This document shows, in pieces, positions 1 through 64,000 of a DNA stretch of 64,000 bases. The DNA lies in the NCBI GenBank assembly GCA_020629175.1, contig JAHDDU010000007.1:22323-86322 (forward strand). The letters run 5' to 3'. Source of the DNA: Flavimaricola sp. (GTDB lineage: Bacteria; Pseudomonadota; Alphaproteobacteria; Rhodobacterales; Rhodobacteraceae). The translations under genes and the position numbers were made by a program. The notes under the pieces are model-generated. The model saw only the letters and a program-made list of their open reading frames with translations, did not search any database and was not told the DNA's origin. How positions within the stretch are numbered: position 1 is the stretch's first letter; every line of letters starts with the position of its first letter.

Positions 1-579
1 TTGCCCGGGTCGCGTAAGGGTGAGGTGACGCGGCTTTTGCCTGTGTTTGAGGATGTGGTGGCGCGTCTCAGGCAAGATACACCGGACCTGCGGGTGATCC
101 TGCCACTGGCGGCGAATACCGAAAACCTCGTGCGTGAGAGGGTGGTAAGCTGGAAGGTGGCACCAACATTTGTACAGCCCGCTGTGGACCGGCCCAGCAC
201 CCAGGTCAAACGCGCAGCGTTTCGGGCGGCTGATGCGGCGCTTGCAGCGTCTGGGACAGTATCGCTTGAGCTTGCGGCGGCGGGTACGCCCATGGTCATT
301 GCCTATGACATGGCATGGGCGACCCGCCAGATCATGCAGCGGATGCTAAAGGTTGACACGGTGACACTGGTGAACCTCGTAACCGATACACGGGTTGTGC
401 CAGAGTTTATCGGCGCTGCGTGCCGGCCAGAGAAGATCACGCGTGCGGTGACCGCACTGCTGAAGGACCCCAGTTCCCAATCGGAGGCTCTGGCGCAGAC
501 GATGGAGCTCTTAGGGCAGGGCGGTGAAGCACCGGGCCTACGAGCGGCGCGGTCGATCCTGCAAGCGATAGAAACCTAA
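1..579 (+). CDS. lpxB: Lipid-A-disaccharide synthase, C-terminal part (5' end outside window)
   Basis: The reading frame is open from the first base, and the first codon is an internal Leu of the family signature LPGSRKGEV. LpxB is a GT19 glycosyltransferase that joins UDP-2,3-diacylglucosamine to lipid X on the cytoplasmic side of the inner membrane, making the lipid A disaccharide. About 192 C-terminal residues are present, roughly half of a normal LpxB; they include the nucleotide-sugar region with [18 protein letters not shown], which is typical of the family. The stop TAA (577-579) overlaps the stop of the convergent mnmA by four bases. The start and the usual lpxA/lpxI neighbours would lie to the left of the window. 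Confidence 0.9.
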
Positions 580-1715
580 GCCCCTCGCCATATCCATCCG
601 CCACCCAGAACGCGGCTGCTGTCGGGCTCATAGAACACGCAGGCCTGCCCCGGCGAGACACCTTCCTCGGCGACCAGCAGCTCCACTTCAGCTTCTGTGT
701 CTGAGATCGGCCGGAGGATTGCATCCGTCGGCGCTTTGGTGGAGCGGACCTTGACGGCAATCTGATGCTCTTGCCCCGCTGCAAGCGGCGTGTCGCCCAG
801 CCAGTTGATCTCGCGGAGCGGAACACGGCGCGTCGCCAACAGCTCCTTAGGGCCGACGATGACTTGGCGGTTTTCAACATCCAGCCGAACGACATACAGC
901 GGATCGGCCAAACCACCGATGCCCAGCCCGCGCCGTTGACCAATGGTGTAATGGATCACCCCGTTATGGTGGCCCAGCACCGTCCCGTTCGTATCCACGA
1001 TGTTGCCGGGCTCAGCGGAACCGGGGCGCAGTTTTTCGATCACGGCGGCATAGTTGCCGTTGGGGACAAAACAGATGTCCTGACTGTCAGGCTTGTCTGC
1101 TACCGGCAGGCCATAGCGCTCGGCCAAGGCACGGGTTTCGGCCTTGGACGTCAGATGGCCCAGCGGGAAGCGCAAGTAATTCAGCTGCTCAGGCGTCGTG
1201 GAAAAGAGGAAATACGATTGATCCCGCGCCGGATCACCGGCCATGTGCAGCTCGGCCCCGGCATCGCCCATCTTGCGCTGGATATAGTGACCCGTCGCCA
1301 TGCAATCGGCTTCAAGGTCCTTGGCGGTTTCCAGCAGGTCTTTGAACTTCACGCGTTCGTTGCAGCGGATGCAGGGAACAGGCGTGGCCCCGGCAAGGTA
1401 GCTGTCGGCAAATTCGTCAATCACCGCTTCTTTGAAGGTGTTCTCATAGTCGAGCACATAGTGCGGAAAGCCCATCGTCTCGGCCACCCGGCGCGCATCA
1501 TGAATATCCCGGCCCGCACAGCAGGCGCCTTTTTTCGCAAGCGCTGCGCCATGGTCGTAAAGCTGCAGCGTTACGCCCACGACGTCGTAGCCCTCATCCG
1601 CCAATTGCGCGGCGACGACCGAGCTGTCGACCCCACCCGACATCGCCACAACCACCCGAGTCTCGGACGGTGGCTTGGCAAATCCAAGCGAATTGATCGG
1701 TGTTTCAAGGGGCAT
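576..1715 (-). CDS. mnmA: tRNA-specific 2-thiouridylase MnmA
   Basis: MnmA puts the sulfur into 2-thiouridine at the wobble position U34 of tRNA-Lys, -Glu and -Gln. The predicted 379-residue protein has the ATP-binding PP-loop SGGVDSS at residues 26-32. It also has the two cysteines expected for catalysis, one in [10 protein letters not shown] and one in DSQDICFVP, plus the C-terminal beta-barrel ending. I chose the ATG at 1713-1715 (protein begins MPLETP); an in-frame extension upstream to 1781 has no family character. The 379-residue length fits alphaproteobacterial MnmA. The gene converges on lpxB with overlapping stop codons. Confidence 0.95.
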
Positions 1716-1855
1716 AAGGGCGTCCTGTCTCGGGCAAAACGGTGGGCTTCGCCTATATATGCCAATTCCGTGCCGCCTCAAGCCCGTCCTTCACGGCTCC
1801 TTAAGCATCAAGCGGGCAGACTGTCCGCAGAAACATCTCAAACGAGGAGGGCCGG

Positions 1856-2134
1856 ATGTTTATCAAGAAAGTTGACGGGCCACGCTCGGTGACGTTGCCA
1901 GACGGGACAATCCTCAGCCGGGCAGATCTGCCCCCGGCTAGGACGCGGCGATGGGTTGCGTCGCGCAAGGCGATCGTTGTGAAAGCAGTCGCCCATGAGT
2001 TGATTACACGAGAAGCAGCGCTTGAGACGTATGGGCTGTCCGAAGATGAGCTATTATCGTGGGAAAATGCAATAAATACATATGGTGTAGACGCTCTTCG
2101 AGCAACTGCTGTTCAACGCTATAGACAATCTTAG
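1856..2134 (+). CDS. sciP: SciP-type CtrA inhibitor (DUF1153 family)
   Basis: This 92-residue protein has the DUF1153/SciP hallmarks: LPDGTILSRADLPP near the N-terminus, then RRWVASRKAIVVKAV and LSEDELLSWENAI, a trihelical DNA-binding fold. In Caulobacter, SciP binds CtrA and blocks CtrA-activated transcription in G1 cells. The gene has a strong ribosome binding site (GAGGAGGG just before ATG). It lies 88 bp upstream of ctrA on the same strand, so antagonist and target are neighbours. Whether they are cotranscribed is unclear, because a palindromic CtrA-like site lies between them. In Rhodobacterales CtrA controls motility and gene-transfer-agent functions rather than viability (known for the group, not shown here). 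Confidence 0.88.
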   Translation: MFIKKVDGPRSVTLPDGTILSRADLPPARTRRWVASRKAIVVKAVAHELITREAALETYGLSEDELLSWENAINTYGVDALRATAVQRYRQS

Positions 2135-2164
2135 GTTGTTTTGATAAGCTTGATCGTAAGTAAA

Positions 2165-2180
2165 GGTTAATTAACCATTT
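2165..2180 (+). promoter_or_regulatory. Palindromic CtrA-like site upstream of ctrA
   Basis: A perfect 12-bp palindrome GGTTAATTAACC (2165-2176) runs into TTAACCATTT (2171-2180). TTAACCAT matches the CtrA half-site described in alphaproteobacteria; the canonical full site TTAA-N7-TTAAC is not present. It sits about 43 bp upstream of the ctrA ATG. Autoregulation by CtrA is inferred from its position. Confidence 0.5.
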
Positions 2181-2222
2181 GGCGTCAGCATGGCTCCAAC
2201 GCACTGAAAGCGGAGACCAGTA

Positions 2223-2939
2223 ATGCGCGTACTTCTCGTCGAAGATGATCCTGCAACTTCTCGCAGCATCGAAATGATGCTGACCCATGCGAACCTCAAT
2301 GTTTACGCCACCGATATGGGCGAGGAGGGGATCGATCTGGCCAAACTCTATGATTACGACTTGATACTGCTGGACATCAATTTACCGGACATGAACGGTC
2401 ATGATGTGCTGCGGCAGCTGCGGCTTTCACGGATTGATACACCGATCCTGATCCTGTCGGGCGACGACGATACAGAGAGCAAGATCAAGGGATTTGGTTT
2501 TGGTGCCGATGATTACCTGACCAAGCCATTCCACCGGGAGGAGTTGGTCGCCCGTATTCACGCCATCATCCGCCGGTCCAAAGGGCACGCGCAATCGATC
2601 ATCCGCACTGGCCGGATTGCCGTGAACCTAGATGCCAAAACGGTGGATGTTGGGGGCAGCACAGTGCATCTGACCGGCAAAGAGTATCAGATGTTCGAGC
2701 TTTTGTCCCTGCGAAAGGGGACGACGCTGACCAAGGAAATGTTCCTCAATCACCTCTATGGCGGTATGGACGAGCCGGAATTGAAAATCATCGATGTGTT
2801 CATCTGTAAGCTGCGCAAGAAGTTGAGCCAGGCCACAGGTGGCGAAAGCCATATCGAGACGGTTTGGGGCCGGGGCTATGTGCTGCGCGATCCGGAACCG
2901 CAGGCGCAAGAAATTGAGCGGATCGCCGTCGGCGCCTAG
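2223..2939 (+). CDS. ctrA: Cell-cycle response regulator CtrA
   Basis: CtrA is an OmpR-type response regulator and master transcription factor of alphaproteobacteria, phosphorylated through the CckA-ChpT relay. The 238-residue protein has an acidic pocket (E7, D8, D9), the phospho-acceptor D51 in [13 protein letters not shown], the switch Thr/Ser in ILSGDD, and Lys in YLTKPF. A winged-helix DNA-binding domain follows from about residue 125 ([33 protein letters not shown]). The length and the unbroken N-terminus (MRVLLVEDD) match CtrA well. The tail ends in IAVGA rather than the AA degradation tag of Caulobacter. It sits directly downstream of sciP. Confidence 0.96.
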
Positions 2940-2967
2940 CGACATTTACACGACCACCGCCCGGGCC

Positions 2968-3010
2968 GCCTGACAAAGCACGCCACTCACGCGTAAGAGC
3001 TTTGTCAGGC
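2968..3010. repeat. Perfect 11-bp inverted repeat after ctrA
   Basis: GCCTGACAAAG (2968-2978) pairs perfectly with CTTTGTCAGGC (3000-3010) across a 21-base loop. It lies between the ctrA stop and ligA. There is no T-run after it, so it is not a standard intrinsic terminator. It could be a Rho-assisted end, an mRNA-stabilising hairpin or a protein-binding dyad. Confidence 0.6.
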
Positions 3011-3047
3011 TGGACGGGGCGGGTGCACCCCTCTAAATCTGGTGTGA

Positions 3048-5215
<2,168 letters not shown>

Positions 5216-5216
<1 letters not shown>

Positions 5217-7312
5217 TGACAGAGAGGGGGCGGCCTGAGGTTCTCTGGCCCCTTTTTGCGGAGCTTACGCAATTGGCCGGCGTCGGGCCCAAAACGGCGC
5301 AAACGCTGGAGAACGCGGGCATCGAAAAGCCGCGCGACATGCTTTTTACACTGCCGCACACGGGCATCGACCGGCAATTGCGGACCAGTATTCGTGAGGT
5401 TTCGGCCACAACGACCGTGACGGTTGAGGTCACCATTGGTCACCACAATCCACCTGCCGTAAAGGGGCGGCCCTATCGGGTGATGGTTGAAGATGCGCAG
5501 ACCAGCTTTCAGCTTGTGTTTTTTCATGCGCGGGAAGATTGGCTGAAAAAGCAATTGCCCACCGGGCAGCGGCGCATCGTCTCGGGCAAGATTGAGCTGT
5601 TCGACGGAATCGCGCAGATGGTCCACCCTGATCACATCGTGGCCGTTGAAAAGGGCAGCGAAATTCCGGGATTTGAGCCTGTTTATCCGCTCACCGCCGG
5701 TGTGACGCAAAAGGTGATGTGGAAAGCCACCCGGGCGGCGGTGGAGCTTGCGCCGACATTGGAGGAATGGATCGACGCCGCTCTGATTGAACGCGAAGGC
5801 TGGCCCGCTTGGAATGCAGCGGTCGTGGCGGCACATACGCCGAAAACTGCCGCGGCCATCGCGCTGACCGATCCGGCGCGGACGCGCCTCGCCTATGACG
5901 AGCTGTTTGCGCATCAGCTGACCCTGGCGCTTGCGCGGGCCAAAGACCGCTCTGCACGCGGTGTGGCGAGTGTGGGGAATGGCCATTTGCGACAGGCGGT
6001 TCTGGCGACTCTGCCGTACCGACCAACGGCGGCGCAGACACGCGCGATGGATGAGATTGCTGATGATCTGGCGCAGCCTGTGCGCATGAACCGTTTGCTG
6101 CAGGGCGACGTTGGCTCAGGCAAGACATTGGTGGCGATGATGGCGCTGCTGACAGCGGTAGAGGCCGGCGGGCAGGGCGTTATGATGGCGCCCACCGAAA
6201 TCCTCGCGCGGCAGCATCTGGATGGGCTGCGCCCGCAAGCCGAGGCGGCAGGTGTCGTGCTCGAGATCCTCACCGGTCGGGACAAGGGGGCCGAGCGCAA
6301 GGCCAAGTTGGCCGCGTTGCAGGAGGGCCGGATTCAGATTCTCGTTGGCACCCATGCGGTGTTTCAGAAGGACGTGCACTTCAAGGATTTGCGCCTTGCT
6401 GTTATTGACGAGCAGCACCGCTTTGGCGTGGCCCAACGGATGGAGCTGGGGGCCAAAGGGCAGGCTGTCGACGTTCTGGTCATGACGGCCACGCCCATCC
6501 CGCGCTCGCTGGCTTTGGCGCAGTTCGGCGATATGGATGTGTCGGTCCTCGATGAGAAACCACCGGGCCGGACGCCGGTTCAGACCGCGTTGATTGCCAC
6601 CGGCAAGATTGACCAGGTTGTCGCACGCCTGCAGGCAGCAGTGGCAGAAGGGCGGCAATGCTATTGGGTCTGCCCCTTGGTGGAGGAGAGCGAGGTCAGC
6701 GATATGACCGCGGCGGAAGAGCGGTTCAAACGGCTTCGCGCAGCCTTTGGTGAGGGGGTCGTGGGCCTTGTGCATGGGCAAATGCCGCCTGCGGAGAAGG
6801 ACGCCGCTATGGCGCGCTTTGTTACGGGTGAGACCAAGGTGCTGGTGGCCACCACCGTAATCGAAGTTGGCGTCAATGTTCCCAATGCGTCGATCATGGT
6901 GATCGAACGGGCCGAGAGCTTTGGTCTTGCGCAATTGCACCAGCTGCGCGGGCGTGTTGGCCGCGGTGCGGCACAGTCGACCTGCCTGATGATGTATCAG
7001 GCTCCGCTAAGCGAGAACGGCCGCAGGCGGCTGGAAATTTTGCGTGAAACGGAGGACGGCTTTCGCATTTCAGAGGAAGATCTGGCCATGCGCGGCGCAG
7101 GCGATGTGATCGGCACGGCGCAATCCGGCTTGCCGCGCTTTCGGGTGGCTGACCTCGAGCGGCAGGCGGGCCTGATGTCCGTGGCGCAGGTAGATGCGCG
7201 CAGGCTGCTGCAAGAGGACCCGGCGCTTGAAAGTGACCGGGGCCGGGCGGCGCGTGTTCTCCTTTGGCTAATGGAACAGGATCGTGCGATCCGTTTGATT
7301 TCAGTGGGTTAG
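5216..7312 (+). CDS. recG: ATP-dependent DNA helicase RecG
   Basis: RecG is a superfamily 2 translocase that remodels stalled replication forks and Holliday junctions. The 698-residue protein begins with a wedge/OB domain (ELTQLAGVGPKTAQTLENAGI, then an OB fold to about residue 190). Two RecA-like domains follow: Walker A GDVGSGKT from residue 297, DEQH box from residue 398 (VIDEQHRFG), motif III MTATPIPR, and motif VI QLRGRVGRG. The C-terminal TRG motif region (ISEEDLAMRGAGDVIGTAQSG) matches RecG/Mfd. It is translationally coupled to ligA. Twenty-odd bases past its stop come LexA-type boxes that belong to the next small gene. Confidence 0.96.
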
Positions 7313-7330
7313 GCCTCGCCGGAACATTTT

Positions 7331-7402
7331 GTTCACTTTTGTTCTCAAAAAGTTCTTGCCCTTAGGGCCGTCATGTGAGAACAAAGTAGCAACAAAGAGA
7401 AC
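7331..7402 (+). promoter_or_regulatory. LexA (SOS) box cluster
   Basis: GTTC at 7341-7344 and 7352-7355 are separated by exactly seven bases, matching the alphaproteobacterial LexA consensus GTTC-N7-GTTC. A further GTTC at 7331 is spaced six bases away. Downstream, GAAC-N7-CAAC (7379-7393) is a one-mismatch box in the inverse orientation, followed by another GAAC at 7399-7402. The cluster lies 16-87 bp upstream of a small ORF start. LexA repression is inferred from the match. Confidence 0.72.
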
Positions 7403-7417
7403 ACGATGGAGGCTCAC

Positions 7418-7540
7418 ATGGCACAAGAGATCAAAGCAGCAATCGTCAATTCCCGGCATACGCTCGCGTCGGATGCGATTGGCGCAGTCGCGCTTGGTGT
7501 GATCCTGTTTGCCGGCCTGTGCCTCCCTGGTCTTCTCTGA
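7418..7540 (+). CDS. 40-residue putative SOS-controlled membrane peptide
   Basis: ATG at 7418 follows a good ribosome binding site (GGAGG, 7408-7412) and opens a 40-codon frame ending in TGA at 7538-7540. The peptide starts MAQEIKAAIVNSRHTLASDA and continues as one uninterrupted hydrophobic stretch (about residues 21-40, AIGAVALGVILFAGLCLPGLL), so it should insert in the inner membrane with a short charged cytoplasmic or periplasmic N-terminus. LexA-type boxes lie just upstream and a strong intrinsic terminator downstream, so it looks like a self-contained transcription unit. I do not recognise the family. The architecture resembles SOS-induced membrane peptides such as TisB or DinQ of E. coli, but there is no sequence similarity I can point to. 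Confidence 0.68.
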   Translation: MAQEIKAAIVNSRHTLASDAIGAVALGVILFAGLCLPGLL

Positions 7541-7687
7541 GTTTCTGCCCTGGGCTTGCATGCCGCTGACACACGTCGTCTGTCCCAACATCGACACATC
7601 TGGATTTGTCTGTCCGTCCAATCCGATTTTGTGAAAGTTGCCTCTTTCACCCCGTCAGTCGGGTCCCACATGCAGTGCCTGTTCCTG

Positions 7688-7727
7688 CCGTCGCCATCCT
7701 GTCCCGGATGTGCGGCGGTTTCTTTTT
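7688..7727 (+). terminator. Strong intrinsic terminator of the SOS peptide gene
   Basis: The left arm 7688-7699 (CCGTCGCCATCC) pairs with 7706-7718 (GGATGTGCGGCGG), with one bulged T and one G-T pair, around the loop TGTCCC. TTTCTTTTT follows at 7719-7727. It ends plus-strand transcription just at the 3' end of the convergent Fe-S scaffold-like gene. Confidence 0.8.
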
Positions 7728-8175
7728 AGGCGCAGTCGGTTTTGCCAATCTGGGCCAGCGCGTCGAGCGTCGCGTCAAAGGCCAACATGATCGAGGCGTG
7801 GCGGTTTTTGTATTCCCGCGCGGGCGCAAGGACCTCAAGCCCGTCAAAGGGCTCTGCAGGAGTAGGGCCGTCTGATTTAAGCATGGCGTGCAACTGGTCG
7901 CGCCCGTGCTGCACCTCTGCGGGTGTCAGGCCAACGATAGCAGACCCAACGACCGACGCCGCCGCCTGACCAAGGGCGCAGGCTTTTACATCTTGGGCGT
8001 AATCCGTGATCTTGCCGTCGGACAGGGCGATATCGACCGTCACCGTTGATCCGCACAGCGGTGCACGACGCTTGGCTGTGGCATCGGGGGCGGAGAGCCG
8101 AGCCGTGCGCGGCATCTCCGCGGCGAGCGCCAGAATGCGCTGCGAGTAGAGCTTGATCAGGTCTGTATCGCTCAT
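7726..8175 (-). CDS. Iron-sulfur cluster assembly scaffold-like protein (NifU N-terminal/IscU family)
   Basis: The 149-residue protein matches the NifU_N/IscU fold. The three cysteines expected for cluster assembly are at C41 (APLCGSTV), C66 (VKACALGQAAAS) and C148 (KTDCA). The central motif ALGQAAASVVGSAIVGLT is the conserved IscU-like segment around the second cysteine. The protein is longer at both ends than IscU, and no isc or suf genes adjoin it here. It may be a stand-alone SufU/NifU-like scaffold of the type found near hisI in Rhodobacterales. Its reading frame ends inside the T-run of the convergent terminator. Confidence 0.8.
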   Translation of the reverse strand: MSDTDLIKLYSQRILALAAEMPRTARLSAPDATAKRRAPLCGSTVTVDIALSDGKITDYAQDVKACALGQAAASVVGSAIVGLTPAEVQHGRDQLHAMLKSDGPTPAEPFDGLEVLAPAREYKNRHASIMLAFDATLDALAQIGKTDCA

Positions 8176-8261
8176 GTTGTTTGCCCTTTGACAGATCAGC
8201 CACTATGCCGGATCACGCTACTACATAGGTATGCACCCGGCCATTGCAAAAGAGTTTTACC

Positions 8262-8627
8262 ATGTCTTTCGATGCAGCTTCGCTGACGTATAACGACGCG
8301 GGCCTAATCCCCGCGATTGCCCAGGACCACGCCTCGGGAGAGGTGTTGATGATGGCCTGGATGAATGCCGAGGCGGTGGAGCGAACGCTGAGCACCGGGC
8401 GCGTGACCTATTGGTCCCGGTCGCGCCAAACTTTCTGGATCAAGGGCGAGCAGAGCGGCCACATACAAGAGTTGGTCGATTTCCGCGTGGATTGTGACCG
8501 TGACTGTCTGCTTGTGCTGGTCAAGCAATCTGGTCCAGCCTGTCACACCAATCGCAGAACGTGCTTTTACACAGCAATTAGAGAGAGTTCCGAGGTAGAG
8601 CTCATGCAGCCCGAGCGCGAAGACTAG
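8262..8627 (+). CDS. hisI: Phosphoribosyl-AMP cyclohydrolase HisI
   Basis: HisI opens the adenine ring of phosphoribosyl-AMP, the third step of histidine synthesis. The 121-residue protein shows the family core (VLMMAWMNAEAVERTL, TGRVTYWSRSRQTFWIKGEQSGH). It also has the zinc and magnesium ligands in DCDRDCLLVLVKQSGPACH and the closing CF motif. The ATG at 8262 is preferred; an in-frame TTG at 8244 would add six residues ahead of it. HisE is not fused, as is usual in alphaproteobacteria. The stop TAG overlaps the convergent gluQ stop by four bases. Confidence 0.94.
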   Translation: MSFDAASLTYNDAGLIPAIAQDHASGEVLMMAWMNAEAVERTLSTGRVTYWSRSRQTFWIKGEQSGHIQELVDFRVDCDRDCLLVLVKQSGPACHTNRRTCFYTAIRESSEVELMQPERED

Positions 8628-9454
8628 AGCCCGACCATCCGCCGAATGTCGTCCGGCGTCGCTCCTTCGGCGCGGTACTTTGAGATGGCGCGCGCATCGT
8701 CGCGTTTGGCCAGACGCTTGCCTGCCGCGTCACGGATCAACCGATGGTGTGCATAGAGAGGTGTGGGGAGGCCCAACAGTCGTTGTAGGACGACATGGAT
8801 GATCGTGCTGTCGAACAGATCCTCGCCGCGCACAACGTGGGTCACCCCTTGTGCTGCGTCATCAATCACGACAGATAAATGGTAGGACGTGCCCATATCA
8901 CGCCGGGCAAGGACGATATCGCCTATGCAGCCGGCGAGGTCTGTGGACATTATTGTTGGCACAGTCTCTTTGGAAAGAAGTTCCGTGAAGGAGATTTCAT
9001 CCGTTTTTGCAATGGCTTCTGCGGTGATGTTCAACCTGATGGCGGCGTCAGAAATCTCGTGCCGTTCGACCGTCTTGCATGTGCCCGGATAGATCGGCCC
9101 GTCTGGACCCATGGCACCTTCTTGCGGCGCGTTCAGTGCCTCTGCGATATCGCGCCGAGTGCAGGTGCAGGGAAAAGTCAGACCCGCGGCTGAGAGGGTG
9201 TCCAGCGCGTCCTGATAGGCAGGCATGCGCTCTGACTGACGCATGACCGGCGTCTCCCAATGCAGACCGAGCCATGCCAGATCCTCGTAGATCTGCGCTT
9301 CCCATTCGGCGCGTGCGCGGGACCTGTCGATATCTTCGATCCGCAGCAGGAATGTGCCACCCGCGGCACGCGCCATGTCATGTGCCACGATCGCGGAGTA
9401 GGCATGGCCCAGATGCAGCGGCCCGGTCGGCGACGGGGCAAACCGCGTGATCAT
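8624..9454 (-). CDS. gluQ: Glutamyl-Q tRNA(Asp) synthetase
   Basis: GluQ is a truncated glutamyl-tRNA synthetase paralogue that attaches glutamate to queuosine in the anticodon of tRNA-Asp. The 276-residue protein has [13 protein letters not shown] (HIGH-type motif), [10 protein letters not shown], the zinc ligands CTCTRRD...YPGTC and a KMSKS-like KRLAKRD. It lacks the anticodon-binding half of GltX, which is diagnostic for the family. I take ATG at 9452-9454 (MITRFAPSP), which overlaps the trmFO stop as ATGA; the longer upstream extension carries no conserved residues. It is probably cotranscribed with trmFO, so two tRNA-modification genes share an operon. Confidence 0.94.
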
Positions 9455-10806
9455 TCGGCGGCAAGCGCCTGAGGGGCCAGCCAGCCCTGCCAATCAACCT
9501 TCGCGCGGTCAGTATAGCCCTTGTAGCGCTCTTTGCGCCCTTTGCGCCCACCGCGGACGCCATCCAGTGGCGGAAACAGTCCAAAGTTCACATTCATCGG
9601 CTGAAACGTCTTTGCCTCGGCCCCGCCGGTGATGTGGTGCACCAAAGCGCCCATTGCTGTGGTTTCCGGCACCGGGTCCAGAGTGCTGCCCAAGATCTCA
9701 GCCGCTGCCATCCGCCCGGCCAAAAGGCCCATGGCAGCACTTTCGACATAACCCTCAACGCCAGTTATCTGACCTGCAAAGCGAATGTGCGGCTGCGATT
9801 TCAAACGCATCTGTGCGTCAAGCAACGTGGGTGAGTTGATGAAGGTATTGCGGTGGATGCCACCAAGCCGGGCAAACTGCGCATTTTCTAAACCAGGAAT
9901 CTGACGTAAAACAGTGGTTTGTGCACCGTACTTCATCTTGGTTTGGAAACCTACGATGTTGAACAAAGTGCCCAAGGCATTGTCACGTCGCAGTTGAACG
10001 ACGGCATAAGGTTTATTCTCGGGATCGTGCGCATTGGTCAGACCAATCGGTTTCATAGGGCCAAAGCGGAGCGTCTCGCGTCCGCGCTCGGCCATCACTT
10101 CGATGGGCAAGCAACCGTCAAAATATCCGGCTGTTTCGCCCTCCTTGAACTCGGTCTTTTCAGCGGTCAGCAGCGCATCAATGAACGCCTCGTACTGATC
10201 CTTTGTCATCGGGCAGTTGAGATAGGCTTTGCGCTCTTCTTCTGTCGCGCCCTTGTCGTAGCGTGACTGCATCCAGGCGACGGACATATCAATGCTGTCG
10301 GCGTGGATGATCGGCGCGATGGCGTCGAAAAAGGCAAGTGCGTCTGCGCCGGTTTCGGCCTGTATCGCCTCGGCCAAAGCGCCTGACGTCAGCGGCCCGG
10401 TTGCGATGATCCAATGGCCAGAGGTTGGCAGCTCGGTGATCTCATCATAGCTGATCTTGATCAGAGGATGCGCCTTGATGGCGGCAGTCACGCTTTCGGC
10501 AAAAGGATCGCGGTCCACGGCCAAGGCGCCACCTGCAGGAAGACGGTGGCGGGTGGCATGCTCCATGATCAGGCCGTTTGCGGCACGCATTTCCCAGTGG
10601 AGGAGGCCCACGGCATTCTGCTCGCTATCATCAGAGCGGAACGAGTTGGAACATACCATTTCGGCGAGATTGCCAGTGCGGTGAGCAAAGGTCTCTACCT
10701 TGGGCCGCATTTCATGGATCACAACCGGCACACCGCGTTCCGCCGCCTGCCAAGCGGCCTCAGACCCGGCCATCCCACCGCCAATGATGTTGAGAGTTTG
10801 TGTCAT
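9451..10806 (-). CDS. trmFO: Folate/FAD-dependent tRNA U54 methyltransferase TrmFO
   Basis: TrmFO makes ribothymidine at position 54 of the T-loop using methylenetetrahydrofolate and FADH2 instead of S-adenosylmethionine. The 451-residue protein begins with the FAD dinucleotide-binding motif [12 protein letters not shown]. It then has the family-specific segments [12 protein letters not shown] and [14 protein letters not shown], the central [10 protein letters not shown] region, and the C-terminal [11 protein letters not shown]. The length is typical. Its TGA overlaps the gluQ start by four bases. Confidence 0.95.
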
Positions 10807-10833
10807 GGGGGCGGTGTACTGCGCCGCATGATC

Positions 10834-10866
10834 AAAGAAAAGGCCCCGGGCGATTGCCGGGGCCTG
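10834..10866 (-). terminator. Intrinsic terminator of the small outer-membrane protein gene
   Basis: Read on the minus strand, AGGCCCCGG and CCGGGGCCT form a stem around a short loop, followed by TTTTCTTT. It starts about 10 bases past the stop of the upstream porin-like gene and lies just before trmFO, separating the two units. Confidence 0.85.
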
Positions 10867-10875
10867 TAAATATCA

Positions 10876-11571
10876 TCAAAAGCCGGGATTCACGGCTTCC
10901 CATATGCTGCGGCGATTGAAGGTCGTACCACGATCGGCACCGAACTCAACGCTGGCGCCAAGGCCGATGAATGCGCTGTCCGCAATGTCCGAGCCGATCG
11001 TGCCGACTTCGGCGTAAACGCTTGGGCCGCTCGCAAACTCGTATTCTGCGCCAACGCTAAAGCGATTGACATCCGTCGTGTCCAAATCTGCAAAGCCGAC
11101 TTCCGCAATTGCGGAAATGGCGTCGTTAAACTGGTAGGATCCTGATGCACCGAAGATCGTCGTACCAGAGACGTTGTCATACGTGCCAAGGTAACCTTCG
11201 ACTTCGATTTGTCCGGTTTCATACCCTGCTTCGATACCAACGATTCCAGTTGCTGCGGCGTCGCCAATAGCTTCGCTGCCGACAAAAACACCGACCGAAG
11301 ATTGTTCGTTGAGGTGATAAATCCCGTGAAGTGTAAAGTTGCTTACGCTTTCATTCAGAACCGAAAACCCATAGGACGCGAGGTCTGCGGCGACCGCAAA
11401 GTTGCGGTTGATGTTATACTCCAGTGCGCCAGAGTAATTCGTGGCCGTCAGGCTGTCACCTTCGCTGAATGCATAAACATCGATGGTCAATTCGCCCGAA
11501 AACTGCTGCGCAAAAGCGCCAGTTGCCACGACGGAAATGCTGGCTGCTGCCAGTGTGGTTTTGAGAAACAT
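10876..11571 (-). CDS. Small outer-membrane beta-barrel (porin-like) protein
   Basis: This 231-residue protein has a clear signal peptide (MFLKTTLAAASISVVATGAF, cleavage likely after AFA at residue 21). The mature part alternates polar and hydrophobic residues in beta-strand fashion, with many Gly, Asn, Asp and aromatic residues and no cysteines (for example AVAADLASYGF, GVFVGSEAIG, FSVGAEYEFA). The last residue is Phe, the usual C-terminal signal for BAM-dependent outer-membrane insertion. It belongs to the diverse small porin or OmpW/OmpA-barrel-like proteins of Rhodobacterales; I cannot name a substrate. It has its own promoter and terminator. Confidence 0.75.
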   Translation of the reverse strand: MFLKTTLAAASISVVATGAFAQQFSGELTIDVYAFSEGDSLTATNYSGALEYNINRNFAVAADLASYGFSVLNESVSNFTLHGIYHLNEQSSVGVFVGSEAIGDAAATGIVGIEAGYETGQIEVEGYLGTYDNVSGTTIFGASGSYQFNDAISAIAEVGFADLDTTDVNRFSVGAEYEFASGPSVYAEVGTIGSDIADSAFIGLGASVEFGADRGTTFNRRSIWEAVNPGF

Positions 11572-11621
11572 ATGCTCGCCTCGTGCTCTTTTTAGGTGGG
11601 ACTTTGCGTCCCTTACTCTGC

Positions 11622-11649
11622 AGTATAGCAGGCTTGTGCTGTTTCACAA
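11622..11649 (-). promoter_or_regulatory. Sigma-70-type promoter of the porin-like gene
   Basis: On the minus strand, TTGTGA (11649-11644) and TATACT (11627-11622) are separated by 16 bp. The -10 box is about 50 bp upstream of the ATG at 11571, giving a short leader. Confidence 0.5.
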
Positions 11650-11668
11650 ACCATTGATCGCGGTGGCG

Positions 11669-14431
11669 TTACTCTGTGGCTTCGCTGCCAGAGGCGTCAT
11701 CACTTTCCTCTTCCGCCTCGGCAATCCACGCGACAGAGGCGACTTCTTCGCCCTTTGCAGTGTTGAACACCCGCACGCCGCCAGCGCTGCGCGATCGGAA
11801 GGAGATGCCGTCGACGGGCACGCGGATTGACTGGCCCGTGGAGGTGACCAGCATGATCTGATCCGACATCTCAACCGGGAAGGAGGAGACGAGCGCGCCG
11901 CCGCGCATCGCCTTGTCCATCGCCATCACGCCCATGCCGCCACGGCCGCGCACTGGATAGTCATGGCTCGAGCTAAGCTTGCCCGAGCCGGCGGACGTGA
12001 TCGTCAGGATCAGGTTCTCGGCGGCCGACATCTCTGCATAGCGCTCTTGGCTGATCTCGCCGGGGGCCGCGTCTTCGTCGTCCACTTCTGCCTCGTCCGT
12101 GAGACCTGCCATGGCGCGGCGCATTTTGAGGTAGGCGGCGCGTTCGGCGGGGTCCGCTTCAAAGTGGCGGATCACCGACATGGAGACCACCTTGTCCGCC
12201 CCCGTCAGTTTGATTCCTCGTACACCGACCGAAGAGCGGGAATTGAACACCCTCACATCCGTCGACGGGAACCGGATTGCACGGCCGGAATTGGTCACCA
12301 ACATGACGTCGTCGTCTTCCGAGCAGATGCGGGCGTTGATCAGTTCGACGCCCTCATTCTCGCCCTCAAACTTCATCGCAATCTTGCCGTTCCGCATGAC
12401 ATTTGTGAAATCACTCAAGGCGTTACGGCGCACAGTTCCAGCGGATGTGGCAAAGACAATCTGCAGGTCGGCCCAGTCTTCCTCGTCCCGGTCGACGGGC
12501 ATGATGGCGGCAATCGAGACGCCCGTCGGTATCGGCAGGATGTTGACAATTGCTTTGCCCTTGGCAGTCCGCGATCCCTGCGGCAGGCGCCAGCACTTGA
12601 GTTTGTAGACCATACCGTCGGTCGTAAAGAACAGCAGCTGCGTGTGCGTGTTCGCCACAAAGAGCGTTGTGACGATATCTTCCTCTTTGGTCTGCATCGA
12701 GGACAGGCCCTTGCCGCCGCGCCGTTGTGCCCGGAAATCGACGAGGGGGGTCCGTTTGATGTAACCGCCTGAGGTGACCGTCACGACCATGTCCTCGCGC
12801 TCGATCAGGTCCTCGTCATCCATATCGGCGGCCCAATCGACGATCTCGGTCCGACGGGGCACGGCGAACAGCTCGCGCACTTCGGCAAGCTCGTCTCGGA
12901 TGATCTGCATAATCCGCTCGCGCGATCCAAGAATTTCCAAGTATTCTCTGATCTTTGCGGCGAGTTCTTGAAGTTCGTCGGTGACTTCTTTGACGCCAAT
13001 CTGTGTCAGACGCTGTAGGCGCAATTCAAGGATGGCGCGGGCTTGTGTTTCGGACAGATTATAAGTGCCGTCGTCATTCGCTGTATGCGTCGGATCGTCG
13101 ATCAGCGCGATGTATTCGAGGATGTCCTGCGCGGGCCAGCGGCGTTCCATCAGCTTGTGCCGGGCCTCGGCGGCATCGGCAGACTGGCGGATGGTGCGAA
13201 CCACTTCGTCCACGTTGCTGACCGCCACGGCGAGGCCACACAAGATATGGCTTCGCTCACGTGCTTTGCGCAGTTCATATGCGGTCCGGCGGGCTACGAC
13301 GTCTTCGCGGAAGTCGATGAAGTTCGTCAGAAAGCTGCGCAGTGTCAGCTGCTCAGGCCGGCCTCCGTTCAGGGCCAGCATGTTGCAGCCAAAGGACGTC
13401 TGCATTGGCGTAAAACGGAACAGCTGGTTCAGCACGACCTCCGCCGTCGCATCACGCTTGAGCTCAACAACGACGCGGACGCCATTCCGGTCACTTTCAT
13501 CCTGCACATGGGCGATGCCTTCGATCCGCTTGTCGCGCGCGGCTTCGGCGATCCGCTCGACCATCGTGGATTTGTTCACCTGATAAGGGATCTCGTCAAT
13601 CACGATGGCGTAACGATCTTTGCGCAGCTCTTCGACGTGCGTTTTTGAGCGGATGACAACGGAGCCGCGGCCTTCGAGGTAGGCTTTGCGCGCACCGGAC
13701 CGGCCCAGCATGATGCCGCCGGTCGGGAAATCGGGGCCGGGTACGTATTCGAGCAGATCCTCAGACGACAGGTCGGGATTGTCTGTGAGTGCCAGCGTCG
13801 CGTCGATCACTTCGCCCAGGTTATGCGGCGGGATGTTCGTGGCCATACCCACGGCAATGCCGCCAGCGCCGTTGACGAGCATGTTGGGGAAGCGGGCGGG
13901 CAGGACGGTCGGCTCTTTGTCCTTGCCATCGTAGTTGTCCTGGAAATCGACGGTGTCTTTGTCAATGTCGGCCAGCAGGTAGGCGGCCGGTTTGTCCATC
14001 CGGACTTCCGTGTAGCGCATCGCCGCCGGGTTATCCCCGTCCATCGAGCCAAAGTTGCCCTGACCATCCAGCAGAGGCAGCGACATGGAGAAGTCCTGCG
14101 CCATCCGCACCAGCGCGTCGTAAATCGCGCTGTCACCATGCGGGTGGTACTTACCCATGACGTCGCCCACGGGGCGTGCCGATTTGCGATAGCTTTTATC
14201 ATGGCTGTTGCCAGTCTCGTGCATCGCGTAAAGAATGCGGCGGTGCACCGGTTTTAGGCCATCGCGCAGATCAGGGATCGCGCGGCTGACGATCACGCTC
14301 ATCGCGTAATCGAGGTACGACGTCTTCATCTCATGCGTGATAGAGACCGAGGGGCCGTCAAACACCGGGCGTTCGGGCCGTGTGCTTGGGGTCTCGTCGT
14401 CGTTTTCCGGTGTCTCGGGAGTATCGCTCAC
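11669..14431 (-). CDS. gyrA: DNA gyrase subunit A
   Basis: GyrA is the breakage-reunion subunit of the type IIA topoisomerase that introduces negative supercoils. The 920-residue protein has the active-site Tyr at 140 ([10 protein letters not shown]) and a quinolone-resistance region with S101 and D105 ([10 protein letters not shown]), so it looks wild type. The GyrA box QRRGGKG opens the C-terminal beta-pinwheel. An acidic insertion in the C-terminal domain ([18 protein letters not shown]) and a tail ending [11 protein letters not shown] account for the slightly greater length than E. coli GyrA. It lies about 150 bp downstream of dsbB on the same strand; the gap includes a TTTCGCC/GGCGAAA stem at 14522-14542. 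Confidence 0.97.
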
Positions 14432-14585
14432 GGTGGGCCGCCTGTCATGTGGGTCGCGCTATATCTTGTTCCCGTCAGTCTATCAGACGCGAGGGATGGT
14501 GGGCAATGCGCGGGCCACCGATTTCGCCAGTTTCCGGCGAAAAACGCAGCAAATTCGCTTAATTCAGGATGTTTGGAGCTGACTT

Positions 14586-15038
14586 TCAGGCTCGGCGAGC
14601 CGCTATCAGCCAGATCACCATCAGGCCAAGCGAGAATACGGCATTCCAAGACGCCATCGACAGGCCCGCAAAGGCCCAAGCCACTTCATCGCACATGATG
14701 ATGCCCGGCGCGTCCAACGACAGCAGGCTGTCGCCCGAAAGCCCACCCAATCCGCCGCCGGTACAGCTTGTCGGGCCTTCCCACCAGTCCTTTTCAACGC
14801 CGGTGTGATAGACGCCAATGGCGGCGGTTGTAGCAGCGGCAAGCGCGCCGAAGTAGGCCCACACTTTGTGCGGCAGTGTCAGTGCGAGGACGCCAATTGC
14901 TATCGCGGCTGCATGAGGCCAACGTTGCCAGAGGCACATTTTGCACGGCAGGTAGCCGAGGGATTGAAACAGAAACGCGCCCGCAAGCAACGCAAGAGAG
15001 CCACCAGCGGCGGCAAGGATCAATTGGGTCCGGGTCAC
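14586..15038 (-). CDS. dsbB: Disulfide bond formation protein B (DsbB family)
   Basis: DsbB is an inner-membrane protein that reoxidises DsbA with quinone. The 150-residue protein has four predicted membrane segments, the first periplasmic cysteine pair C32-x-x-C35 (CKMC) and a second pair in SCTGG and IIMCDEV. It is shorter than E. coli DsbB, as in other alphaproteobacterial members. The start is GTG at 15036-15038, overlapping the TGA of the upstream VTT gene (GTGA). A DsbA-like protein is encoded at 28.2 kb, and a disulfide-rich surface protein at 38.8 kb could depend on this pathway (inference). Confidence 0.88.
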   Translation of the reverse strand: MTRTQLILAAAGGSLALLAGAFLFQSLGYLPCKMCLWQRWPHAAAIAIGVLALTLPHKVWAYFGALAAATTAAIGVYHTGVEKDWWEGPTSCTGGGLGGLSGDSLLSLDAPGIIMCDEVAWAFAGLSMASWNAVFSLGLMVIWLIAARRA

Positions 15039-15613
15039 ATAAACCTCACAGCGTAAAAGCCACCAATCAGAAGGATGCAGAACAGCGCGAACATCAGGCC
15101 GAGGCGCTTTTCAATAAAATCTCGGATCGGTTCGCCAAACTTCCATAGCAGCGTCGCGACGATGAAAAAGCGCAGGGCACGGGCGATAATGCTCGAGACA
15201 ATAAACACGGGGAGCGACAGCCCGGTGGCGCCGGACGCAATCGTAATCACCTTGAACGGGAAGGGCGTGACGCCGGCCATGAGCACCGCCCATGCGCCAT
15301 ATTCGTTGTAGCGGACGGCAAAGTCGTTGAAATACTCGCCCTTGCCATAGAAATCGAGGATCGGCTGCGCGACGGTGTCGAACAAAAAAGCGCCGATGTA
15401 GTAGCCAAACAACCCGCCCAAGACAGAGGCAACGGTTGCAACACCTGCGATCAGAAACGCGCGCCGGGGCGCGGCGATGATCATCGGGATCATCAGGACG
15501 TCCGGCGGGATCGGGAAGAACGAGGACTCCACAAAGGCCACCACCGCCAGCGCCCAAAGCGCATAGGGCGACGCGGCAAGCCCGATTGTCCAATCGTAAA
15601 GACGTTTGATCAT
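15035..15613 (-). CDS. YqaA/DedA-family (VTT domain) inner-membrane protein
   Basis: The 192-residue protein has several membrane helices. It carries the DedA/VTT signature: an acidic residue with prolines in VESSFFPIPPDVLMIPM, a Gly-rich helix GLFGYYIGAFLF, and the Arg-containing amphipathic segment FIVSSIIARALRFF. DedA/VTT proteins are linked to phospholipid flipping and membrane homeostasis; YqaA members are poorly characterised. I chose ATG at 15611-15613 (MIKRLYDW) over an upstream in-frame start at 15652. It is translationally coupled to dsbB by a four-base overlap. Confidence 0.85.
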   Translation of the reverse strand: MIKRLYDWTIGLAASPYALWALAVVAFVESSFFPIPPDVLMIPMIIAAPRRAFLIAGVATVASVLGGLFGYYIGAFLFDTVAQPILDFYGKGEYFNDFAVRYNEYGAWAVLMAGVTPFPFKVITIASGATGLSLPVFIVSSIIARALRFFIVATLLWKFGEPIRDFIEKRLGLMFALFCILLIGGFYAVRFM

Positions 15614-15710
15614 GAAAATCTGCCCATGGCGTATTTTTTGCCCATAGGCCATGGTGACGGGGTAGGGTCAACACCTAACAAGAGTTGCAAGTCAGTACGG
15701 AGGATCAGCC

Positions 15711-16607
15711 ATGAAGTGGCGTGGACGCAGAGGAAGCCGCAACATTCAAGACCGTCGTGGCCAGCGCACACGGGGACGGTCTTCGATCAACATTGGCGGC
15801 GGCCGTGGCCGTGTGGGCCGGGCAGGGGCCGGTGGCGGGCTTGGTCTGCTTGCCGTTGTTGTGATTGGCCTTTTTCTGGGTGTCGATCTGTCGTCTTTGA
15901 TGGGACAGAGCGGCGGCGCGCCGCTTTCTTCTTCTGAACCGCGCGAGATGACGGCGCAAGATCGCGAGATGGGCGAGTTCGTTTCAGTCGTTCTGGCAGA
16001 TACAGAAGACGTCTGGGCCGACATTTTGCCGCAGCAAGCTGGGCAGAACTATCGGGCCGCGATGCTGGTATTGTTCTCGGGTGCGACACAATCGCAATGC
16101 GGCGGCGCGGATGCCGCGACCGGTCCGTTCTACTGTCCGCCAGAAAACAGCATCTTTTTGGACACAGATTTCTTCATCACATTGGAGCAGCGCTTGGGCG
16201 CGGGAGGGGATTTTGCCGCCGCCTATGTGATCGCGCACGAAGTGGCGCATCACGTCCAGAATGAGCTTGGTATCTTGTCCCAGGCCAATCGCGCACGCAG
16301 TCAATCGAGCCAGGTCCGGTCTAACGAAATTTCTGTCATGATTGAGCTGCAAGCCGATTGCTTTGCCGGTGTTTGGGCGCGCGAGGCGGACCGTCGCTGG
16401 AACATCCTAGAGCGCGGTGACATCGCCGAAGCATTGAATGCGGCACGCCAAATTGGGGATGATACACTACAGCGAAATTCCGGCCGTTTGGTGCAGCCAC
16501 ACACATTCACGCATGGCACGTCAGAACAGCGTCAGCGCTGGTTTGCCCGTGGGTTTGAAAGCGGTCAGATGGCTCAGTGCAATACGTTTGAGGCCCGCAG
16601 CCTATAA
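15711..16607 (+). CDS. Neutral zinc metallopeptidase (YpfJ family)
   Basis: The 298-residue protein has an Arg/Gly-rich cytoplasmic N-terminus (residues 1-41) and a membrane anchor at about residues 42-58 (GLGLLAVVVIGLFLGV). A periplasmic domain follows with the zincin motif HEVAHH (H176, E177, H180). A downstream ELQADCFAG supplies the conserved acidic residue. These are the features of the putative neutral zinc metallopeptidase family PF04228 (E. coli YpfJ). The substrate is not known. A pair of cysteines (CGGADAATGPFYC) may be disulfide-bonded. The ATG is preceded by a GGAGG ribosome binding site. Confidence 0.9.
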   Translation: MKWRGRRGSRNIQDRRGQRTRGRSSINIGGGRGRVGRAGAGGGLGLLAVVVIGLFLGVDLSSLMGQSGGAPLSSSEPREMTAQDREMGEFVSVVLADTEDVWADILPQQAGQNYRAAMLVLFSGATQSQCGGADAATGPFYCPPENSIFLDTDFFITLEQRLGAGGDFAAAYVIAHEVAHHVQNELGILSQANRARSQSSQVRSNEISVMIELQADCFAGVWAREADRRWNILERGDIAEALNAARQIGDDTLQRNSGRLVQPHTFTHGTSEQRQRWFARGFESGQMAQCNTFEARSL

Positions 16608-16622
16608 TCTGAAATCCTTGCG

Positions 16623-16651
16623 TTGACGTCCCCGCACGGGGACGTTAGAGC
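16623..16651 (+). promoter_or_regulatory. Candidate promoter of tRNA-Leu
   Basis: TTGACG (16623-16628) and TAGAGC (16646-16651) are 17 bp apart. The -35 box is strong and the -10 box weak. The spacer contains an 8-bp inverted repeat (ACGTCCCC/GGGGACGT, 16626-16645). The tRNA starts 16 bp downstream. The dyad could instead be the 3' hairpin of the metallopeptidase mRNA. Confidence 0.42.
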
Positions 16652-16667
16652 AGGCAAAGCTGGTCCG

Positions 16668-16754
16668 GCCGGTATGGCGGAATTGGTAGACGCAGGGGAT
16701 TCAAAATCCCCCGGTGGTAACACTGTCCCGGTTCGAGTCCGGGTACCGGTACCA
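16668..16754 (+). tRNA. tRNA-Leu (anticodon CAA)
   Basis: An 87-base cloverleaf can be drawn. The acceptor arms GCCGGTA and TACCGGT have a G-U first pair, and the anticodon arm is GGGGA-TTCAAAA-TCCCC with anticodon CAA (reads UUG). A class II long variable arm, TΨC loop TTCGAGT and encoded CCA complete it. The D-arm GGCGGAATTGGTAGACGC is typical of tRNA-Leu. Confidence 0.97.
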
Positions 16755-16772
16755 GCTTAAAATTCCACAAAA

Positions 16773-17360
16773 TCAGGCGGTTGCGAGCTCACCTTGAAGT
16801 TCACGCACTGTGGCTCCATAGGCTCCGGCCTGCAGCCATTTGGATTCTGCAGGCGTTGTAGCACGACCCAGAGCCTCATTCCGGAAGGGAAAGCGGCCGA
16901 ACTTACGGATGATCTCGCGATGGGCGCGGGCGTGAAGCATATTGCTATCGCCACTCGACATCCGGGTTTTGATCAACCGGACGGCCCGATCCTGATCGCA
17001 CTGGTTCTCAGAATGCTCGAGTGGCAAGTAAAAGAACTGCCGTGCGGGTTCATCGATCTGCAGGTCCCAATCACGCGCGATGGCCGCCTTGGCCACGGCG
17101 CGGGCGTTGATGTCAGAGGCAAAGGCTTTGCCGGTGCCGCGGAACATGTTGCGAGGAAACTGATCAGTCAGGATGATGTAGGCCAGCGCACTGCTTGGAA
17201 AGGTGAGCCAGAGGCCAAAACCACCGTCCATGGCATGCTCCCACGCCGCGCCAAATCGCCTCGAAATTTCAGCGTCCAGCTCAGGACTGCTTTCATACCA
17301 GCCCTTGGGACCAACTTCGTCCAACCAAAAGGCCAAAACTTCATCTGCACTCACCACCAC
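16773..17360 (-). CDS. DUF924 family protein
   Basis: This roughly 195-residue protein shows the DUF924 pattern: an N-terminal VLAFWLDEVGP, then YIILTDQFPRNMFRGTGKAFASD, FFYLPLEHSE and HREIIRKFGRFPFRNEALGR. The family is mostly helical and resembles TPR folds; its function is unknown. A good ribosome binding site (GGAGGAG) lies inside a possible longer frame starting at 17375. For that reason I place the start at the GTG run at 17358-17360; the following two GTG codons are alternatives. It is convergent with the tRNA gene. Confidence 0.85.
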   Translation of the reverse strand: MVVSADEVLAFWLDEVGPKGWYESSPELDAEISRRFGAAWEHAMDGGFGLWLTFPSSALAYIILTDQFPRNMFRGTGKAFASDINARAVAKAAIARDWDLQIDEPARQFFYLPLEHSENQCDQDRAVRLIKTRMSSGDSNMLHARAHREIIRKFGRFPFRNEALGRATTPAESKWLQAGAYGATVRELQGELATA

Positions 17361-17450
17361 GTGTCTCCTCCACACGACAACTCACTCACACCACTTTAAA
17401 AAGCGAATCAGGCGTTGCAAGTCTAGGTGCGACAGCAGGCTGATTTCCCC

Positions 17451-18746
17451 TCACTGCGGTGTTTTCGGCACAGTCTCGTCGTCAGACGCGATTTCTTCGG
17501 CGATTTCTTCCTCGGCCTCGATGTAGACCTCTTGCGCTACTTCAGCGAAAACCGGTGTGGCACGCGCCGTGAGCGGTGCATAAGGGACCAATTCTTCGAC
17601 AGAGGTCTCTGTTGACCGTTGCGTCATCCGCCATGCGCCATAGAGCGCCAGCCCCAGCATCAGCATTGCGATAAAGCCCCAATAGGCTTCGGCCCCGATC
17701 CAATCCATGGTGAAACCCACGACAATCGGGCCAGCGATGGCACCGATGCCGTTGATGAACAAAAGGCCGCCTGACGCTGCGGTCATATCCTCGCGCGCCA
17801 GGTAATCATTGGCGTATGCGATCAGCAGGGCGTAGAGCGGATTAGACGTCCCTCCGACAATGGCCGCGCTGATCATGATGAGGGTTACCTGTCCGGCCAA
17901 GACGAACGACATAAGCGCCCCAAGTCCGGCGAGAGCGGCGACCGCCATGATCAAGAGCCGTCGGTCCATCCGGTCCGACAGCCAGCCGATGGGGTACTGC
18001 AGAAACAGGGCTGCGACATATGTCACCGAAACCAGAAGTGAAATCTGGGCGACGGTCAAACCCGCTCGCGTCCCATACACGGCTGCCATGCCGAATTGCG
18101 CCGCAAACACGCCGCCCAGCAAAAACATCCCCACACAGGCCAAGGGCGACGCCTTGATGAGGGTCGGGATCGACATTGGCTTGGTCGCTTCAAACACTGG
18201 GACTTTGCCGACGCTTAGCAGAATGGGAGCAAAAGACAGTGACACGAGGACGGATGGAATGATGAAGAGGATGAACCCAGAGACATCACCCAACAGCAGC
18301 ACGTATTGCGCCACCACAATGCCGGCCATCTGAAAGATCATGTAAAGTGACAGCGTTTTGCCACGGTTTTCATTGTCAGAGGCATCGTTCAGCCAGCTTT
18401 CCGCTGTGATGTACACCCCGCAAAAGCAGTAGCCGATGATGACCCGCCCCAATGTCCAGAGCCAGACCTCGGTGACAGCAGGGTAAAGGATAAGGACTGC
18501 GGAAATCGTCGATCCCAGAGCCGCAAAGACGCGCACATGCCCGACACGGCGCAACAGGTTCGGCACCTGACGGGAGGCAAAAAGAAAGCCTGCGAAATAG
18601 GCAGACATGACAATCGACATCTCAAGCGTGGAGAACCCCTCGACGTCACCGCGCAGACCGAGCAGCGTACCCTGCAGGCCGTTGCCGATCATCAGCATGA
18701 ACATGCCAATGAAAAGCGCCCAAGAGCCGAAAAACACCTGAATCAT
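17451..18746 (-). CDS. MFS transporter (YcaD-like)
   Basis: The 431-residue protein has twelve predicted membrane helices. It carries the MFS loop motif, modified after helix 2 (RQVPNLLRRVG) and repeated after helix 8 (GWLSDRMDRRLL). The segment VYITAESWLNDASDNENRGKTLSLYM resembles the YcaD group of the major facilitator superfamily. The C-terminal 60 residues form an acidic, Glu-rich cytoplasmic tail (EAEEEIAEEIASDDE), unusual for the family. The substrate cannot be predicted. It lies 90 bp downstream of the MobA-like gene on the same strand. Confidence 0.85.
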   Translation of the reverse strand: MIQVFFGSWALFIGMFMLMIGNGLQGTLLGLRGDVEGFSTLEMSIVMSAYFAGFLFASRQVPNLLRRVGHVRVFAALGSTISAVLILYPAVTEVWLWTLGRVIIGYCFCGVYITAESWLNDASDNENRGKTLSLYMIFQMAGIVVAQYVLLLGDVSGFILFIIPSVLVSLSFAPILLSVGKVPVFEATKPMSIPTLIKASPLACVGMFLLGGVFAAQFGMAAVYGTRAGLTVAQISLLVSVTYVAALFLQYPIGWLSDRMDRRLLIMAVAALAGLGALMSFVLAGQVTLIMISAAIVGGTSNPLYALLIAYANDYLAREDMTAASGGLLFINGIGAIAGPIVVGFTMDWIGAEAYWGFIAMLMLGLALYGAWRMTQRSTETSVEELVPYAPLTARATPVFAEVAQEVYIEAEEEIAEEIASDDETVPKTPQ

Positions 18747-18836
18747 CGCAGCGGCCTTTCCAAGCCAGAAGGTGAGGAAACTGTCGCCCCCCTCTCAGAT
18801 TCGGCTCTGGTACGCAAGCGACCTATTCCTGTCGTT

Positions 18837-19427
18837 TTAAGGTTTTTCCGCCGACCATTGGGCCCAATCTTCTGGGGTGTCGAGATCGCGGATCGCTCTG
18901 TCATCTTCCAAAGGCAGCAGCAAATGAGATTTGGCATTGGCACGGATGATAGATTGCGCGCCCTTGTCGCCCTTGAGTGTTTGAAATGCTGGCAGCACAT
19001 GAGCCGCAAAGAGAACCGGATGTCCGGGCGCACCAGAGGCTGTTGCGGCTTGTAAAATTCCGGGCGCGGCGCGTTGAAACATGGCCCAGAGCAGGGCGAT
19101 GTCGGCGCCCAGAATATTTGGCATATCTGCGGGCAGCACCATCAAGGCAGACGTATCGTCCGGCGCCGCGGCGGCACCTGCACGCAGCGATGCTGCCATC
19201 CCCTCTGACGGATCGTCGATTGTCTGTTGGTGAACTGCGAGGGAGGCCACGGCCTCGGTTCGGGCGGCGTTCTTGGGCGGGAGTGTGACGATGACGCTGT
19301 CCGTCACCTGCAGCGCCCGGCGTGCCATCACGCGCAAACAGGGTTCACCGCCCACCGGCATCAGCAATTTATCCGCTCCACGCATGCGGCTCGACGCTCC
19401 AGCGGCTGGGATCAGGACGGTCAACAT
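18837..19427 (-). CDS. MobA/MocA-like NTP transferase
   Basis: This protein of about 196 residues has the nucleotidyltransferase signature LIPAAGASSRMRGADKLLMPVGG at the start, PADMPN for metal binding, and GAPGHPVLF. These match the MobA-like/MocA cytidylyltransferase group that activates molybdopterin or related substrates. The nucleotide and substrate cannot be fixed from sequence. I start at ATG 19427 because the catalytic motif normally lies within ten residues of the N-terminus. A GTG at 19484 would add 19 residues, and neither start has a clear ribosome binding site. No molybdoenzyme is encoded nearby. Confidence 0.78.
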   Translation of the reverse strand: MLTVLIPAAGASSRMRGADKLLMPVGGEPCLRVMARRALQVTDSVIVTLPPKNAARTEAVASLAVHQQTIDDPSEGMAASLRAGAAAAPDDTSALMVLPADMPNILGADIALLWAMFQRAAPGILQAATASGAPGHPVLFAAHVLPAFQTLKGDKGAQSIIRANAKSHLLLPLEDDRAIRDLDTPEDWAQWSAEKP

Positions 19428-19553
19428 GGGAGGAGCTTCAACCAAATCGAGCCGCTCCGGAAGGGTCAACTTGGTGTGAGGCACAGAGTTTTTTCAATGA
19501 CATTCACACCAGCGTTGCGCCAATGATGCACAAGGGGATTGGGAGGATGGATT

Positions 19554-20114
19554 ATGCGCGTTGTACTTTGGGTGGTCTTTTATCTGGCAATGGCCAAAGC
19601 TGCCGTGGCCGAGCCGGTCAGATATGTGTTCGACAGAGCCGCCTCGACGATCCAATTCACCTTTGATCTGGAGGGGAGTGCACTTTCCGGCACTGTGCCG
19701 GTCTCGTCGGCGGATGTTGTCCTCGACTTTGACGCCCTGAACCAAAGCAGGCTCGCGTTTACGTTTGACATGCGGTCGGCACGCGCAGGCGTCGTCTTTG
19801 CGACCGAAGCGATGCGGGGGGAAAACGTTCTGGCGGTGGCGCAGCACCCCACAGCGCAATTCGTCAGCACCTCTGTCACGCGCCTGTCGCAGGGCGCGCG
19901 GCTTGATGGCAATCTTACGATCCGGGGGGTGACACGGCCTGTGTCTCTCAATGTTCGGTTGTTTCAGGCGCAGGGGCTGGAGGCCGGAGATGTCTCGGCG
20001 CTCGATCTCGTGGTCACAGGTCAGATCGACAGGCGCGATTTTGGTGCGGTGGGGTTCTCCAACCTTGTTGCCCCCACCGTCGATATCAGGATCGCTGCGT
20101 CGATTGCGCAGTGA
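19554..20114 (+). CDS. YceI family periplasmic protein
   Basis: The 186-residue protein has a signal peptide (MRVVLWVVFYLAMAKAAVAE). The YceI lipocalin-like barrel follows: YVFDRAASTIQFTFDLEGSALSG, DFDALNQSRLAFTFDMRSA, GNLTIRGVTRPVSLNV. YceI proteins bind isoprenoid or other long hydrophobic molecules in the periplasm. The ATG at 19554 follows GGGAGG by eight bases, so the in-frame TTG at 19539 is rejected. It is divergent from the MobA-like gene. Confidence 0.9.
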   Translation: MRVVLWVVFYLAMAKAAVAEPVRYVFDRAASTIQFTFDLEGSALSGTVPVSSADVVLDFDALNQSRLAFTFDMRSARAGVVFATEAMRGENVLAVAQHPTAQFVSTSVTRLSQGARLDGNLTIRGVTRPVSLNVRLFQAQGLEAGDVSALDLVVTGQIDRRDFGAVGFSNLVAPTVDIRIAASIAQ

Positions 20115-20121
20115 TGTGAGA

Positions 20122-20679
20122 TCAGGGAATGATGCGGGTGTATTTGATGCCCTCGAGCGTCGCCCCGACCCGCAGGCCGGTTTGGGCGAAAATCACCGCA
20201 ATCACTGGGGACAGTGATGTCGTGGTTTGGGCGCTCAACGTCTCTCCCTGATCGCTGATCGCGTATTCCACGTCTGCGCCTGCGGCCCAGCCGTCAGACT
20301 GGCGAAAGTTCAGCAGCGCATCCTGCGTCATGAAGAAAAGCACCTGACTGGATTGCTGAACACCAATCTGGAAACCCGCGCTGCCGGTTGTCGCAGAATA
20401 ATAGTCCACCGTCGTTTCACCGATCTTGAGCGCGCCGCGCCCGTAAGAGCCGCCAATCCCGAGACCCGCTTCGGTGATCAATGGCATGATCAGCATGCCG
20501 GCCGCGCGGTTGGCGAGGTCCTGTGTGCCGGGGTAGCGGGTGAACATAAAGTTCTGGGTGGCCGCGACGCGGGCATCAATCTCGCCCGCGCCATTGCCGC
20601 CGATCCCGTTGCCGCAAGCCGCAAGGCCTGTGGTTGCCAAAATGGAAGCGGCAAAGCCGCGTCGTGTCAGGGTGTTCAT
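20122..20679 (-). CDS. SYLF-domain lipoprotein (Ysc84-type lipid-binding)
   Basis: The 185-residue protein begins MNTLTRRGFAASILATTGLAAC. It has a lipobox with C22 and a TRRGF motif close to a twin-arginine signal, so it may be a Tat-exported lipoprotein. The mature part matches the SYLF/Ysc84 domain (GMLIMPLITEAGLGIGGSYGRGAL, GFQIGVQQSSQVLFFMTQDALLNF). That domain binds phosphoinositides in eukaryotes and has unknown ligands in bacteria. The ATG at 20679 has a GAGGCGAG site upstream; the longer frame to 20757 is rejected. It converges on yceI with a seven-base gap. Confidence 0.85.
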   Translation of the reverse strand: MNTLTRRGFAASILATTGLAACGNGIGGNGAGEIDARVAATQNFMFTRYPGTQDLANRAAGMLIMPLITEAGLGIGGSYGRGALKIGETTVDYYSATTGSAGFQIGVQQSSQVLFFMTQDALLNFRQSDGWAAGADVEYAISDQGETLSAQTTTSLSPVIAVIFAQTGLRVGATLEGIKYTRIIP

Positions 20680-20783
20680 AACTGTCTCGCCTCTTGTTTT
20701 GGCCGTTCCGGCCTTGTTGCGATGACTATAAGCGGGATTTTGTGGAGTGTCATCCACTAGATAAGGGGGTGTAGTGGCAAACC

Positions 20784-20825
20784 CCGGGGCGCTGCCCCGG
20801 ACCCCGAGGTATTTTGGGCAAGATG
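20784..20825. repeat. GC-rich hairpin followed by a Rhodobacterales-type intergenic motif
   Basis: CCGGGGC (20784-20790) and GCCCCGG (20794-20800) form a stem with a GCT loop. ACCCCGAGGTATTTTGGGCAAGATGAG follows. From memory, near-identical GGGGC-GCT-GCCCC / GAGTATTT / CAAGATGA strings recur between genes in Rhodobacterales, which suggests a dispersed element. It also sits where a hemB terminator would be. Confidence 0.5.
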
Positions 20826-20828
20826 AGA

Positions 20829-21827
20829 TTAGCCGTTAAGCAAGCGGGCGGCTGCGGGAGCGAAGTAGGTGAGGATGCCGTCGCAGCCAGCGCGTTTGAA
20901 GCACAGGAGCGATTCCATCATGACCCTGTCGTGATCGACCCAGCCGTTTTGGGCCGCGGCTTGCACCATCGCGTATTCACCGCTGACCTGATAGGCGAAG
21001 GTTGGCACTGCGAAAGTGTCGCGGACCTCTCGGCAGATGTCGAGGTAGGGCAGGCCGGGTTTGACCATGACCATATCGGCCCCTTCGCCAATGTCGCGGG
21101 CCACGGCGCGCAGGGCGGTTTCTCGGTTGGCGGGATCGATCTGGTAGGTGTTTTTGTCACCCTTGAGCGCACCCGATGCGCCGACCGCATCCCGGAAGGG
21201 GCCGTAAAAGGCCGATGCGAATTTGGCGGCGTAGCTGAGGATTGTGACGTCCTGATGTCCTTCGGCCTCTAGTGCTGTGCGCAAAGCGCCGATGCGGCCG
21301 TCCATCATGTCGGACGGCCCGAGGATATCGGCCCCGGCCTCTGCTTGCGCCAGAGCCATTTTGACGAGAGCCTCAACCGTCCGGTCATTGACGATGGTGT
21401 CGCCTTCAACAAAGCCATCGTGGCCGTTGATGTTGTATGGGTCGAGCGCGATATCGGTCATCACTGCAATCTCGGGCACCGCGTCCTTGATCGCGCGGAT
21501 CGCCTGATTGGTGAGGTTGTTTGGATCCCAAGCCATGGCGCAATCTTCGGTCCGGTCCTCCATCCCGGTGTAGGGAAAAAGGCAGATCGCGGGGATGCCG
21601 AGGTTGTGCGCCTCTTTCGCGGCAAGAACGATCCGGTCCACCGTCTTGCGCGTTACGCCGGGCATTGAGGGCACGGGCGTTTCCGCATCTTTGCCCGCCT
21701 GTATGAACACCGGCCAAATGAAGTCCTCAGGCGTGAGCGTATTTTCGCGCACCATAGAGCGCAGAGCCTGTGTGCGGCGCAAACGGCGGGGACGATTGGC
21801 AGGAAAGGGCGGGACGATGGGTGTCAT
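20829..21827 (-). CDS. hemB: Delta-aminolevulinic acid dehydratase (porphobilinogen synthase)
   Basis: HemB condenses two 5-aminolevulinate molecules to porphobilinogen in haem, bacteriochlorophyll and cobalamin synthesis. The 332-residue protein has both Schiff-base lysines (ILSYAAKFAS and MVMVKPGLPYLD). The metal site reads DIALDPYNINGHDG, with Asp/Asn in place of the cysteines of the zinc enzymes, so it should be a Mg-dependent type as in other alphaproteobacteria. The ATG begins MTPIVPPFPANRPRRLRR, a normal N-terminus. It is divergent from the next gene. Confidence 0.96.
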   Translation of the reverse strand: MTPIVPPFPANRPRRLRRTQALRSMVRENTLTPEDFIWPVFIQAGKDAETPVPSMPGVTRKTVDRIVLAAKEAHNLGIPAICLFPYTGMEDRTEDCAMAWDPNNLTNQAIRAIKDAVPEIAVMTDIALDPYNINGHDGFVEGDTIVNDRTVEALVKMALAQAEAGADILGPSDMMDGRIGALRTALEAEGHQDVTILSYAAKFASAFYGPFRDAVGASGALKGDKNTYQIDPANRETALRAVARDIGEGADMVMVKPGLPYLDICREVRDTFAVPTFAYQVSGEYAMVQAAAQNGWVDHDRVMMESLLCFKRAGCDGILTYFAPAAARLLNG

Positions 21828-21949
21828 GGATAGGGCCTATATGGTCACACCCCTTGGGTCGCATGGAATTTGACGGTTCACAAGTCTGGGCAAGGGCAAA
21901 CAGGCGCAGTATACGGCCTGAAAGACGCCTTAGAGACGAGCTGCTCGCC

Positions 21950-22489
21950 GTGGATTGGACCAAAACCCTGACCGATGTCATCGACATGCGGTCCTTCTCA
22001 AACATCTGGTACTGGATCGTGCTGGCTGTGGTGTGGTCCACCGCCAGCCATTGGGTGCTGGGTGTGCCCTATGACATCATCATGAAGGCGCGCCGTCAGG
22101 GGGGTGAGGCCTATCAGGACATGGAAGACATCGTCCGCGTCAATGTGAACCGTATCCTTTATATCAGTGAGCTTTCGGGTTTGTGGCTTTCGGGCTTTGT
22201 GACCTTTGTGCTCACCGGGTTGATCACTTTGGCGTTCTGGTACGGCATCGAATTTGCGCAATCCATCGTTCTGATCGCGGTGCCTATGACCTTTGTCGGC
22301 ATGCTGACAGTTTCAACCGCGCACCAGCTGCGCGCGGAAAACCCGGAGGGCAAGCAGCTCTTCAAGCGGCTGGTTCGGCACCGCCTATGGACGCAGGTGA
22401 TTGGCATGATATCGATCTTTCTCACGGCGATGTTCGGCATGTTCCACAACCTTGCGGTCGTTGAAGGGTTTGAGCTGCTCACGCCTTGA
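21950..22489 (+). CDS. Conserved membrane protein, often labelled component of SufBCD complex
   Basis: This protein of about 179 residues begins VDWTKTLTDVIDMRSFSNIWYWIVLAVVW and has four predicted membrane helices with a central cytoplasmic stretch (MKARRQGGEAYQDMEDIVRVNV). It matches a Rhodobacterales family that databases often call component of SufBCD complex. Nothing in the sequence suggests an Fe-S role, and no suf genes are near, so I treat that label as unproven. The start is GTG at 21950 after a GAGACGAG site; the frame extends back to 21770 over hemB's promoter, but those residues are not conserved-looking. mfd follows after 31 bp and may be cotranscribed. Confidence 0.75.
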   Translation: MDWTKTLTDVIDMRSFSNIWYWIVLAVVWSTASHWVLGVPYDIIMKARRQGGEAYQDMEDIVRVNVNRILYISELSGLWLSGFVTFVLTGLITLAFWYGIEFAQSIVLIAVPMTFVGMLTVSTAHQLRAENPEGKQLFKRLVRHRLWTQVIGMISIFLTAMFGMFHNLAVVEGFELLTP

Positions 22490-22520
22490 CTTGGGCACGC
22501 GCGAAGGTACCTCAGCGGAT

Positions 22521-25500
22521 ATGACTTCTTCCCATGTAACCATCTCGGGCGCGCCCGAAGGATTTGATGCGCAACTTGTACTGCGCGAGGCGGCCAAGGG
22601 CGCTGTGGTGCACGTGGCGCGCGACGACAAACGATTGGCGGCCATGCGGGCGGCGCTGGCGTTTTTTGCCCCGGATATGCCCGTCGTTACGTTTCCGGGA
22701 TGGGATTGCTTGCCCTATGATCGGGTGTCGCCCAATGCGGATGTGTCGGCAGCCCGGATGGCAACGCTCGCCGGGCTCGTCCACGGGATGCCGTCGTCCT
22801 ACGTGCTGCTCACCACGCTGAATGCGGCAACGCAGCGGGTGCCTGCGCGACGTCTGCTGCGGGAGGCGGCGTTTAAGGCACGTGTTGGCGGACGGATTGA
22901 TGAGGATGCGTTGCGAGCATTCCTCGTGCGCATGGGGTTCACGCAGGCACCGACTGTGATGGAGCCGGGGGATTACGCGATCCGCGGTGGGATCATCGAT
23001 ATTTTTCCGCCCGGACAATCCGGTCCGATCCGGCTCGATCTCTTTGGTGATACGCTTGATGGGGCGCGGCGGTTTGATCCGGCCACGCAGATGACGACGG
23101 AAAAGCTGAGCGAGATCGAGCTCGCGCCCGTCTCTGAGGTGATCCTTGATGAGGCGGCGATCACGCGGTTTCGGCAGGGCTACAGGCTCGAGTTTGGGGC
23201 GGCGGGGACAGATGATCCGCTCTATGAGGCGGTATCCGCCGGACGCAAACATGCGGGGATCGAACATTGGTTGGGCCTGTTTCAGGACGATCTGGAGACA
23301 TTGTTTGACTATGTTCCGGGGGCCACGATCACGCTGGATGATCAGGCCGATGCGCAACGTGACGCGCGCTGGACCAGCGTTGAGGACCAGTATGAAACGC
23401 GCAAGCATGCTCTGACGCAGAAGGGACGTATGGACAGCGTTTATAAGCCTGCGCCTCCCGGTTTGCTCTACCTCGATGATGCGGCATGGCAGGCGGCAGT
23501 AGCAGATCATCGCGTGGTGAAATTCGCGCCAATTGCACAGGCGACTGGCCCGGGTGTGACCAACGCCGGCGGACGGATCGGGCGCAACTTTGCACCCGAG
23601 CGGCAGCAAGAGAAGATAAGCCTTTTCAATGCTCTGGCTCAGCATGTTAAAGCGCGATTGGAGGAGGGGCCTGTTGTCATCGCCTCTTACTCGGAGGGTG
23701 CGCGGGAACGGCTGAGTGGGTTGATTGAGGATGAGGGCGTGGCCGAGGCCATTCCCGTCAGTGATTTCACACGGGTTGGCAAGCGCGGCGTGCATCTGGC
23801 TGTTTGGCCGCTCGAACATGGGTTCGAAACGCCCGACATGACGGTGATCTCTGAGCAGGATGTTCTGGGCGACCGGTTGATCCGGCAAACGCGCAAGCGC
23901 AAGCGGGCCGAGAACTTCCTGACCGAGACGCAGAGCCTGTCGCCGGGTGATCTGGTGGTTCACGTCGATCATGGCGTGGGACGCTATCAGGGGATGGAGG
24001 TTGTCACTGCCCTAGGTGCCGCGCATGAATGTCTGCTCTTGGAATATGCCGAACAAGCCAAGCTCTACATGCCGGTCGAAAACATCGAACTGCTGAGCAA
24101 GTTCGGCCATGAAGAGGGGCTGCTCGACCGTTTGGGTGGCGGTGCATGGCAGGCCAAGAAGGCCAAGTTGAAAGAGCGGATCCGCATGATGGCCGAAAGG
24201 CTGATCCGGGTTGCTGCTGAGCGGGCCTTGCGTACCGCACCTGCGCTAACGCCGCCTGACGGCATGTGGGACCAGTTCCTTGCGCGGTTTCCCTATGCCG
24301 AGACGGATGATCAGCTTAGCGCAATTGCTGACGTTCTGGAGGATATGGAAAGCGGGTCGCCTATGGACCGGCTGGTCTGTGGAGACGTCGGTTTTGGCAA
24401 AACGGAAGTGGCGATCCGGGCGGCGTTTGTGGCCGCGATGTCAGGCGTGCAGGTGGCGGTTGTTGCGCCAACGACGCTGCTTGCTCGGCAGCATTTCAAA
24501 GGGTTTGCCGAGCGGTTCCGCGGGTTTCCGATCAATGTCAGACAATTGTCGCGCTTTGTCAGTGCCAAAGAGGCTGCGGAAACGCGCGATGGTATGGCAC
24601 GTGGGACCGTCGATATCGTCATCGGCACCCATGCACTTTTGGCCAAAAACATCCGGTTCAAGAACCTTGGACTATTGGTCATCGACGAAGAGCAGCATTT
24701 CGGCGTGCAACACAAGGAACGGCTGAAACAGATGCGCACGGATGTGCATGTGTTGACATTAACTGCGACGCCTATCCCCCGGACTTTGCAGCTAAGTTTG
24801 TCTGGTGTGCGCGAGCTGAGCATCATCGGCACACCCCCGATCGACCGGTTGGCGATCCGCACCTATGTGTCCGAGTTTGACACAGTCACCATCCGCGAGG
24901 CGCTGCTACGGGAACACTATCGTGGTGGGCAATCCTTCTTTGTCGTCCCTCGTGTGAGCGATCTGCCCGAGATGGAGGATTGGCTGAAACGCGAAGTGCC
25001 GGAAGTGTCCTACGTGACGGCCAGCGGCCAGATGGCGGCGGGCGAGTTGGATGACCGGATGAATGCCTTTTACGATGGCAAATATGACGTTCTGCTGGCC
25101 ACCACCATTGTGGAGTCCGGCCTCGATATTCCGACGGCGAACACGATGATCGTGCATCGCGCGGATATGTTCGGCCTGGCACAGCTTTATCAAATCCGGG
25201 GCCGCGTGGGGCGCAGCAAGACGCGGGCCTATGCCTATCTGACGACAAAGCCACGCCAGAAACTCACCCCACAGGCAGAAAAGCGTCTGCGTGTGCTCGG
25301 CTCGCTCGACACGCTCGGGGCAGGGTTCACACTGGCGAGCCAGGACCTCGATATCCGGGGTGCGGGCAATTTGCTGGGCGAAGAGCAATCCGGGCAGATG
25401 CGCGAAGTGGGGTATGAACTCTACCAGCAAATGCTGGAAGAGCAGATTTCCGCGATCAAGTCTGGTGCCGCCGAAGGCATCGTAGACGATGGCCAATGGG

Positions 25501-25967
25501 CACCGCAGATCAACCTTGGCGTACCGGTTTTGATCCCCGAAGACTATGTGCCCGACCTTGATGTGCGCCTCGGCCTATATCGGCGGCTATCAGATCTGAC
25601 GACAAAGGTAGAGCTTGAGGGGTTTGCCGCAGAACTGATCGACAGGTTTGGAAAGCTGCCTAAAGAGGTGAACACGCTGCTCCTCGTCGTGCGGATCAAG
25701 GCGATGTGCAAACGCGCAGGCATTAGCCACCTGGATGGAGGGCCCAAGGGGGCCACGATCCGTTTTCACAACGATAAATTCGCGTCTCCCAAAGGGTTGG
25801 TCGAGTTTATCGAAGCGCAGAACGGGTTGGCCAAAGTCAAGGACAACAAGATTGTTGTCCGCAGGGATTGGCCGCGCGAACGCGACAAAATCCAAGGCGC
25901 GTTCAACATTGCTCGTGATCTTGCTGCGAAGGTTAAAGAGGCCAAAGCCGTTGCAGCAAAGACCTAA
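22521..25967 (+). CDS. mfd: Transcription-repair coupling factor Mfd
   Basis: Mfd pushes stalled RNA polymerase off DNA lesions and recruits UvrA. The 1148-residue protein has the UvrB-homologous N-terminus (FPGWDCLPYDRVSPN), and the RNA polymerase interaction domain begins near LSPGDLVVHVDHGVGRYQGM. The RecG-like motor has Walker A GDVGFGKTE from residue 621, DEEQ from residue 722, LTATPIPR and QIRGRVGRS. TRG motifs (LASQDLDIRGAGNLLGEEQSG) and the D7 autoinhibitory domain complete it. I start at ATG 22521. Its TAA overlaps the stop of the convergent regulator gene. Confidence 0.97.
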   Translation: MTSSHVTISGAPEGFDAQLVLREAAKGAVVHVARDDKRLAAMRAALAFFAPDMPVVTFPGWDCLPYDRVSPNADVSAARMATLAGLVHGMPSSYVLLTTLNAATQRVPARRLLREAAFKARVGGRIDEDALRAFLVRMGFTQAPTVMEPGDYAIRGGIIDIFPPGQSGPIRLDLFGDTLDGARRFDPATQMTTEKLSEIELAPVSEVILDEAAITRFRQGYRLEFGAAGTDDPLYEAVSAGRKHAGIEHWLGLFQDDLETLFDYVPGATITLDDQADAQRDARWTSVEDQYETRKHALTQKGRMDSVYKPAPPGLLYLDDAAWQAAVADHRVVKFAPIAQATGPGVTNAGGRIGRNFAPERQQEKISLFNALAQHVKARLEEGPVVIASYSEGARERLSGLIEDEGVAEAIPVSDFTRVGKRGVHLAVWPLEHGFETPDMTVISEQDVLGDRLIRQTRKRKRAENFLTETQSLSPGDLVVHVDHGVGRYQGMEVVTALGAAHECLLLEYAEQAKLYMPVENIELLSKFGHEEGLLDRLGGGAWQAKKAKLKERIRMMAERLIRVAAERALRTAPALTPPDGMWDQFLARFPYAETDDQLSAIADVLEDMESGSPMDRLVCGDVGFGKTEVAIRAAFVAAMSGVQVAVVAPTTLLARQHFKGFAERFRGFPINVRQLSRFVSAKEAAETRDGMARGTVDIVIGTHALLAKNIRFKNLGLLVIDEEQHFGVQHKERLKQMRTDVHVLTLTATPIPRTLQLSLSGVRELSIIGTPPIDRLAIRTYVSEFDTVTIREALLREHYRGGQSFFVVPRVSDLPEMEDWLKREVPEVSYVTASGQMAAGELDDRMNAFYDGKYDVLLATTIVESGLDIPTANTMIVHRADMFGLAQLYQIRGRVGRSKTRAYAYLTTKPRQKLTPQAEKRLRVLGSLDTLGAGFTLASQDLDIRGAGNLLGEEQSGQMREVGYELYQQMLEEQISAIKSGAAEGIVDDGQWAPQINLGVPVLIPEDYVPDLDVRLGLYRRLSDLTTKVELEGFAAELIDRFGKLPKEVNTLLLVVRIKAMCKRAGISHLDGGPKGATIRFHNDKFASPKGLVEFIEAQNGLAKVKDNKIVVRRDWPRERDKIQGAFNIARDLAAKVKEAKAVAAKT

Positions 25968-26545
25968 ATCTCGGCGTCAAACGTTCGTGTCACGCGCTGG
26001 ATGAGGGTCGTCTGCCGATTTGTATGTGTCTTGGCAAAGACGGATTTTAACGTGCTGCGCACCGTATGGGGGCTGATTTGCCGCCGATCTGCATGGCCTG
26101 TGACGTCAAACCCGACGACGAGATCGGCTAGCAAAGACGCTTCGGACTTCGTGAGGCCGTAAAATTGCATGAGCGACACGGGGTCTGGTCTTTCTACTGT
26201 CTCTGGTTTGAGGATGGCCACCACCGCGGAACGAGGGCTGTGCAGCTCCCGGTCAGTGCGGGGGTTGAGCCGGTAAAGAGTTACGACGCCTCCGGGCATA
26301 CCGTCCCGCGTGCGCAGCGGGATGGTGACCGGACCGGACACCCCGAGTGGGCGGTAAAGAACGCGCGCCAAAGCGGCGGCGAATGCGTCGCGGTCAGCGG
26401 CGTAAGTGGGGGTTAACGTCCCCTCAATGCACTCCAGCCAATCCTGAGCCAAAGCGCGCGTGGCGCGCTCGGCGATGTGCAGCACGACGCCGGAGTCATC
26501 AAGAACAACCGCGCGGTTATCGTAGGTTGCCTCAGGCGGGGTCAT
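25964..26545 (-). CDS. Short LuxR-type transcriptional regulator
   Basis: The C-terminal 65 residues form a LuxR/GerE helix-turn-helix (YGLTKSEASLLADLVVGFD, ISPHTVRSTLKSVFAKTHTNRQTTLIQRV). The preceding 110 residues resemble a PAS-like sensor (NRAVVLDDSGVVLHIAERATRALAQ). Roseobacter proteins of this kind are usually about 360 residues with another N-terminal domain; this one has 193. It may be a natural short form or the remnant of a longer gene. The 407-bp stretch upstream shows no recognisable missing part. The last bases overlap mfd. Confidence 0.75.
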   Translation of the reverse strand: MTPPEATYDNRAVVLDDSGVVLHIAERATRALAQDWLECIEGTLTPTYAADRDAFAAALARVLYRPLGVSGPVTIPLRTRDGMPGGVVTLYRLNPRTDRELHSPRSAVVAILKPETVERPDPVSLMQFYGLTKSEASLLADLVVGFDVTGHADRRQISPHTVRSTLKSVFAKTHTNRQTTLIQRVTRTFDAEI

Positions 26546-26952
26546 GGGACACCACGATCAGTTGGAACCGTTGTTAAGCTAAGTTGCGGCGCACGACACA
26601 GCGCATCCTGCAGGTCAGTTATATTGGTCGGACTATGGGTCACAAAATATTCCTTAAAATAATCCGAACAATCGTCGGTCTAATACGTTTGATCATGCCG
26701 GGGCGGCACGACCTAAAAATGTGTGCGGCGAAATCAGTACCGCGTTCTAAAAATCTCGGGCGTCGCCCCAGATGCCGAAAATACGGCGGACGGTCAGGCA
26801 GAATTGCCAGCGTCTTAGCCAACGCAGGCCAGACTCAAAGGCCCCCCATTCAGCGCTGGATGCCCCAACATCAACGGGATTGGGTGTGAAGGATACCCCC
26901 ATTTGGGTTAAAAATTAACTTTTTGATAAACAAAACGAGCCAATGGCGTGGA
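26546..26952. other. 407-bp intergenic stretch without a recognisable gene
   Basis: The stretch is more AT-rich than its surroundings toward the right end. It holds a small GTTAA-AAA-TTAAC dyad at 26907-26919. The possible frames are short, Arg-rich and lack ribosome binding sites, so I call no gene. It contains the promoter of the short LuxR-type gene and the 3' trailer of the exporter gene. Confidence 0.5.
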
Positions 26953-28158
26953 TTATGTATCCGTTGGGCGCCGTATCTTATTTGTTAAATAGGCGCCAAA
27001 TGCCGCGCAAATCATGCTTGCGACTGCCATCGGGAGAGGCGTTCCGTTGAACATAAGGCCTATGGGTGCGGCGATCACCGCGGCCCCGATCGTGCTGATG
27101 GCCGATACGACCGAGGCTGCGACGCCCGCAATGTGGCCCATTGGTTCGAGCGCGAGTGCGTTCAGGTTTCCGATCGTCAGGCCCGCTTGGTAGAACAGAC
27201 CCAAAGTCCAGAGCACATAGATCGGGAACTCCCACTGGAGCGGCAATGGCAACACCACAGCAAGAGCCATGGTTAGCGAGAGACCGATCTGAATGGTAAA
27301 GGCGGTCTTGATGATCGCACGCATGCCATACCGCATCACAAACCGTGCGTTGATGATGCTGGAACTGGCCGCCACGACAGCAATGCCGCCGAACCAGAAG
27401 TGAAAGCTATGGCCCCAGCCATAGGTCAGGTCAAAGACAGGCTGCGTCGTCGAGATCGCAATAAAGAGCATCGCAAAGCCCAGGGTTTGGACACAGATCG
27501 ACAGACGGGTTGTTGGATGCCGGAGAACCTCAAGCGTGGCGTGCCAGATGCGCTCAAGATTGAGCGATGCGCGTTTTTCTGTGGCCAGCGTTTCGGGCTG
27601 CCGGAGGCCCAGCCAGATAAGAGTGATCGCTGAGAAGGCGATGAAGGCCAGAAAAATGCTTCGCCATCCGGCGACAGAGATGAGGCCGACGGCCATCAAT
27701 GGGGCAAGGGCCGGGACAAGTGAGAAGACCATCAGCACAAATGACAGGATTTGCGCCATGCGCGGCCCCGAATAGAGATCCCGGATCATCGCGAGCGAGG
27801 CCACACGGGGGCCCGATGCGCCAAGCCCTTGCAGAACCCGCGCGGCAAGCATCCAGTAAAGCGTGTCCGAAATATAGGCCCCTAGTGCGCCTGCAACGTA
27901 GAGCAGGGCGCCGCCCATCACCACGGGTTTGCGGCCAAACCGATCAGACAACGGCCCGGAAAAGAATGTCCCGATCCCCATACCGAGGACAAAGCTCGTG
28001 ACGATCAGCTGCGCCCGGTTCACATCGCCGGGCGTCAACTCGGCCCCGATCTGAGGGAGGGCTGGCAGCATGGCGTCGATGCTGAACGCAACGGTGGCGG
28101 CGAGCATTGCCATCAGTGCCACAAACTCGGCCTGAGAGAGTGGTTTGGTCGGCCTCAC
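26953..28158 (-). CDS. Bcr/CflA-type MFS drug efflux transporter
   Basis: A protein of about 401 residues with twelve predicted helices. It has the Bcr/CflA hallmarks: MLPALPQIGAEL after helix 1, GPLSDRFGRKPVVMGG in loop 2-3, and LQGLGASGPRVASLAMIRDLYSG in helix 4-5. Such proteins export chloramphenicol-like drugs, bicyclomycin, or in some cases cysteine and metabolites. I place the start at GTG 28158, 19 bp after the DsbA-like stop. The frame is open further upstream into dsbA, but those residues look non-native. It is the last gene of the ligase/DsbA/MFS operon. Confidence 0.82.
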   Translation of the reverse strand: MRPTKPLSQAEFVALMAMLAATVAFSIDAMLPALPQIGAELTPGDVNRAQLIVTSFVLGMGIGTFFSGPLSDRFGRKPVVMGGALLYVAGALGAYISDTLYWMLAARVLQGLGASGPRVASLAMIRDLYSGPRMAQILSFVLMVFSLVPALAPLMAVGLISVAGWRSIFLAFIAFSAITLIWLGLRQPETLATEKRASLNLERIWHATLEVLRHPTTRLSICVQTLGFAMLFIAISTTQPVFDLTYGWGHSFHFWFGGIAVVAASSSIINARFVMRYGMRAIIKTAFTIQIGLSLTMALAVVLPLPLQWEFPIYVLWTLGLFYQAGLTIGNLNALALEPMGHIAGVAASVVSAISTIGAAVIAAPIGLMFNGTPLPMAVASMICAAFGAYLTNKIRRPTDT

Positions 28159-28177
28159 GGCAAGGCGAAGGTGGGGA

Positions 28178-28825
28178 TCATCCTTCGTCCTTCGCGATTT
28201 GCTCCATGATGTCGGCGGTGATCTTTTCCCACATTTCAACAGGTTGCGCGCCGGGTACCGCGTGTTGGTTCGCCACGATGAATGTTGGCACGGACGATAC
28301 GCCCATTTTGCGCGAATGGGCGTCGCGGTTGCGGATGTCTTCTGCGTCGCTGTCGGAATTCAGCAGGCGGGTGACTACAGCGGCATCCATGCCAGCCCCG
28401 TCAGCAATGTCGGCGAGCACTTCGATATCGCTGATATCGCGGGCATCGCGGAAGTAGGCTTCAAACAGGCGCTGCACGACAAAGCCCTGAAACCCTTCAA
28501 CGCCCGCCCAATGGATCAGCCGGTGCGCATTGATGGTGTTGGGCGTGCGCGTCATACCCTCAAAATCTATCTTCAAGCCTGCCTTCTCAGCGTGTTCCAC
28601 GACGGGGGCATAGGCCTTTACCGCCCCTTCTTTGCCGCCGAATTTTCCTTCGAGGTACTCGCGCCGGTCCATCCCTTCGGGCGGCATCATCGGGTTGAGC
28701 TGGAACGGGTGCCATTCGATCGTGAACGGGTGGTCAGGGATCTTGTGTAGCGCACGGTCCAAATTGGTCTTGCCAATGTAGCACCAAGGGCAAATCGGGT
28801 CGGACAGAATATCAAGTTTGACCAT
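28178..28825 (-). CDS. DsbA-family oxidoreductase (FrnE-like)
   Basis: The 215-residue protein has a thioredoxin fold with an insertion and the active-site motif CPWC in DILSDPICPWCYIGK. A cis-Pro segment SSVPTFIV and the FrnE-type features EWHPFQLNP and RTPNTINAHRLIHWA follow. There is no signal peptide, so it should be cytoplasmic. FrnE relatives are linked to polyketide biosynthesis and oxidative stress and are distantly related to kappa-class GST and HCCA isomerases, but the intact CPWC argues for redox activity. ATG 28825 lies inside the 3' end of the CoA-ligase gene, with a 14-bp overlap. Confidence 0.85.
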   Translation of the reverse strand: MVKLDILSDPICPWCYIGKTNLDRALHKIPDHPFTIEWHPFQLNPMMPPEGMDRREYLEGKFGGKEGAVKAYAPVVEHAEKAGLKIDFEGMTRTPNTINAHRLIHWAGVEGFQGFVVQRLFEAYFRDARDISDIEVLADIADGAGMDAAVVTRLLNSDSDAEDIRNRDAHSRKMGVSSVPTFIVANQHAVPGAQPVEMWEKITADIMEQIAKDEG

Positions 28826-30275
28826 GGTTCTTTTCCCAATCGTCACGGAGGCTGCGGCGCAGAAGTTTGTTATTGGCCCCACGCGGCAGAGTGTCCAGCC
28901 GTATAATGGCGTGCGGACGTTTGAAGGAGGCGAGATGTTTGGCGCAATGGGCCTTTAGTGTGTCTTCGGCCGTTGCGTCCCCCGTGTAGAACGCCGCGAT
29001 GAGCGTTGTGTCGGCGTCAAGCTGCACTTGCGTTGCGGCGGCTTCACTGACGCTTGGGTGGAGAGTGAGGGCGGCTTCGACCTCAAGCGGTGAGACGCGA
29101 AAGCCGCCTGCGTTCATCATGTCGTCGGCCCGCCCAATATAGCGGAGCGCGTCGCCCTCGGGCTCTACCAAATCGCCCGTCATGAAGTAGTCGCCGTCAA
29201 ATCTGGCCTGTGTTCCCGCGGGATCATCAAGGTATCCGAGCATGAGGCCGGGGTCACTGTGGTGGATGCCGAGAACGCCGTCTTTGATCGTGATATCCCG
29301 TCCGGGTTGGGGGTGGCCGAGCGTTCCAGTGGGCGCCGGGTGCGCGGGGCTGCCGGACAGAAAGGTGGAGCATTCGGACATGCCAAAGGCTTCGTGGATG
29401 TCAGTGCTGGTTCTGCGCTGCCAGGCATCGCGCAGGCCCTCGCTCAGTTTTTCACCGGCTGAGAGGCCGTGACGCAGCGCCGGAATTGGCGGGAAGCTCT
29501 GCCTGAGGAGTTGCCGGTAAACGCCTGGTGCTGCGGCGAAAATCGTACAGGCATGTTCGGCCATCAGAGCTGGGAGGTCGGCAGGTGCTGTCCCGGCCTG
29601 CGGTATCAGGGCGGTGGCACCGATGGCCCATGGATCCATCAGGCCGGTGCCGAGCGTGTATGTCCAGTTGAAGGCACCGGCATGCATCAGCCGGTCGTCA
29701 GTGGTTAGCCCGTACCAACCGTCCCACATCATACGTCGTGCCCAGATGGCGCGATGCGCGTGCACAACGCCGCGCGGCCTGCCGGATGTGCCAGAAGTGA
29801 ATACGATGTAGGCCGGACGGTTCGGATCGCCCATGTCAGGCTCATGCGGCGCGAGCGTGTGAAAGCCGCGTAGCCTTGCAAGATCAAGTTGTGGCCACGG
29901 CCCTTCTGGTAGGGCAACGTCGGGGGCCGCTGCGATCGCGGCAGGCGCGCATTGCATGGCCAGTTTGGTGACTTCACCCGTTGTCAGACCTGCAGCCGTA
30001 GGAACGGGAACGATCCCAGCGGCAATCGCGCCGAGGTAGGTGATGGGAAAGTCAGCCGTGTTCCCCAACCGCAGCATGAGCCTCTCACCCGGCGACAGTC
30101 CGGCCGCCAAGAGACCCGTGGCCGTTCCAAGAACCGCGGCAGTCAGGCGAGCGTAGGTCCAGTGCTCGGGCACGTCGCCCATGATTGTAAGCGCGGTCTT
30201 CTTGGGTGTCGCACGCCCGGCTGAGAGCACATAGGCGGCCATGTTGAACGGTTGTGGTGGAGGTGACAGTTCCAT
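28812..30275 (-). CDS. AMP-dependent acyl/aryl-CoA ligase
   Basis: The 487-residue ANL-superfamily enzyme has the ATP-binding P-loop YIVFTSGTSGRPRGVVHAH and A5 motif EAFGMSECS. It also has A7/A8 (YFMTGDLV and RADDMMNAGGFRVSPLEVE) and the catalytic lysine near the end (GANNKLLRRSL). The overall shape (short, YGLTTDDRLMHAGAFNWTY) is closest to the benzoate-CoA ligase-like group, so the substrate is likely an aromatic or medium-chain carboxylate. It heads an operon with the DsbA-like and MFS genes and is divergent from the XRE-cupin regulator, 78 bp apart. Confidence 0.85.
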   Translation of the reverse strand: MELSPPPQPFNMAAYVLSAGRATPKKTALTIMGDVPEHWTYARLTAAVLGTATGLLAAGLSPGERLMLRLGNTADFPITYLGAIAAGIVPVPTAAGLTTGEVTKLAMQCAPAAIAAAPDVALPEGPWPQLDLARLRGFHTLAPHEPDMGDPNRPAYIVFTSGTSGRPRGVVHAHRAIWARRMMWDGWYGLTTDDRLMHAGAFNWTYTLGTGLMDPWAIGATALIPQAGTAPADLPALMAEHACTIFAAAPGVYRQLLRQSFPPIPALRHGLSAGEKLSEGLRDAWQRRTSTDIHEAFGMSECSTFLSGSPAHPAPTGTLGHPQPGRDITIKDGVLGIHHSDPGLMLGYLDDPAGTQARFDGDYFMTGDLVEPEGDALRYIGRADDMMNAGGFRVSPLEVEAALTLHPSVSEAAATQVQLDADTTLIAAFYTGDATAEDTLKAHCAKHLASFKRPHAIIRLDTLPRGANNKLLRRSLRDDWEKNHGQT

Positions 30276-30353
30276 GCCTCTGCGTCGCGCACTGCAGCGG
30301 GATTGTCAAAGGGCGGCGGTTGCACGGGTTGTGGCATCTGGCTATCAGGCGGC

Positions 30354-30968
30354 ATGGATCAGCCGCCCTCCCTCATTAAAATCGCACGCGCCGACGGGGC
30401 GAGCGAAGCCGCTATGCCTCTCGATCTGGGGGCGCGGGTGCGGGCGTTGCGCAAGGCGCGCGATTGGTCTTTGGCGCAGACGGCCGAGAAGGTGGGGCTG
30501 GCGCGGTCTACGTTGTCCAAGATCGAAAACGGGCAGATGTCGCCCACGTACGACGCGTTGAAAAAGCTCGCAGTCGGTCTTGGGATGTCTGTGCCACAGC
30601 TTTTTACGCCGGCGCCTGCGGGTGGCTCAGCTCGGTTTCATGTGGCCCGGCGGGATGAGGGCGGTGTTCTTGTATCGCCAACTTACGAGCATGCGCTGTT
30701 GGCCGACGGCGTTCCGGACAAGTCGATGCTGCCGTACCGCGCCCGCATCAGAGCACGGAGCATGGACGAGTTCGACGGCTGGGTCCGGCATGAGGGCGAA
30801 GAGTTTCTTTTCGTCCTCACCGGTGTGATCCGGCTGTATGCTGAGGGGCACGAGCCGGTGGACATGCGGCGGGGCGATAGCGCGTATTATGATGCCACGA
30901 TGGGCCACAACGTCATTTCGATCAGCCCAGAAGACGCGACGATTCTTTGGGTCACCTCTTTGAAATAG
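30354..30968 (+). CDS. XRE-family regulator with C-terminal cupin domain
   Basis: The 204-residue protein has an N-terminal HTH_3 domain (RALRKARDWSLAQTAEKVGL, STLSKIENGQMSPTYDALKKLA). A cupin_2 domain fills about residues 120-200 (HEGEEFLFVLTGVIRLYAEG, MRRGDSAYYDATMGHNV). Such regulators typically control neighbouring catabolic or transport genes, with the cupin binding a small ligand. Divergence from the CoA-ligase operon makes that operon the likely target. ATG 30354 is chosen; ATG 30414 is possible. The in-frame start at 30303 is too far into the intergenic promoter space. Confidence 0.88.
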   Translation: MDQPPSLIKIARADGASEAAMPLDLGARVRALRKARDWSLAQTAEKVGLARSTLSKIENGQMSPTYDALKKLAVGLGMSVPQLFTPAPAGGSARFHVARRDEGGVLVSPTYEHALLADGVPDKSMLPYRARIRARSMDEFDGWVRHEGEEFLFVLTGVIRLYAEGHEPVDMRRGDSAYYDATMGHNVISISPEDATILWVTSLK

Positions 30969-31006
30969 TCGGGCCCGAGGCGATATACGCCCCGGACCGT
31001 ACTGGT

Positions 31007-31132
31007 TCAGATAATGACATCCGCGGCGCCGAGGGCCACTTGGCCTGCGCCAATCGCCACATTGCCGACGGCGCGGACCGGATTGCAGCCAGACAGCGCG
31101 GCAATCGCGGTCACGAGGATCAAGATGCGCAT
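31007..31132 (-). CDS. 41-residue lipoprotein, entericidin-like
   Basis: A very short frame begins at ATG 31130-31132. Its ribosome binding site AAGGA lies inside the last codons of the upstream binding-protein gene. The peptide MRILILVTAIAALSGCNPVR has a clear lipobox (LSGC, C16), and the 25-residue mature part is Gly/Ala/Val-rich (VGNVAIGAGQVALGAADVII). Size and pattern recall entericidin-type lipoproteins, but the match is weak and I make no toxin claim. It is four bases downstream of the binding-protein stop, so the two are probably translationally coupled. Confidence 0.62.
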   Translation of the reverse strand: MRILILVTAIAALSGCNPVRAVGNVAIGAGQVALGAADVII

Positions 31133-31136
31133 TAGA

Positions 31137-32960
31137 TTATCCTTCTTCATACCACCAGACCTCCGGTTGCCAGCCCGGCCAATCGCCAAAGATCGGCATA
31201 TAGTCGGGGTAGTGTAGGTTAGCATCATGCGCCACGCGGCTGATATTCCACTGATAAATCGGAATGACATGACGGCCAGACATCAGCACGCGGTCCAGCG
31301 CGCGTGTCGCGGCGACAAAGTCATCCTGGCTCTCCGAGGTGAGGAGCAGGTTGATCAAACCGTCCACGGCCTCAGACCGGACGCCCATCATATTGCGGCC
31401 ACCGACCTGATCCGCGTTTTCCGAGCCCCAGTAGAGGTATTGCTCGTTGCCGGGCGACAGTGACAGGCCACGGCGGAAGTAGGTCATGTCGTAGTCGTAG
31501 GCGTCCGTGCGTTCCTTATAAGCGGCGGAGTCCATCGTAGTGATCGTGTGGCCAATGCCAATCCGAAGGAGAGCTTCGCTAAAGGTGTTGATGATCGCCT
31601 GGTTCTCGGAGCTGCCGGTCTCAAGGAGGATGTCAAACTCAAACGGCGTGCCGTCTGCATCTGCCAGAACGCCGTTTTGCACGGTCCAGCCAGCCTCTTC
31701 CAGCAGGGCGAAGGCGCGGGCTGTTCCTGCGCGGTTGCTGGCGCTGCCGTCGCTGACGGGTAGGGTGTAGCCCTCTATCGCGCCGGGCAGCAGCTCGTCT
31801 TCGTATTGCTGCAAGAACTCCAGCACGCGACCCGTGGCTGGCCCTTCCTGCATGCCCAAAGGCGAGTTTGAGAAGTAGGACGTGATCCGCGGCTGGATGC
31901 CGCCGTTCAGCGTGTCGTTGATGTATTCAAAGTTAAATACTTCCATCATCGCCTGACGGACGCGCCAATCCTCAAACACCTCGCTGCGGGAATTCATGAC
32001 AAAGCCTGTCATGCCCGTGGGCCGTTGGTGCGGCAGCTCAACCAGTAGAACCTCGCCGGATTGCGTGCGCGGGAAGTCATACTGGCTGTCCCAGCGGCCC
32101 ACACTGAACTCGCGTGTGGTGGTGACGATCCCGGTTTTGAACGCCTCAAAGGCTGTGGTGTCGTCGCCGAAATACTCTATCCGCACTTCGTCAAAGTTGC
32201 CGACGCCGTTCATGAACGGCACGATCCCTTCACCCCAATAGTCCGGGTTGCGCTGGAGCGAGACAAATCGTCCGCCCTCGACGTCGCCCACAACATAGCG
32301 GCCCGAGGTGATCGGGATCATGTCGAGCCCGTCGCTGTCCTCAAAGGCCACACCTTCCCATTGATCCGCCTTCAGGATCGGCCGCAGACCGGCCAGGAGC
32401 GCCAGTTCACGATCTTCGACGTTGAACGTCAAACGGACCGAGCGTTCGCCAGTTTGTTCGATGCTCTCTACCTTTGAGTAGAACCCCTGATACCGCGGAT
32501 GGCCAACTGTCCCGAGTGTTTCGTAAGACCAGATGACATCGGCGACGGTGACCGGGCTGCCGTCCGAGAATCGGGCCTCGGGGCGGAGGGTAAATTCGAC
32601 CCATTCGCGGTTCGGTCCGGTTTCAATCGATTCGGCTAATACGCCATAAAGAGAGAACGGTTCGTCCAAAGATCGGCCCATCAGGCTCTCGCCCGTCCAG
32701 AACCGCATCTGCCACGGCGTGTTGCCTTTGCGGATGTAGGGGTTGAGGCTGTCAAAGGATCCGACGTTTGCCACGACGATGCTACCACCTGAGGGCGCAT
32801 CGGGGTTGGCATAGGGCAAATGCTCAAAATCTGGGGGTAGGGCGGGGTCACCATACATAGCTATGCCATGCATCGGCTCGGCCGAGGCGACACCAGCGGC
32901 AAGGGCGATCGCCGCGCTCAGCCCCGCAATGCGCATGTTCGTGAAATTTAACATTTTCAT
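31137..32960 (-). CDS. Extracellular solute-binding protein, family 5 (YejA-like)
   Basis: The protein of about 606 residues has a signal peptide (MRIAGLSAAIALAAGVASA preceded by a short n-region). The SBP_bac_5 fold follows: HGIAMYGDPALPPDFEHLPYANP, WVEFTLRPEARFSDGSPVTVADVIWSYETL, FNFEYINDTLNGG. YejA-type proteins deliver peptides, including microcin C, to the YejBEF ABC importer. No permease or ATPase gene accompanies it here; the following gene is a tiny lipoprotein. The start ATG 32960 is taken (MKMLNFTNMRI); the upstream extension to 33029 has no signal-peptide logic. Confidence 0.9.
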   Translation of the reverse strand: MKMLNFTNMRIAGLSAAIALAAGVASAEPMHGIAMYGDPALPPDFEHLPYANPDAPSGGSIVVANVGSFDSLNPYIRKGNTPWQMRFWTGESLMGRSLDEPFSLYGVLAESIETGPNREWVEFTLRPEARFSDGSPVTVADVIWSYETLGTVGHPRYQGFYSKVESIEQTGERSVRLTFNVEDRELALLAGLRPILKADQWEGVAFEDSDGLDMIPITSGRYVVGDVEGGRFVSLQRNPDYWGEGIVPFMNGVGNFDEVRIEYFGDDTTAFEAFKTGIVTTTREFSVGRWDSQYDFPRTQSGEVLLVELPHQRPTGMTGFVMNSRSEVFEDWRVRQAMMEVFNFEYINDTLNGGIQPRITSYFSNSPLGMQEGPATGRVLEFLQQYEDELLPGAIEGYTLPVSDGSASNRAGTARAFALLEEAGWTVQNGVLADADGTPFEFDILLETGSSENQAIINTFSEALLRIGIGHTITTMDSAAYKERTDAYDYDMTYFRRGLSLSPGNEQYLYWGSENADQVGGRNMMGVRSEAVDGLINLLLTSESQDDFVAATRALDRVLMSGRHVIPIYQWNISRVAHDANLHYPDYMPIFGDWPGWQPEVWWYEEG

Positions 32961-33038
32961 TTTGTCGACAATCCCTCTGCTCCCAGCGTCTCTGTCATCG
33001 ACGCTAGCCGGGTCTTTGAGTGATTTCAATTTTTTAGC

Positions 33039-33067
33039 TTGGCGCTTGGCGGCGGATTGCTTATAAG
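33039..33067 (+). promoter_or_regulatory. Promoter of a candidate small RNA
   Basis: TTGGCG (33039-33044) and TATAAG (33062-33067) are separated by exactly 17 bp. They point at a short segment that ends in an intrinsic terminator and contains no convincing gene. The promoter lies between the binding-protein gene and the small RNA. Confidence 0.5.
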
Positions 33068-33073
33068 AGGGGC

Positions 33074-33149
33074 ACTGCTCGATAGGTTTCTTGCCTGTAT
33101 GAAACCTGCCTCAATAACTTTACGCCCGCTTCGTGCGGGCGTTTTTTTT
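33074..33149 (+). ncRNA. Candidate small RNA of about 76 nt
   Basis: Downstream of the TTGGCG-N17-TATAAG promoter comes a perfect 7-bp hairpin (AGGTTTC 33084-33090 / GAAACCT 33101-33107, ten-base loop). Eight single-stranded bases later comes a strong intrinsic terminator (ACGCCCGC/GCGGGCGT plus eight T, 33122-33149). No plus-strand gene precedes the terminator: the binding-protein gene runs away on the other strand. An ATG at 33100 could open a 36-codon frame through the terminator, but it has no ribosome binding site. It may be a trans-acting RNA or a short leader. I do not recognise a known family. Confidence 0.5.
33122..33149 (+). terminator. Intrinsic terminator with no plus-strand gene before it
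   Basis: ACGCCCGC (33122-33129), loop TTCGT, GCGGGCGT (33135-33142), then a T-run to 33149. It is one of the strongest terminators in the window and marks the 3' end of the candidate small RNA. Confidence 0.85.
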
Positions 33150-33343
33150 GGCCTGATGTCAGCGGTGCAGCGCCGAAAAACGAGGCAGGGATTTCCCGAC
33201 TCGCCTCTCTGATCACCTTGGCCTACCGTTTGGCCACGGCAATTTCGCCGTTTGTGAGTTGGGGCCCTCCGGATTTTTTAGGATCGGTACCCGCAATTTT
33301 GTGTCGCGGATATTTCTGTCCGCGTAATTTTATAGGTGAATTT

Positions 33344-33973
33344 ATGACACGTATGACACCATTCGTGCGCACAGCGCACACGCCTGCCATTCTCAAACAG
33401 CGCCTTGTTATGGAACGACAAATGACATCGCTTATTGATCGTGCGTTTTTGTCTGAGGGACCGCACCTGGTGCGCGATCGGTCCAATTGGGTGGGGTGCT
33501 GGCTTGATACTGGCAATCGCGTTTTGTCCGACATTGACGATGTCGAAGCGGTGCGCGGCATAACTGATCATGGGCAATTGATCTGGATGATTCTGCATCC
33601 CAACAAGCGGTTCGGCTATCATGCCGGGGCCAAGGACCCCGTGGCGGCCATCGAGCAGGCACGGGCCGCCTGGCGCGCGCGGCGAGCGATCAAGTCGCGT
33701 TGGCCTGAAGTCTTGCAGCTGCGCCGCGATGTGCTGGCGGGGCGCAAATCCTTCGTCGTTCACATCGATGATGCCCGTGATGCCGGATTGTGCGATCTGG
33801 GCATTCGCGGTTTCATGCGCGCGCTTGGGTTTGGCAACCGCGTTCGGCTCTCGGCCCGGACGCTGGCGGCGCTGTCGTATGTCGACCCGCAAGCGGCCTA
33901 TGCGTTGTTTCAGGCGTATCAGCGCACGTCTGGTCAACAGCGCAGCATGCGCGTCGGGGCGACAGCGACCTGA
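33344..33973 (+). CDS. Hypothetical protein, 209 residues, no recognised domain
   Basis: I do not recognise this family. The protein begins MTRMTPFVRTAHTPAILKQRL after an AGGTG site. It is soluble, basic and rich in Arg, with no signal peptide or membrane segment. Visible segments include VGCWLDTGNRVLSDIDDVEAVRG, GQLIWMILHPNKRFGYHAGAKDP and a C-terminal AALSYVDPQAAYALFQAYQRT. The frame is open further upstream to 33218, but the ribosome binding site supports 33344. The codon use and GC match its neighbours. It precedes bdhA by 74 bp on the same strand, although a dyad lies between. Confidence 0.7.
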   Translation: MTRMTPFVRTAHTPAILKQRLVMERQMTSLIDRAFLSEGPHLVRDRSNWVGCWLDTGNRVLSDIDDVEAVRGITDHGQLIWMILHPNKRFGYHAGAKDPVAAIEQARAAWRARRAIKSRWPEVLQLRRDVLAGRKSFVVHIDDARDAGLCDLGIRGFMRALGFGNRVRLSARTLAALSYVDPQAAYALFQAYQRTSGQQRSMRVGATAT

Positions 33974-33992
33974 CGCAATATTGAGGTGGTTT

Positions 33993-34028
33993 TTGCGCCT
34001 GCAGCATTTATGTTGTGCTGCAACGCAA
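33993..34028 (+). promoter_or_regulatory. Imperfect dyad upstream of bdhA
   Basis: TTGCGC-CTGCAG (33993-34004) is mirrored by CTGCAA-CGCAA (34018-34028) across 13 bp. It ends 20 bp before the bdhA ATG. TGC/GCA-rich dyads of this kind have been reported as PhaR targets in Paracoccus polyhydroxybutyrate genes; the link here is only suggestive. Confidence 0.35.
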
Positions 34029-34047
34029 TATGACAAAGGCCACCGAT

Positions 34048-34821
34048 ATGACGCTTTCAGGCAAATCTGCAGTGATTACGGGTTCAAATTCCGGGATCGG
34101 GTTGGGCATCGCACGCGAGCTGGCACGCGCTGGCGCGGATGTGGTGCTCAATTCCTACACAGACAGTGACGAAGATCACGCGCTGGCGGCCGAGATCGCT
34201 TCGGAGTTCGGCGTGACTGCGCGCTATATCAGTGCCGACATGTCCAAGGGCGAAGAGTGCCGCCGGCTTGTCGCCGATGCGGGCGGCTGCGATATCCTTG
34301 TGAACAACGCCGGCATTCAGCACGTTGCCCCTGTGGAGGCCTTTGACGCCGCCAAATGGGACGCGATCATCGCGATCAACATGTCCTCTGCCTTTCACAC
34401 GATGGCCGCCGCTGTCCCGGGTATGCGCGCGCGTGGCTGGGGACGGATCGTCAACATCGCCTCGGCCCATGGTTTGACCGCATCACCTTATAAAAGCGCC
34501 TATGTCGCGGCCAAGCACGGTGTTGTTGGCATGACCAAGGTCGTGGCGCTTGAGACGGCTGAAGACCCGATCACCTGCAATGCCATCTGTCCGGGCTATG
34601 TGCTGACCCCGCTGGTGGAATCGCAAATCCCGGACACCATGAAAGAATACGACATGTCCCGCGAGGACGTGATCAAGAACGTCATGCTGACGCGGCAGCC
34701 ATCGAAAGAGTTTGCAACCGTAGAGCAAATGGGCGGGACGACCGTGTTCCTCTGTTCCGATGCAGCGGCTCAGATCACGGGAACCACGATCTCGGTTGAT
34801 GGTGGCTGGACCGCTTTATAA
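34048..34821 (+). CDS. bdhA: D-3-hydroxybutyrate dehydrogenase
   Basis: This 257-residue short-chain dehydrogenase has the NAD motif TGSNSGIG at residues 11-18, NNAGIQH, and the catalytic Ser/Tyr/Lys in NIASAHG and YVAAKHG. The C-terminal GGWTAL is typical of the 3-hydroxybutyrate dehydrogenase group (IQHVAPVEAF, CNAICPGYVLTPLVE). It oxidises D-3-hydroxybutyrate from polyhydroxybutyrate to acetoacetate. ATG 34048 is used; ATG 34030 would add six residues. A patatin-like gene follows 53 bp later on the same strand. Confidence 0.92.
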   Translation: MTLSGKSAVITGSNSGIGLGIARELARAGADVVLNSYTDSDEDHALAAEIASEFGVTARYISADMSKGEECRRLVADAGGCDILVNNAGIQHVAPVEAFDAAKWDAIIAINMSSAFHTMAAAVPGMRARGWGRIVNIASAHGLTASPYKSAYVAAKHGVVGMTKVVALETAEDPITCNAICPGYVLTPLVESQIPDTMKEYDMSREDVIKNVMLTRQPSKEFATVEQMGGTTVFLCSDAAAQITGTTISVDGGWTAL

Positions 34822-34874
34822 GGCTTTTTGCCTCCGGCGGGGGTAATGGCCCAAAGAAATCAGGCGGATGAGAG

Positions 34875-35891
34875 ATGACAACACGCATTAACCTTGGGCT
34901 GCAAGGCGGTGGCGCACATGGGGCGTTCACCTGGGGCGCGCTGGACCGGTTGCTGGAGGATGACAGCATCGAGATCGCGGCGCTGTCCGGTACGTCCGCA
35001 GGTGCGCTGAACGGCGCGGCGCTGAAGGCCGGGTGGCTTAACGGCAGGCATGAGGGCGCGCGAGAGAGCCTAAGTTGGCTGTGGGGGCAGATCGGGGCCG
35101 TCACGGATGAAGGGCTCTCCGAGTGGATCAACGCTTTGTCGCCCAGCGTGCCAGCCGTGGCCACAGCGCTTGAATATTCGCCGGCCTACATGGCGATGGA
35201 CATGATGACACGGCTGTCGTCTCCTTATCTTTACGGGCCGATGCTGCAGAACCCGCTGGAGCGGATCGTGACGCAACTCGACTTTGGCGATGTGTGTGCT
35301 GACGAGGGGCCGGAGTTGCACATCTGCGCCACCAACGTGCGGACGGGCAAGGTGCGGCTGTTTCAAGGAGAAGACATTGGCCCACAGGCGATCATGGCCT
35401 CGGCCTGTTTGCCGACGCTGTTCCAAGCGGTTGAGATTGAAGGCGAGGCCTATTGGGACGGCGGATATACTGGGAACCCGCCACTATTTCCGCTGTTTGG
35501 GGCGCATTTGCCGGACGATATCCTGATCATCAACATTAACCCGTTGGAGCGCGACGAGGTGCCGCGCGATAGTCATGCCATCCAGAACCGGATCAACGAG
35601 ATCAGCTTTAACTCGTCATTGTTGCGAGAGCTTCGGGCGATTGATTTTGCTCGGCGGTTGTTGTCCGAAGGCAAGGTTCCAAAGGGGTCAATGAAGAACG
35701 TTCTGATCCACATGGTGGCCGATGATGCGCTGATGAATGACCTAAATGTCGCGACTAAAACGATTCCAACGCCGGTGGTATTGGCCCGTCTTAAAGAAGC
35801 CGGACGGGACGCAATGGCGCGGTTTTTGGCAGAGCATCGGGACGACCTTGGCAAGAGAGCCACTGTCGATCTTGAGACGATGTTCGCCTAA
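34875..35891 (+). CDS. Patatin-like phospholipase
   Basis: The 338-residue protein has the patatin oxyanion loop GGGAHG (residues 11-16), nucleophile S41 in GTSAG and the catalytic Asp in YWDGGYTGNPP. There is no signal peptide, so it should act in the cytoplasm or at the inner face of the membrane. Patatin-fold enzymes hydrolyse acyl esters. Placement directly after bdhA suggests it frees 3-hydroxybutyrate units from stored polymer or trims granule lipids, but that is inference. Its stop overlaps the convergent DUF502 gene by four bases. Confidence 0.88.
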   Translation: MTTRINLGLQGGGAHGAFTWGALDRLLEDDSIEIAALSGTSAGALNGAALKAGWLNGRHEGARESLSWLWGQIGAVTDEGLSEWINALSPSVPAVATALEYSPAYMAMDMMTRLSSPYLYGPMLQNPLERIVTQLDFGDVCADEGPELHICATNVRTGKVRLFQGEDIGPQAIMASACLPTLFQAVEIEGEAYWDGGYTGNPPLFPLFGAHLPDDILIININPLERDEVPRDSHAIQNRINEISFNSSLLRELRAIDFARRLLSEGKVPKGSMKNVLIHMVADDALMNDLNVATKTIPTPVVLARLKEAGRDAMARFLAEHRDDLGKRATVDLETMFA

Positions 35892-36589
35892 CCGTCGTTG
35901 GCGGCAACGGGCAGCGGCTCGACTGTGCCGTTCACTTGATCATTGGGGTACACGAGGCCGGCAGAAATGACGAGCTTGGCCGCGTCCTCTACAGACATGT
36001 CCAGCTCGATAATGTCGGACCGCGGCAAGAACAGCAGAAAGCCTGACGTCGGGTTCGGTGTTGTAGGCATGAACACAGTGACGATCTCTTCATCGTGTGG
36101 CAGCTTTTGATCCACCTCGCCCTTGGCCGTTGTTGAGATGAAGGCGATGGCATAGACGCCCTTGCGTGGATGCTCGATCATGCAAGCCTTGTCAAAGGAC
36201 GTATCGGACTGGGCAAAGACCGTCTCAGCGATCTGTTTGACGGCGTTGTAAATGGAGCGGACGATTGGCGTGCGGCTGACCAAATGTTCGCCCCAGCGCA
36301 GGAATGATCGGCCGACGAGGCCTTTGGCGAGCCAACCAACGAAAACGGTGAAAAGCAGAAAGAAAACAACGCCTACGCCGCGTAAGTTAATCCCGATATA
36401 CTGCTCGGGCATCAGTTGCGCGGGGACGAACGGCAGAACCCACCCATCGATCCAGCCGACGACTGTCCAGATTAGCCAGACTGTCAGACCGATTGGTGCG
36501 ATGACAACGACACCGGCCAGAAAGTTATTGCGCAGCGCACCAAAGCGGCCGCGTTTGCGCGGAATGGTGATTTCTTCTTGCGGGGTCAC
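35888..36589 (-). CDS. DUF502 inner-membrane protein
   Basis: The 233-residue protein has two membrane segments (about residues 22-45, FLAGVVVIAPIGLTVWLIWTVV, and 70-92, VGVVFFLLFTVFVGWLAKGLVG). The DUF502 soluble part follows (TPIVRSIYNAVKQIAETVF, VFMPTTPNPTSGFLLFLPRSDI, MSVEDAAKLVISAGLV). The function of DUF502 is unknown. The length and start (MTPQEEITIPRKRGRFGALRN) are typical for alphaproteobacterial members. It appears monocistronic. Confidence 0.9.
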   Translation of the reverse strand: MTPQEEITIPRKRGRFGALRNNFLAGVVVIAPIGLTVWLIWTVVGWIDGWVLPFVPAQLMPEQYIGINLRGVGVVFFLLFTVFVGWLAKGLVGRSFLRWGEHLVSRTPIVRSIYNAVKQIAETVFAQSDTSFDKACMIEHPRKGVYAIAFISTTAKGEVDQKLPHDEEIVTVFMPTTPNPTSGFLLFLPRSDIIELDMSVEDAAKLVISAGLVYPNDQVNGTVEPLPVAANDG

Positions 36590-36662
36590 ACAGGCGTTCC
36601 TTATCGCGGGCTGTCATCAACATAGGTGCGCGTTGATGCCAGCGCAATGTGGCGCTGGTATG

Positions 36663-37589
36663 TTAGTCAGACGCTTTTGTGCGGTTGCATATTTCTTTTG
36701 CGATTTCAGAGGCTAGGCGTGCGTTGTTCAGCACAAGTGCGATATTGGCGGTTAGGCTGCGACCATCTGTAAGCTCAAAGATCCGTTGCAACAGGAAGGG
36801 CGTCACCTCCTTGGCGCTGATGGATTGATCCTCTGCCTCCCGCAAGGCCTGAGCAATCACTGGGGCGAGGTTCGCTGCGCTGATTTCATCGGCCTTGGGG
36901 ATGGGATTGGCGACCAGTTGACCGCCAGGCAACCCCATGGCCCGGCGCATAAGGTGCGCTGCAGCGATGTCCGTGGCCGTGTCCATCCGCAGAGGTGCCG
37001 CGTGGTCCGAGGTGGAGGACCAGAATGCTGGGAGAGCGTCCTGTTTGAATGCAATGACCGGAACACCAAGAGTTTCAAGGACTTCGTAGGTTTTGTTCAA
37101 GTCTAAAATTGCTTTGGCTCCGGCCGCAACGACGGTAACTTCTGTCTGTGCCAGCTCTTGTAAGTCGGCAGAGACATCGAACGACAATTCCGCCCCTTTG
37201 TGGACGCCGCCGATGCCGCCCGTGGCAAAGACGGCGATGCCTGCAAGGCGAGCTGCGATCATCGTTGCGGCGACGGTTGTCGCGCCTGTACCGCCCGTTG
37301 CGACGCAAGCGGCAATGTCAGCGCGGGAAAGCTTGGCGACGTTGGAGCGCTGCGCCAAATCCGTGAGTTGGTCGTTTGTCAAACCGATACAGAGCGCGCC
37401 GTCGATCACCGCAATCGTCGCCGGTGTCGCGCCATGCGTCGTCACCTCTGCCTCGACCCGTTGCGCGGTTTCGAGGTTCTGGGGGTAGGGCATTCCATGG
37501 GTGATGATCGTGCTTTCAAGCGCGACGACAGCGTGGCCCGCATCAAGCGCGCTTTGTACTGGTGCCGAAATGGCGATTGGCAAATTCAT
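36663..37589 (-). CDS. psuG: Pseudouridine-5'-phosphate glycosidase
   Basis: PsuG splits pseudouridine 5'-phosphate into uracil and ribose 5-phosphate, breaking the C-C glycosidic bond. The 308-residue protein has ALESTIITHGMPYPQNLETA, the catalytic lysine region KLSRADIAA, and GTGATTVAATMIAARLAGI. It also has the metal-binding segment FATGGIGGVHKGAELSFDVSADL and the C-terminal ANIALVLNNARLASEIA. Its ATG overlaps the psuK stop (ATGA), so the two are made together. Confidence 0.94.
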   Translation of the reverse strand: MNLPIAISAPVQSALDAGHAVVALESTIITHGMPYPQNLETAQRVEAEVTTHGATPATIAVIDGALCIGLTNDQLTDLAQRSNVAKLSRADIAACVATGGTGATTVAATMIAARLAGIAVFATGGIGGVHKGAELSFDVSADLQELAQTEVTVVAAGAKAILDLNKTYEVLETLGVPVIAFKQDALPAFWSSTSDHAAPLRMDTATDIAAAHLMRRAMGLPGGQLVANPIPKADEISAANLAPVIAQALREAEDQSISAKEVTPFLLQRIFELTDGRSLTANIALVLNNARLASEIAKEICNRTKASD

Positions 37590-38479
37590 GTAGGTGTTTC
37601 TCCAGATACGTATGTCGCAGCGGCCTGCAAGGCGCGTTCCAACGCGTCGACCGGCCCAAGGCTTTGGACCTCAGATGCGATATGGGCGGCCATGAATGTA
37701 TCGCCCGCACCGGTGATCCGCGTGGCGAGGACTTCGGGCGGCTTGCGTGTCAAACAGTCGGTTTTGGTGGCGAGGCTTGCGGAGCGGGCCCCGTCTGTAA
37801 CCAAAGCGCGATGCACGCCTTTGGAAATCAGTGCCTTGGCCGCGTCTTCCGAGCTTTTGAAATCGGACATGCACAGCAAGTTGGCCTCTTCGAGGTTGAC
37901 GTAGAACGTCGCTGTTGGGTGTCCGATTAGGGTAAGCAGCCGCTCGGCCTTGCCCGGGCTGGCTGGGGCCACGCGAAGATCGGCTGCGGCGAACAGCGGC
38001 GACGTTGCGATGTCGCGCAAGAGATCTGTCGTCAGATTGCCGTCGAGCGCCACCGGGCCGGTCCAGGGCTGTTTCGCGCTGCCTAGTCGGCCATCCTCTA
38101 GTGGGGCGAGAATGCGCGCTCCAGCGGCCTCAAGCGAATGCGCGTCCGCGATCGCGGCGACGAGGCCGTTGCCGCCCTCAATCGCCATATAGACATCCGT
38201 TGGCAGATCGACGGAGCGGTAGATCGTATCGGTCAACAGGCCGAGTTTTTCGGCGTCTTTGATCAGTTGGTGTCCGGCATCATCTTGCCCGACAGCAGAG
38301 AGCAGGGCGGGGGTCAGGCCAAAACGGGCGAGGGTCATCGCGATGTTCATCGCAACGCCACCGGGTATCCGCGTGATCCTGCCAGGAACGTCTGTTCCCA
38401 CCGTCATATGGCGTTCCGAACGCCCGATGACATCCCAAAGGACCGAGCCAATACAAATGATATCCGGATGCTGCGCCAT
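37586..38479 (-). CDS. psuK: PfkB-family sugar kinase, probable pseudouridine kinase
   Basis: The 297-residue PfkB/ribokinase-type kinase has GSVLWDVIGRSERHM near the start, RIPGGVAMNIAMTLARFG for sugar binding, and the catalytic ITGAGDTFMAAHIA near the C-terminus. Direct coupling to psuG makes pseudouridine the likely substrate. Together the two genes convert free pseudouridine from RNA turnover to uracil and ribose 5-phosphate. No psuT-type transporter is adjacent. Confidence 0.9.
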   Translation of the reverse strand: MAQHPDIICIGSVLWDVIGRSERHMTVGTDVPGRITRIPGGVAMNIAMTLARFGLTPALLSAVGQDDAGHQLIKDAEKLGLLTDTIYRSVDLPTDVYMAIEGGNGLVAAIADAHSLEAAGARILAPLEDGRLGSAKQPWTGPVALDGNLTTDLLRDIATSPLFAAADLRVAPASPGKAERLLTLIGHPTATFYVNLEEANLLCMSDFKSSEDAAKALISKGVHRALVTDGARSASLATKTDCLTRKPPEVLATRITGAGDTFMAAHIASEVQSLGPVDALERALQAAATYVSGETPT

Positions 38480-38557
38480 AAGCCGTTACTGCCTCTCATT
38501 TTCTGTGGGGGCAAGAGCGTTGATGCTTACGAAAATGGCAATAAACACAGGGGTATC

Positions 38558-38587
38558 TGTGGATAACTTGATCCCTCCTGTGGATAA
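38558..38587 (-). promoter_or_regulatory. Two tandem DnaA boxes
   Basis: TGTGGATAA occurs at 38558-38566 and again at 38579-38587, the exact complement of the DnaA-box consensus TTATCCACA. The starts are 21 bp apart, two helical turns, so both lie on one face of the DNA. A CACAG/CTGTG dyad overlaps the first box, and a GATTC (GANTC, CcrM-type methylation site) lies 7 bp past the second. They are in the 293-bp gap between psuK and the giant surface-protein gene. Confidence 0.6.
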
Positions 38588-38772
38588 GTCGATGATTCGT
38601 GGCGGTGCTGCAACGTCAAGTTTTTTGCGCCTAAGAAATTGTTAATTTCACTCTGGGCATCCAAGAATTAATCGTCAATATCGGCCCATCTGCTGTTGGG
38701 GGGCTCTGGGGGACTTGCGCGATTTTTTCGTGAAGGCAGAGCCGTATCCAGCGACAAGCTACGGGGCTGCCA

Positions 38773-41700
38773 ATGACGACGAGCGTTTTGAACCGATTCT
38801 GGAAGACCTGTTTTGCGGGCGCGCTTGCGCTTGGCACCGCAGACTCGGTTCTTGCGACCCCCTACACCACCACCGTTCCTAACAGCGGGCTCGCGCTGCC
38901 GACCGAATACCCCGAGGCCGGGGGTGTCGTGATCGTCCTGACGGGCGCAAACGGGCAGGTTTACTACCAATTTTCGGACCCTCAGGGCGCGTTTCAGGGC
39001 TTTAACAACAACGGCGACCCCCAAGCCTTTGAAGGCAACCCGTTCACGATTAACAACCCGTTGACGCTCGATTGTGGTTTCACATCATGTACCGACTACT
39101 TCGGCGGGTCGATTGCACGGATGGATGTGCGGTTTTCGGCCTACGATGGCGACACTCAGCCGGGTGGCTTTGATGAAAACGACATCAACCTACTGCTGAA
39201 TGGGTTTGACCTCGGAAGTTGGTCTGGAATTCAAACCGAGCTTACGAACGATGATGGTACGACGTCATTCGGTTTTACGACCGGTTTCGGCAACAACACG
39301 TTCAACACGGCGTGGTTTGAGTCCACCGATCCCGCTCTTCTGAACAACATTCTTACCACCGGGCAGATGACGACGCAGGTCTTTGACGCTGACCCCAACG
39401 ATAACTACTGGGATTTCCGGCGGGGCCCGAGCCTTGCACAAGAAGAATTGCGGACGGTGGCGCCAGGCTTGGAGTTTGAGAAAACGCTCGTCGGTGGGTC
39501 CACCACCTTTGCCGCGGTTGGTGATGTGCTCAACTATGAGTATGAGGTGACCAACATCGGCTCGGTCCGGATCAATGATATCATGGTCACGGATGACAAA
39601 ATCCCGAACGTGATGTGCCCACCGCCGCCCAACAACTCGCTTGACGAGGTTCCGGCGGGATCACCGTCTCCGAACTCTTTCACGTGTACTGGGACATATA
39701 TTGTAACCCAGGCAGATGTGGACGCAGGCACGCTTACCAACATTGCCACTGCCGATGGTGATCCGGAATTTGGTGAGCTTGGGACCATTCAAGACACTGT
39801 CACGCTCACAGGGCCGACGCAGACCAATAGTATGACATTGGACAAGGTTGGGTCGCCGTCGCCATTTGGTGCTGTTGGCTCGACAGTGAATTACACTTTC
39901 ACGATCACCAACACGGGTAACACGACGCTGACCAATGTTGTCGTGACAGATCCCCTTGTTCCGAGCCTGTCGTGCAACATAGCTTCAATTGAACCGCTGA
40001 GCGCTGCAAATCCAACGAATACAGCGACTTGTACGGCGGCTTACACCATTACGCAGGCCGATGTGGACGCCTTTGCCATCAACGGCACACAGCTGATTAA
40101 CACCGCCAACGGGACCGCGGATGCGCCAGATGGGTCCACGGTGACCGCCACGGGAGGCAGCGCAATTGACGGACAGCCGGCAGCGCCCGCGATGTCACTC
40201 GTCAAGACAGCGGTGCAGGCCGATTTTGATGCCGTAGGGGACGTGCTCGACTTTCAAATCGCGATCACCAACACCGGCAATGTCACATGGCCGGGCCCTC
40301 CGGCTGTAACAGATGCGCTGACGGGCGGCGCGTCCTGTCCCGCAGGTGCAGTCGCACCGGGAGCGACCGTGACATGTACGGCGTCCTACACCATCCAGCA
40401 GAGTGACCTCGACGCGGGCAGCGTCTTGAACGAAGCCTCAGCCGAGATCACGGTGGGCGGCCAGACAGCGAGTGATGCAGGCAACGTCACTGTGGACGCG
40501 GTGATCACGCCGTCGATGACCATCCTCAAACAGCTTCAGGCCGGATCACCGTCACCCTACACAGCAGTGGGGGACAGCCTTGTTTACGAGTATGTGCTGA
40601 CAAACACAGGCAACGTGTCGCTCGATAACTTTACCATTACAGATGATCAGGTCACAGCAACATGTCCGGCCGGTCCGATTGCGCCGAACGCGTCTATCAC
40701 TTGTACGTCTGCGCCTTATGTCATTGATCAGAATGACTTAAATAACGGCTCTGTCACGAATGTGGCAAACGGTGATGCGCAAACGCCGGGTGGTGATCCG
40801 GTTGCCTCGCCGACCACAACTCTGACTGTTCAGGCCGATCAGCAGCCTGCAATGGGTATGGTCAAGACAGCGCCACCTGTGACACCGATCCAATTCGTGG
40901 ATGGGTTTGTGATCACTTACATCTACGATGTGACCAATACCGGTAATGTCACGTTGGCCGGCCCGATCGATGTGGTCGATGACAAGATTGGCGCCCCGTT
41001 TGAATGTACGCCAGGGCCACTCGCGCCGGGTGCTGCGGTTCAATGTTCGGCGACCTACACGGTGACGCAGGCGGATGTGCAAAATGGGTTTGTCACCAAC
41101 AACGCCTTTGCGACCGATGGCACGACACAATCCAACTCAGACAGCGCAACAGTTCCGCAATCGGGCACGCCAGCACTGGATTTGGTCAAGACGGCGACGT
41201 CCACGGACTTTACGTCGACCTCTGATGTACTGAGCTACAGCTTTGAAATCATTAACACAGGCGACGTCACCCTTTCGCTCGCGAACAATCCGATCACCAT
41301 CAATGATCCGGATGCGACGATCGATGCGGGCTGCACGCAGCCGCCGCTGCTCTACCCCGTCGGCTCGGCCAACACGCCGCAGAGCTACACCTGCACGGCG
41401 ACGTTCAACGGTCTGACACAGGCGGACCTTGATGCCGGAGAGTTCACGAACACAGCTGACGCAAGTTTCCCTTATACACCACCTGCGAGCGGCACCCCAA
41501 CGGTTGTATCGTCCGCCCCGACATCGGCCACGGTGACATCTTCGATCACACCGATGTTCACCTTTACCAAGTCGAGCACGGATGACTACTCGAATGTGGG
41601 CGATGTGGTCACCTATACCTTCACGGCTGAGAACTTGACCAACCAGACTATTACGTCGGTCGATGTTGTCGACCCGCTGCTGGGCGGTGCGGTTTGTACG

Positions 41701-44700
41701 ATCAGCAACATCGGTCCGCTGGCAACTGGGAACTGCACAGGCACCTACAGCGTCACGCAGGCCGATCTGGACCGCGGGTTCATCGACAACTCCGCCGACG
41801 CGACTGCAACATCACCAACTGGTCTGACAGTGACCGAGACGGATACAGAGACTGTATCCATCAACCCCGCAGCACAGATCCGTTCGCTTGACCTGACAAA
41901 AACAGCGACGCCGCAAAGCTTTAGCTCTGTCGGTGATGTCATTGATTTCGTTATTGAAGTTGAAAATACCGGAAACCTGACGCTTGAGAATATTGTCGTC
42001 AATGATCCCGACCTTGGGCTTACCTGTGCCATCGCAACGCTCGCGCCACTGGCCAGCGACAACAGCTGTACCGGCAGCTACACGATCACTCAGGCCGACA
42101 TTGACAATGGCGGGTATACGAACACCGCAACGGCCACCGCAAACGGTGTGCCGCCACAACCAGTCAGCGAAACTGTCAGCGGCCCTGCGCGGGTGGCGAG
42201 TTTTGATTTCAGCAAGTCGTTTGATGCGCCATTTACGGCAGTGGGCGATCAAGTGCGTTTCACCTTGCGGGTGGAAAACACTGGGAACGTCACTCTCAAC
42301 AACGTGGTTCTGAACGACCCGTTCTTTGACCCAGACCTCGTCTGTAACATCGGCTCACTGGCGCCGGGTGCTGTCGATACGAGTTGTTTCGGCGACTACA
42401 TCGTTGATCAGGACGATGTGGATGCGGGCTCGATCACCAACGCCGCCACCCTTGATGCCACGGCTGTGGGCCAGCCGCCGCTGTCCGGTGCGGCAAACGT
42501 CACAGTTCCGGGCCCTGCACGGCAGCCGGCTATGGTTGTGACAAAGTCTGAAGCAGATGGGTCGGGCGATTTTGCCAACCTTCCAACAACCGAGACTTAC
42601 ACGTTTACAGTTGAAAACACCGGCAATGTGCGGCTGAGCAACATCGTCCTGACGGATGCGTTGACAGGCTTTAGCTGTCCGATTGCACCGCTTGATCCCG
42701 GTCAGACCGCCACGACCTGTGCGGACAGTTCGCCGCTGAGCACGACCTATACGATCACGCAGGCTGATATCGACAATGGGGCGCTGACCAACACGGCAAC
42801 GGTCACAGCGGACACGCCTCCCGGGGTGCCATCAATTTCGGAAACCGGCAGCGAAACACTGGCCGGGCCCGATCAGCTGCCAGCATTGACGGTGGTCAAG
42901 TCCGAGACTTCAGGCGCGAATTTCTCAGCCGTTGGGGATCAGATCACATACGATTACGTGGTGACCAACGCAGGCAACATCACGATTGATCAACAGATCA
43001 GCGTCGCTGATGACCAAACCACGGTCAGCTGTCCGGCCACGCCTTCGGCGGGCATTGCACCAGGGGCGACATTGACCTGTACGTCGGTCTACACCGTGAC
43101 GCAGGCAGACCTTGATGCGGGGCAGGTGGTGAATGTGGCCTCTGCCAGTGTGTCCCAACCCGTTGTGCCCTCATCCACGTACCCTGGTGGCGTTGCAAAC
43201 GTCACATCGCCGCAGGTATCGGAAACGGTGCAAGCAAGTCAGCAGCCTGCGTTGAGCATCACCAAGCGCATTCAGCCTGGTACCTCAACGACGTATGATG
43301 CGCCGGGCAACCTGTCGAATGCGTCGGACCCGAACAACCTGATCTTTGAATTCATTGTGACCAATTCGGGCAACGTGACGACAACAGCGCCCATCACCGT
43401 AGACGACGCGGCGATCCCGGCGAACATCACCTGTACCACTGCGCCTTTGGCTCCGGGAGAGCAGGCGATCTGTCAGGCCACCTGGGCACCGGATCAGACG
43501 GATGTGGACAACGGCTCTTTCACGAACTCGGCCACGGCCAGCACCGTGTTTGACGGCTCAACCGTCACAACACCGACACCGGGGGAAGCGACGGCCTTTG
43601 CCGTTCAGCGGCCGGAGATTTCCATCGCCAAAGCCTTTGTCAGCATCACAAACGGTGTCTTCGACGTCGGGAACGTCGCGACTTATGAGTTCACGGTTAC
43701 CAACACCGGCAACACGTCGACCCTTGGCCCGGTGACTGTGAACGACAACTTGATTGGTGCGATCTCTTGTGGAACGTCCGCGCTTGCGCCGGGCGATGTT
43801 GTGACATGTCAGGGGACGTACACCATCACTCAGGATGACTTTGACCTTGGCTCGGTCACAAACATCGCTTCCGGCACAGACGGTACAACGACATCGGACC
43901 CCACGTCCGAGACGATCCCCGCCGATGCCAACCCTGCAATTTCAATCGATAAAATTGCCCTGGCCCCAGTCACCGCGACGCAAGCGGGCGATACGATCGA
44001 TTATCAGTTCACAATCACCAACACGTCGCCAGGGAACGGGACGGTACGTCCGGCTCTTGGGCCGTCGTTCACAATCGATGATGACAAGATCGGTTCGTTC
44101 ACCTGTAGTTCGGGCAGCGCTCTTCAGCCTGACGCCTCGTTTAGCTGTACTGCCACGTACACCGTGACACAGGCCGATGTGGATGCCGTCTCGGGCACTG
44201 GTCCCGATGGGTTTGTGACGAACAATGCCACAGGCTCTACCGTGTTCGGCTCGACCGACGTTGTCAGCCCTCCGGATCAGGTGACCGTGAATCTGAGCGG
44301 CTCTCCCGCGCTCGAGGTTGTCAAGACAGCTACCAACCAGACCGATCCCGGGCAGCCTGCCGATGTGGGTGATACGCTCAACTTTGCTATTCAGGTCAGC
44401 AACACCGGAAACCAGACGATCTCGAACGTGATTGTCACCGACCCGATGCTGACGAACCTGACCTGTCCACCCGGCTCTCCGGATCCGAACAACCTGACCA
44501 TCGCGCCGAACAGCCAGATCACCTGTAACGGCACATACGTCGTCACGCAGGGCGATCTAGACGGGCAGAGTATTGCCAACACGGCAAACGCGAGCGGTTC
44601 GACGCCGAGCGGCGGCAGCGTGACGGATGATGGCAGCACAACCTATCCGCCGGCCACCCCGAACCCGAGCCTGAATGTCACCAAGGAAGTTCTCAACGTT

Positions 44701-47700
44701 AGCCCGTTTGAAGACTTCTCGACCCCCGGACAGCAGATCACATTCCGCGTGACCGTTCTCAACGACGGAAACATTACGATCAACGGGGTCGAGGTCACGG
44801 ACTCGATTGTTCCGGGCACCTGCGCCATCGGCACATTGGCACCGGGCGACAGCAACAACACCTGTGAGTTCATCTACACAGTGACGCAGCAGGACGTTGA
44901 CAATGGCGGCGTAAACAACACTGCAACCGCCACGGGTGAACCGGCCTCTGCGCCGGGCACAACGACGACCGGTACCGGCTCTACCACGGCAACCGGCCCA
45001 ACGGCGCAGCCTGCGATTGGTTTGTCTAAGGAAGGCACCGCGCCGCTGGCGGGGAACCTCTTTGATGCACCGGGCCAGACGATTACGTATCTCTACACTG
45101 TGGCCAACCTTGGCAACGTCACATTGACCCAAACCCCAACGGTGGTGGACGACCGCATTACCTCCGTTGTCTGTGATCCGATGCCAGCCGACGGCCTTGC
45201 ACCCGGCGAAGAGCTTCAGTGTACGGGCAGCTATGTGACAGATCAGGATGACGTCGACGCAGGTTTTGTCACCAACATTGCCGATGCGACGATGACGAAC
45301 GAATACGGTGGCCCCGATCTGACCGCGACCCAGACCGAAACCATCGATGCGACGCGAACAACGGGCCTCACCATCGACAAGGTTGCCTCCAACACCACCA
45401 ATGTCATGGTCGGAGATACGATCACGTATACTTATACGGTGACGAACACTGGCAATGTGCGCCTGACCGATGTGACGTTGGACGACCAGCACACAAGCGC
45501 GTCCGGCACAACCGCTTTGGCTATTTCACCCAGCAACGTCATCGCTGTGATGCAACCGGCCGAGGTTGTGACGCTCACCTCGACCTACACGATCACGCAG
45601 GATGACATCGACGCCGGGACCGCGATCTCGAACACTGTGTCGGTGACGACGACATCTCCGCCGGGGACCACACCGCCGGAGGGTACCGCGACCGAAGAGG
45701 TCACGCTCGAGACGGGCGACGGCGCTTTGACGGTGATCAAGACTTTGCCCGCGCCGCCAGCATCGCTCATCGCGGGCACAGACCTCGTGTTCCGCGTGGA
45801 AGTGGCCAACACGGGCAACGTGACGCTAAGTGCGCCGGTGTTGACCGACAGTGTCACGCAGGTGGGCGCGACAGCGCCGCTGCCAACGAACCCTCCAGCA
45901 ATCTACCAATCCGGTGATGGCGGCACGATCGGCGAACTCGAGGTGGGGGAAACTTGGGTCTATGAAGTGACCTACCAGCTGACCCAGAGCGACGTGGACG
46001 CAGGCGGCATCAGCAACTCTGTGCTGGCCGAAGCCACTGATCCGCAAGGCAATCCTGTCACAGATGTCTCGGACAACGGCACAGGCGGCGGCGATGATCC
46101 AACAGTTGTGACGATCACACCCGCCGGGTCGATGGAGCTGATCAAGACCGTTCGCACCGCGCCGGCAAACCCGGCGGCCGGTGACACCGTCGTGTTTGAA
46201 GTCACCGTCCTCAACGACGGCAACGTGACGCTGACAACACCCAATTTGGTTGAAGACTTGCGCCGCGCTGACACGACGCCGGTCGATGTGCAGCCAGACG
46301 CTTTCTACGAAAGCGGCGACGGCGACAATGACAGTGCTTTGGATGTGGGTGAAACCTGGATCTTTACAATCAGCTACGTGCTGACACAGGACGACATTGA
46401 TGCAGGCGGTCTGTCGAACTCGGTCACCGCAACAGCGAACGACCCATCTGGCACGCCGGTGACAGACACGTCGGACAACGGCACGGGTGGCGGCGATGAT
46501 CCGACGCCTTTGGTGATCACCGCTGATCCCCAGCTTGAAGTGATCAAAAGCGTTGCCACAGCGCCGCCAACACCGCCGCAGGTGGGCGACATCGTGGGCT
46601 TTGAGATCACAGTGGCCAATACAGGCAACGTGACACTGAGCGCCCCAGTTTTGACGGATACACTGACGCCGAACGGTGGCGTGCCGGTGACACCTGCGCC
46701 GTTCCCGCAGTTTGACAGTGGCGATACCAACGCCGACACCAACCTCAGCGTGGGCGAAACTTGGGTCTACATCCTCGACTACGAGCTGACGCAGGCTGAC
46801 ATCGACGCAGGTGGCATCTCAAACACCGTTCTGGCCGAAGCAACTGATCCGTCCGGAACGCCGGTCGACGACATCTCGGACAATGGCAGCGGTGGGGGAA
46901 GTACGCCGACGACGGTGACGCTGCCCGCCGATCCTGAGATCACGGCTGTCAAAACCATCCTGAATGCGCCCATTGCGGCGGGGGATGTGGTTGAATTCAA
47001 CATCGCCGTGACGAACACGGGCAATGTGACGCTGACCGGCGTTGGCGTGACCTCGGACACGTTGGAGCGGGCGGATATGACGCCGCTCACCCTGACGACG
47101 GGGCCGGACTACCTCGCCGCTGACAGCGGGTCTGTTCAAGGCACCTTGATCGCGGGAGAGACTGCCACCTATCGCGCGACCTATGTGCTGACACAGGCCG
47201 ACATTGACGCAGGCGGGATTTCCAACAGCGCGACCGTTTCCGGCACTCCGCCAACCGGGCCGCCTGTTACCGACATCTCAGGCAATGGCACGGGCGGGCC
47301 GGACGATCCGACTGTCCTGGACATCACACCAACGCCGGCGATGACCGTGAGCAAGACGCTCGCCAGCGGTGGTCCGACGTTTGACGCGGTTGGCGATGTG
47401 CTGACCTATGAGTTCGAGGTGGTGAACACCGGCAATGTGACGCTTGACCCGATCAGCATCAATGACCCGCTCATCACCAATGCGGGCGGCACAATCACGT
47501 GTCCTCCAACACTGCTGGGCCCGGGCGATAGCCTGACGTGCTCGGGCAGCTACACGATCACACAGGCCGATCTGGACGCGGGCCAAGTGGACAACAGTGC
47601 GAGTGCCACAGATGGTACGACGACCTCGCCACCCGACAGCGAGACCGTACTGGCGCAGCAAAACCCTGCGCTTGCCACTGATAAAGCGGCGGTTTCGGTC

Positions 47701-50700
47701 GAGGTGGATGGCACCGTTTATCCGGGCGTGCCCTCTGAACGCTATGTTGTTGGAGCGATCGTCACCTACGAATACACTGTTTCAAACACTGGGAACGTGA
47801 CAATCACTCAGCCGGTTTCGGTGTCCGACAACCTCATCGCTTCGGTGAACTGCCCGGCCTTGCCCGCGACGGGCCTCGCCCCCGGCGCCGATCTGGTTTG
47901 TACGGGAACCTATACTGTCACGTCTGATGACGTTTCGCTCGGCTCAACAACCAACCTTGCAAGTGCGACAGACGGGACGACAACATCGCCAATCACCAGC
48001 GAAACCGTGCCTGCGAATGGTCAGCCGTCGCTCGAAACGGTGAAAACCTTGCTCGACGTGACGAACCCGGATTCCACGCTCTCCGCGGGGCTGGGCTATG
48101 ATGAAGTCGGCGACGTACTGCGGTACCAGTTCACCGTCACAAACACCGGGCAGGTGTCCTTCGCCGACCCGGTCACAGTAAGCGACACGCGGATACCGGG
48201 CGCGATCAGCTGTTTTGCCCCGACGGCTGCGGACCCTGACCTTCGCCCCGGTGAGAGCGTGACCTGCGAGGCGACCTACACTGTGACCCAAGCGGACCTT
48301 GACGCGCAAACAGTGGTGAATGAGGCCTTTGCCGAAACTACGTTTGGCGGCGGCACTCCAGTGGTGTCTCCCCCCGCCACCGAGACGGCGGATGTGGATG
48401 CGATGCCGTCGGTTGCTGTCAGCAAATCTGCCGCGACACTGCCGCTGACAGGCGTGGGTCAGGTGTTGACCTACACGATCACGGTTGAGAACACAGGCAA
48501 CCAAACGCTTCAACAGGTTGAGGCAACGGATCCGCTGTTGCCCGGTCTGGTGTGTGAGGCGGCGAGCCTTGCCCCGGGCGCCGTGCTGACCTGTGCGGAT
48601 GACTACACAGTCACACAGGCCGACATTGACGCAGGTTCTGTCGTCAATACAGCGGACGTCACGGCGATCACGCCTGCAGGTGGGGCTGTGACGGACACGA
48701 CATCCCTCACTGTAGACGCGCCACCACCGGCCCCGGCGCTTGAGGTCGAAAAGATCGCCAGCATCGAGCCGTTTGGCCCAGCGGGCAGCACGATCCAGTA
48801 TACTTTTGCAGTGACCAACACCGGCAACGTGACGCTTTCAAATGTGCAGATTGAGGATGCGATCCTGACGCCTGCGTATACGTGCACTATCGCAACGCTT
48901 GCAGTGGGCGAGACGAACGCCAACTGTCTGATGAGCTATACGGTCACGCAAGGCGATGTTGATGCGGGCGAGGTTGTGAACACCGTCGACGTCACGGCAA
49001 CCGGTCCAAACGGTGGTGTTGCAACGGCAACGGACACGTTGCTGACAGAGGGCATGGCTTCAGCCGCCGAGCTCAATGTGACGAAACTTGCCGCGTTGAC
49101 CGGACCTGCAGAACCTGGCGCGGTGATCAACTATCAGCTGGTCGTTCAGAACACGGGCAACGTCACTGTGACGCCCACGGGTGTGAGCGATGTGATGACG
49201 CGTGCGGATGGGACGCCAATCGCGCTTGATGTGCCATTCGCCTTTACCGGTGGAGACAGCAACAACGATGGCCGCATCGCATTGACTGAGACATGGACCT
49301 ATGAGGCCACCTATACGCTGACGCAGGCCGACATCGATGCGGGCGGTGTCAGCAACAGCGCGACGGTGGACGGCACGGCGCCGAACGGAACGCCTGTTTC
49401 TGACACATCCGACGATGGCGATGACGGAGACGGCAATTCGAGCGATGATCCAACCGAAATCCTCGTGCCAGAGGCGCCCGGCGTCGTTGCGGTGAAAACG
49501 GCGACCACGGGTGGCGCGGTTGCGGGCGATACGATTGAATTCGAGATCGCGGTGACAAACACCGGTAATGTCAGCCTGCTGAATGTGACTGTCGCTGACA
49601 ACCTGACCAACAATGACGGCGCGGACATCAGCGCGGGCGTGGTCGGGCCGAACTTGCGGACCACACCTCAGGTGCCGGGCGCGTTGCAACCGGCTGAAAC
49701 ATGGGTCTACGACGTCAGCTACGTGCTGACACAGGCCGATGTGGATTCCGGTGGCGTTAGCAACTCGGCCGTCATTGACGCTGTGACGTCTGTGGGAACG
49801 CCCGTGACCGATATTTCGGACAGCGGCGATCCAGGTGATGGCCCGGGGAATGATGATCCGACGAGCGTGACCATCACCGCCGCTCCGAGTGTCGAAGTGA
49901 CCAAACTCGCGGGCGCGCCAGTTCGGGCGGGCGAAGGGCTGTTTGATGTGACCTTCACTTTGCAGGCTGAAAATACAGGCAACGTCACGCTGGGTGAGTT
50001 GTCGATGGTCGATGATCTCGTGGCCTTTGCCGCACCAGCAACAGTTGTGGCCGTGACGACGCCAACCTCCACCGGCTTTGTCTCGGGCGGGGCAAGCGCG
50101 AGCTTTGACGGCATTTCCGATACCGAAGCCTTGGCCCCAGGATCAGCCATAGCGCCGGGGCAGGTGGGTGAGGTCGTCTTCACCGTAACGCTTGACGTCA
50201 CCGATGGCTCGCCCGGACAGCCGAACATCGTCTTGTTCAATGCCGACCGTATTGCAGGCGAAGTGTCCGCGGATGTGAGCATCGCAACAGTCGCTGCGGC
50301 GGACCTCGAGATGTCAAAGTCCGTTTCGCCGCGCAACGCGATAGTGGGCGATATTGTAACCTACACCTTGCGTGTCCAGAACAACGGCAGCTTCAATGAA
50401 AACGGGCTGACGCTGGTGGACGAGATGCCAAGCGGCCTCGTACTGATGGAGGGCACGGCGCTGATCAACGGGTCTGCGACGCCGGAGCCAGAGGTGTCAG
50501 GCCGCAACCTGCTATGGCAGCCGCTGGACTTGCCCGCCGGGCAGGCGATTGAGGTGACGTTTGAGGCCCGCATCGTCGATGGGCCGGGCGAGTTGACGAA
50601 CCGGGCCTACATCGTGGGGCCAGATGGCCGAATTTTGTCGAACATTGCGACGGCGACGATCCAGATCAGGCCAGAGGCGGTGTTTGACTGCGGTGACGTC

Positions 50701-51342
50701 ATTGGACGCGTCTTCGATGACCGCAACATGAACGGCTATCAGGACGGCGTGACACCGTTTGAGGAAGAGCGCAGCGCCGGAGTCACTGACCAGACCTATG
50801 ATAGTGGCAAATTCACCGCGCCGCCTGAAGATCCGCCAGAGGCCGAACCCGGTCTGTCAAATGCGCGTGTCGTGACGGTCGACGGCACCGTCATCACCAC
50901 GGACGAATACGGTCGCTTTAGCGTCCCATGTGCGGCCTTGCCGGCAAACATCGGCTCGAACTTTACGCTGAAGCTGGATGAGACCAGCCTGCCCACCGGC
51001 TATCAGGTGACGAGTGAGAACCCACGCACCGTGCGCCTCACTCCGGGCACGATGGCGCGTATGAACTTTGGAGCCGCACTCGCCGACGTGATCGATGTGG
51101 CGCTGACGGAGCATGCGTTTGTGAATGGCCAACCGCGCGCAGCGCTGGCGCAGGGTATCGATGCGCTTGCCTTCCAGATGGGCGACGCGCCGACGATGCT
51201 GCGCCTGACGTATATGATGCGTGGTGAGGGTGCTAATGTGGCGCGGGCCCGGCTCGACATGGTCGAGCAGATGATCCGAGAGCGATGGACCGGGTCAGGC
51301 CGGAACCTGACAATCGAACGCACCATTGCAGAGGGGCAATAA
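38773..51342 (+). CDS. Giant 4189-residue tandem-Ig-repeat surface protein (DUF7507/DUF11 type)
   Basis: The protein starts MTTSVLNRFWKTCFAGALAL with a Sec-type signal peptide (cleavage near SVLA-TP, residue 29). Residues 30-232 form a distinct N-terminal domain rich in Asn, Gly and Phe. Residues 233-3970 consist of about 31 Ig-like repeats averaging 120 residues, each with a core such as VGDVLTYEFEVTNTGNVTL and TYTVTQADVDAG. The last (3843-3970) is a classic DUF11 unit. An SdrD-B-like domain with VFDDRNMNGYQDG follows, and a 100-residue tail ending in RARLDMVEQMIRERWTG. No RTX nonapeptides, LPXTG or PEP-CTERM sorting signal is present. One base separates its stop from the barrel gene. I infer a cell-surface fibre or adhesin; the ligand is unknown. 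Confidence 0.9.
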   Translation: MTTSVLNRFWKTCFAGALALGTADSVLATPYTTTVPNSGLALPTEYPEAGGVVIVLTGANGQVYYQFSDPQGAFQGFNNNGDPQAFEGNPFTINNPLTLDCGFTSCTDYFGGSIARMDVRFSAYDGDTQPGGFDENDINLLLNGFDLGSWSGIQTELTNDDGTTSFGFTTGFGNNTFNTAWFESTDPALLNNILTTGQMTTQVFDADPNDNYWDFRRGPSLAQEELRTVAPGLEFEKTLVGGSTTFAAVGDVLNYEYEVTNIGSVRINDIMVTDDKIPNVMCPPPPNNSLDEVPAGSPSPNSFTCTGTYIVTQADVDAGTLTNIATADGDPEFGELGTIQDTVTLTGPTQTNSMTLDKVGSPSPFGAVGSTVNYTFTITNTGNTTLTNVVVTDPLVPSLSCNIASIEPLSAANPTNTATCTAAYTITQADVDAFAINGTQLINTANGTADAPDGSTVTATGGSAIDGQPAAPAMSLVKTAVQADFDAVGDVLDFQIAITNTGNVTWPGPPAVTDALTGGASCPAGAVAPGATVTCTASYTIQQSDLDAGSVLNEASAEITVGGQTASDAGNVTVDAVITPSMTILKQLQAGSPSPYTAVGDSLVYEYVLTNTGNVSLDNFTITDDQVTATCPAGPIAPNASITCTSAPYVIDQNDLNNGSVTNVANGDAQTPGGDPVASPTTTLTVQADQQPAMGMVKTAPPVTPIQFVDGFVITYIYDVTNTGNVTLAGPIDVVDDKIGAPFECTPGPLAPGAAVQCSATYTVTQADVQNGFVTNNAFATDGTTQSNSDSATVPQSGTPALDLVKTATSTDFTSTSDVLSYSFEIINTGDVTLSLANNPITINDPDATIDAGCTQPPLLYPVGSANTPQSYTCTATFNGLTQADLDAGEFTNTADASFPYTPPASGTPTVVSSAPTSATVTSSITPMFTFTKSSTDDYSNVGDVVTYTFTAENLTNQTITSVDVVDPLLGGAVCTISNIGPLATGNCTGTYSVTQADLDRGFIDNSADATATSPTGLTVTETDTETVSINPAAQIRSLDLTKTATPQSFSSVGDVIDFVIEVENTGNLTLENIVVNDPDLGLTCAIATLAPLASDNSCTGSYTITQADIDNGGYTNTATATANGVPPQPVSETVSGPARVASFDFSKSFDAPFTAVGDQVRFTLRVENTGNVTLNNVVLNDPFFDPDLVCNIGSLAPGAVDTSCFGDYIVDQDDVDAGSITNAATLDATAVGQPPLSGAANVTVPGPARQPAMVVTKSEADGSGDFANLPTTETYTFTVENTGNVRLSNIVLTDALTGFSCPIAPLDPGQTATTCADSSPLSTTYTITQADIDNGALTNTATVTADTPPGVPSISETGSETLAGPDQLPALTVVKSETSGANFSAVGDQITYDYVVTNAGNITIDQQISVADDQTTVSCPATPSAGIAPGATLTCTSVYTVTQADLDAGQVVNVASASVSQPVVPSSTYPGGVANVTSPQVSETVQASQQPALSITKRIQPGTSTTYDAPGNLSNASDPNNLIFEFIVTNSGNVTTTAPITVDDAAIPANITCTTAPLAPGEQAICQATWAPDQTDVDNGSFTNSATASTVFDGSTVTTPTPGEATAFAVQRPEISIAKAFVSITNGVFDVGNVATYEFTVTNTGNTSTLGPVTVNDNLIGAISCGTSALAPGDVVTCQGTYTITQDDFDLGSVTNIASGTDGTTTSDPTSETIPADANPAISIDKIALAPVTATQAGDTIDYQFTITNTSPGNGTVRPALGPSFTIDDDKIGSFTCSSGSALQPDASFSCTATYTVTQADVDAVSGTGPDGFVTNNATGSTVFGSTDVVSPPDQVTVNLSGSPALEVVKTATNQTDPGQPADVGDTLNFAIQVSNTGNQTISNVIVTDPMLTNLTCPPGSPDPNNLTIAPNSQITCNGTYVVTQGDLDGQSIANTANASGSTPSGGSVTDDGSTTYPPATPNPSLNVTKEVLNVSPFEDFSTPGQQITFRVTVLNDGNITINGVEVTDSIVPGTCAIGTLAPGDSNNTCEFIYTVTQQDVDNGGVNNTATATGEPASAPGTTTTGTGSTTATGPTAQPAIGLSKEGTAPLAGNLFDAPGQTITYLYTVANLGNVTLTQTPTVVDDRITSVVCDPMPADGLAPGEELQCTGSYVTDQDDVDAGFVTNIADATMTNEYGGPDLTATQTETIDATRTTGLTIDKVASNTTNVMVGDTITYTYTVTNTGNVRLTDVTLDDQHTSASGTTALAISPSNVIAVMQPAEVVTLTSTYTITQDDIDAGTAISNTVSVTTTSPPGTTPPEGTATEEVTLETGDGALTVIKTLPAPPASLIAGTDLVFRVEVANTGNVTLSAPVLTDSVTQVGATAPLPTNPPAIYQSGDGGTIGELEVGETWVYEVTYQLTQSDVDAGGISNSVLAEATDPQGNPVTDVSDNGTGGGDDPTVVTITPAGSMELIKTVRTAPANPAAGDTVVFEVTVLNDGNVTLTTPNLVEDLRRADTTPVDVQPDAFYESGDGDNDSALDVGETWIFTISYVLTQDDIDAGGLSNSVTATANDPSGTPVTDTSDNGTGGGDDPTPLVITADPQLEVIKSVATAPPTPPQVGDIVGFEITVANTGNVTLSAPVLTDTLTPNGGVPVTPAPFPQFDSGDTNADTNLSVGETWVYILDYELTQADIDAGGISNTVLAEATDPSGTPVDDISDNGSGGGSTPTTVTLPADPEITAVKTILNAPIAAGDVVEFNIAVTNTGNVTLTGVGVTSDTLERADMTPLTLTTGPDYLAADSGSVQGTLIAGETATYRATYVLTQADIDAGGISNSATVSGTPPTGPPVTDISGNGTGGPDDPTVLDITPTPAMTVSKTLASGGPTFDAVGDVLTYEFEVVNTGNVTLDPISINDPLITNAGGTITCPPTLLGPGDSLTCSGSYTITQADLDAGQVDNSASATDGTTTSPPDSETVLAQQNPALATDKAAVSVEVDGTVYPGVPSERYVVGAIVTYEYTVSNTGNVTITQPVSVSDNLIASVNCPALPATGLAPGADLVCTGTYTVTSDDVSLGSTTNLASATDGTTTSPITSETVPANGQPSLETVKTLLDVTNPDSTLSAGLGYDEVGDVLRYQFTVTNTGQVSFADPVTVSDTRIPGAISCFAPTAADPDLRPGESVTCEATYTVTQADLDAQTVVNEAFAETTFGGGTPVVSPPATETADVDAMPSVAVSKSAATLPLTGVGQVLTYTITVENTGNQTLQQVEATDPLLPGLVCEAASLAPGAVLTCADDYTVTQADIDAGSVVNTADVTAITPAGGAVTDTTSLTVDAPPPAPALEVEKIASIEPFGPAGSTIQYTFAVTNTGNVTLSNVQIEDAILTPAYTCTIATLAVGETNANCLMSYTVTQGDVDAGEVVNTVDVTATGPNGGVATATDTLLTEGMASAAELNVTKLAALTGPAEPGAVINYQLVVQNTGNVTVTPTGVSDVMTRADGTPIALDVPFAFTGGDSNNDGRIALTETWTYEATYTLTQADIDAGGVSNSATVDGTAPNGTPVSDTSDDGDDGDGNSSDDPTEILVPEAPGVVAVKTATTGGAVAGDTIEFEIAVTNTGNVSLLNVTVADNLTNNDGADISAGVVGPNLRTTPQVPGALQPAETWVYDVSYVLTQADVDSGGVSNSAVIDAVTSVGTPVTDISDSGDPGDGPGNDDPTSVTITAAPSVEVTKLAGAPVRAGEGLFDVTFTLQAENTGNVTLGELSMVDDLVAFAAPATVVAVTTPTSTGFVSGGASASFDGISDTEALAPGSAIAPGQVGEVVFTVTLDVTDGSPGQPNIVLFNADRIAGEVSADVSIATVAAADLEMSKSVSPRNAIVGDIVTYTLRVQNNGSFNENGLTLVDEMPSGLVLMEGTALINGSATPEPEVSGRNLLWQPLDLPAGQAIEVTFEARIVDGPGELTNRAYIVGPDGRILSNIATATIQIRPEAVFDCGDVIGRVFDDRNMNGYQDGVTPFEEERSAGVTDQTYDSGKFTAPPEDPPEAEPGLSNARVVTVDGTVITTDEYGRFSVPCAALPANIGSNFTLKLDETSLPTGYQVTSENPRTVRLTPGTMARMNFGAALADVIDVALTEHAFVNGQPRAALAQGIDALAFQMGDAPTMLRLTYMMRGEGANVARARLDMVEQMIRERWTGSGRNLTIERTIAEGQ
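39469..50682 (+). repeat. Tandem array coding for about 31 Ig-like repeats
   Basis: The repeated unit is at protein level, with about 350 bp per unit; the DNA copies are well diverged, so the array is old rather than a recent amplification. Two classes occur. The short class (units 1-17 and 23-27) has the form C-x(about 13-20)-C-x-x-YTVTQADVDAG. The Cys-less class (units 18-22 at 45358-47334 and units 28-31 at 49066-50682) often has GETWxYxxxYxLTQADIDAGG. Units 19, 20 and 22 end in NGTGGGDDPT-like acidic linkers, as do 28 and 29. The final unit, 50299-50682, is DUF11. Confidence 0.88.
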
Positions 51343-51343
51343 G

Positions 51344-54300
51344 ATGCTGAAACTCACGATGAAACAGCTGCGTTCCTTTGCGGTGCTTTGCGCCTCCTTT
51401 TTCGCGATTGCCCATCCTGTGGCGGCCGACACGGGGTTTGCGATCACCATCAATGGCTCGCAAATCGCTGGTGATCCTGTTGTGGCCCAGCAGGTGCGAC
51501 GCGCAGACGAGGCATTGCAGGACGCCGACGTTCAGATCACCTACGATGGCTTTGGCACGCGCCCGCGGCTCGATCTAGAGCTCGTGGGCCCGGCGCGGGC
51601 CTATCGTCCGGGCGATGTGGTCACGGTCCAAAGTGCGCTGAACTATCCGGCATATATCTCCCGTGGCGAGGTGCGGGTGATTGATATGGGCACAACCGGC
51701 GGCCCAAGTACGCTTGCCGTCATTCCGATCCAGCCCAACGGGCGCGCCCGGATTGCCGTCCCCGCGGGCGAGAATGTTGTTGTCGTGCACCGCGTCTATG
51801 ATGCCCAAGGCCGCTATGATGAAACGCGCGCCATTCCACTGGATCGTCCGCTGGGCGCCAGCGCGCGCGACGGGATTGAGGGTGGCGATAGCCTCCTTGC
51901 GCGGCAGCGTATTCCTGTGTTCGGGGGGGCTGTCACGGTCTCGGGCGCAAATGTTGCGCCGGGCGCCTCTGTCACCGCGCTGGGGGAGCCTGTTCGGGCC
52001 GATGCCTCGGGCCGCTTTGTCATCCAGCGCATTTTGCCTGCGGGAGATTACGGGGTTGGTGTGCGTGTCCAAGGGGCCGGGCAGAACGTCTCTATCGTCC
52101 GCGATGTTGAGGTGCCGGCCTCGCAATTTTTCTATGTCGGAACGCTTGATCTGACCTATGGCTACCGCCGGACAGAAGGGGGCGCGCGTGAGAGCTATGA
52201 CACCGGGCGTTTGGCCTTTTTCATCGAAGGACGGACGCAGAGTGGGTATGAGATCACGGCCTCTGCCGACAGCGGCGAAGGAGAGATCCGCGATATTTTC
52301 CGCAGGCTCGATGACCGCGATCCGCGCGACACGTTCCTGCGCGTGGACCCGCGCGATCTCTATCCCACATACGGTGACGATAGCACGCTGGAAGATCGCA
52401 CGCCGACCTCTGGCAACGTGTTCCTGCGGATCGAGCGTGAGGGCAATTACCTGCAATGGGGCGACTTCGAAGCGCAGCTGGATGGTGATACCTACGTTCG
52501 CAATGACCGGACACTTTACGGTCTCTCCGGCTATGGTGCGACCCGCAGCCAAACCTCTCAGGGCGAGCCTCGGGCGCAGGCGCTGGTCTATGCAGCCCAG
52601 CCTGATCAGGTACCAGTCCGCGATGTGCTGCTTGGCACGGGCGGCTCGCTCTACCAATTGAGCGAGCGGGATATTTCGCGTGGAACGGAAACGCTCAGCG
52701 TACAGTACCGCGATGCCGACACAGGCCGCATCATTTCAACCCAGCGGCTGACCGCCGGGCAGGACTACGACATCAACTACATCCAAGGCCGCGTTTTGCT
52801 GCGTCGCCCACTGCAAGGCAGCACGAACGAAGGGGTCGTAGTCGGCTCCGCTGGCGACGGGATCGACGTCGTGCTGGTGGCGCAATATGAATACACGCCA
52901 GACGCGGGCGATCTGGACGGTTTTGCCTATGGCGGCCGGGTAGAAGGCTGGCTGACCGATGAAATCCGGTTCGGCATCGCCGGATTGGTTGAGGAAACGG
53001 GCAGCGCGGATCAGACGCTGTTGGGTGCGGATTTCCTCTATCAGGTTTCTGAAGACAGCTACCTCCGCCTCGAATACGCCCGATCAGAAGGGCCTGGGTT
53101 CGGCTCCTCCTTCTCGGCAGACGGCGGCCTGGTCTTTGATCCTGATGGCGTTGCCTCTGGCACGGGCGAAGCCATCCGGCTGGAAGCCCGCGCCAAATTT
53201 GCGGACTTTGGGCTTGGCTATCTCAGCCTGCCGGGCACCGTCGGCTTTTACTATGAGGGGCGGACCGAAGGCTTTGCAACGCTCGACACTCAGGTCACAA
53301 GTGCAACGGGGGATGAGACGTTCTGGGGCATCAGCGCCGAGGTCACGATCCGCGAAGGGCTTGAATTCGCGGCGAAGTACGACGACTACAGCAACGCCGT
53401 AGGTCAGTTTGACCGGATCGGAACGCTGGACGTGTCTTACGACCTCAGCCCTACACTGACCGTCACGGCGGGCCTTGAATATCGCGACATTCTTGATGCT
53501 AACGAGAATGGGTCGCGCACGGATGTTGCCCTGAGGCTCGACTATCAGGCAAGTGATGTGGCCTCGGTCTATGGCTATGTGCAAGGCACCGTGGCCATGG
53601 CGGGTCTGGAGCGGAACGACCGCGTCGGCGTTGGTGCCGAGGTAACGCTGGCGAATGGCTGGACGCTCTCTGGCGAAGTCTCAGGCGGCAGCACCGGGGC
53701 AGGCGGGCGTTTGCTGGCCAGCTATGCGGACGAGAACGGCGGCAGCCGCTACATCGGCTACACCCTGCAACCCGGTCGCGATATCTCAGGCGTAGACCTG
53801 CGGGGCCGCGATGCCGGACAGATCGTTCTGGGCGGACGCCAGCAGATCAGTGACGATGTCTCTGTCTTTGGCGAAAACAGCTATGACATGTTTGGGCGCT
53901 ATCGCTCGTTGTCGAGTGCCTATGGCGTGACTTACGCACCAAACGATGTGTGGACGACCTCCATCGTGATGGACTACGGGCGTGTCTCTGACGACGCAGA
54001 CAATGACTTTGATCGGGCCTCGATCTCCATCGGTATGCAATACGCGACTGAAACGATTGAGGCGAGCGGCAGGCTTGAGTTGCGCACAGAAAATGGCCTG
54101 CGTTCTGGCGAGCAGATTGAGAGCGATACGCTCTTGCTTACGAGTGATCTGTCCTACCGCATCGACGAGGATCAGCGGCTCGTCTTCTCGGCAGAGCTCG
54201 CTCGGACAGAGACGGAGCAGAGCACCACGCTTGACGGCGATTATGCGGATGTCCGGCTGGGCTATGCCTATCGCCCGGTGGAAGATGATCGCCTCAATGT

Positions 54301-54751
54301 TTTGGCCCGCTACCGTTTCTTGATTGACGAATATGGCCAGCGGATCGAGGGCAACGATGAAAATGGGCCGCTGCAGCGCAGCCACGTGTTCAGCGTTGAC
54401 GCAAGCTACGACCTTGACCGTAACTGGACCTTGGGGGCCAAGCTCGGCTACCGCTCCGCCGAAACCGCAGCATCAGAAGGGGACGCTTACACCCGCAACG
54501 ATGCCTGGTTGGCCGTCGCCAGTGCGCGTTACCACATGGTCAACAACTGGGACGCGCTGATCGAGCTGCGCAGCTTTAACCTCGTGCAGGCAGAGACGTC
54601 TGACTTTGGGGTGCTTGCAGCAGGCTACCGCCAGATCAATGAGAATGTCAGTGTTGGTGTCGGCTACAACTTCGGCAGCTTCTCTGACGATTTGAACGAT
54701 CTTGTACAGGATGACAGCGGCATGTTCGTGAACCTGATCGCGCAATTCTGA
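51344..54751 (+). CDS. Outer-membrane beta-barrel partner of the giant repeat protein
   Basis: The 1135-residue protein has a signal peptide (FAVLCASFFAIAHPVAA, cleavage near residue 29). Two beta-sandwich domains follow, one around residues 60-165 and a carboxypeptidase-regulatory-like one with GRFVIQRILPAGDYGVGVRV. From about residue 260 the chain alternates like a large beta-barrel (FFYVGTLDLTYGYR, LYPTYGDDSTLEDRTPTSGN, FLRIEREGNYLQWGDFEAQL) and ends VNLIAQF with a terminal Phe for BAM recognition. No TonB box or plug is evident. ATG 51344 follows GAGGGGC and lies one base after the upstream stop, so translation is coupled. It may anchor or export the giant protein (inference). Confidence 0.85.
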   Translation: MLKLTMKQLRSFAVLCASFFAIAHPVAADTGFAITINGSQIAGDPVVAQQVRRADEALQDADVQITYDGFGTRPRLDLELVGPARAYRPGDVVTVQSALNYPAYISRGEVRVIDMGTTGGPSTLAVIPIQPNGRARIAVPAGENVVVVHRVYDAQGRYDETRAIPLDRPLGASARDGIEGGDSLLARQRIPVFGGAVTVSGANVAPGASVTALGEPVRADASGRFVIQRILPAGDYGVGVRVQGAGQNVSIVRDVEVPASQFFYVGTLDLTYGYRRTEGGARESYDTGRLAFFIEGRTQSGYEITASADSGEGEIRDIFRRLDDRDPRDTFLRVDPRDLYPTYGDDSTLEDRTPTSGNVFLRIEREGNYLQWGDFEAQLDGDTYVRNDRTLYGLSGYGATRSQTSQGEPRAQALVYAAQPDQVPVRDVLLGTGGSLYQLSERDISRGTETLSVQYRDADTGRIISTQRLTAGQDYDINYIQGRVLLRRPLQGSTNEGVVVGSAGDGIDVVLVAQYEYTPDAGDLDGFAYGGRVEGWLTDEIRFGIAGLVEETGSADQTLLGADFLYQVSEDSYLRLEYARSEGPGFGSSFSADGGLVFDPDGVASGTGEAIRLEARAKFADFGLGYLSLPGTVGFYYEGRTEGFATLDTQVTSATGDETFWGISAEVTIREGLEFAAKYDDYSNAVGQFDRIGTLDVSYDLSPTLTVTAGLEYRDILDANENGSRTDVALRLDYQASDVASVYGYVQGTVAMAGLERNDRVGVGAEVTLANGWTLSGEVSGGSTGAGGRLLASYADENGGSRYIGYTLQPGRDISGVDLRGRDAGQIVLGGRQQISDDVSVFGENSYDMFGRYRSLSSAYGVTYAPNDVWTTSIVMDYGRVSDDADNDFDRASISIGMQYATETIEASGRLELRTENGLRSGEQIESDTLLLTSDLSYRIDEDQRLVFSAELARTETEQSTTLDGDYADVRLGYAYRPVEDDRLNVLARYRFLIDEYGQRIEGNDENGPLQRSHVFSVDASYDLDRNWTLGAKLGYRSAETAASEGDAYTRNDAWLAVASARYHMVNNWDALIELRSFNLVQAETSDFGVLAAGYRQINENVSVGVGYNFGSFSDDLNDLVQDDSGMFVNLIAQF

Positions 54752-54763
54752 CCTGGTGCAAAC

Positions 54764-54801
54764 AAAAAGGGCCGCACCCGGCAACCGGGTGCGGCCCTTT
54801 T
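54764..54801. terminator. Bidirectional terminator
   Basis: A perfect 13-bp stem GGGCCGCACCCGG/CCGGGTGCGGCCC (54769-54781 / 54785-54797) with loop CAA is flanked by A5 on the left and TTTT on the right. It serves both the barrel gene (plus) and convergent purL (minus). Confidence 0.92.
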
Positions 54802-54818
54802 GCTTTGTCCGGTGTGCG

Positions 54819-56978
54819 TTAACCGACAGCGGCCTCGAAACCAGATGTATAAAGCGCGGTCAGATCATCCATATGTGCGCTCTCATCACCCAACGTGACG
54901 CTATCGCCGCCGAGGCTGCCTACTTCGATCAAGGTCAGGCCCTGTTTTGCTGCAACCTCGCGCAATGCCCCGGGCTGTTCGCCTGAGCAGGCGATCAGAT
55001 AGCGGGCCTGATCCTCGCCAAAGAGCTTGCTGATCGTCTTAGGCAGCAACGTGACCCCGGTACCTGCCGCATAGGCCAGCTCGAACGCCGCCAGCGCGAG
55101 GCCGCCATCCGATAGGTCTGTGCAGGCGCCAATGTTCTCGCGGTTTGCGCGAATGAAATCACCATGGGCACGCTCCGCCTCCAGATCGACATGCGGCGCA
55201 TCGCCGTCCGCTCGTCCGGCCACTTCTGCGAGAAGAGCAGACTGTCCCAGGTGACCAAGCGTATTGCCCAGCAACAGCAGTGTGTCACCATCCTTGCCAG
55301 TCCCGGCGATGATGTCGCGGAGCGACGAGAAGAGTCCCACTGCGCCAATCGTTGGGGTCGGCAGGATGCCTTTGCCGTCCGTCTCGTTATAAAGAGAAAC
55401 ATTGCCCGACACGATTGGCATATCAAGCGCTGCCACAGCCTCACCGATGCCTTGGATTGCACCCACAAACTGTCCCATGATCTCGGGCTTCTCGGGGTTG
55501 CCAAAGTTCATGTTGTCAGTCGTTGCCAGCGGCTTGGCCCCGAGGGCCGTCAGGTTACGATACGCCTCGGCCACCGCCTGTTTACCACCCTCAACAGGGT
55601 TGGCCTTGACGTAGCGCGGGGTCACATCGCTGGTGAAGGCCACCGCCTTGTCCGTGCCATGGATGCGGATGATTCCAGCACCCGCACCGGGCGTGCGCAG
55701 CGTATCGGCCATGACTTGCGTGTCGTATTGCTCATACACCCAGGCCTTGGAGGCGTAATTGGGGCTGAAAAGAAGCGCCTTCAGCCCATCCATCGGCGTG
55801 ATGTCAGGGATATCCGTCAAGGGCTCTGCGGCCGGTGTCGGCACCCAAGGCCGGTCGTATTCCGGCGCGGTGGAGGCAAGCTTGGACAACGGCAGGTCGG
55901 CCTTCACTTCGCCGTTGTGCATGATGAGGAAGCGATCCTCGGGCAGTGTTTCACCGACGATTGCGAAATCCAGGTCCCATTTCTCGAACACCGCACGAGC
56001 CTCGGCCTCCAGCTCGGGCTTGAGGACCATGAGCATCCGCTCCTGACTTTCAGACAGCATCATCTCATAGGCCGTCATATTCTCTTCGCGCTGCGGGACG
56101 TTTTCCAGATCAAGCCGCACGCCAAGGCCGCCCTTGTCGCCCATCTCCACAGCCGAGCAGGTCAGGCCCGCGGCGCCCATGTCCTGAATGGAAATCACAG
56201 CCCCCGTTGCCATCAGCTCCAGCGTGGCCTCCATCAGCCGCTTTTCAGTGAAGGGATCGCCCACCTGCACGGTCGGACGCTTTTCTTCGATGCTGTCGTC
56301 AAATTCTGCAGAGGCCATTGTCGCTCCGCCAACACCATCGCGGCCGGTTTTGGCCCCGAGGTAGACCACTGGCATGCCAACACCAGAGGCTGCGGAATAG
56401 AATATCTTGTCAGTATCCGCGAGGCCCGCGGCAAAGGCGTTTACGAGGCAATTTCCATTGTAGGAGGCATCAAACCGCACTTCGCCGCCAACCGTTGGGA
56501 CGCCAAAGCAATTGCCGTATCCCCCCACGCCCGCAACAACGCCCGAGACAAGCTGCTTGGTTTTCGGATGGCTTGGCTCGCCAAACGACAGCGCATTCAT
56601 CGCCGCAATCGGACGCGCGCCCATCGTGAAGACATCGCGCAGGATACCGCCCACGCCTGTGGCGGCGCCCTGGTAGGGCTCGATGTAGCTGGGGTGGTTG
56701 TGGCTCTCCATCTTGAAGACGATGCACTGCCCGTCGCCGATATCGACGATGCCCGCATTCTCACCCGGTCCGCAGATCACTTGCGGGCCTTCGGTCGGCA
56801 GGGTGCGGAGCCATTTCTTTGAGGATTTGTACGAGCAATGCTCGTTCCACATGGCCGAGAAAATGCCCATCTCTGTATAGTTCGGATCGCGGTTCAGGAT
56901 CCTCTTCACCTCGGACCACTCGTCGGGCGTGAACCCATGTGCGGCAATGACGTCTTCGGTGATGGCTGGATCTTGCAT
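54819..56978 (-). CDS. purL: Phosphoribosylformylglycinamidine synthase subunit PurL
   Basis: PurL is the synthetase subunit of the PurLQS complex and makes FGAM in purine synthesis. The 719-residue small-type protein has the expected motifs: [14 protein letters not shown], the ATP/metal region [24 protein letters not shown], and GGEVRFD. The AIRS-like C-terminal repeat includes [12 protein letters not shown] (read as [12 protein letters not shown]), and [17 protein letters not shown] follows near the end. Length and N-terminus ([22 protein letters not shown]) are normal. purS and purQ are not adjacent in the window. Confidence 0.96.
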
Positions 56979-57040
56979 GCGGGCCCCCTGTCGTGCTTGC
57001 CTCGGCTTTTAGGCGACGGTGAGGAGGAGGGGAAGAGCGC

Positions 57041-57631
57041 ATGCGCAAGGTTTTGATGTTGGATGTCGATGGGGTGATTGTGCGGCCCACCAACGTGCGG
57101 GCCCGAGCGTGGTCCGACACCCTCGAAGCCGATCTTGGGCTGGCAAAATCAACCCTGTCAGAAAAGTTCTTCAAGCCTCATTGGAACGAGATTGTTACCG
57201 GTCAGCGCGCTCTGATGCCCCTATTGCAAAGGGCACTCAATGGTACCGGCGTAGATGCTAGCGCATTGCGTGACTATTGGTTCTCGCAGGATGCGCGGGT
57301 TGTTGAGGATGTGCTGGAAGACGTCATCCATGCACGCCACAGCGGGTGGACCGTTTTCCTTGCGACCAACCAAGAGCATGAGCGCGCGGAGTATTTGATG
57401 GACGTTGTGAGGCTACGCGAGCATTTCGACGGGATATTCTACTCAGCGTCCTTGGGGGCGAAGAAACCTGAACTCGGTTTCTTTGAAAGGACAGGGGAAG
57501 AAGACGCGCTTCTAGTCGACGATACAGTGGCCAATGTCGAGGCCGCCCGGCATTTTGGATGGCGCGCGCACCTTTGGAGCGAGGGGCAGCGGTTGCGCGA
57601 TGTCTTGGATCAGGACAGCGGGCGGCAATAG
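57041..57631 (+). CDS. HAD-superfamily hydrolase
   Basis: The 196-residue protein has motif I LDVDGVI, motif II in VFLATNQEHERA, motif III Lys in GAKKPELGFFE and motif IV LLVDDTVANVEAARHFGW. An alpha-helical C1 cap lies between motifs I and II. The pattern resembles the phosphatase group often annotated as haloacid dehalogenase-like; its substrate is unknown. A very strong ribosome binding site (GAGGAGGAGGGG) precedes the start. The gene is divergent from purL and overlaps the convergent secreted-protein gene by 22 bp. Confidence 0.88.
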   Translation: MRKVLMLDVDGVIVRPTNVRARAWSDTLEADLGLAKSTLSEKFFKPHWNEIVTGQRALMPLLQRALNGTGVDASALRDYWFSQDARVVEDVLEDVIHARHSGWTVFLATNQEHERAEYLMDVVRLREHFDGIFYSASLGAKKPELGFFERTGEEDALLVDDTVANVEAARHFGWRAHLWSEGQRLRDVLDQDSGRQ

Positions 57632-58218
57632 TTTCTTTGGTAATCCTCTATGGCGGCGGCGAGATCGCGAACCGTGTCGTGTGATGGGTCAACCCACATG
57701 ACGTAGTTTGGCGTCGCCACGTCTCGCTCGATGATGGGCCAATTTTCGGGGTGGGAGGTCTGGAACGCGACTTGATCGCGAGGGCTTTCGCGGAACTGGC
57801 CTTTGGCCGGCTGTCCCGGTGGTGTTTCAAAGAGGATGAGGCCTGAGGAGCCGAGCGTCTCGGTTCGGTGCGACCAGCTATAAAGGCGTCCGTCCGCGTC
57901 ACGCGAGAGGGTTGCGGACGACAAATCGACGACGACACGGGAAATCACGACGTTCTCATGGGTCGCCGCTGTAAGAGCCAAGAGGCATCCATCTACCAGC
58001 ATTGCCTGTCCTAGACTGGTCAAGGGCGGATACAGCGTCCACTCCAGACCTGGTTCTACAGGCTCCGGTGGTGGAGGCTGGTCAAGCGAAAGGCCCTCAA
58101 TCCGCGCGGCAAGGGCGAGCTGACCGTCACTTTGGGCAAACACAGTGAGGGGCGCGAAAAAGAGTGCCCACATTAAGAAGTATCGGAGTTTGGACCCACC
58201 ACATTTGCTCGTTCGCAT
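57610..58218 (-). CDS. Hypothetical secreted protein
   Basis: A protein of about 202 residues that I do not recognise. It begins MRTSKCGGSKLRYFLMWALF with a signal peptide ending near LTVFAQ. The mature part has a Pro-rich stretch (LDQPPPPEPVEPGLEW) and a compact domain with single Cys residues (LVDGCLLALTAAT, RNYCRPLS) that could form one disulfide. No repeat, lipobox or membrane anchor is visible. The start could also be at 58254 or 58230; ATG 58218 puts the signal peptide at the N-terminus. The 3' end overlaps the HAD gene. Confidence 0.6.
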   Translation of the reverse strand: MRTSKCGGSKLRYFLMWALFFAPLTVFAQSDGQLALAARIEGLSLDQPPPPEPVEPGLEWTLYPPLTSLGQAMLVDGCLLALTAATHENVVISRVVVDLSSATLSRDADGRLYSWSHRTETLGSSGLILFETPPGQPAKGQFRESPRDQVAFQTSHPENWPIIERDVATPNYVMWVDPSHDTVRDLAAAIEDYQRNYCRPLS

Positions 58219-58301
58219 CTTTGCTTCCATCAGGCGCGTTTCGCCAAAGTACATAACGCAGCATATTCAGATCGACAGAAAAGAGCGCTAAAATTTTGGG
58301 C

Positions 58302-58328
58302 AAAAAAAAGCCGGGCACAAGGCCCGGC
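58302..58328 (-). terminator. Intrinsic terminator of the minus-strand small RNA
   Basis: GCCGGGC/GCCCGGC with loop CTTGT, followed by eight T on the minus strand (A-run 58302-58309 on the plus strand). It may also end lysR read-through. Confidence 0.88.
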
Positions 58329-58379
58329 AAAGTCCAACAGGGAGGTGAAGAGATGAGCGTGATAGCATCATCGCCTTCA
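58302..58379 (-). ncRNA. Candidate small RNA of about 78 nt with an anti-Shine-Dalgarno motif
   Basis: On the minus strand, a TTGATT-N17-TATTTC promoter (58414-58386) leads into a hairpin. It is GTGAAG/CTTCAC (58375-58380 as the minus 5' arm, with 58345-58350) extended by GATGA/TCATC. Then comes a stretch containing CACCTCCCTG, complementary to ribosome binding sites, and a perfect terminator (GCCGGGC/GCCCGGC, then T8 at 58309-58302). There is no gene on the minus strand between lysR and this terminator. The layout matches Hfq-type trans-acting RNAs. The CCTCCC motif recalls the cuckoo or CcsR RNAs of alphaproteobacteria, though I cannot assign it to a family. Confidence 0.6.
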
Positions 58380-58444
58380 CGATTGGAAATAGGGGCGCGT
58401 TATTGACCAATCAAGAAAAGAATATCTTTGATTTTTGCAGTCCC

Positions 58445-58465
58445 GCTATGCGTTACACGCATAGC
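58445..58465. repeat. Perfect 8-bp dyad between lysR and the small RNA
   Basis: GCTATGCG (58445-58452) and CGCATAGC (58458-58465) are separated by TTACA. There is no T-run on either side, so it is more likely a protein-binding site near the small-RNA promoter than a terminator. Confidence 0.55.
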
Positions 58466-58523
58466 TGCGCAATTATGCAGCATTTCGGCAGGTTTAGCCC
58501 ATTTTCATGCAACTTGCGCGTGA

Positions 58524-59435
58524 TCAAGTTGCAACAGCTTCGTCCCGCCGCCGGCGTCTTTGCTCGAGTATTTCCTCCTGAACAAAGTCGCGGAATGCTG
58601 AAATACGTTTAGAAGAGCGCAATTCCTCTGGATAAGCCAAAAAGACAGGGACTTCGTTTGATCCGATATCGGGCAGCACACGAACGAGATCGGGAAATCC
58701 TTCGGTCACGTAATCTGGCAGCACGCCAACGCCAAGGCCGTTGATCACACCTTGAAGCACTCCAAAGTAATTATTTACCGTCAAAAGGCTCGGGATGTCG
58801 TAGGTCATCAATTCAGCGACGAGAGTGCCACCAGCCGCGACCTGCGGCGTTGACGGGCTTTGACAGATAAGCCGGTGCTGCGCGATATCGGACATCTCGG
58901 ACATCGCTCCGTGCGCCGCAACATATTCGCGGCTCGCATAAAGCTGCATCGTGATGCTCATGAGCTTTTTGCGGATCAGGTCCGCTTGGCTTGGCTCTTT
59001 CATCCGAATGGCAACGTCAGCCTCGCGCATCGGTAAATCCAAAACGCGCTCTTCGAGCATGAGGTCAATTTTCAGTTCGGGGTATTTTGCATAGAGTTTC
59101 GGCAGCCGTGGGGCCAGCCAGAGCGTGCCAAAGCCGATGGTCGTTGTCACCCGAAGCTCGCCAAAGACCTCTTCTTCGCTGTCACGGATGCGGGCAGAGG
59201 CGGACTCCAGCCGCTTGTTCATTGACTTTGTCGCGTCAAATAGCAGCTCACCTTGTTCCGTCAGGATCAGCCCACGCGCATGCCGGTGAAATAGCGTGGT
59301 GTTCAGCGCCTCTTCCAAGGCGCGGATCTGACGGCTGACCGCAGATTGAGACAGGTGCAGCCTGTCGCCGGCATGTGTGAGGCTGCCAGCATCGGCCACC
59401 GCGTGAAAAATACGCAACTTGTCCCAGTCCATCAT
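58524..59435 (-). CDS. LysR-type transcriptional regulator
   Basis: The protein of about 303 residues begins MMDWDKLRIFHAVADAGSLTH and has a clear winged helix-turn-helix (LHLSQSAVSRQIRALEEAL). A LysR substrate-binding domain follows (VTTTIGFGTLWLAPRLPKLYAKYPEL, VLQGVINGLGVGVLPDY). It ends in a basic tail EEILEQRRRRRDEAVAT. ATG 59433-59435 follows GAGCGAGA; the longer frame to 59465 lacks support. The gene is divergent from the indolepyruvate oxidoreductase gene, and a 21-bp perfect dyad between them is its likely operator. Confidence 0.92.
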   Translation of the reverse strand: MMDWDKLRIFHAVADAGSLTHAGDRLHLSQSAVSRQIRALEEALNTTLFHRHARGLILTEQGELLFDATKSMNKRLESASARIRDSEEEVFGELRVTTTIGFGTLWLAPRLPKLYAKYPELKIDLMLEERVLDLPMREADVAIRMKEPSQADLIRKKLMSITMQLYASREYVAAHGAMSEMSDIAQHRLICQSPSTPQVAAGGTLVAELMTYDIPSLLTVNNYFGVLQGVINGLGVGVLPDYVTEGFPDLVRVLPDIGSNEVPVFLAYPEELRSSKRISAFRDFVQEEILEQRRRRRDEAVAT

Positions 59436-59521
59436 GTCTCGCTCTAAGCTATGATCTGATAGCATAGGTAGTATGCTTGAAGCGTTATGGTTGCAAATAT
59501 TCTCGAAAATTTTTTGCTGGA

Positions 59522-59542
59522 TAGGTCATAACTTTTGACCTA
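59522..59542. promoter_or_regulatory. LysR-type operator, 21-bp perfect dyad
   Basis: TAGGTCA (59522-59528) and TGACCTA (59536-59542) are exact inverted repeats around seven bases. The core fits the LysR T-N11-A rule (T26 to A38 in row 59521). A second dyad AGCATA/TATGCT lies at 59461-59477. Both sit between lysR and the oxidoreductase gene. Confidence 0.7.
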
Positions 59543-59575
59543 ATGTGAGGCTAATCTTTGGGAGGAGGACCAACA

Positions 59576-62500
59576 TTGACCCGTCAGGACATTTCTCTTC
59601 ACGACAAGTATGACCTCTCAAAATCACCCGTGTTGCTGAACGGGACACAAGCGCTGGTCCGGCTGATGATGATGCAACGGGCGCGGGATAAGGCTGCAGG
59701 TTTGGACACGGCGGGCTATGTGACGGGCTACCGCGGATCGCCGCTTGGCGCTGTGGATATGCAGATGCAGCGTGCAGAAAAACAACTCGCCGAGGCGCAC
59801 GTCACCTTCCAGCCGGGGCTGAACGAGGATCTGGCCGCCACGGCCATGTGGGGCACGCAGCAGGCCGAAATGCGGGGCGAGGGCAAACACGATGGTGTCT
59901 TCGGTCTTTGGTATGGCAAAGGCCCCGGCGTCGATCGCTCGGGTGATGTGATGCGCCACGCCAATATGGCAGGGACGAGCCGGCATGGCGGTGTCATCAT
60001 GGCGATGGGGGATGATCACACCGGTGAAAGCAGCACGACCTGCCACCAAAGCGACTTTGCGATGGTTGATGCCTACATGCCAATCGTGTCCCCTGCAGGT
60101 GTGCAGGAAATCCTGGACTACGGGCAATACGCCTGGGCGCTCAGCCGCTTTGCTGGCGTTTGGGTCGGGCTGAAGACGATGAAGGACACGGTGGAGGTGA
60201 CCTCTGTTGTTGATGGAGACCCGCACCGGCTGACGTTTGTTGAGCCTGAGTTTGACATGCCTGAGGGTGGATTGAATATCCGCCGCGCAGATCATTGGGT
60301 CGAGCAAGAAGAGCGGATGGTCCGCTACAAGCGCCACGCGGCGGAGGCGTTCTCACACGCCAACAAGATGGACAAACGGATGCATGGGCAAGCCGGGGCA
60401 AAGATCGGCTTTGTCGCGGCGGGCAAAAACTGGCTCGACCTGTTGCAAGCCTTTGCGATGCTGGGCATCGACGACGCTGCGACTGAGGCGATGGGCATCA
60501 CGACGTATAAGATCGGTCAGACATTCCCGCTGGACATGAAAGGGTTTTCCGCATGGGCCGAAGGGCTCGACCTGATCGTAGTGGTTGAGGAAAAGCGCAA
60601 GCTGATCGAGGTGCAGGTCAAGGAGGCTATCTTTGACGACCGACGCGGGCGGCGGGTCTACGGTTGGACCAAAGGTGGCTCGGGTGACGAGCTGTTTGGC
60701 GTCACTGGTGCCCTTGATCCTGCGGATATTGCTGAGAAAATCGGTGGCATTCTGATTGAGGAAGGGTGTGACACCCCACGCGTTCATGAAGGGCTGGCAA
60801 CGCTCGCTGCTGCCCGCGCTGGCGGCAATACAGGCGATTTAGCGACGCGCATTCCGTACTTTTGCGCGGGCTGTCCGCACAACACATCGACCAAAGTGCC
60901 CGATGGCAGCCGCGCCTATGGCGGGATTGGGTGTCATGTGATGGCGCTCTGGATGGATCGTGACAACGAAGGCTATAGCCACATGGGCGGCGAGGGCGCC
61001 AATTGGGTGGGAGAAGCGCCGTTTTCAACCCGCGACCACGTTTTCCAGAACCTGGGCGACGGCACCTACAACCACTCTGGCCTGCAAGCGATCCGTTTTG
61101 CAATGAGCGCAGGGACGAACATCACCTACAAAATATTGTACAACGATGCGGTCGCGATGACCGGTGGGCAAACGAATGAGGGCGACCTTTCCGCTGATCA
61201 AATCTGCCGCGAGCTTTTGGCGTTTGGGATCAAAGAGATCGCGCTGGTTTATGACGAAAAAGAGGATGTCGACCTCAACGTCTTTCCAAAGGGTCTGAGC
61301 GTACACGAACGGGCCGAGATGCCGCAAGTCATGGAGCGGATGAAGACAGTCGAGGGCGTATCGGCCATCGTCTACGTGCAAACCTGTGCCGCCGAGAAAC
61401 GCCGCCGCCGCAAACGGGGCGCGTTCCCGGATCCGGACAAACGCATCTTCATCAACACCGACGTGTGCGAAGGCTGCGGCGATTGCGGTGTGCAATCCAA
61501 TTGCGTGGCTCTTGTGCCGGTTGAGACCGAGCTAGGCCGCAAGCGCGCGGTCGATCAATCGGCTTGCAACAAGGATTTTTCGTGCCTCAACGGGTTTTGC
61601 CCGTCTTTCGTGACTGTTGAGGGCGGCGCACCGCGCAAGCCCAAGGCGGCAGAGTTTGATCTGCCAGACCTCCCCGAGCCAAATCTGCCTGCCATCGATG
61701 GTACCTACAACGTCGTCATTACCGGTGTCGGCGGAACCGGTGTTGTCACCATCGGCGCGGTGCTTGCTATGGCCGCGCACGTGGATGGCAAAGGCGCCAG
61801 CATGATGGAGATGGCGGGCCTCGCGCAGAAGGGCGGCGCAGTGCACATCCATTGCCGATTGGCCAACACGCCCGAGGATATCGCCGCGATCCGGGTGACG
61901 CTTGGCGAATGTGACGCGTTGATTGGTGGGGATCTGGTCACAAGTGCCGGGGCCAAAACGCTCGCACTGATGGCCGAGGGGCGGACCAAGGCCGCGGTGA
62001 ACAACCATGAAGTTATCACCGGCGCCTTCACCCGCGATACCGATTTCCGCATTCCGGGTGAGGACTTGCAGCTGGCGTTAGAGCGGCGGATCAAGGCAGG
62101 CCTCGCGATGTTTGACGCGACACGGCTGGCCGAGGTCATGCTGGGCGATACGATCTATTCCAACATGGTGATCTTTGGCGCGGCCTGGCAGATGGGAGCG
62201 GTTCCGGTGGGACGCGGCGCCATTTTGCGTGCGATTGAGCTGAACGGTGCGAAAGTTCCGCAAAATACGCGGGCCTTCGAGATTGGCCGCTGGGCGGTGG
62301 CCGATCCAGATGCCGCGGCGGAGCGCACAGCACCGTTGGCAGAGGCGAAACCATTGACGCTCAATGAAAAGATCGCGTTTCGCGCTCAGCACTTGGTCGC
62401 CTATCAATCCAAGCGACTTGCGAAGCGGTATGAGCGGTTCGTGGCTGCGGTCGAGAGCGAAGAGGTCCGGACTGCTGTGGCAGAAGGGTACCACAAGCTC

Positions 62501-62983
62501 TTGGCTTATAAGGATGAATATGAGGTGGCGCGCTTGCTGCGCGGAACTGAGGCCGCTGTGGCCGAGGCGTTTGAAGGCGACGTGTCGCTGCGCTATCACC
62601 TGGCCCCGCCAATCTTATCCCGCACGGCCCCGAACGGGCGGCCTGCAAAACGGGCATTTGGGCCATGGGTTGCCCGCAGTTTTCCGATGTTGGCGCGGAT
62701 GAAGCGGTTGCGTGGCACATGGCTTGATCCTTTTGGACGCACGGAAGAGCGCCGGATGGAGCGGGCTCTGATTGCGGAGTATGAGGCGGACATGGCCGAG
62801 GTCCTGCCGCTGATCACCGACGCCACGCGGGACGCCGTGGTGAAACTCGCTGCGTTGCCGCTGAGCATTCGGGGCTTCGGTCCCGTGAAACAGGCCAATG
62901 CGGCGAAGGCGGCCAAAGAACGGGAAGCCTTGTTGGCCATCATTCGCGCTGGTGGCATGCCGTTGCCCGTTGCTGCGGAATAG
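59576..62983 (+). CDS. Indolepyruvate:ferredoxin oxidoreductase, fused alpha-gamma subunits
   Basis: The protein of about 1135 residues is a fused thiamine-pyrophosphate ketoacid:ferredoxin oxidoreductase. The N-terminal half carries the pyruvate-oxidoreductase-like core ([28 protein letters not shown]-type GDDHTGES). The TPP-binding region is [28 protein letters not shown], the 4Fe-4S cluster cysteines are in [14 protein letters not shown] and FSCLNGFCP, and the gamma domain starts around [22 protein letters not shown]. It likely oxidises aryl pyruvates from Trp, Tyr and Phe to aryl-acetyl-CoA. The start is TTG 59576, eight bases after GGGAGGAGG; another in-frame TTG precedes that site and is rejected. 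Confidence 0.9.
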
Positions 62984-63045
62984 GCAATAGCTGTTGGAAA
63001 GCGGCTGCAAAGCGCCTAATACGAAGAAAACGAAAGGTGAGCGGC

Positions 63046-63858
63046 ATGGCAGTTGGAATTTTTGACAGTGGCTTGGGCGGTTTGACCGTGCTGGATGCGG
63101 TCTCCAAACGCCTGCCGGACGTTCCGCTGGTCTACTACGGCGACAGCGTGAACTCGCCTTACGGCGTGCGGACAGCCGACAACATCTATGATCTGACGAC
63201 CGCTGCAACAGAGCGGTTGTTCGACGCAGGCTGTGATTTGGTGATCCTTGCCTGCAACACAGCCTCAGCCGCCGCACTCCGCCGGATGCAGGAAGGGTGG
63301 ATCCCAGAAGGCAAGCGCGTGTTGGGCGTTTTCGTGCCGCTAATCGAAGCGCTGACAGAACGCCGGTGGGGCGATAACTCGCCACCGCGAGAAGTAGACA
63401 TCAAACATGTCGCACTCTTTGCGACACCCGCCACGGTAGCGAGCCGCGCGTTTCAGCGTGAGTTGGCCTTTCGCGCGGTGGGCGTCGACGTCGAGTCGCA
63501 AGCCTGCGGCGGAGTTGTCGATGCGATTGAGGACGGGGACATGATCCTTGCCGAAGCGCTCGTGCGCAGCCACGTCGATGCGCTCAAGCGCAAGATGCCA
63601 AATCCGGATGCGGCGGTGCTCGGGTGCACGCATTACCCGCTGATGGAAGAAACCTTTGCCAAAGCTTTGGGCGAGGGGGTGCAAGTCTTTAGCCAGGCCA
63701 ACCTCGTGGCCGAAAGTCTGGCGGATTATCTGGAGCGGCGGCCGGAGATGTTGGGTTCCGGCACCGAAACCTTGTTCCTCACATCGGGTGATCCCGCACA
63801 GGTGAGCGATCACGCCACGCAATTCTTGCGACGAAAGATCGAATTTCAAGCCGCGTAA
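63046..63858 (+). CDS. murI: Glutamate racemase
   Basis: MurI makes D-glutamate for peptidoglycan. The 270-residue protein has the catalytic Asp-Ser in [11 protein letters not shown], the two catalytic cysteines in [12 protein letters not shown] and LGCTHYPLM, and the substrate segment [15 protein letters not shown] 63046 follows AGGTGAGC, so I reject an in-frame start nine bases earlier. It is 62 bp downstream of the oxidoreductase gene on the same strand. Confidence 0.94.
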
Positions 63859-63893
63859 GCGTTGAGTTTTGATCTGAGACGATAGGAAGAACT

Positions 63894-64000
63894 ATGAAAA
63901 ATGTCGCGATTTTAGGGGCTTCGGGCTACACCGGAGCGGAATTGGTACGGTTGATTGCAGGACATTCTGGCCTGCGCATTAAAGCCCTATCAGCCGATCG
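63894..64000 (+). CDS. argC: N-acetyl-gamma-glutamyl-phosphate reductase, N-terminal fragment (runs off the window)
   Basis: ATG 63894-63896 follows AGGAAG and starts [20 protein letters not shown], the NADP-binding GASGYTGxEL signature of ArgC. ArgC reduces N-acetylglutamyl phosphate in arginine synthesis. Only the first 35 codons lie inside the window. Confidence 0.9.

Follow-up and report, generated by a model that had tools for sequence, protein, structure and literature searches.

A putative SOS-controlled membrane microprotein gene with a structured 3' UTR behind recG in Rhodobacteraceae

SOS-induced small membrane inhibitors are known as a kind. SidA of Caulobacter crescentus, a 29-residue SOS-induced inner-membrane division inhibitor, binds FtsW (PMC4211646), and the filamentation of Caulobacter delta-lexA cells is due to sidA; about 97% of the SOS promoters of this organism carry a single LexA box (PMC12700426). 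YneA, ChiZ and SosA from Bacillota and Actinomycetota are also SOS-induced and target the late divisome through their one membrane helix; the helix of YneA binds FtsW TM7, and the same has been predicted for SidA, SosA and ChiZ (PMC13396833). In Escherichia coli, the type I toxin of the TisB/IstR-1 pair is a small hydrophobic peptide under LexA control. Dual-function bacterial RNAs include SgrS/SgrT and RNAIII/hld.

The gene described here was found in a 64,000-nucleotide stretch of Flavimaricola sp. DNA (hereafter the window, meaning the whole stretch analysed). By prediction it resembles sidA in being alphaproteobacterial and LexA-controlled and in encoding a tiny single-span inner-membrane protein (PMC4211646, PMC12700426); the first-pass annotation of this DNA had taken such an alphaproteobacterial counterpart to be new, for which SidA is a precedent of the kind (PMC4211646). 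It differs from SidA, compared here by its published description and not by sequence, in its longer peptide (40 vs 29 residues), its amphipathic N-terminal helix, its position behind recG and its conserved structured 3' UTR. By analogy, the chances that the peptide works like SidA appear about even. Predicted SOS control and a single membrane helix are shared with YneA, ChiZ and SosA. Unlike YneA and ChiZ (LysM) and SosA (extended helix), the peptide stops at the membrane and lacks a periplasmic domain; an extracytoplasmic LysM domain is absent, and its 40 residues contain no Pfam domain. Small size, hydrophobicity and LexA-type control are common to this peptide and TisB, whereas the TisB helix is amphipathic, charged and paired with the IstR RNA, none of which was seen here. 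Like SgrS/SgrT and RNAIII/hld, the locus combines, on a short predicted transcript, a small protein frame with an untranslated RNA of conserved structure that closes with a terminator, but it differs from them in its predicted SOS control, and a base-pairing role is putative here. No description of the protein family, the LexA array or the conserved 3' UTR RNA appears to exist in the libraries and literature searched, where the EcpR1 paper names recG solely as a cloning fragment and the main text of an in silico LexA study of D. shibae does not mention recG.

Layout and conservation of the unit behind recG

The locus displayed the following features (window coordinates):

5216-7312, plus strand: recG, upstream neighbour outside the unit (Pfam RecG_wedge and RecG_dom3_C)
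7331-7355, plus strand: upstream LexA half-site array GTTC-N6-GTTC-N7-GTTC (7331-7334, 7341-7344, 7352-7355), conserved in the promoter logo
7356-7361, plus strand: -35-like element TTGCCC at logo positions +15 to +20, putatively part of the promoter
7379-7393, plus strand: downstream LexA box GAAC-AAAGTAG-CAAC, in the logo, oriented as other LexA boxes of the genome
7408-7412, plus strand: Shine-Dalgarno sequence GGAGG, 5 nt ahead of the ATG
7418-7540, plus strand: frame of the 40-residue peptide (MAQEIKAAIVNSRHTLASDAIGAVALGVILFAGLCLPGLL), with a predicted membrane helix and family-wide conservation
7542-7687, plus strand: structured 3' UTR RNA with the UUUCUGCC motif (7542-7549), a long closing stem and hairpins with C-rich loops
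7687-7727, plus strand: intrinsic terminator with T tract, its first base common to the end of the RNA model match
7726-8175, minus strand: NifU_N-like gene (Pfam NifU_N, synteny), convergent downstream neighbour, given for context only

The first GTTC of the array begins 18 nt past the recG stop codon (7312), and hisI comes next after the convergent NifU_N-like gene in the window. Adjacency to recG was found in 134 of the 141 loci examined. All elements listed by the first-pass annotation (a LexA-type box, additional GTTC/GAAC sites, a Shine-Dalgarno sequence, a 40-codon membrane-helix frame and a strong terminator) were present where it had placed them. Its description of a self-contained unit was confirmed, except that the gap between frame and terminator is not empty and holds the conserved structured RNA. 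The 40-codon start at 7418 proved conserved, while an upstream in-frame ATG at 7406 was not a conserved start.

The analysis shows a conserved gene, a LexA-type array, topology-type features of the peptide and a structured 3' UTR. A frame of the same length with the same LexA box had been anticipated behind recG in relatives, and a frame not conserved there was to count against the annotation; the frame was detected by single-sequence search in the genus and the family, and by a 27-row profile in 265 of 298 sampled Rhodobacteraceae genomes (264 of 297 genera). It had exactly 40 codons in 86 of 122 unique loci. The ribosome site and the 40-codon length were kept in nearly all copies, though protein identity to the window peptide drops to 38%. 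Purifying selection acts on the frame, with a median dN/dS of 0.42 and the least variation at the second codon position among 86 ungapped 40-codon homologues. No credible match to the peptide was obtained in Pfam, NCBIfam or PHROGs, a match to phrog_12744 (E 0.1) being regarded as chance.

Among recG-bearing genomes in which the profile match failed or was weak, 19 of 24 encoded a hydrophobic peptide behind recG, in most cases 36-46 codons long and accompanied by LexA-type half-sites; for those fully missed by the profile, a diverged hydrophobic peptide of 36-46 codons with such half-sites was found in 10 of 14. At two deep-branching loci, L246 (G116) and L247 (G034), recG is followed by a strongly diverged membrane peptide, with a GAAC-N7-GAAC box as the sole LexA-type element, which suggests an origin of the unit deeper than the profile can reach. 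Five recG-bearing family genomes (G135/L233, G081/L237, G010/L240, G079/L242 and G019/L243) had neither LexA array nor peptide behind recG, and the unit is therefore not indispensable; these five represent natural losses or relocations. A missing LexA was uninformative as a reason for a missing peptide, LexA being present in 37 of the 40 genomes tested. Neither a convincing LexA nor RecG was found in G031 and G084 (Mfd-like match only), and G016 and G121 had LexA with no RecG match; these four are possibly SOS-reduced lineages or incomplete assemblies. Outside Rhodobacteraceae, one weak profile match was the only one in a class sample of 289 genomes (four family members included), and recG flanks from 27 genomes outside the family held no comparable unit.

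LexA-type array and promoter

GTTC half-sites at 7331, 7341 and 7352 follow each other at 10 and 11 bp in the window, the GTTC-N7-GTTC box at 7341-7355 reading GTTCTCAAAAAGTTC, and more half-sites lie downstream of 7355 (GAAC at 7379, CAAC at 7390, GAAC at 7399). The bare box is within chance in the 64-kb window (3 matches vs 2.1 expected; the other two at 44097-44111 and 19258-19272), and the case therefore rests on conservation and comparison. Counts of the bare box were not used as evidence, since the exact GTTC-N7-GTTC was no commoner in the same genome than its reversed control (60 vs 119). Arrays of three half-sites of the upstream type occurred twice in this entire genome.

Across 122 unique loci the promoter logo gives tttGTTCnCaaATGTTCTcAaAAAGTTCTTTACa-N11-ataTGAGAACAAAgnggCAACA; the spacing within it hardly varies, flanking positions are poorly conserved, and its upstream array is tttGTTCnCaaATGTTCTcAaAAAGTTC. 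The array was near-invariant among these loci, the N7 core being fixed because they had been picked by it. The -35-like element, TTGCCC in the window and TTTACA in most relatives, is located 17 nt ahead of the GAAC of the downstream box. The general form of that box is GAAC-N7-(C/G)AAC, and several diverged relatives have it as a perfect GAAC-N7-GAAC. The GTTC-N7-GTTC box singled out earlier is present, but the orientation that matches the recA, lexA and uvrD boxes is that of the downstream GAAC-N7-CAAC.

GTTC-N7-GTTC was also found before the recA, lexA, uvrD, mmcB-like, metallophosphoesterase and radical-SAM genes of the same genome. The coding-strand reading at recA, lexA, uvrD and the radical-SAM gene is GAAC-N7-GAAC, as in the downstream box. 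Two features expected of a LexA (SOS) regulon member were thus displayed by the sequence, a promoter box like those of recA and lexA, and a box kept with the gene across relatives. The boxes before the radical-SAM (L037), metallophosphoesterase (L051) and mmcB-like (L095) genes outline the SOS regulon of this genome. At recA (L036), a second degenerate box (GTTC-N7-GGTC) lies upstream of GAAC-N7-GAAC, a double-site layout related to the array with a spacing one helical turn shorter. The several half-sites of the array are unusual beside the single boxes of Caulobacter, which suggests tight repression.

The array core alone, with the peptide left out of the query, was scanned over about 85,000 genomes and yielded at least 80 loci. 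Among the matches listed, 78 were of Rhodobacteraceae type (Rhodobacteraceae or unnamed Alphaproteobacteria/Pseudomonadota) and had the unit; two others, in a Muribaculaceae bin and a Butyrivibrio bin, were chance matches. The peptide frame was recognised downstream by script in 75 of these 78 loci; of the remaining three, L177 and L180 visibly carry the frame and L166 shows promoter, Shine-Dalgarno sequence and ATG frame. The promoter motif alone is predictive of the gene in the 78 Rhodobacteraceae-type loci among the matches listed.

The peptide and the structured 3' UTR

AlphaFold2 predicted a single helix over residues 2-39 (mean pLDDT 85.5). Residues 2-18 are amphipathic (moment 0.40 vs 0.25 for shuffled sequence) and include K6 and R11 in the majority of homologues (position 11 is N in the window peptide), while residues 20-40 are strongly hydrophobic and non-amphipathic (moment about 0.05-0.06). 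None of the 86 homologous peptides has a charged residue after position 19. The same computation on the E. coli TisB helix, taken from its genome record, gave a moment of 0.35 with charges inside the helix. D19 and G22 were invariant (86/86), L26, L34, L36 and P37 exceeded 90% and L30 reached about 90%. The modelled features of the peptide suggest a helix anchored in the membrane and offering a specific contact face (D19, G22, A/S25; L26, L30, L34), not a pore-forming amphipath, because its N-terminus is amphipathic and its membrane helix, unlike that of TisB, is non-amphipathic and uncharged. The invariant residues likely reflect a specific partner, without telling which one. Judged from sequence, the gene very probably encodes an SOS-controlled membrane microprotein.

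A terminator-like hairpin was detected in 117 of 122 loci at a median of 142 nt past the stop codon, and in 57 of 59 loci against 1 of 59 in shuffled sequence; its stem showed compensatory changes. Between frame and terminator, the 3' UTR displayed conserved motifs in the order UUUCUGCC (near the stop codon), CUGUCCC, CUGCCUGUCC and UGCCUC. In the window, the C-rich loops are CUGUCCC at 7580, CUGUCC at 7610 and UGCCUC at 7639. A TCTGCC-type motif occurred in 111 of 117 loci vs 21 in shuffles, and TGTCC in 89 of 117 vs 17. The conserved loops had unpaired probabilities of 0.57-0.74, against 0.39 for the rest of the RNA.

Stem halves were folded with their own partner and with partners of other species. 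Own partners folded more stably in the outer stem (-21.0 vs -14.7 kcal/mol swapped, sd of means 0.22), H1 (-8.75 vs -6.39, 0.20) and H3 (-7.57 vs -6.04, 0.43). H2 gave -6.97 vs -6.33 kcal/mol (0.26) and is not established, because one of the two negative controls shifted by about 0.7 kcal/mol, the other being flat. In a 14-sequence alignment, 90% of cells paired vs 37-44% with partners slid, a comparison that favours the true register as the structures were derived from these same 14 sequences, and 20 pairs were changed on both sides; a 16-sequence subset gave the same result. RNAalifold on 50 divergent 3' UTRs recovered the terminator alone, probably because MAFFT misaligns the stems. Both the T-tract position and the excess of GU over AC cells (12 vs 4) point to the plus strand, while stem energies, including P1, did not discriminate the strand.

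The covariance model R2, built without the window sequence, matched 7542-7687 (44.2 bits, E 9e-8). It matched in 32 of 101 family genomes, once in each, and the match adjoined the peptide gene in at least 31 of the 32, as far as coordinates could be paired with peptide hits. No second credible copy was found in the window's own genome; a weak match elsewhere in genome G027 (E 0.08) is probably chance, as is a weak partial match at 47821-47915 of the window (20 bits, E 0.03-0.14). No Rfam family matched the RNA, which is a candidate new RNA family. Conserved RNA structure outside the coding frame, as expected of a dual-function sRNA, was found.

Possible roles after DNA damage

In the proposed mechanism, LexA bound to the multi-site array over the promoter of this stand-alone SOS gene would keep transcription tightly off, and DNA damage, through RecA-triggered LexA cleavage, would release it. 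The short transcript would carry the frame of the 40-residue inner-membrane protein followed by the structured 3' UTR and the terminator. The amphipathic, positively charged N-terminal helix would lie on the cytoplasmic side and precede one membrane helix, whose border residues (D19, G22, A/S25) and leucine stripe (L26/L30/L34) would probably form the docking surface for a partner's membrane helices. This partner would most likely belong to the machinery that builds the septal cell wall (FtsW or the proteins acting with it, in the FtsW/FtsI/FtsN complex), and docking would delay septation until repair is done, so that the peptide would do the job that SidA has in Caulobacter. We infer the binding of LexA, induction, insertion into the membrane, the partner and division arrest. 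The division step was proposed because known SOS-induced single-span membrane proteins act in this way and because Caulobacter delta-lexA filamentation is due to sidA; on lexA-mutant filamentation in Rhodobacter, the literature searched contained nothing relevant. That the peptide is a divisome inhibitor is, on this analogy, a balanced proposition.

Many bacterial stress microproteins regulate other membrane proteins, and the invariant membrane-border residues, which suggest a specific partner, would also suit a small regulator of some other inner-membrane protein (a protease, a transporter, or a respiratory or lipid enzyme) that tunes the envelope during DNA damage and leaves the divisome alone. 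We consider this rather unlikely, as the SOS single-span proteins considered (SidA, YneA, SosA, ChiZ) all act on a late step of division (PMC4211646, PMC13396833). The first-pass annotation had favoured a mechanism of the TisB/DinQ type, with membrane depolarisation and slowed growth after DNA damage. In the form considered here, the SOS-induced peptide would make pores in the inner membrane, reduce the proton-motive force and slow growth, and an RNA antitoxin or its own structured mRNA would restrain it. SOS control, small size, a single hydrophobic helix and a structured mRNA agree with it, but the low helix moment (0.06 vs 0.35 for TisB), the uncharged membrane segment and the invariance of D19 and G22 at the membrane border do not, nor does a near-universal, single-locus gene where a sporadic one would be expected. 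In addition, the recG stop codon lies at a median of 28 nt upstream of the N7 box, so that usually little upstream room is left for an IstR-like RNA gene, and the conserved T tract stands at the plus-strand 3' end; we consider pore formation improbable. Rfam matched no antitoxin RNA beside the gene.

The RNA could also be the main product and the peptide a second one: the 3' UTR would then be a trans-acting, SOS-induced small RNA that works by means of its C-rich loops (CUGUCC, CUGCC, UGCCUC). Its covarying structure, single-stranded C-rich motifs conserved far above shuffles, and single copy per genome beside the peptide speak for this, against which stand the strong constraint on the peptide frame itself, the alternative that the 3' UTR serves stability, translation or localisation, and the lack of a known target and of covarying pairing with its own 5' UTR (own -25.0 vs swapped -25.5 kcal/mol, no signal). 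We regard RNA as the main product as improbable. A chance open frame beside unrelated LexA-like motifs would agree with a bare box no rarer than chance, but hundreds of genomes retain the frame with its length, its promoter, the 3' RNA and the synteny, which refutes it; its probability is negligible. Some RNA function beyond that of an ordinary mRNA is possible and can be combined with any reading of the protein. A family-wide dual-function SOS transcript, encoding a divisome-directed 40-residue membrane protein and carrying a conserved multi-hairpin 3' UTR RNA that would control other mRNAs through its C-rich loops, is put forward tentatively; if true, the DNA-damage checkpoint would work at both protein and RNA level from a single locus.

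Rhodobacteraceae, a large family of marine and soil bacteria, are among the most abundant bacterial families of the sea and include the model producers of gene-transfer agents. Most or nearly all of these bacteria have the gene, for which the protein family libraries tested contain no entry; its conserved 3' UTR RNA would constitute a new RNA family and might be a dual-function RNA under SOS control. If the peptide is a checkpoint protein, the question of how the family halts division after DNA damage becomes directly testable in tractable strains, and an independent SOS membrane inhibitor would be at hand for comparing how such helices jam FtsW. Such a checkpoint might also account for arrested division during SOS or gene-transfer-agent states.
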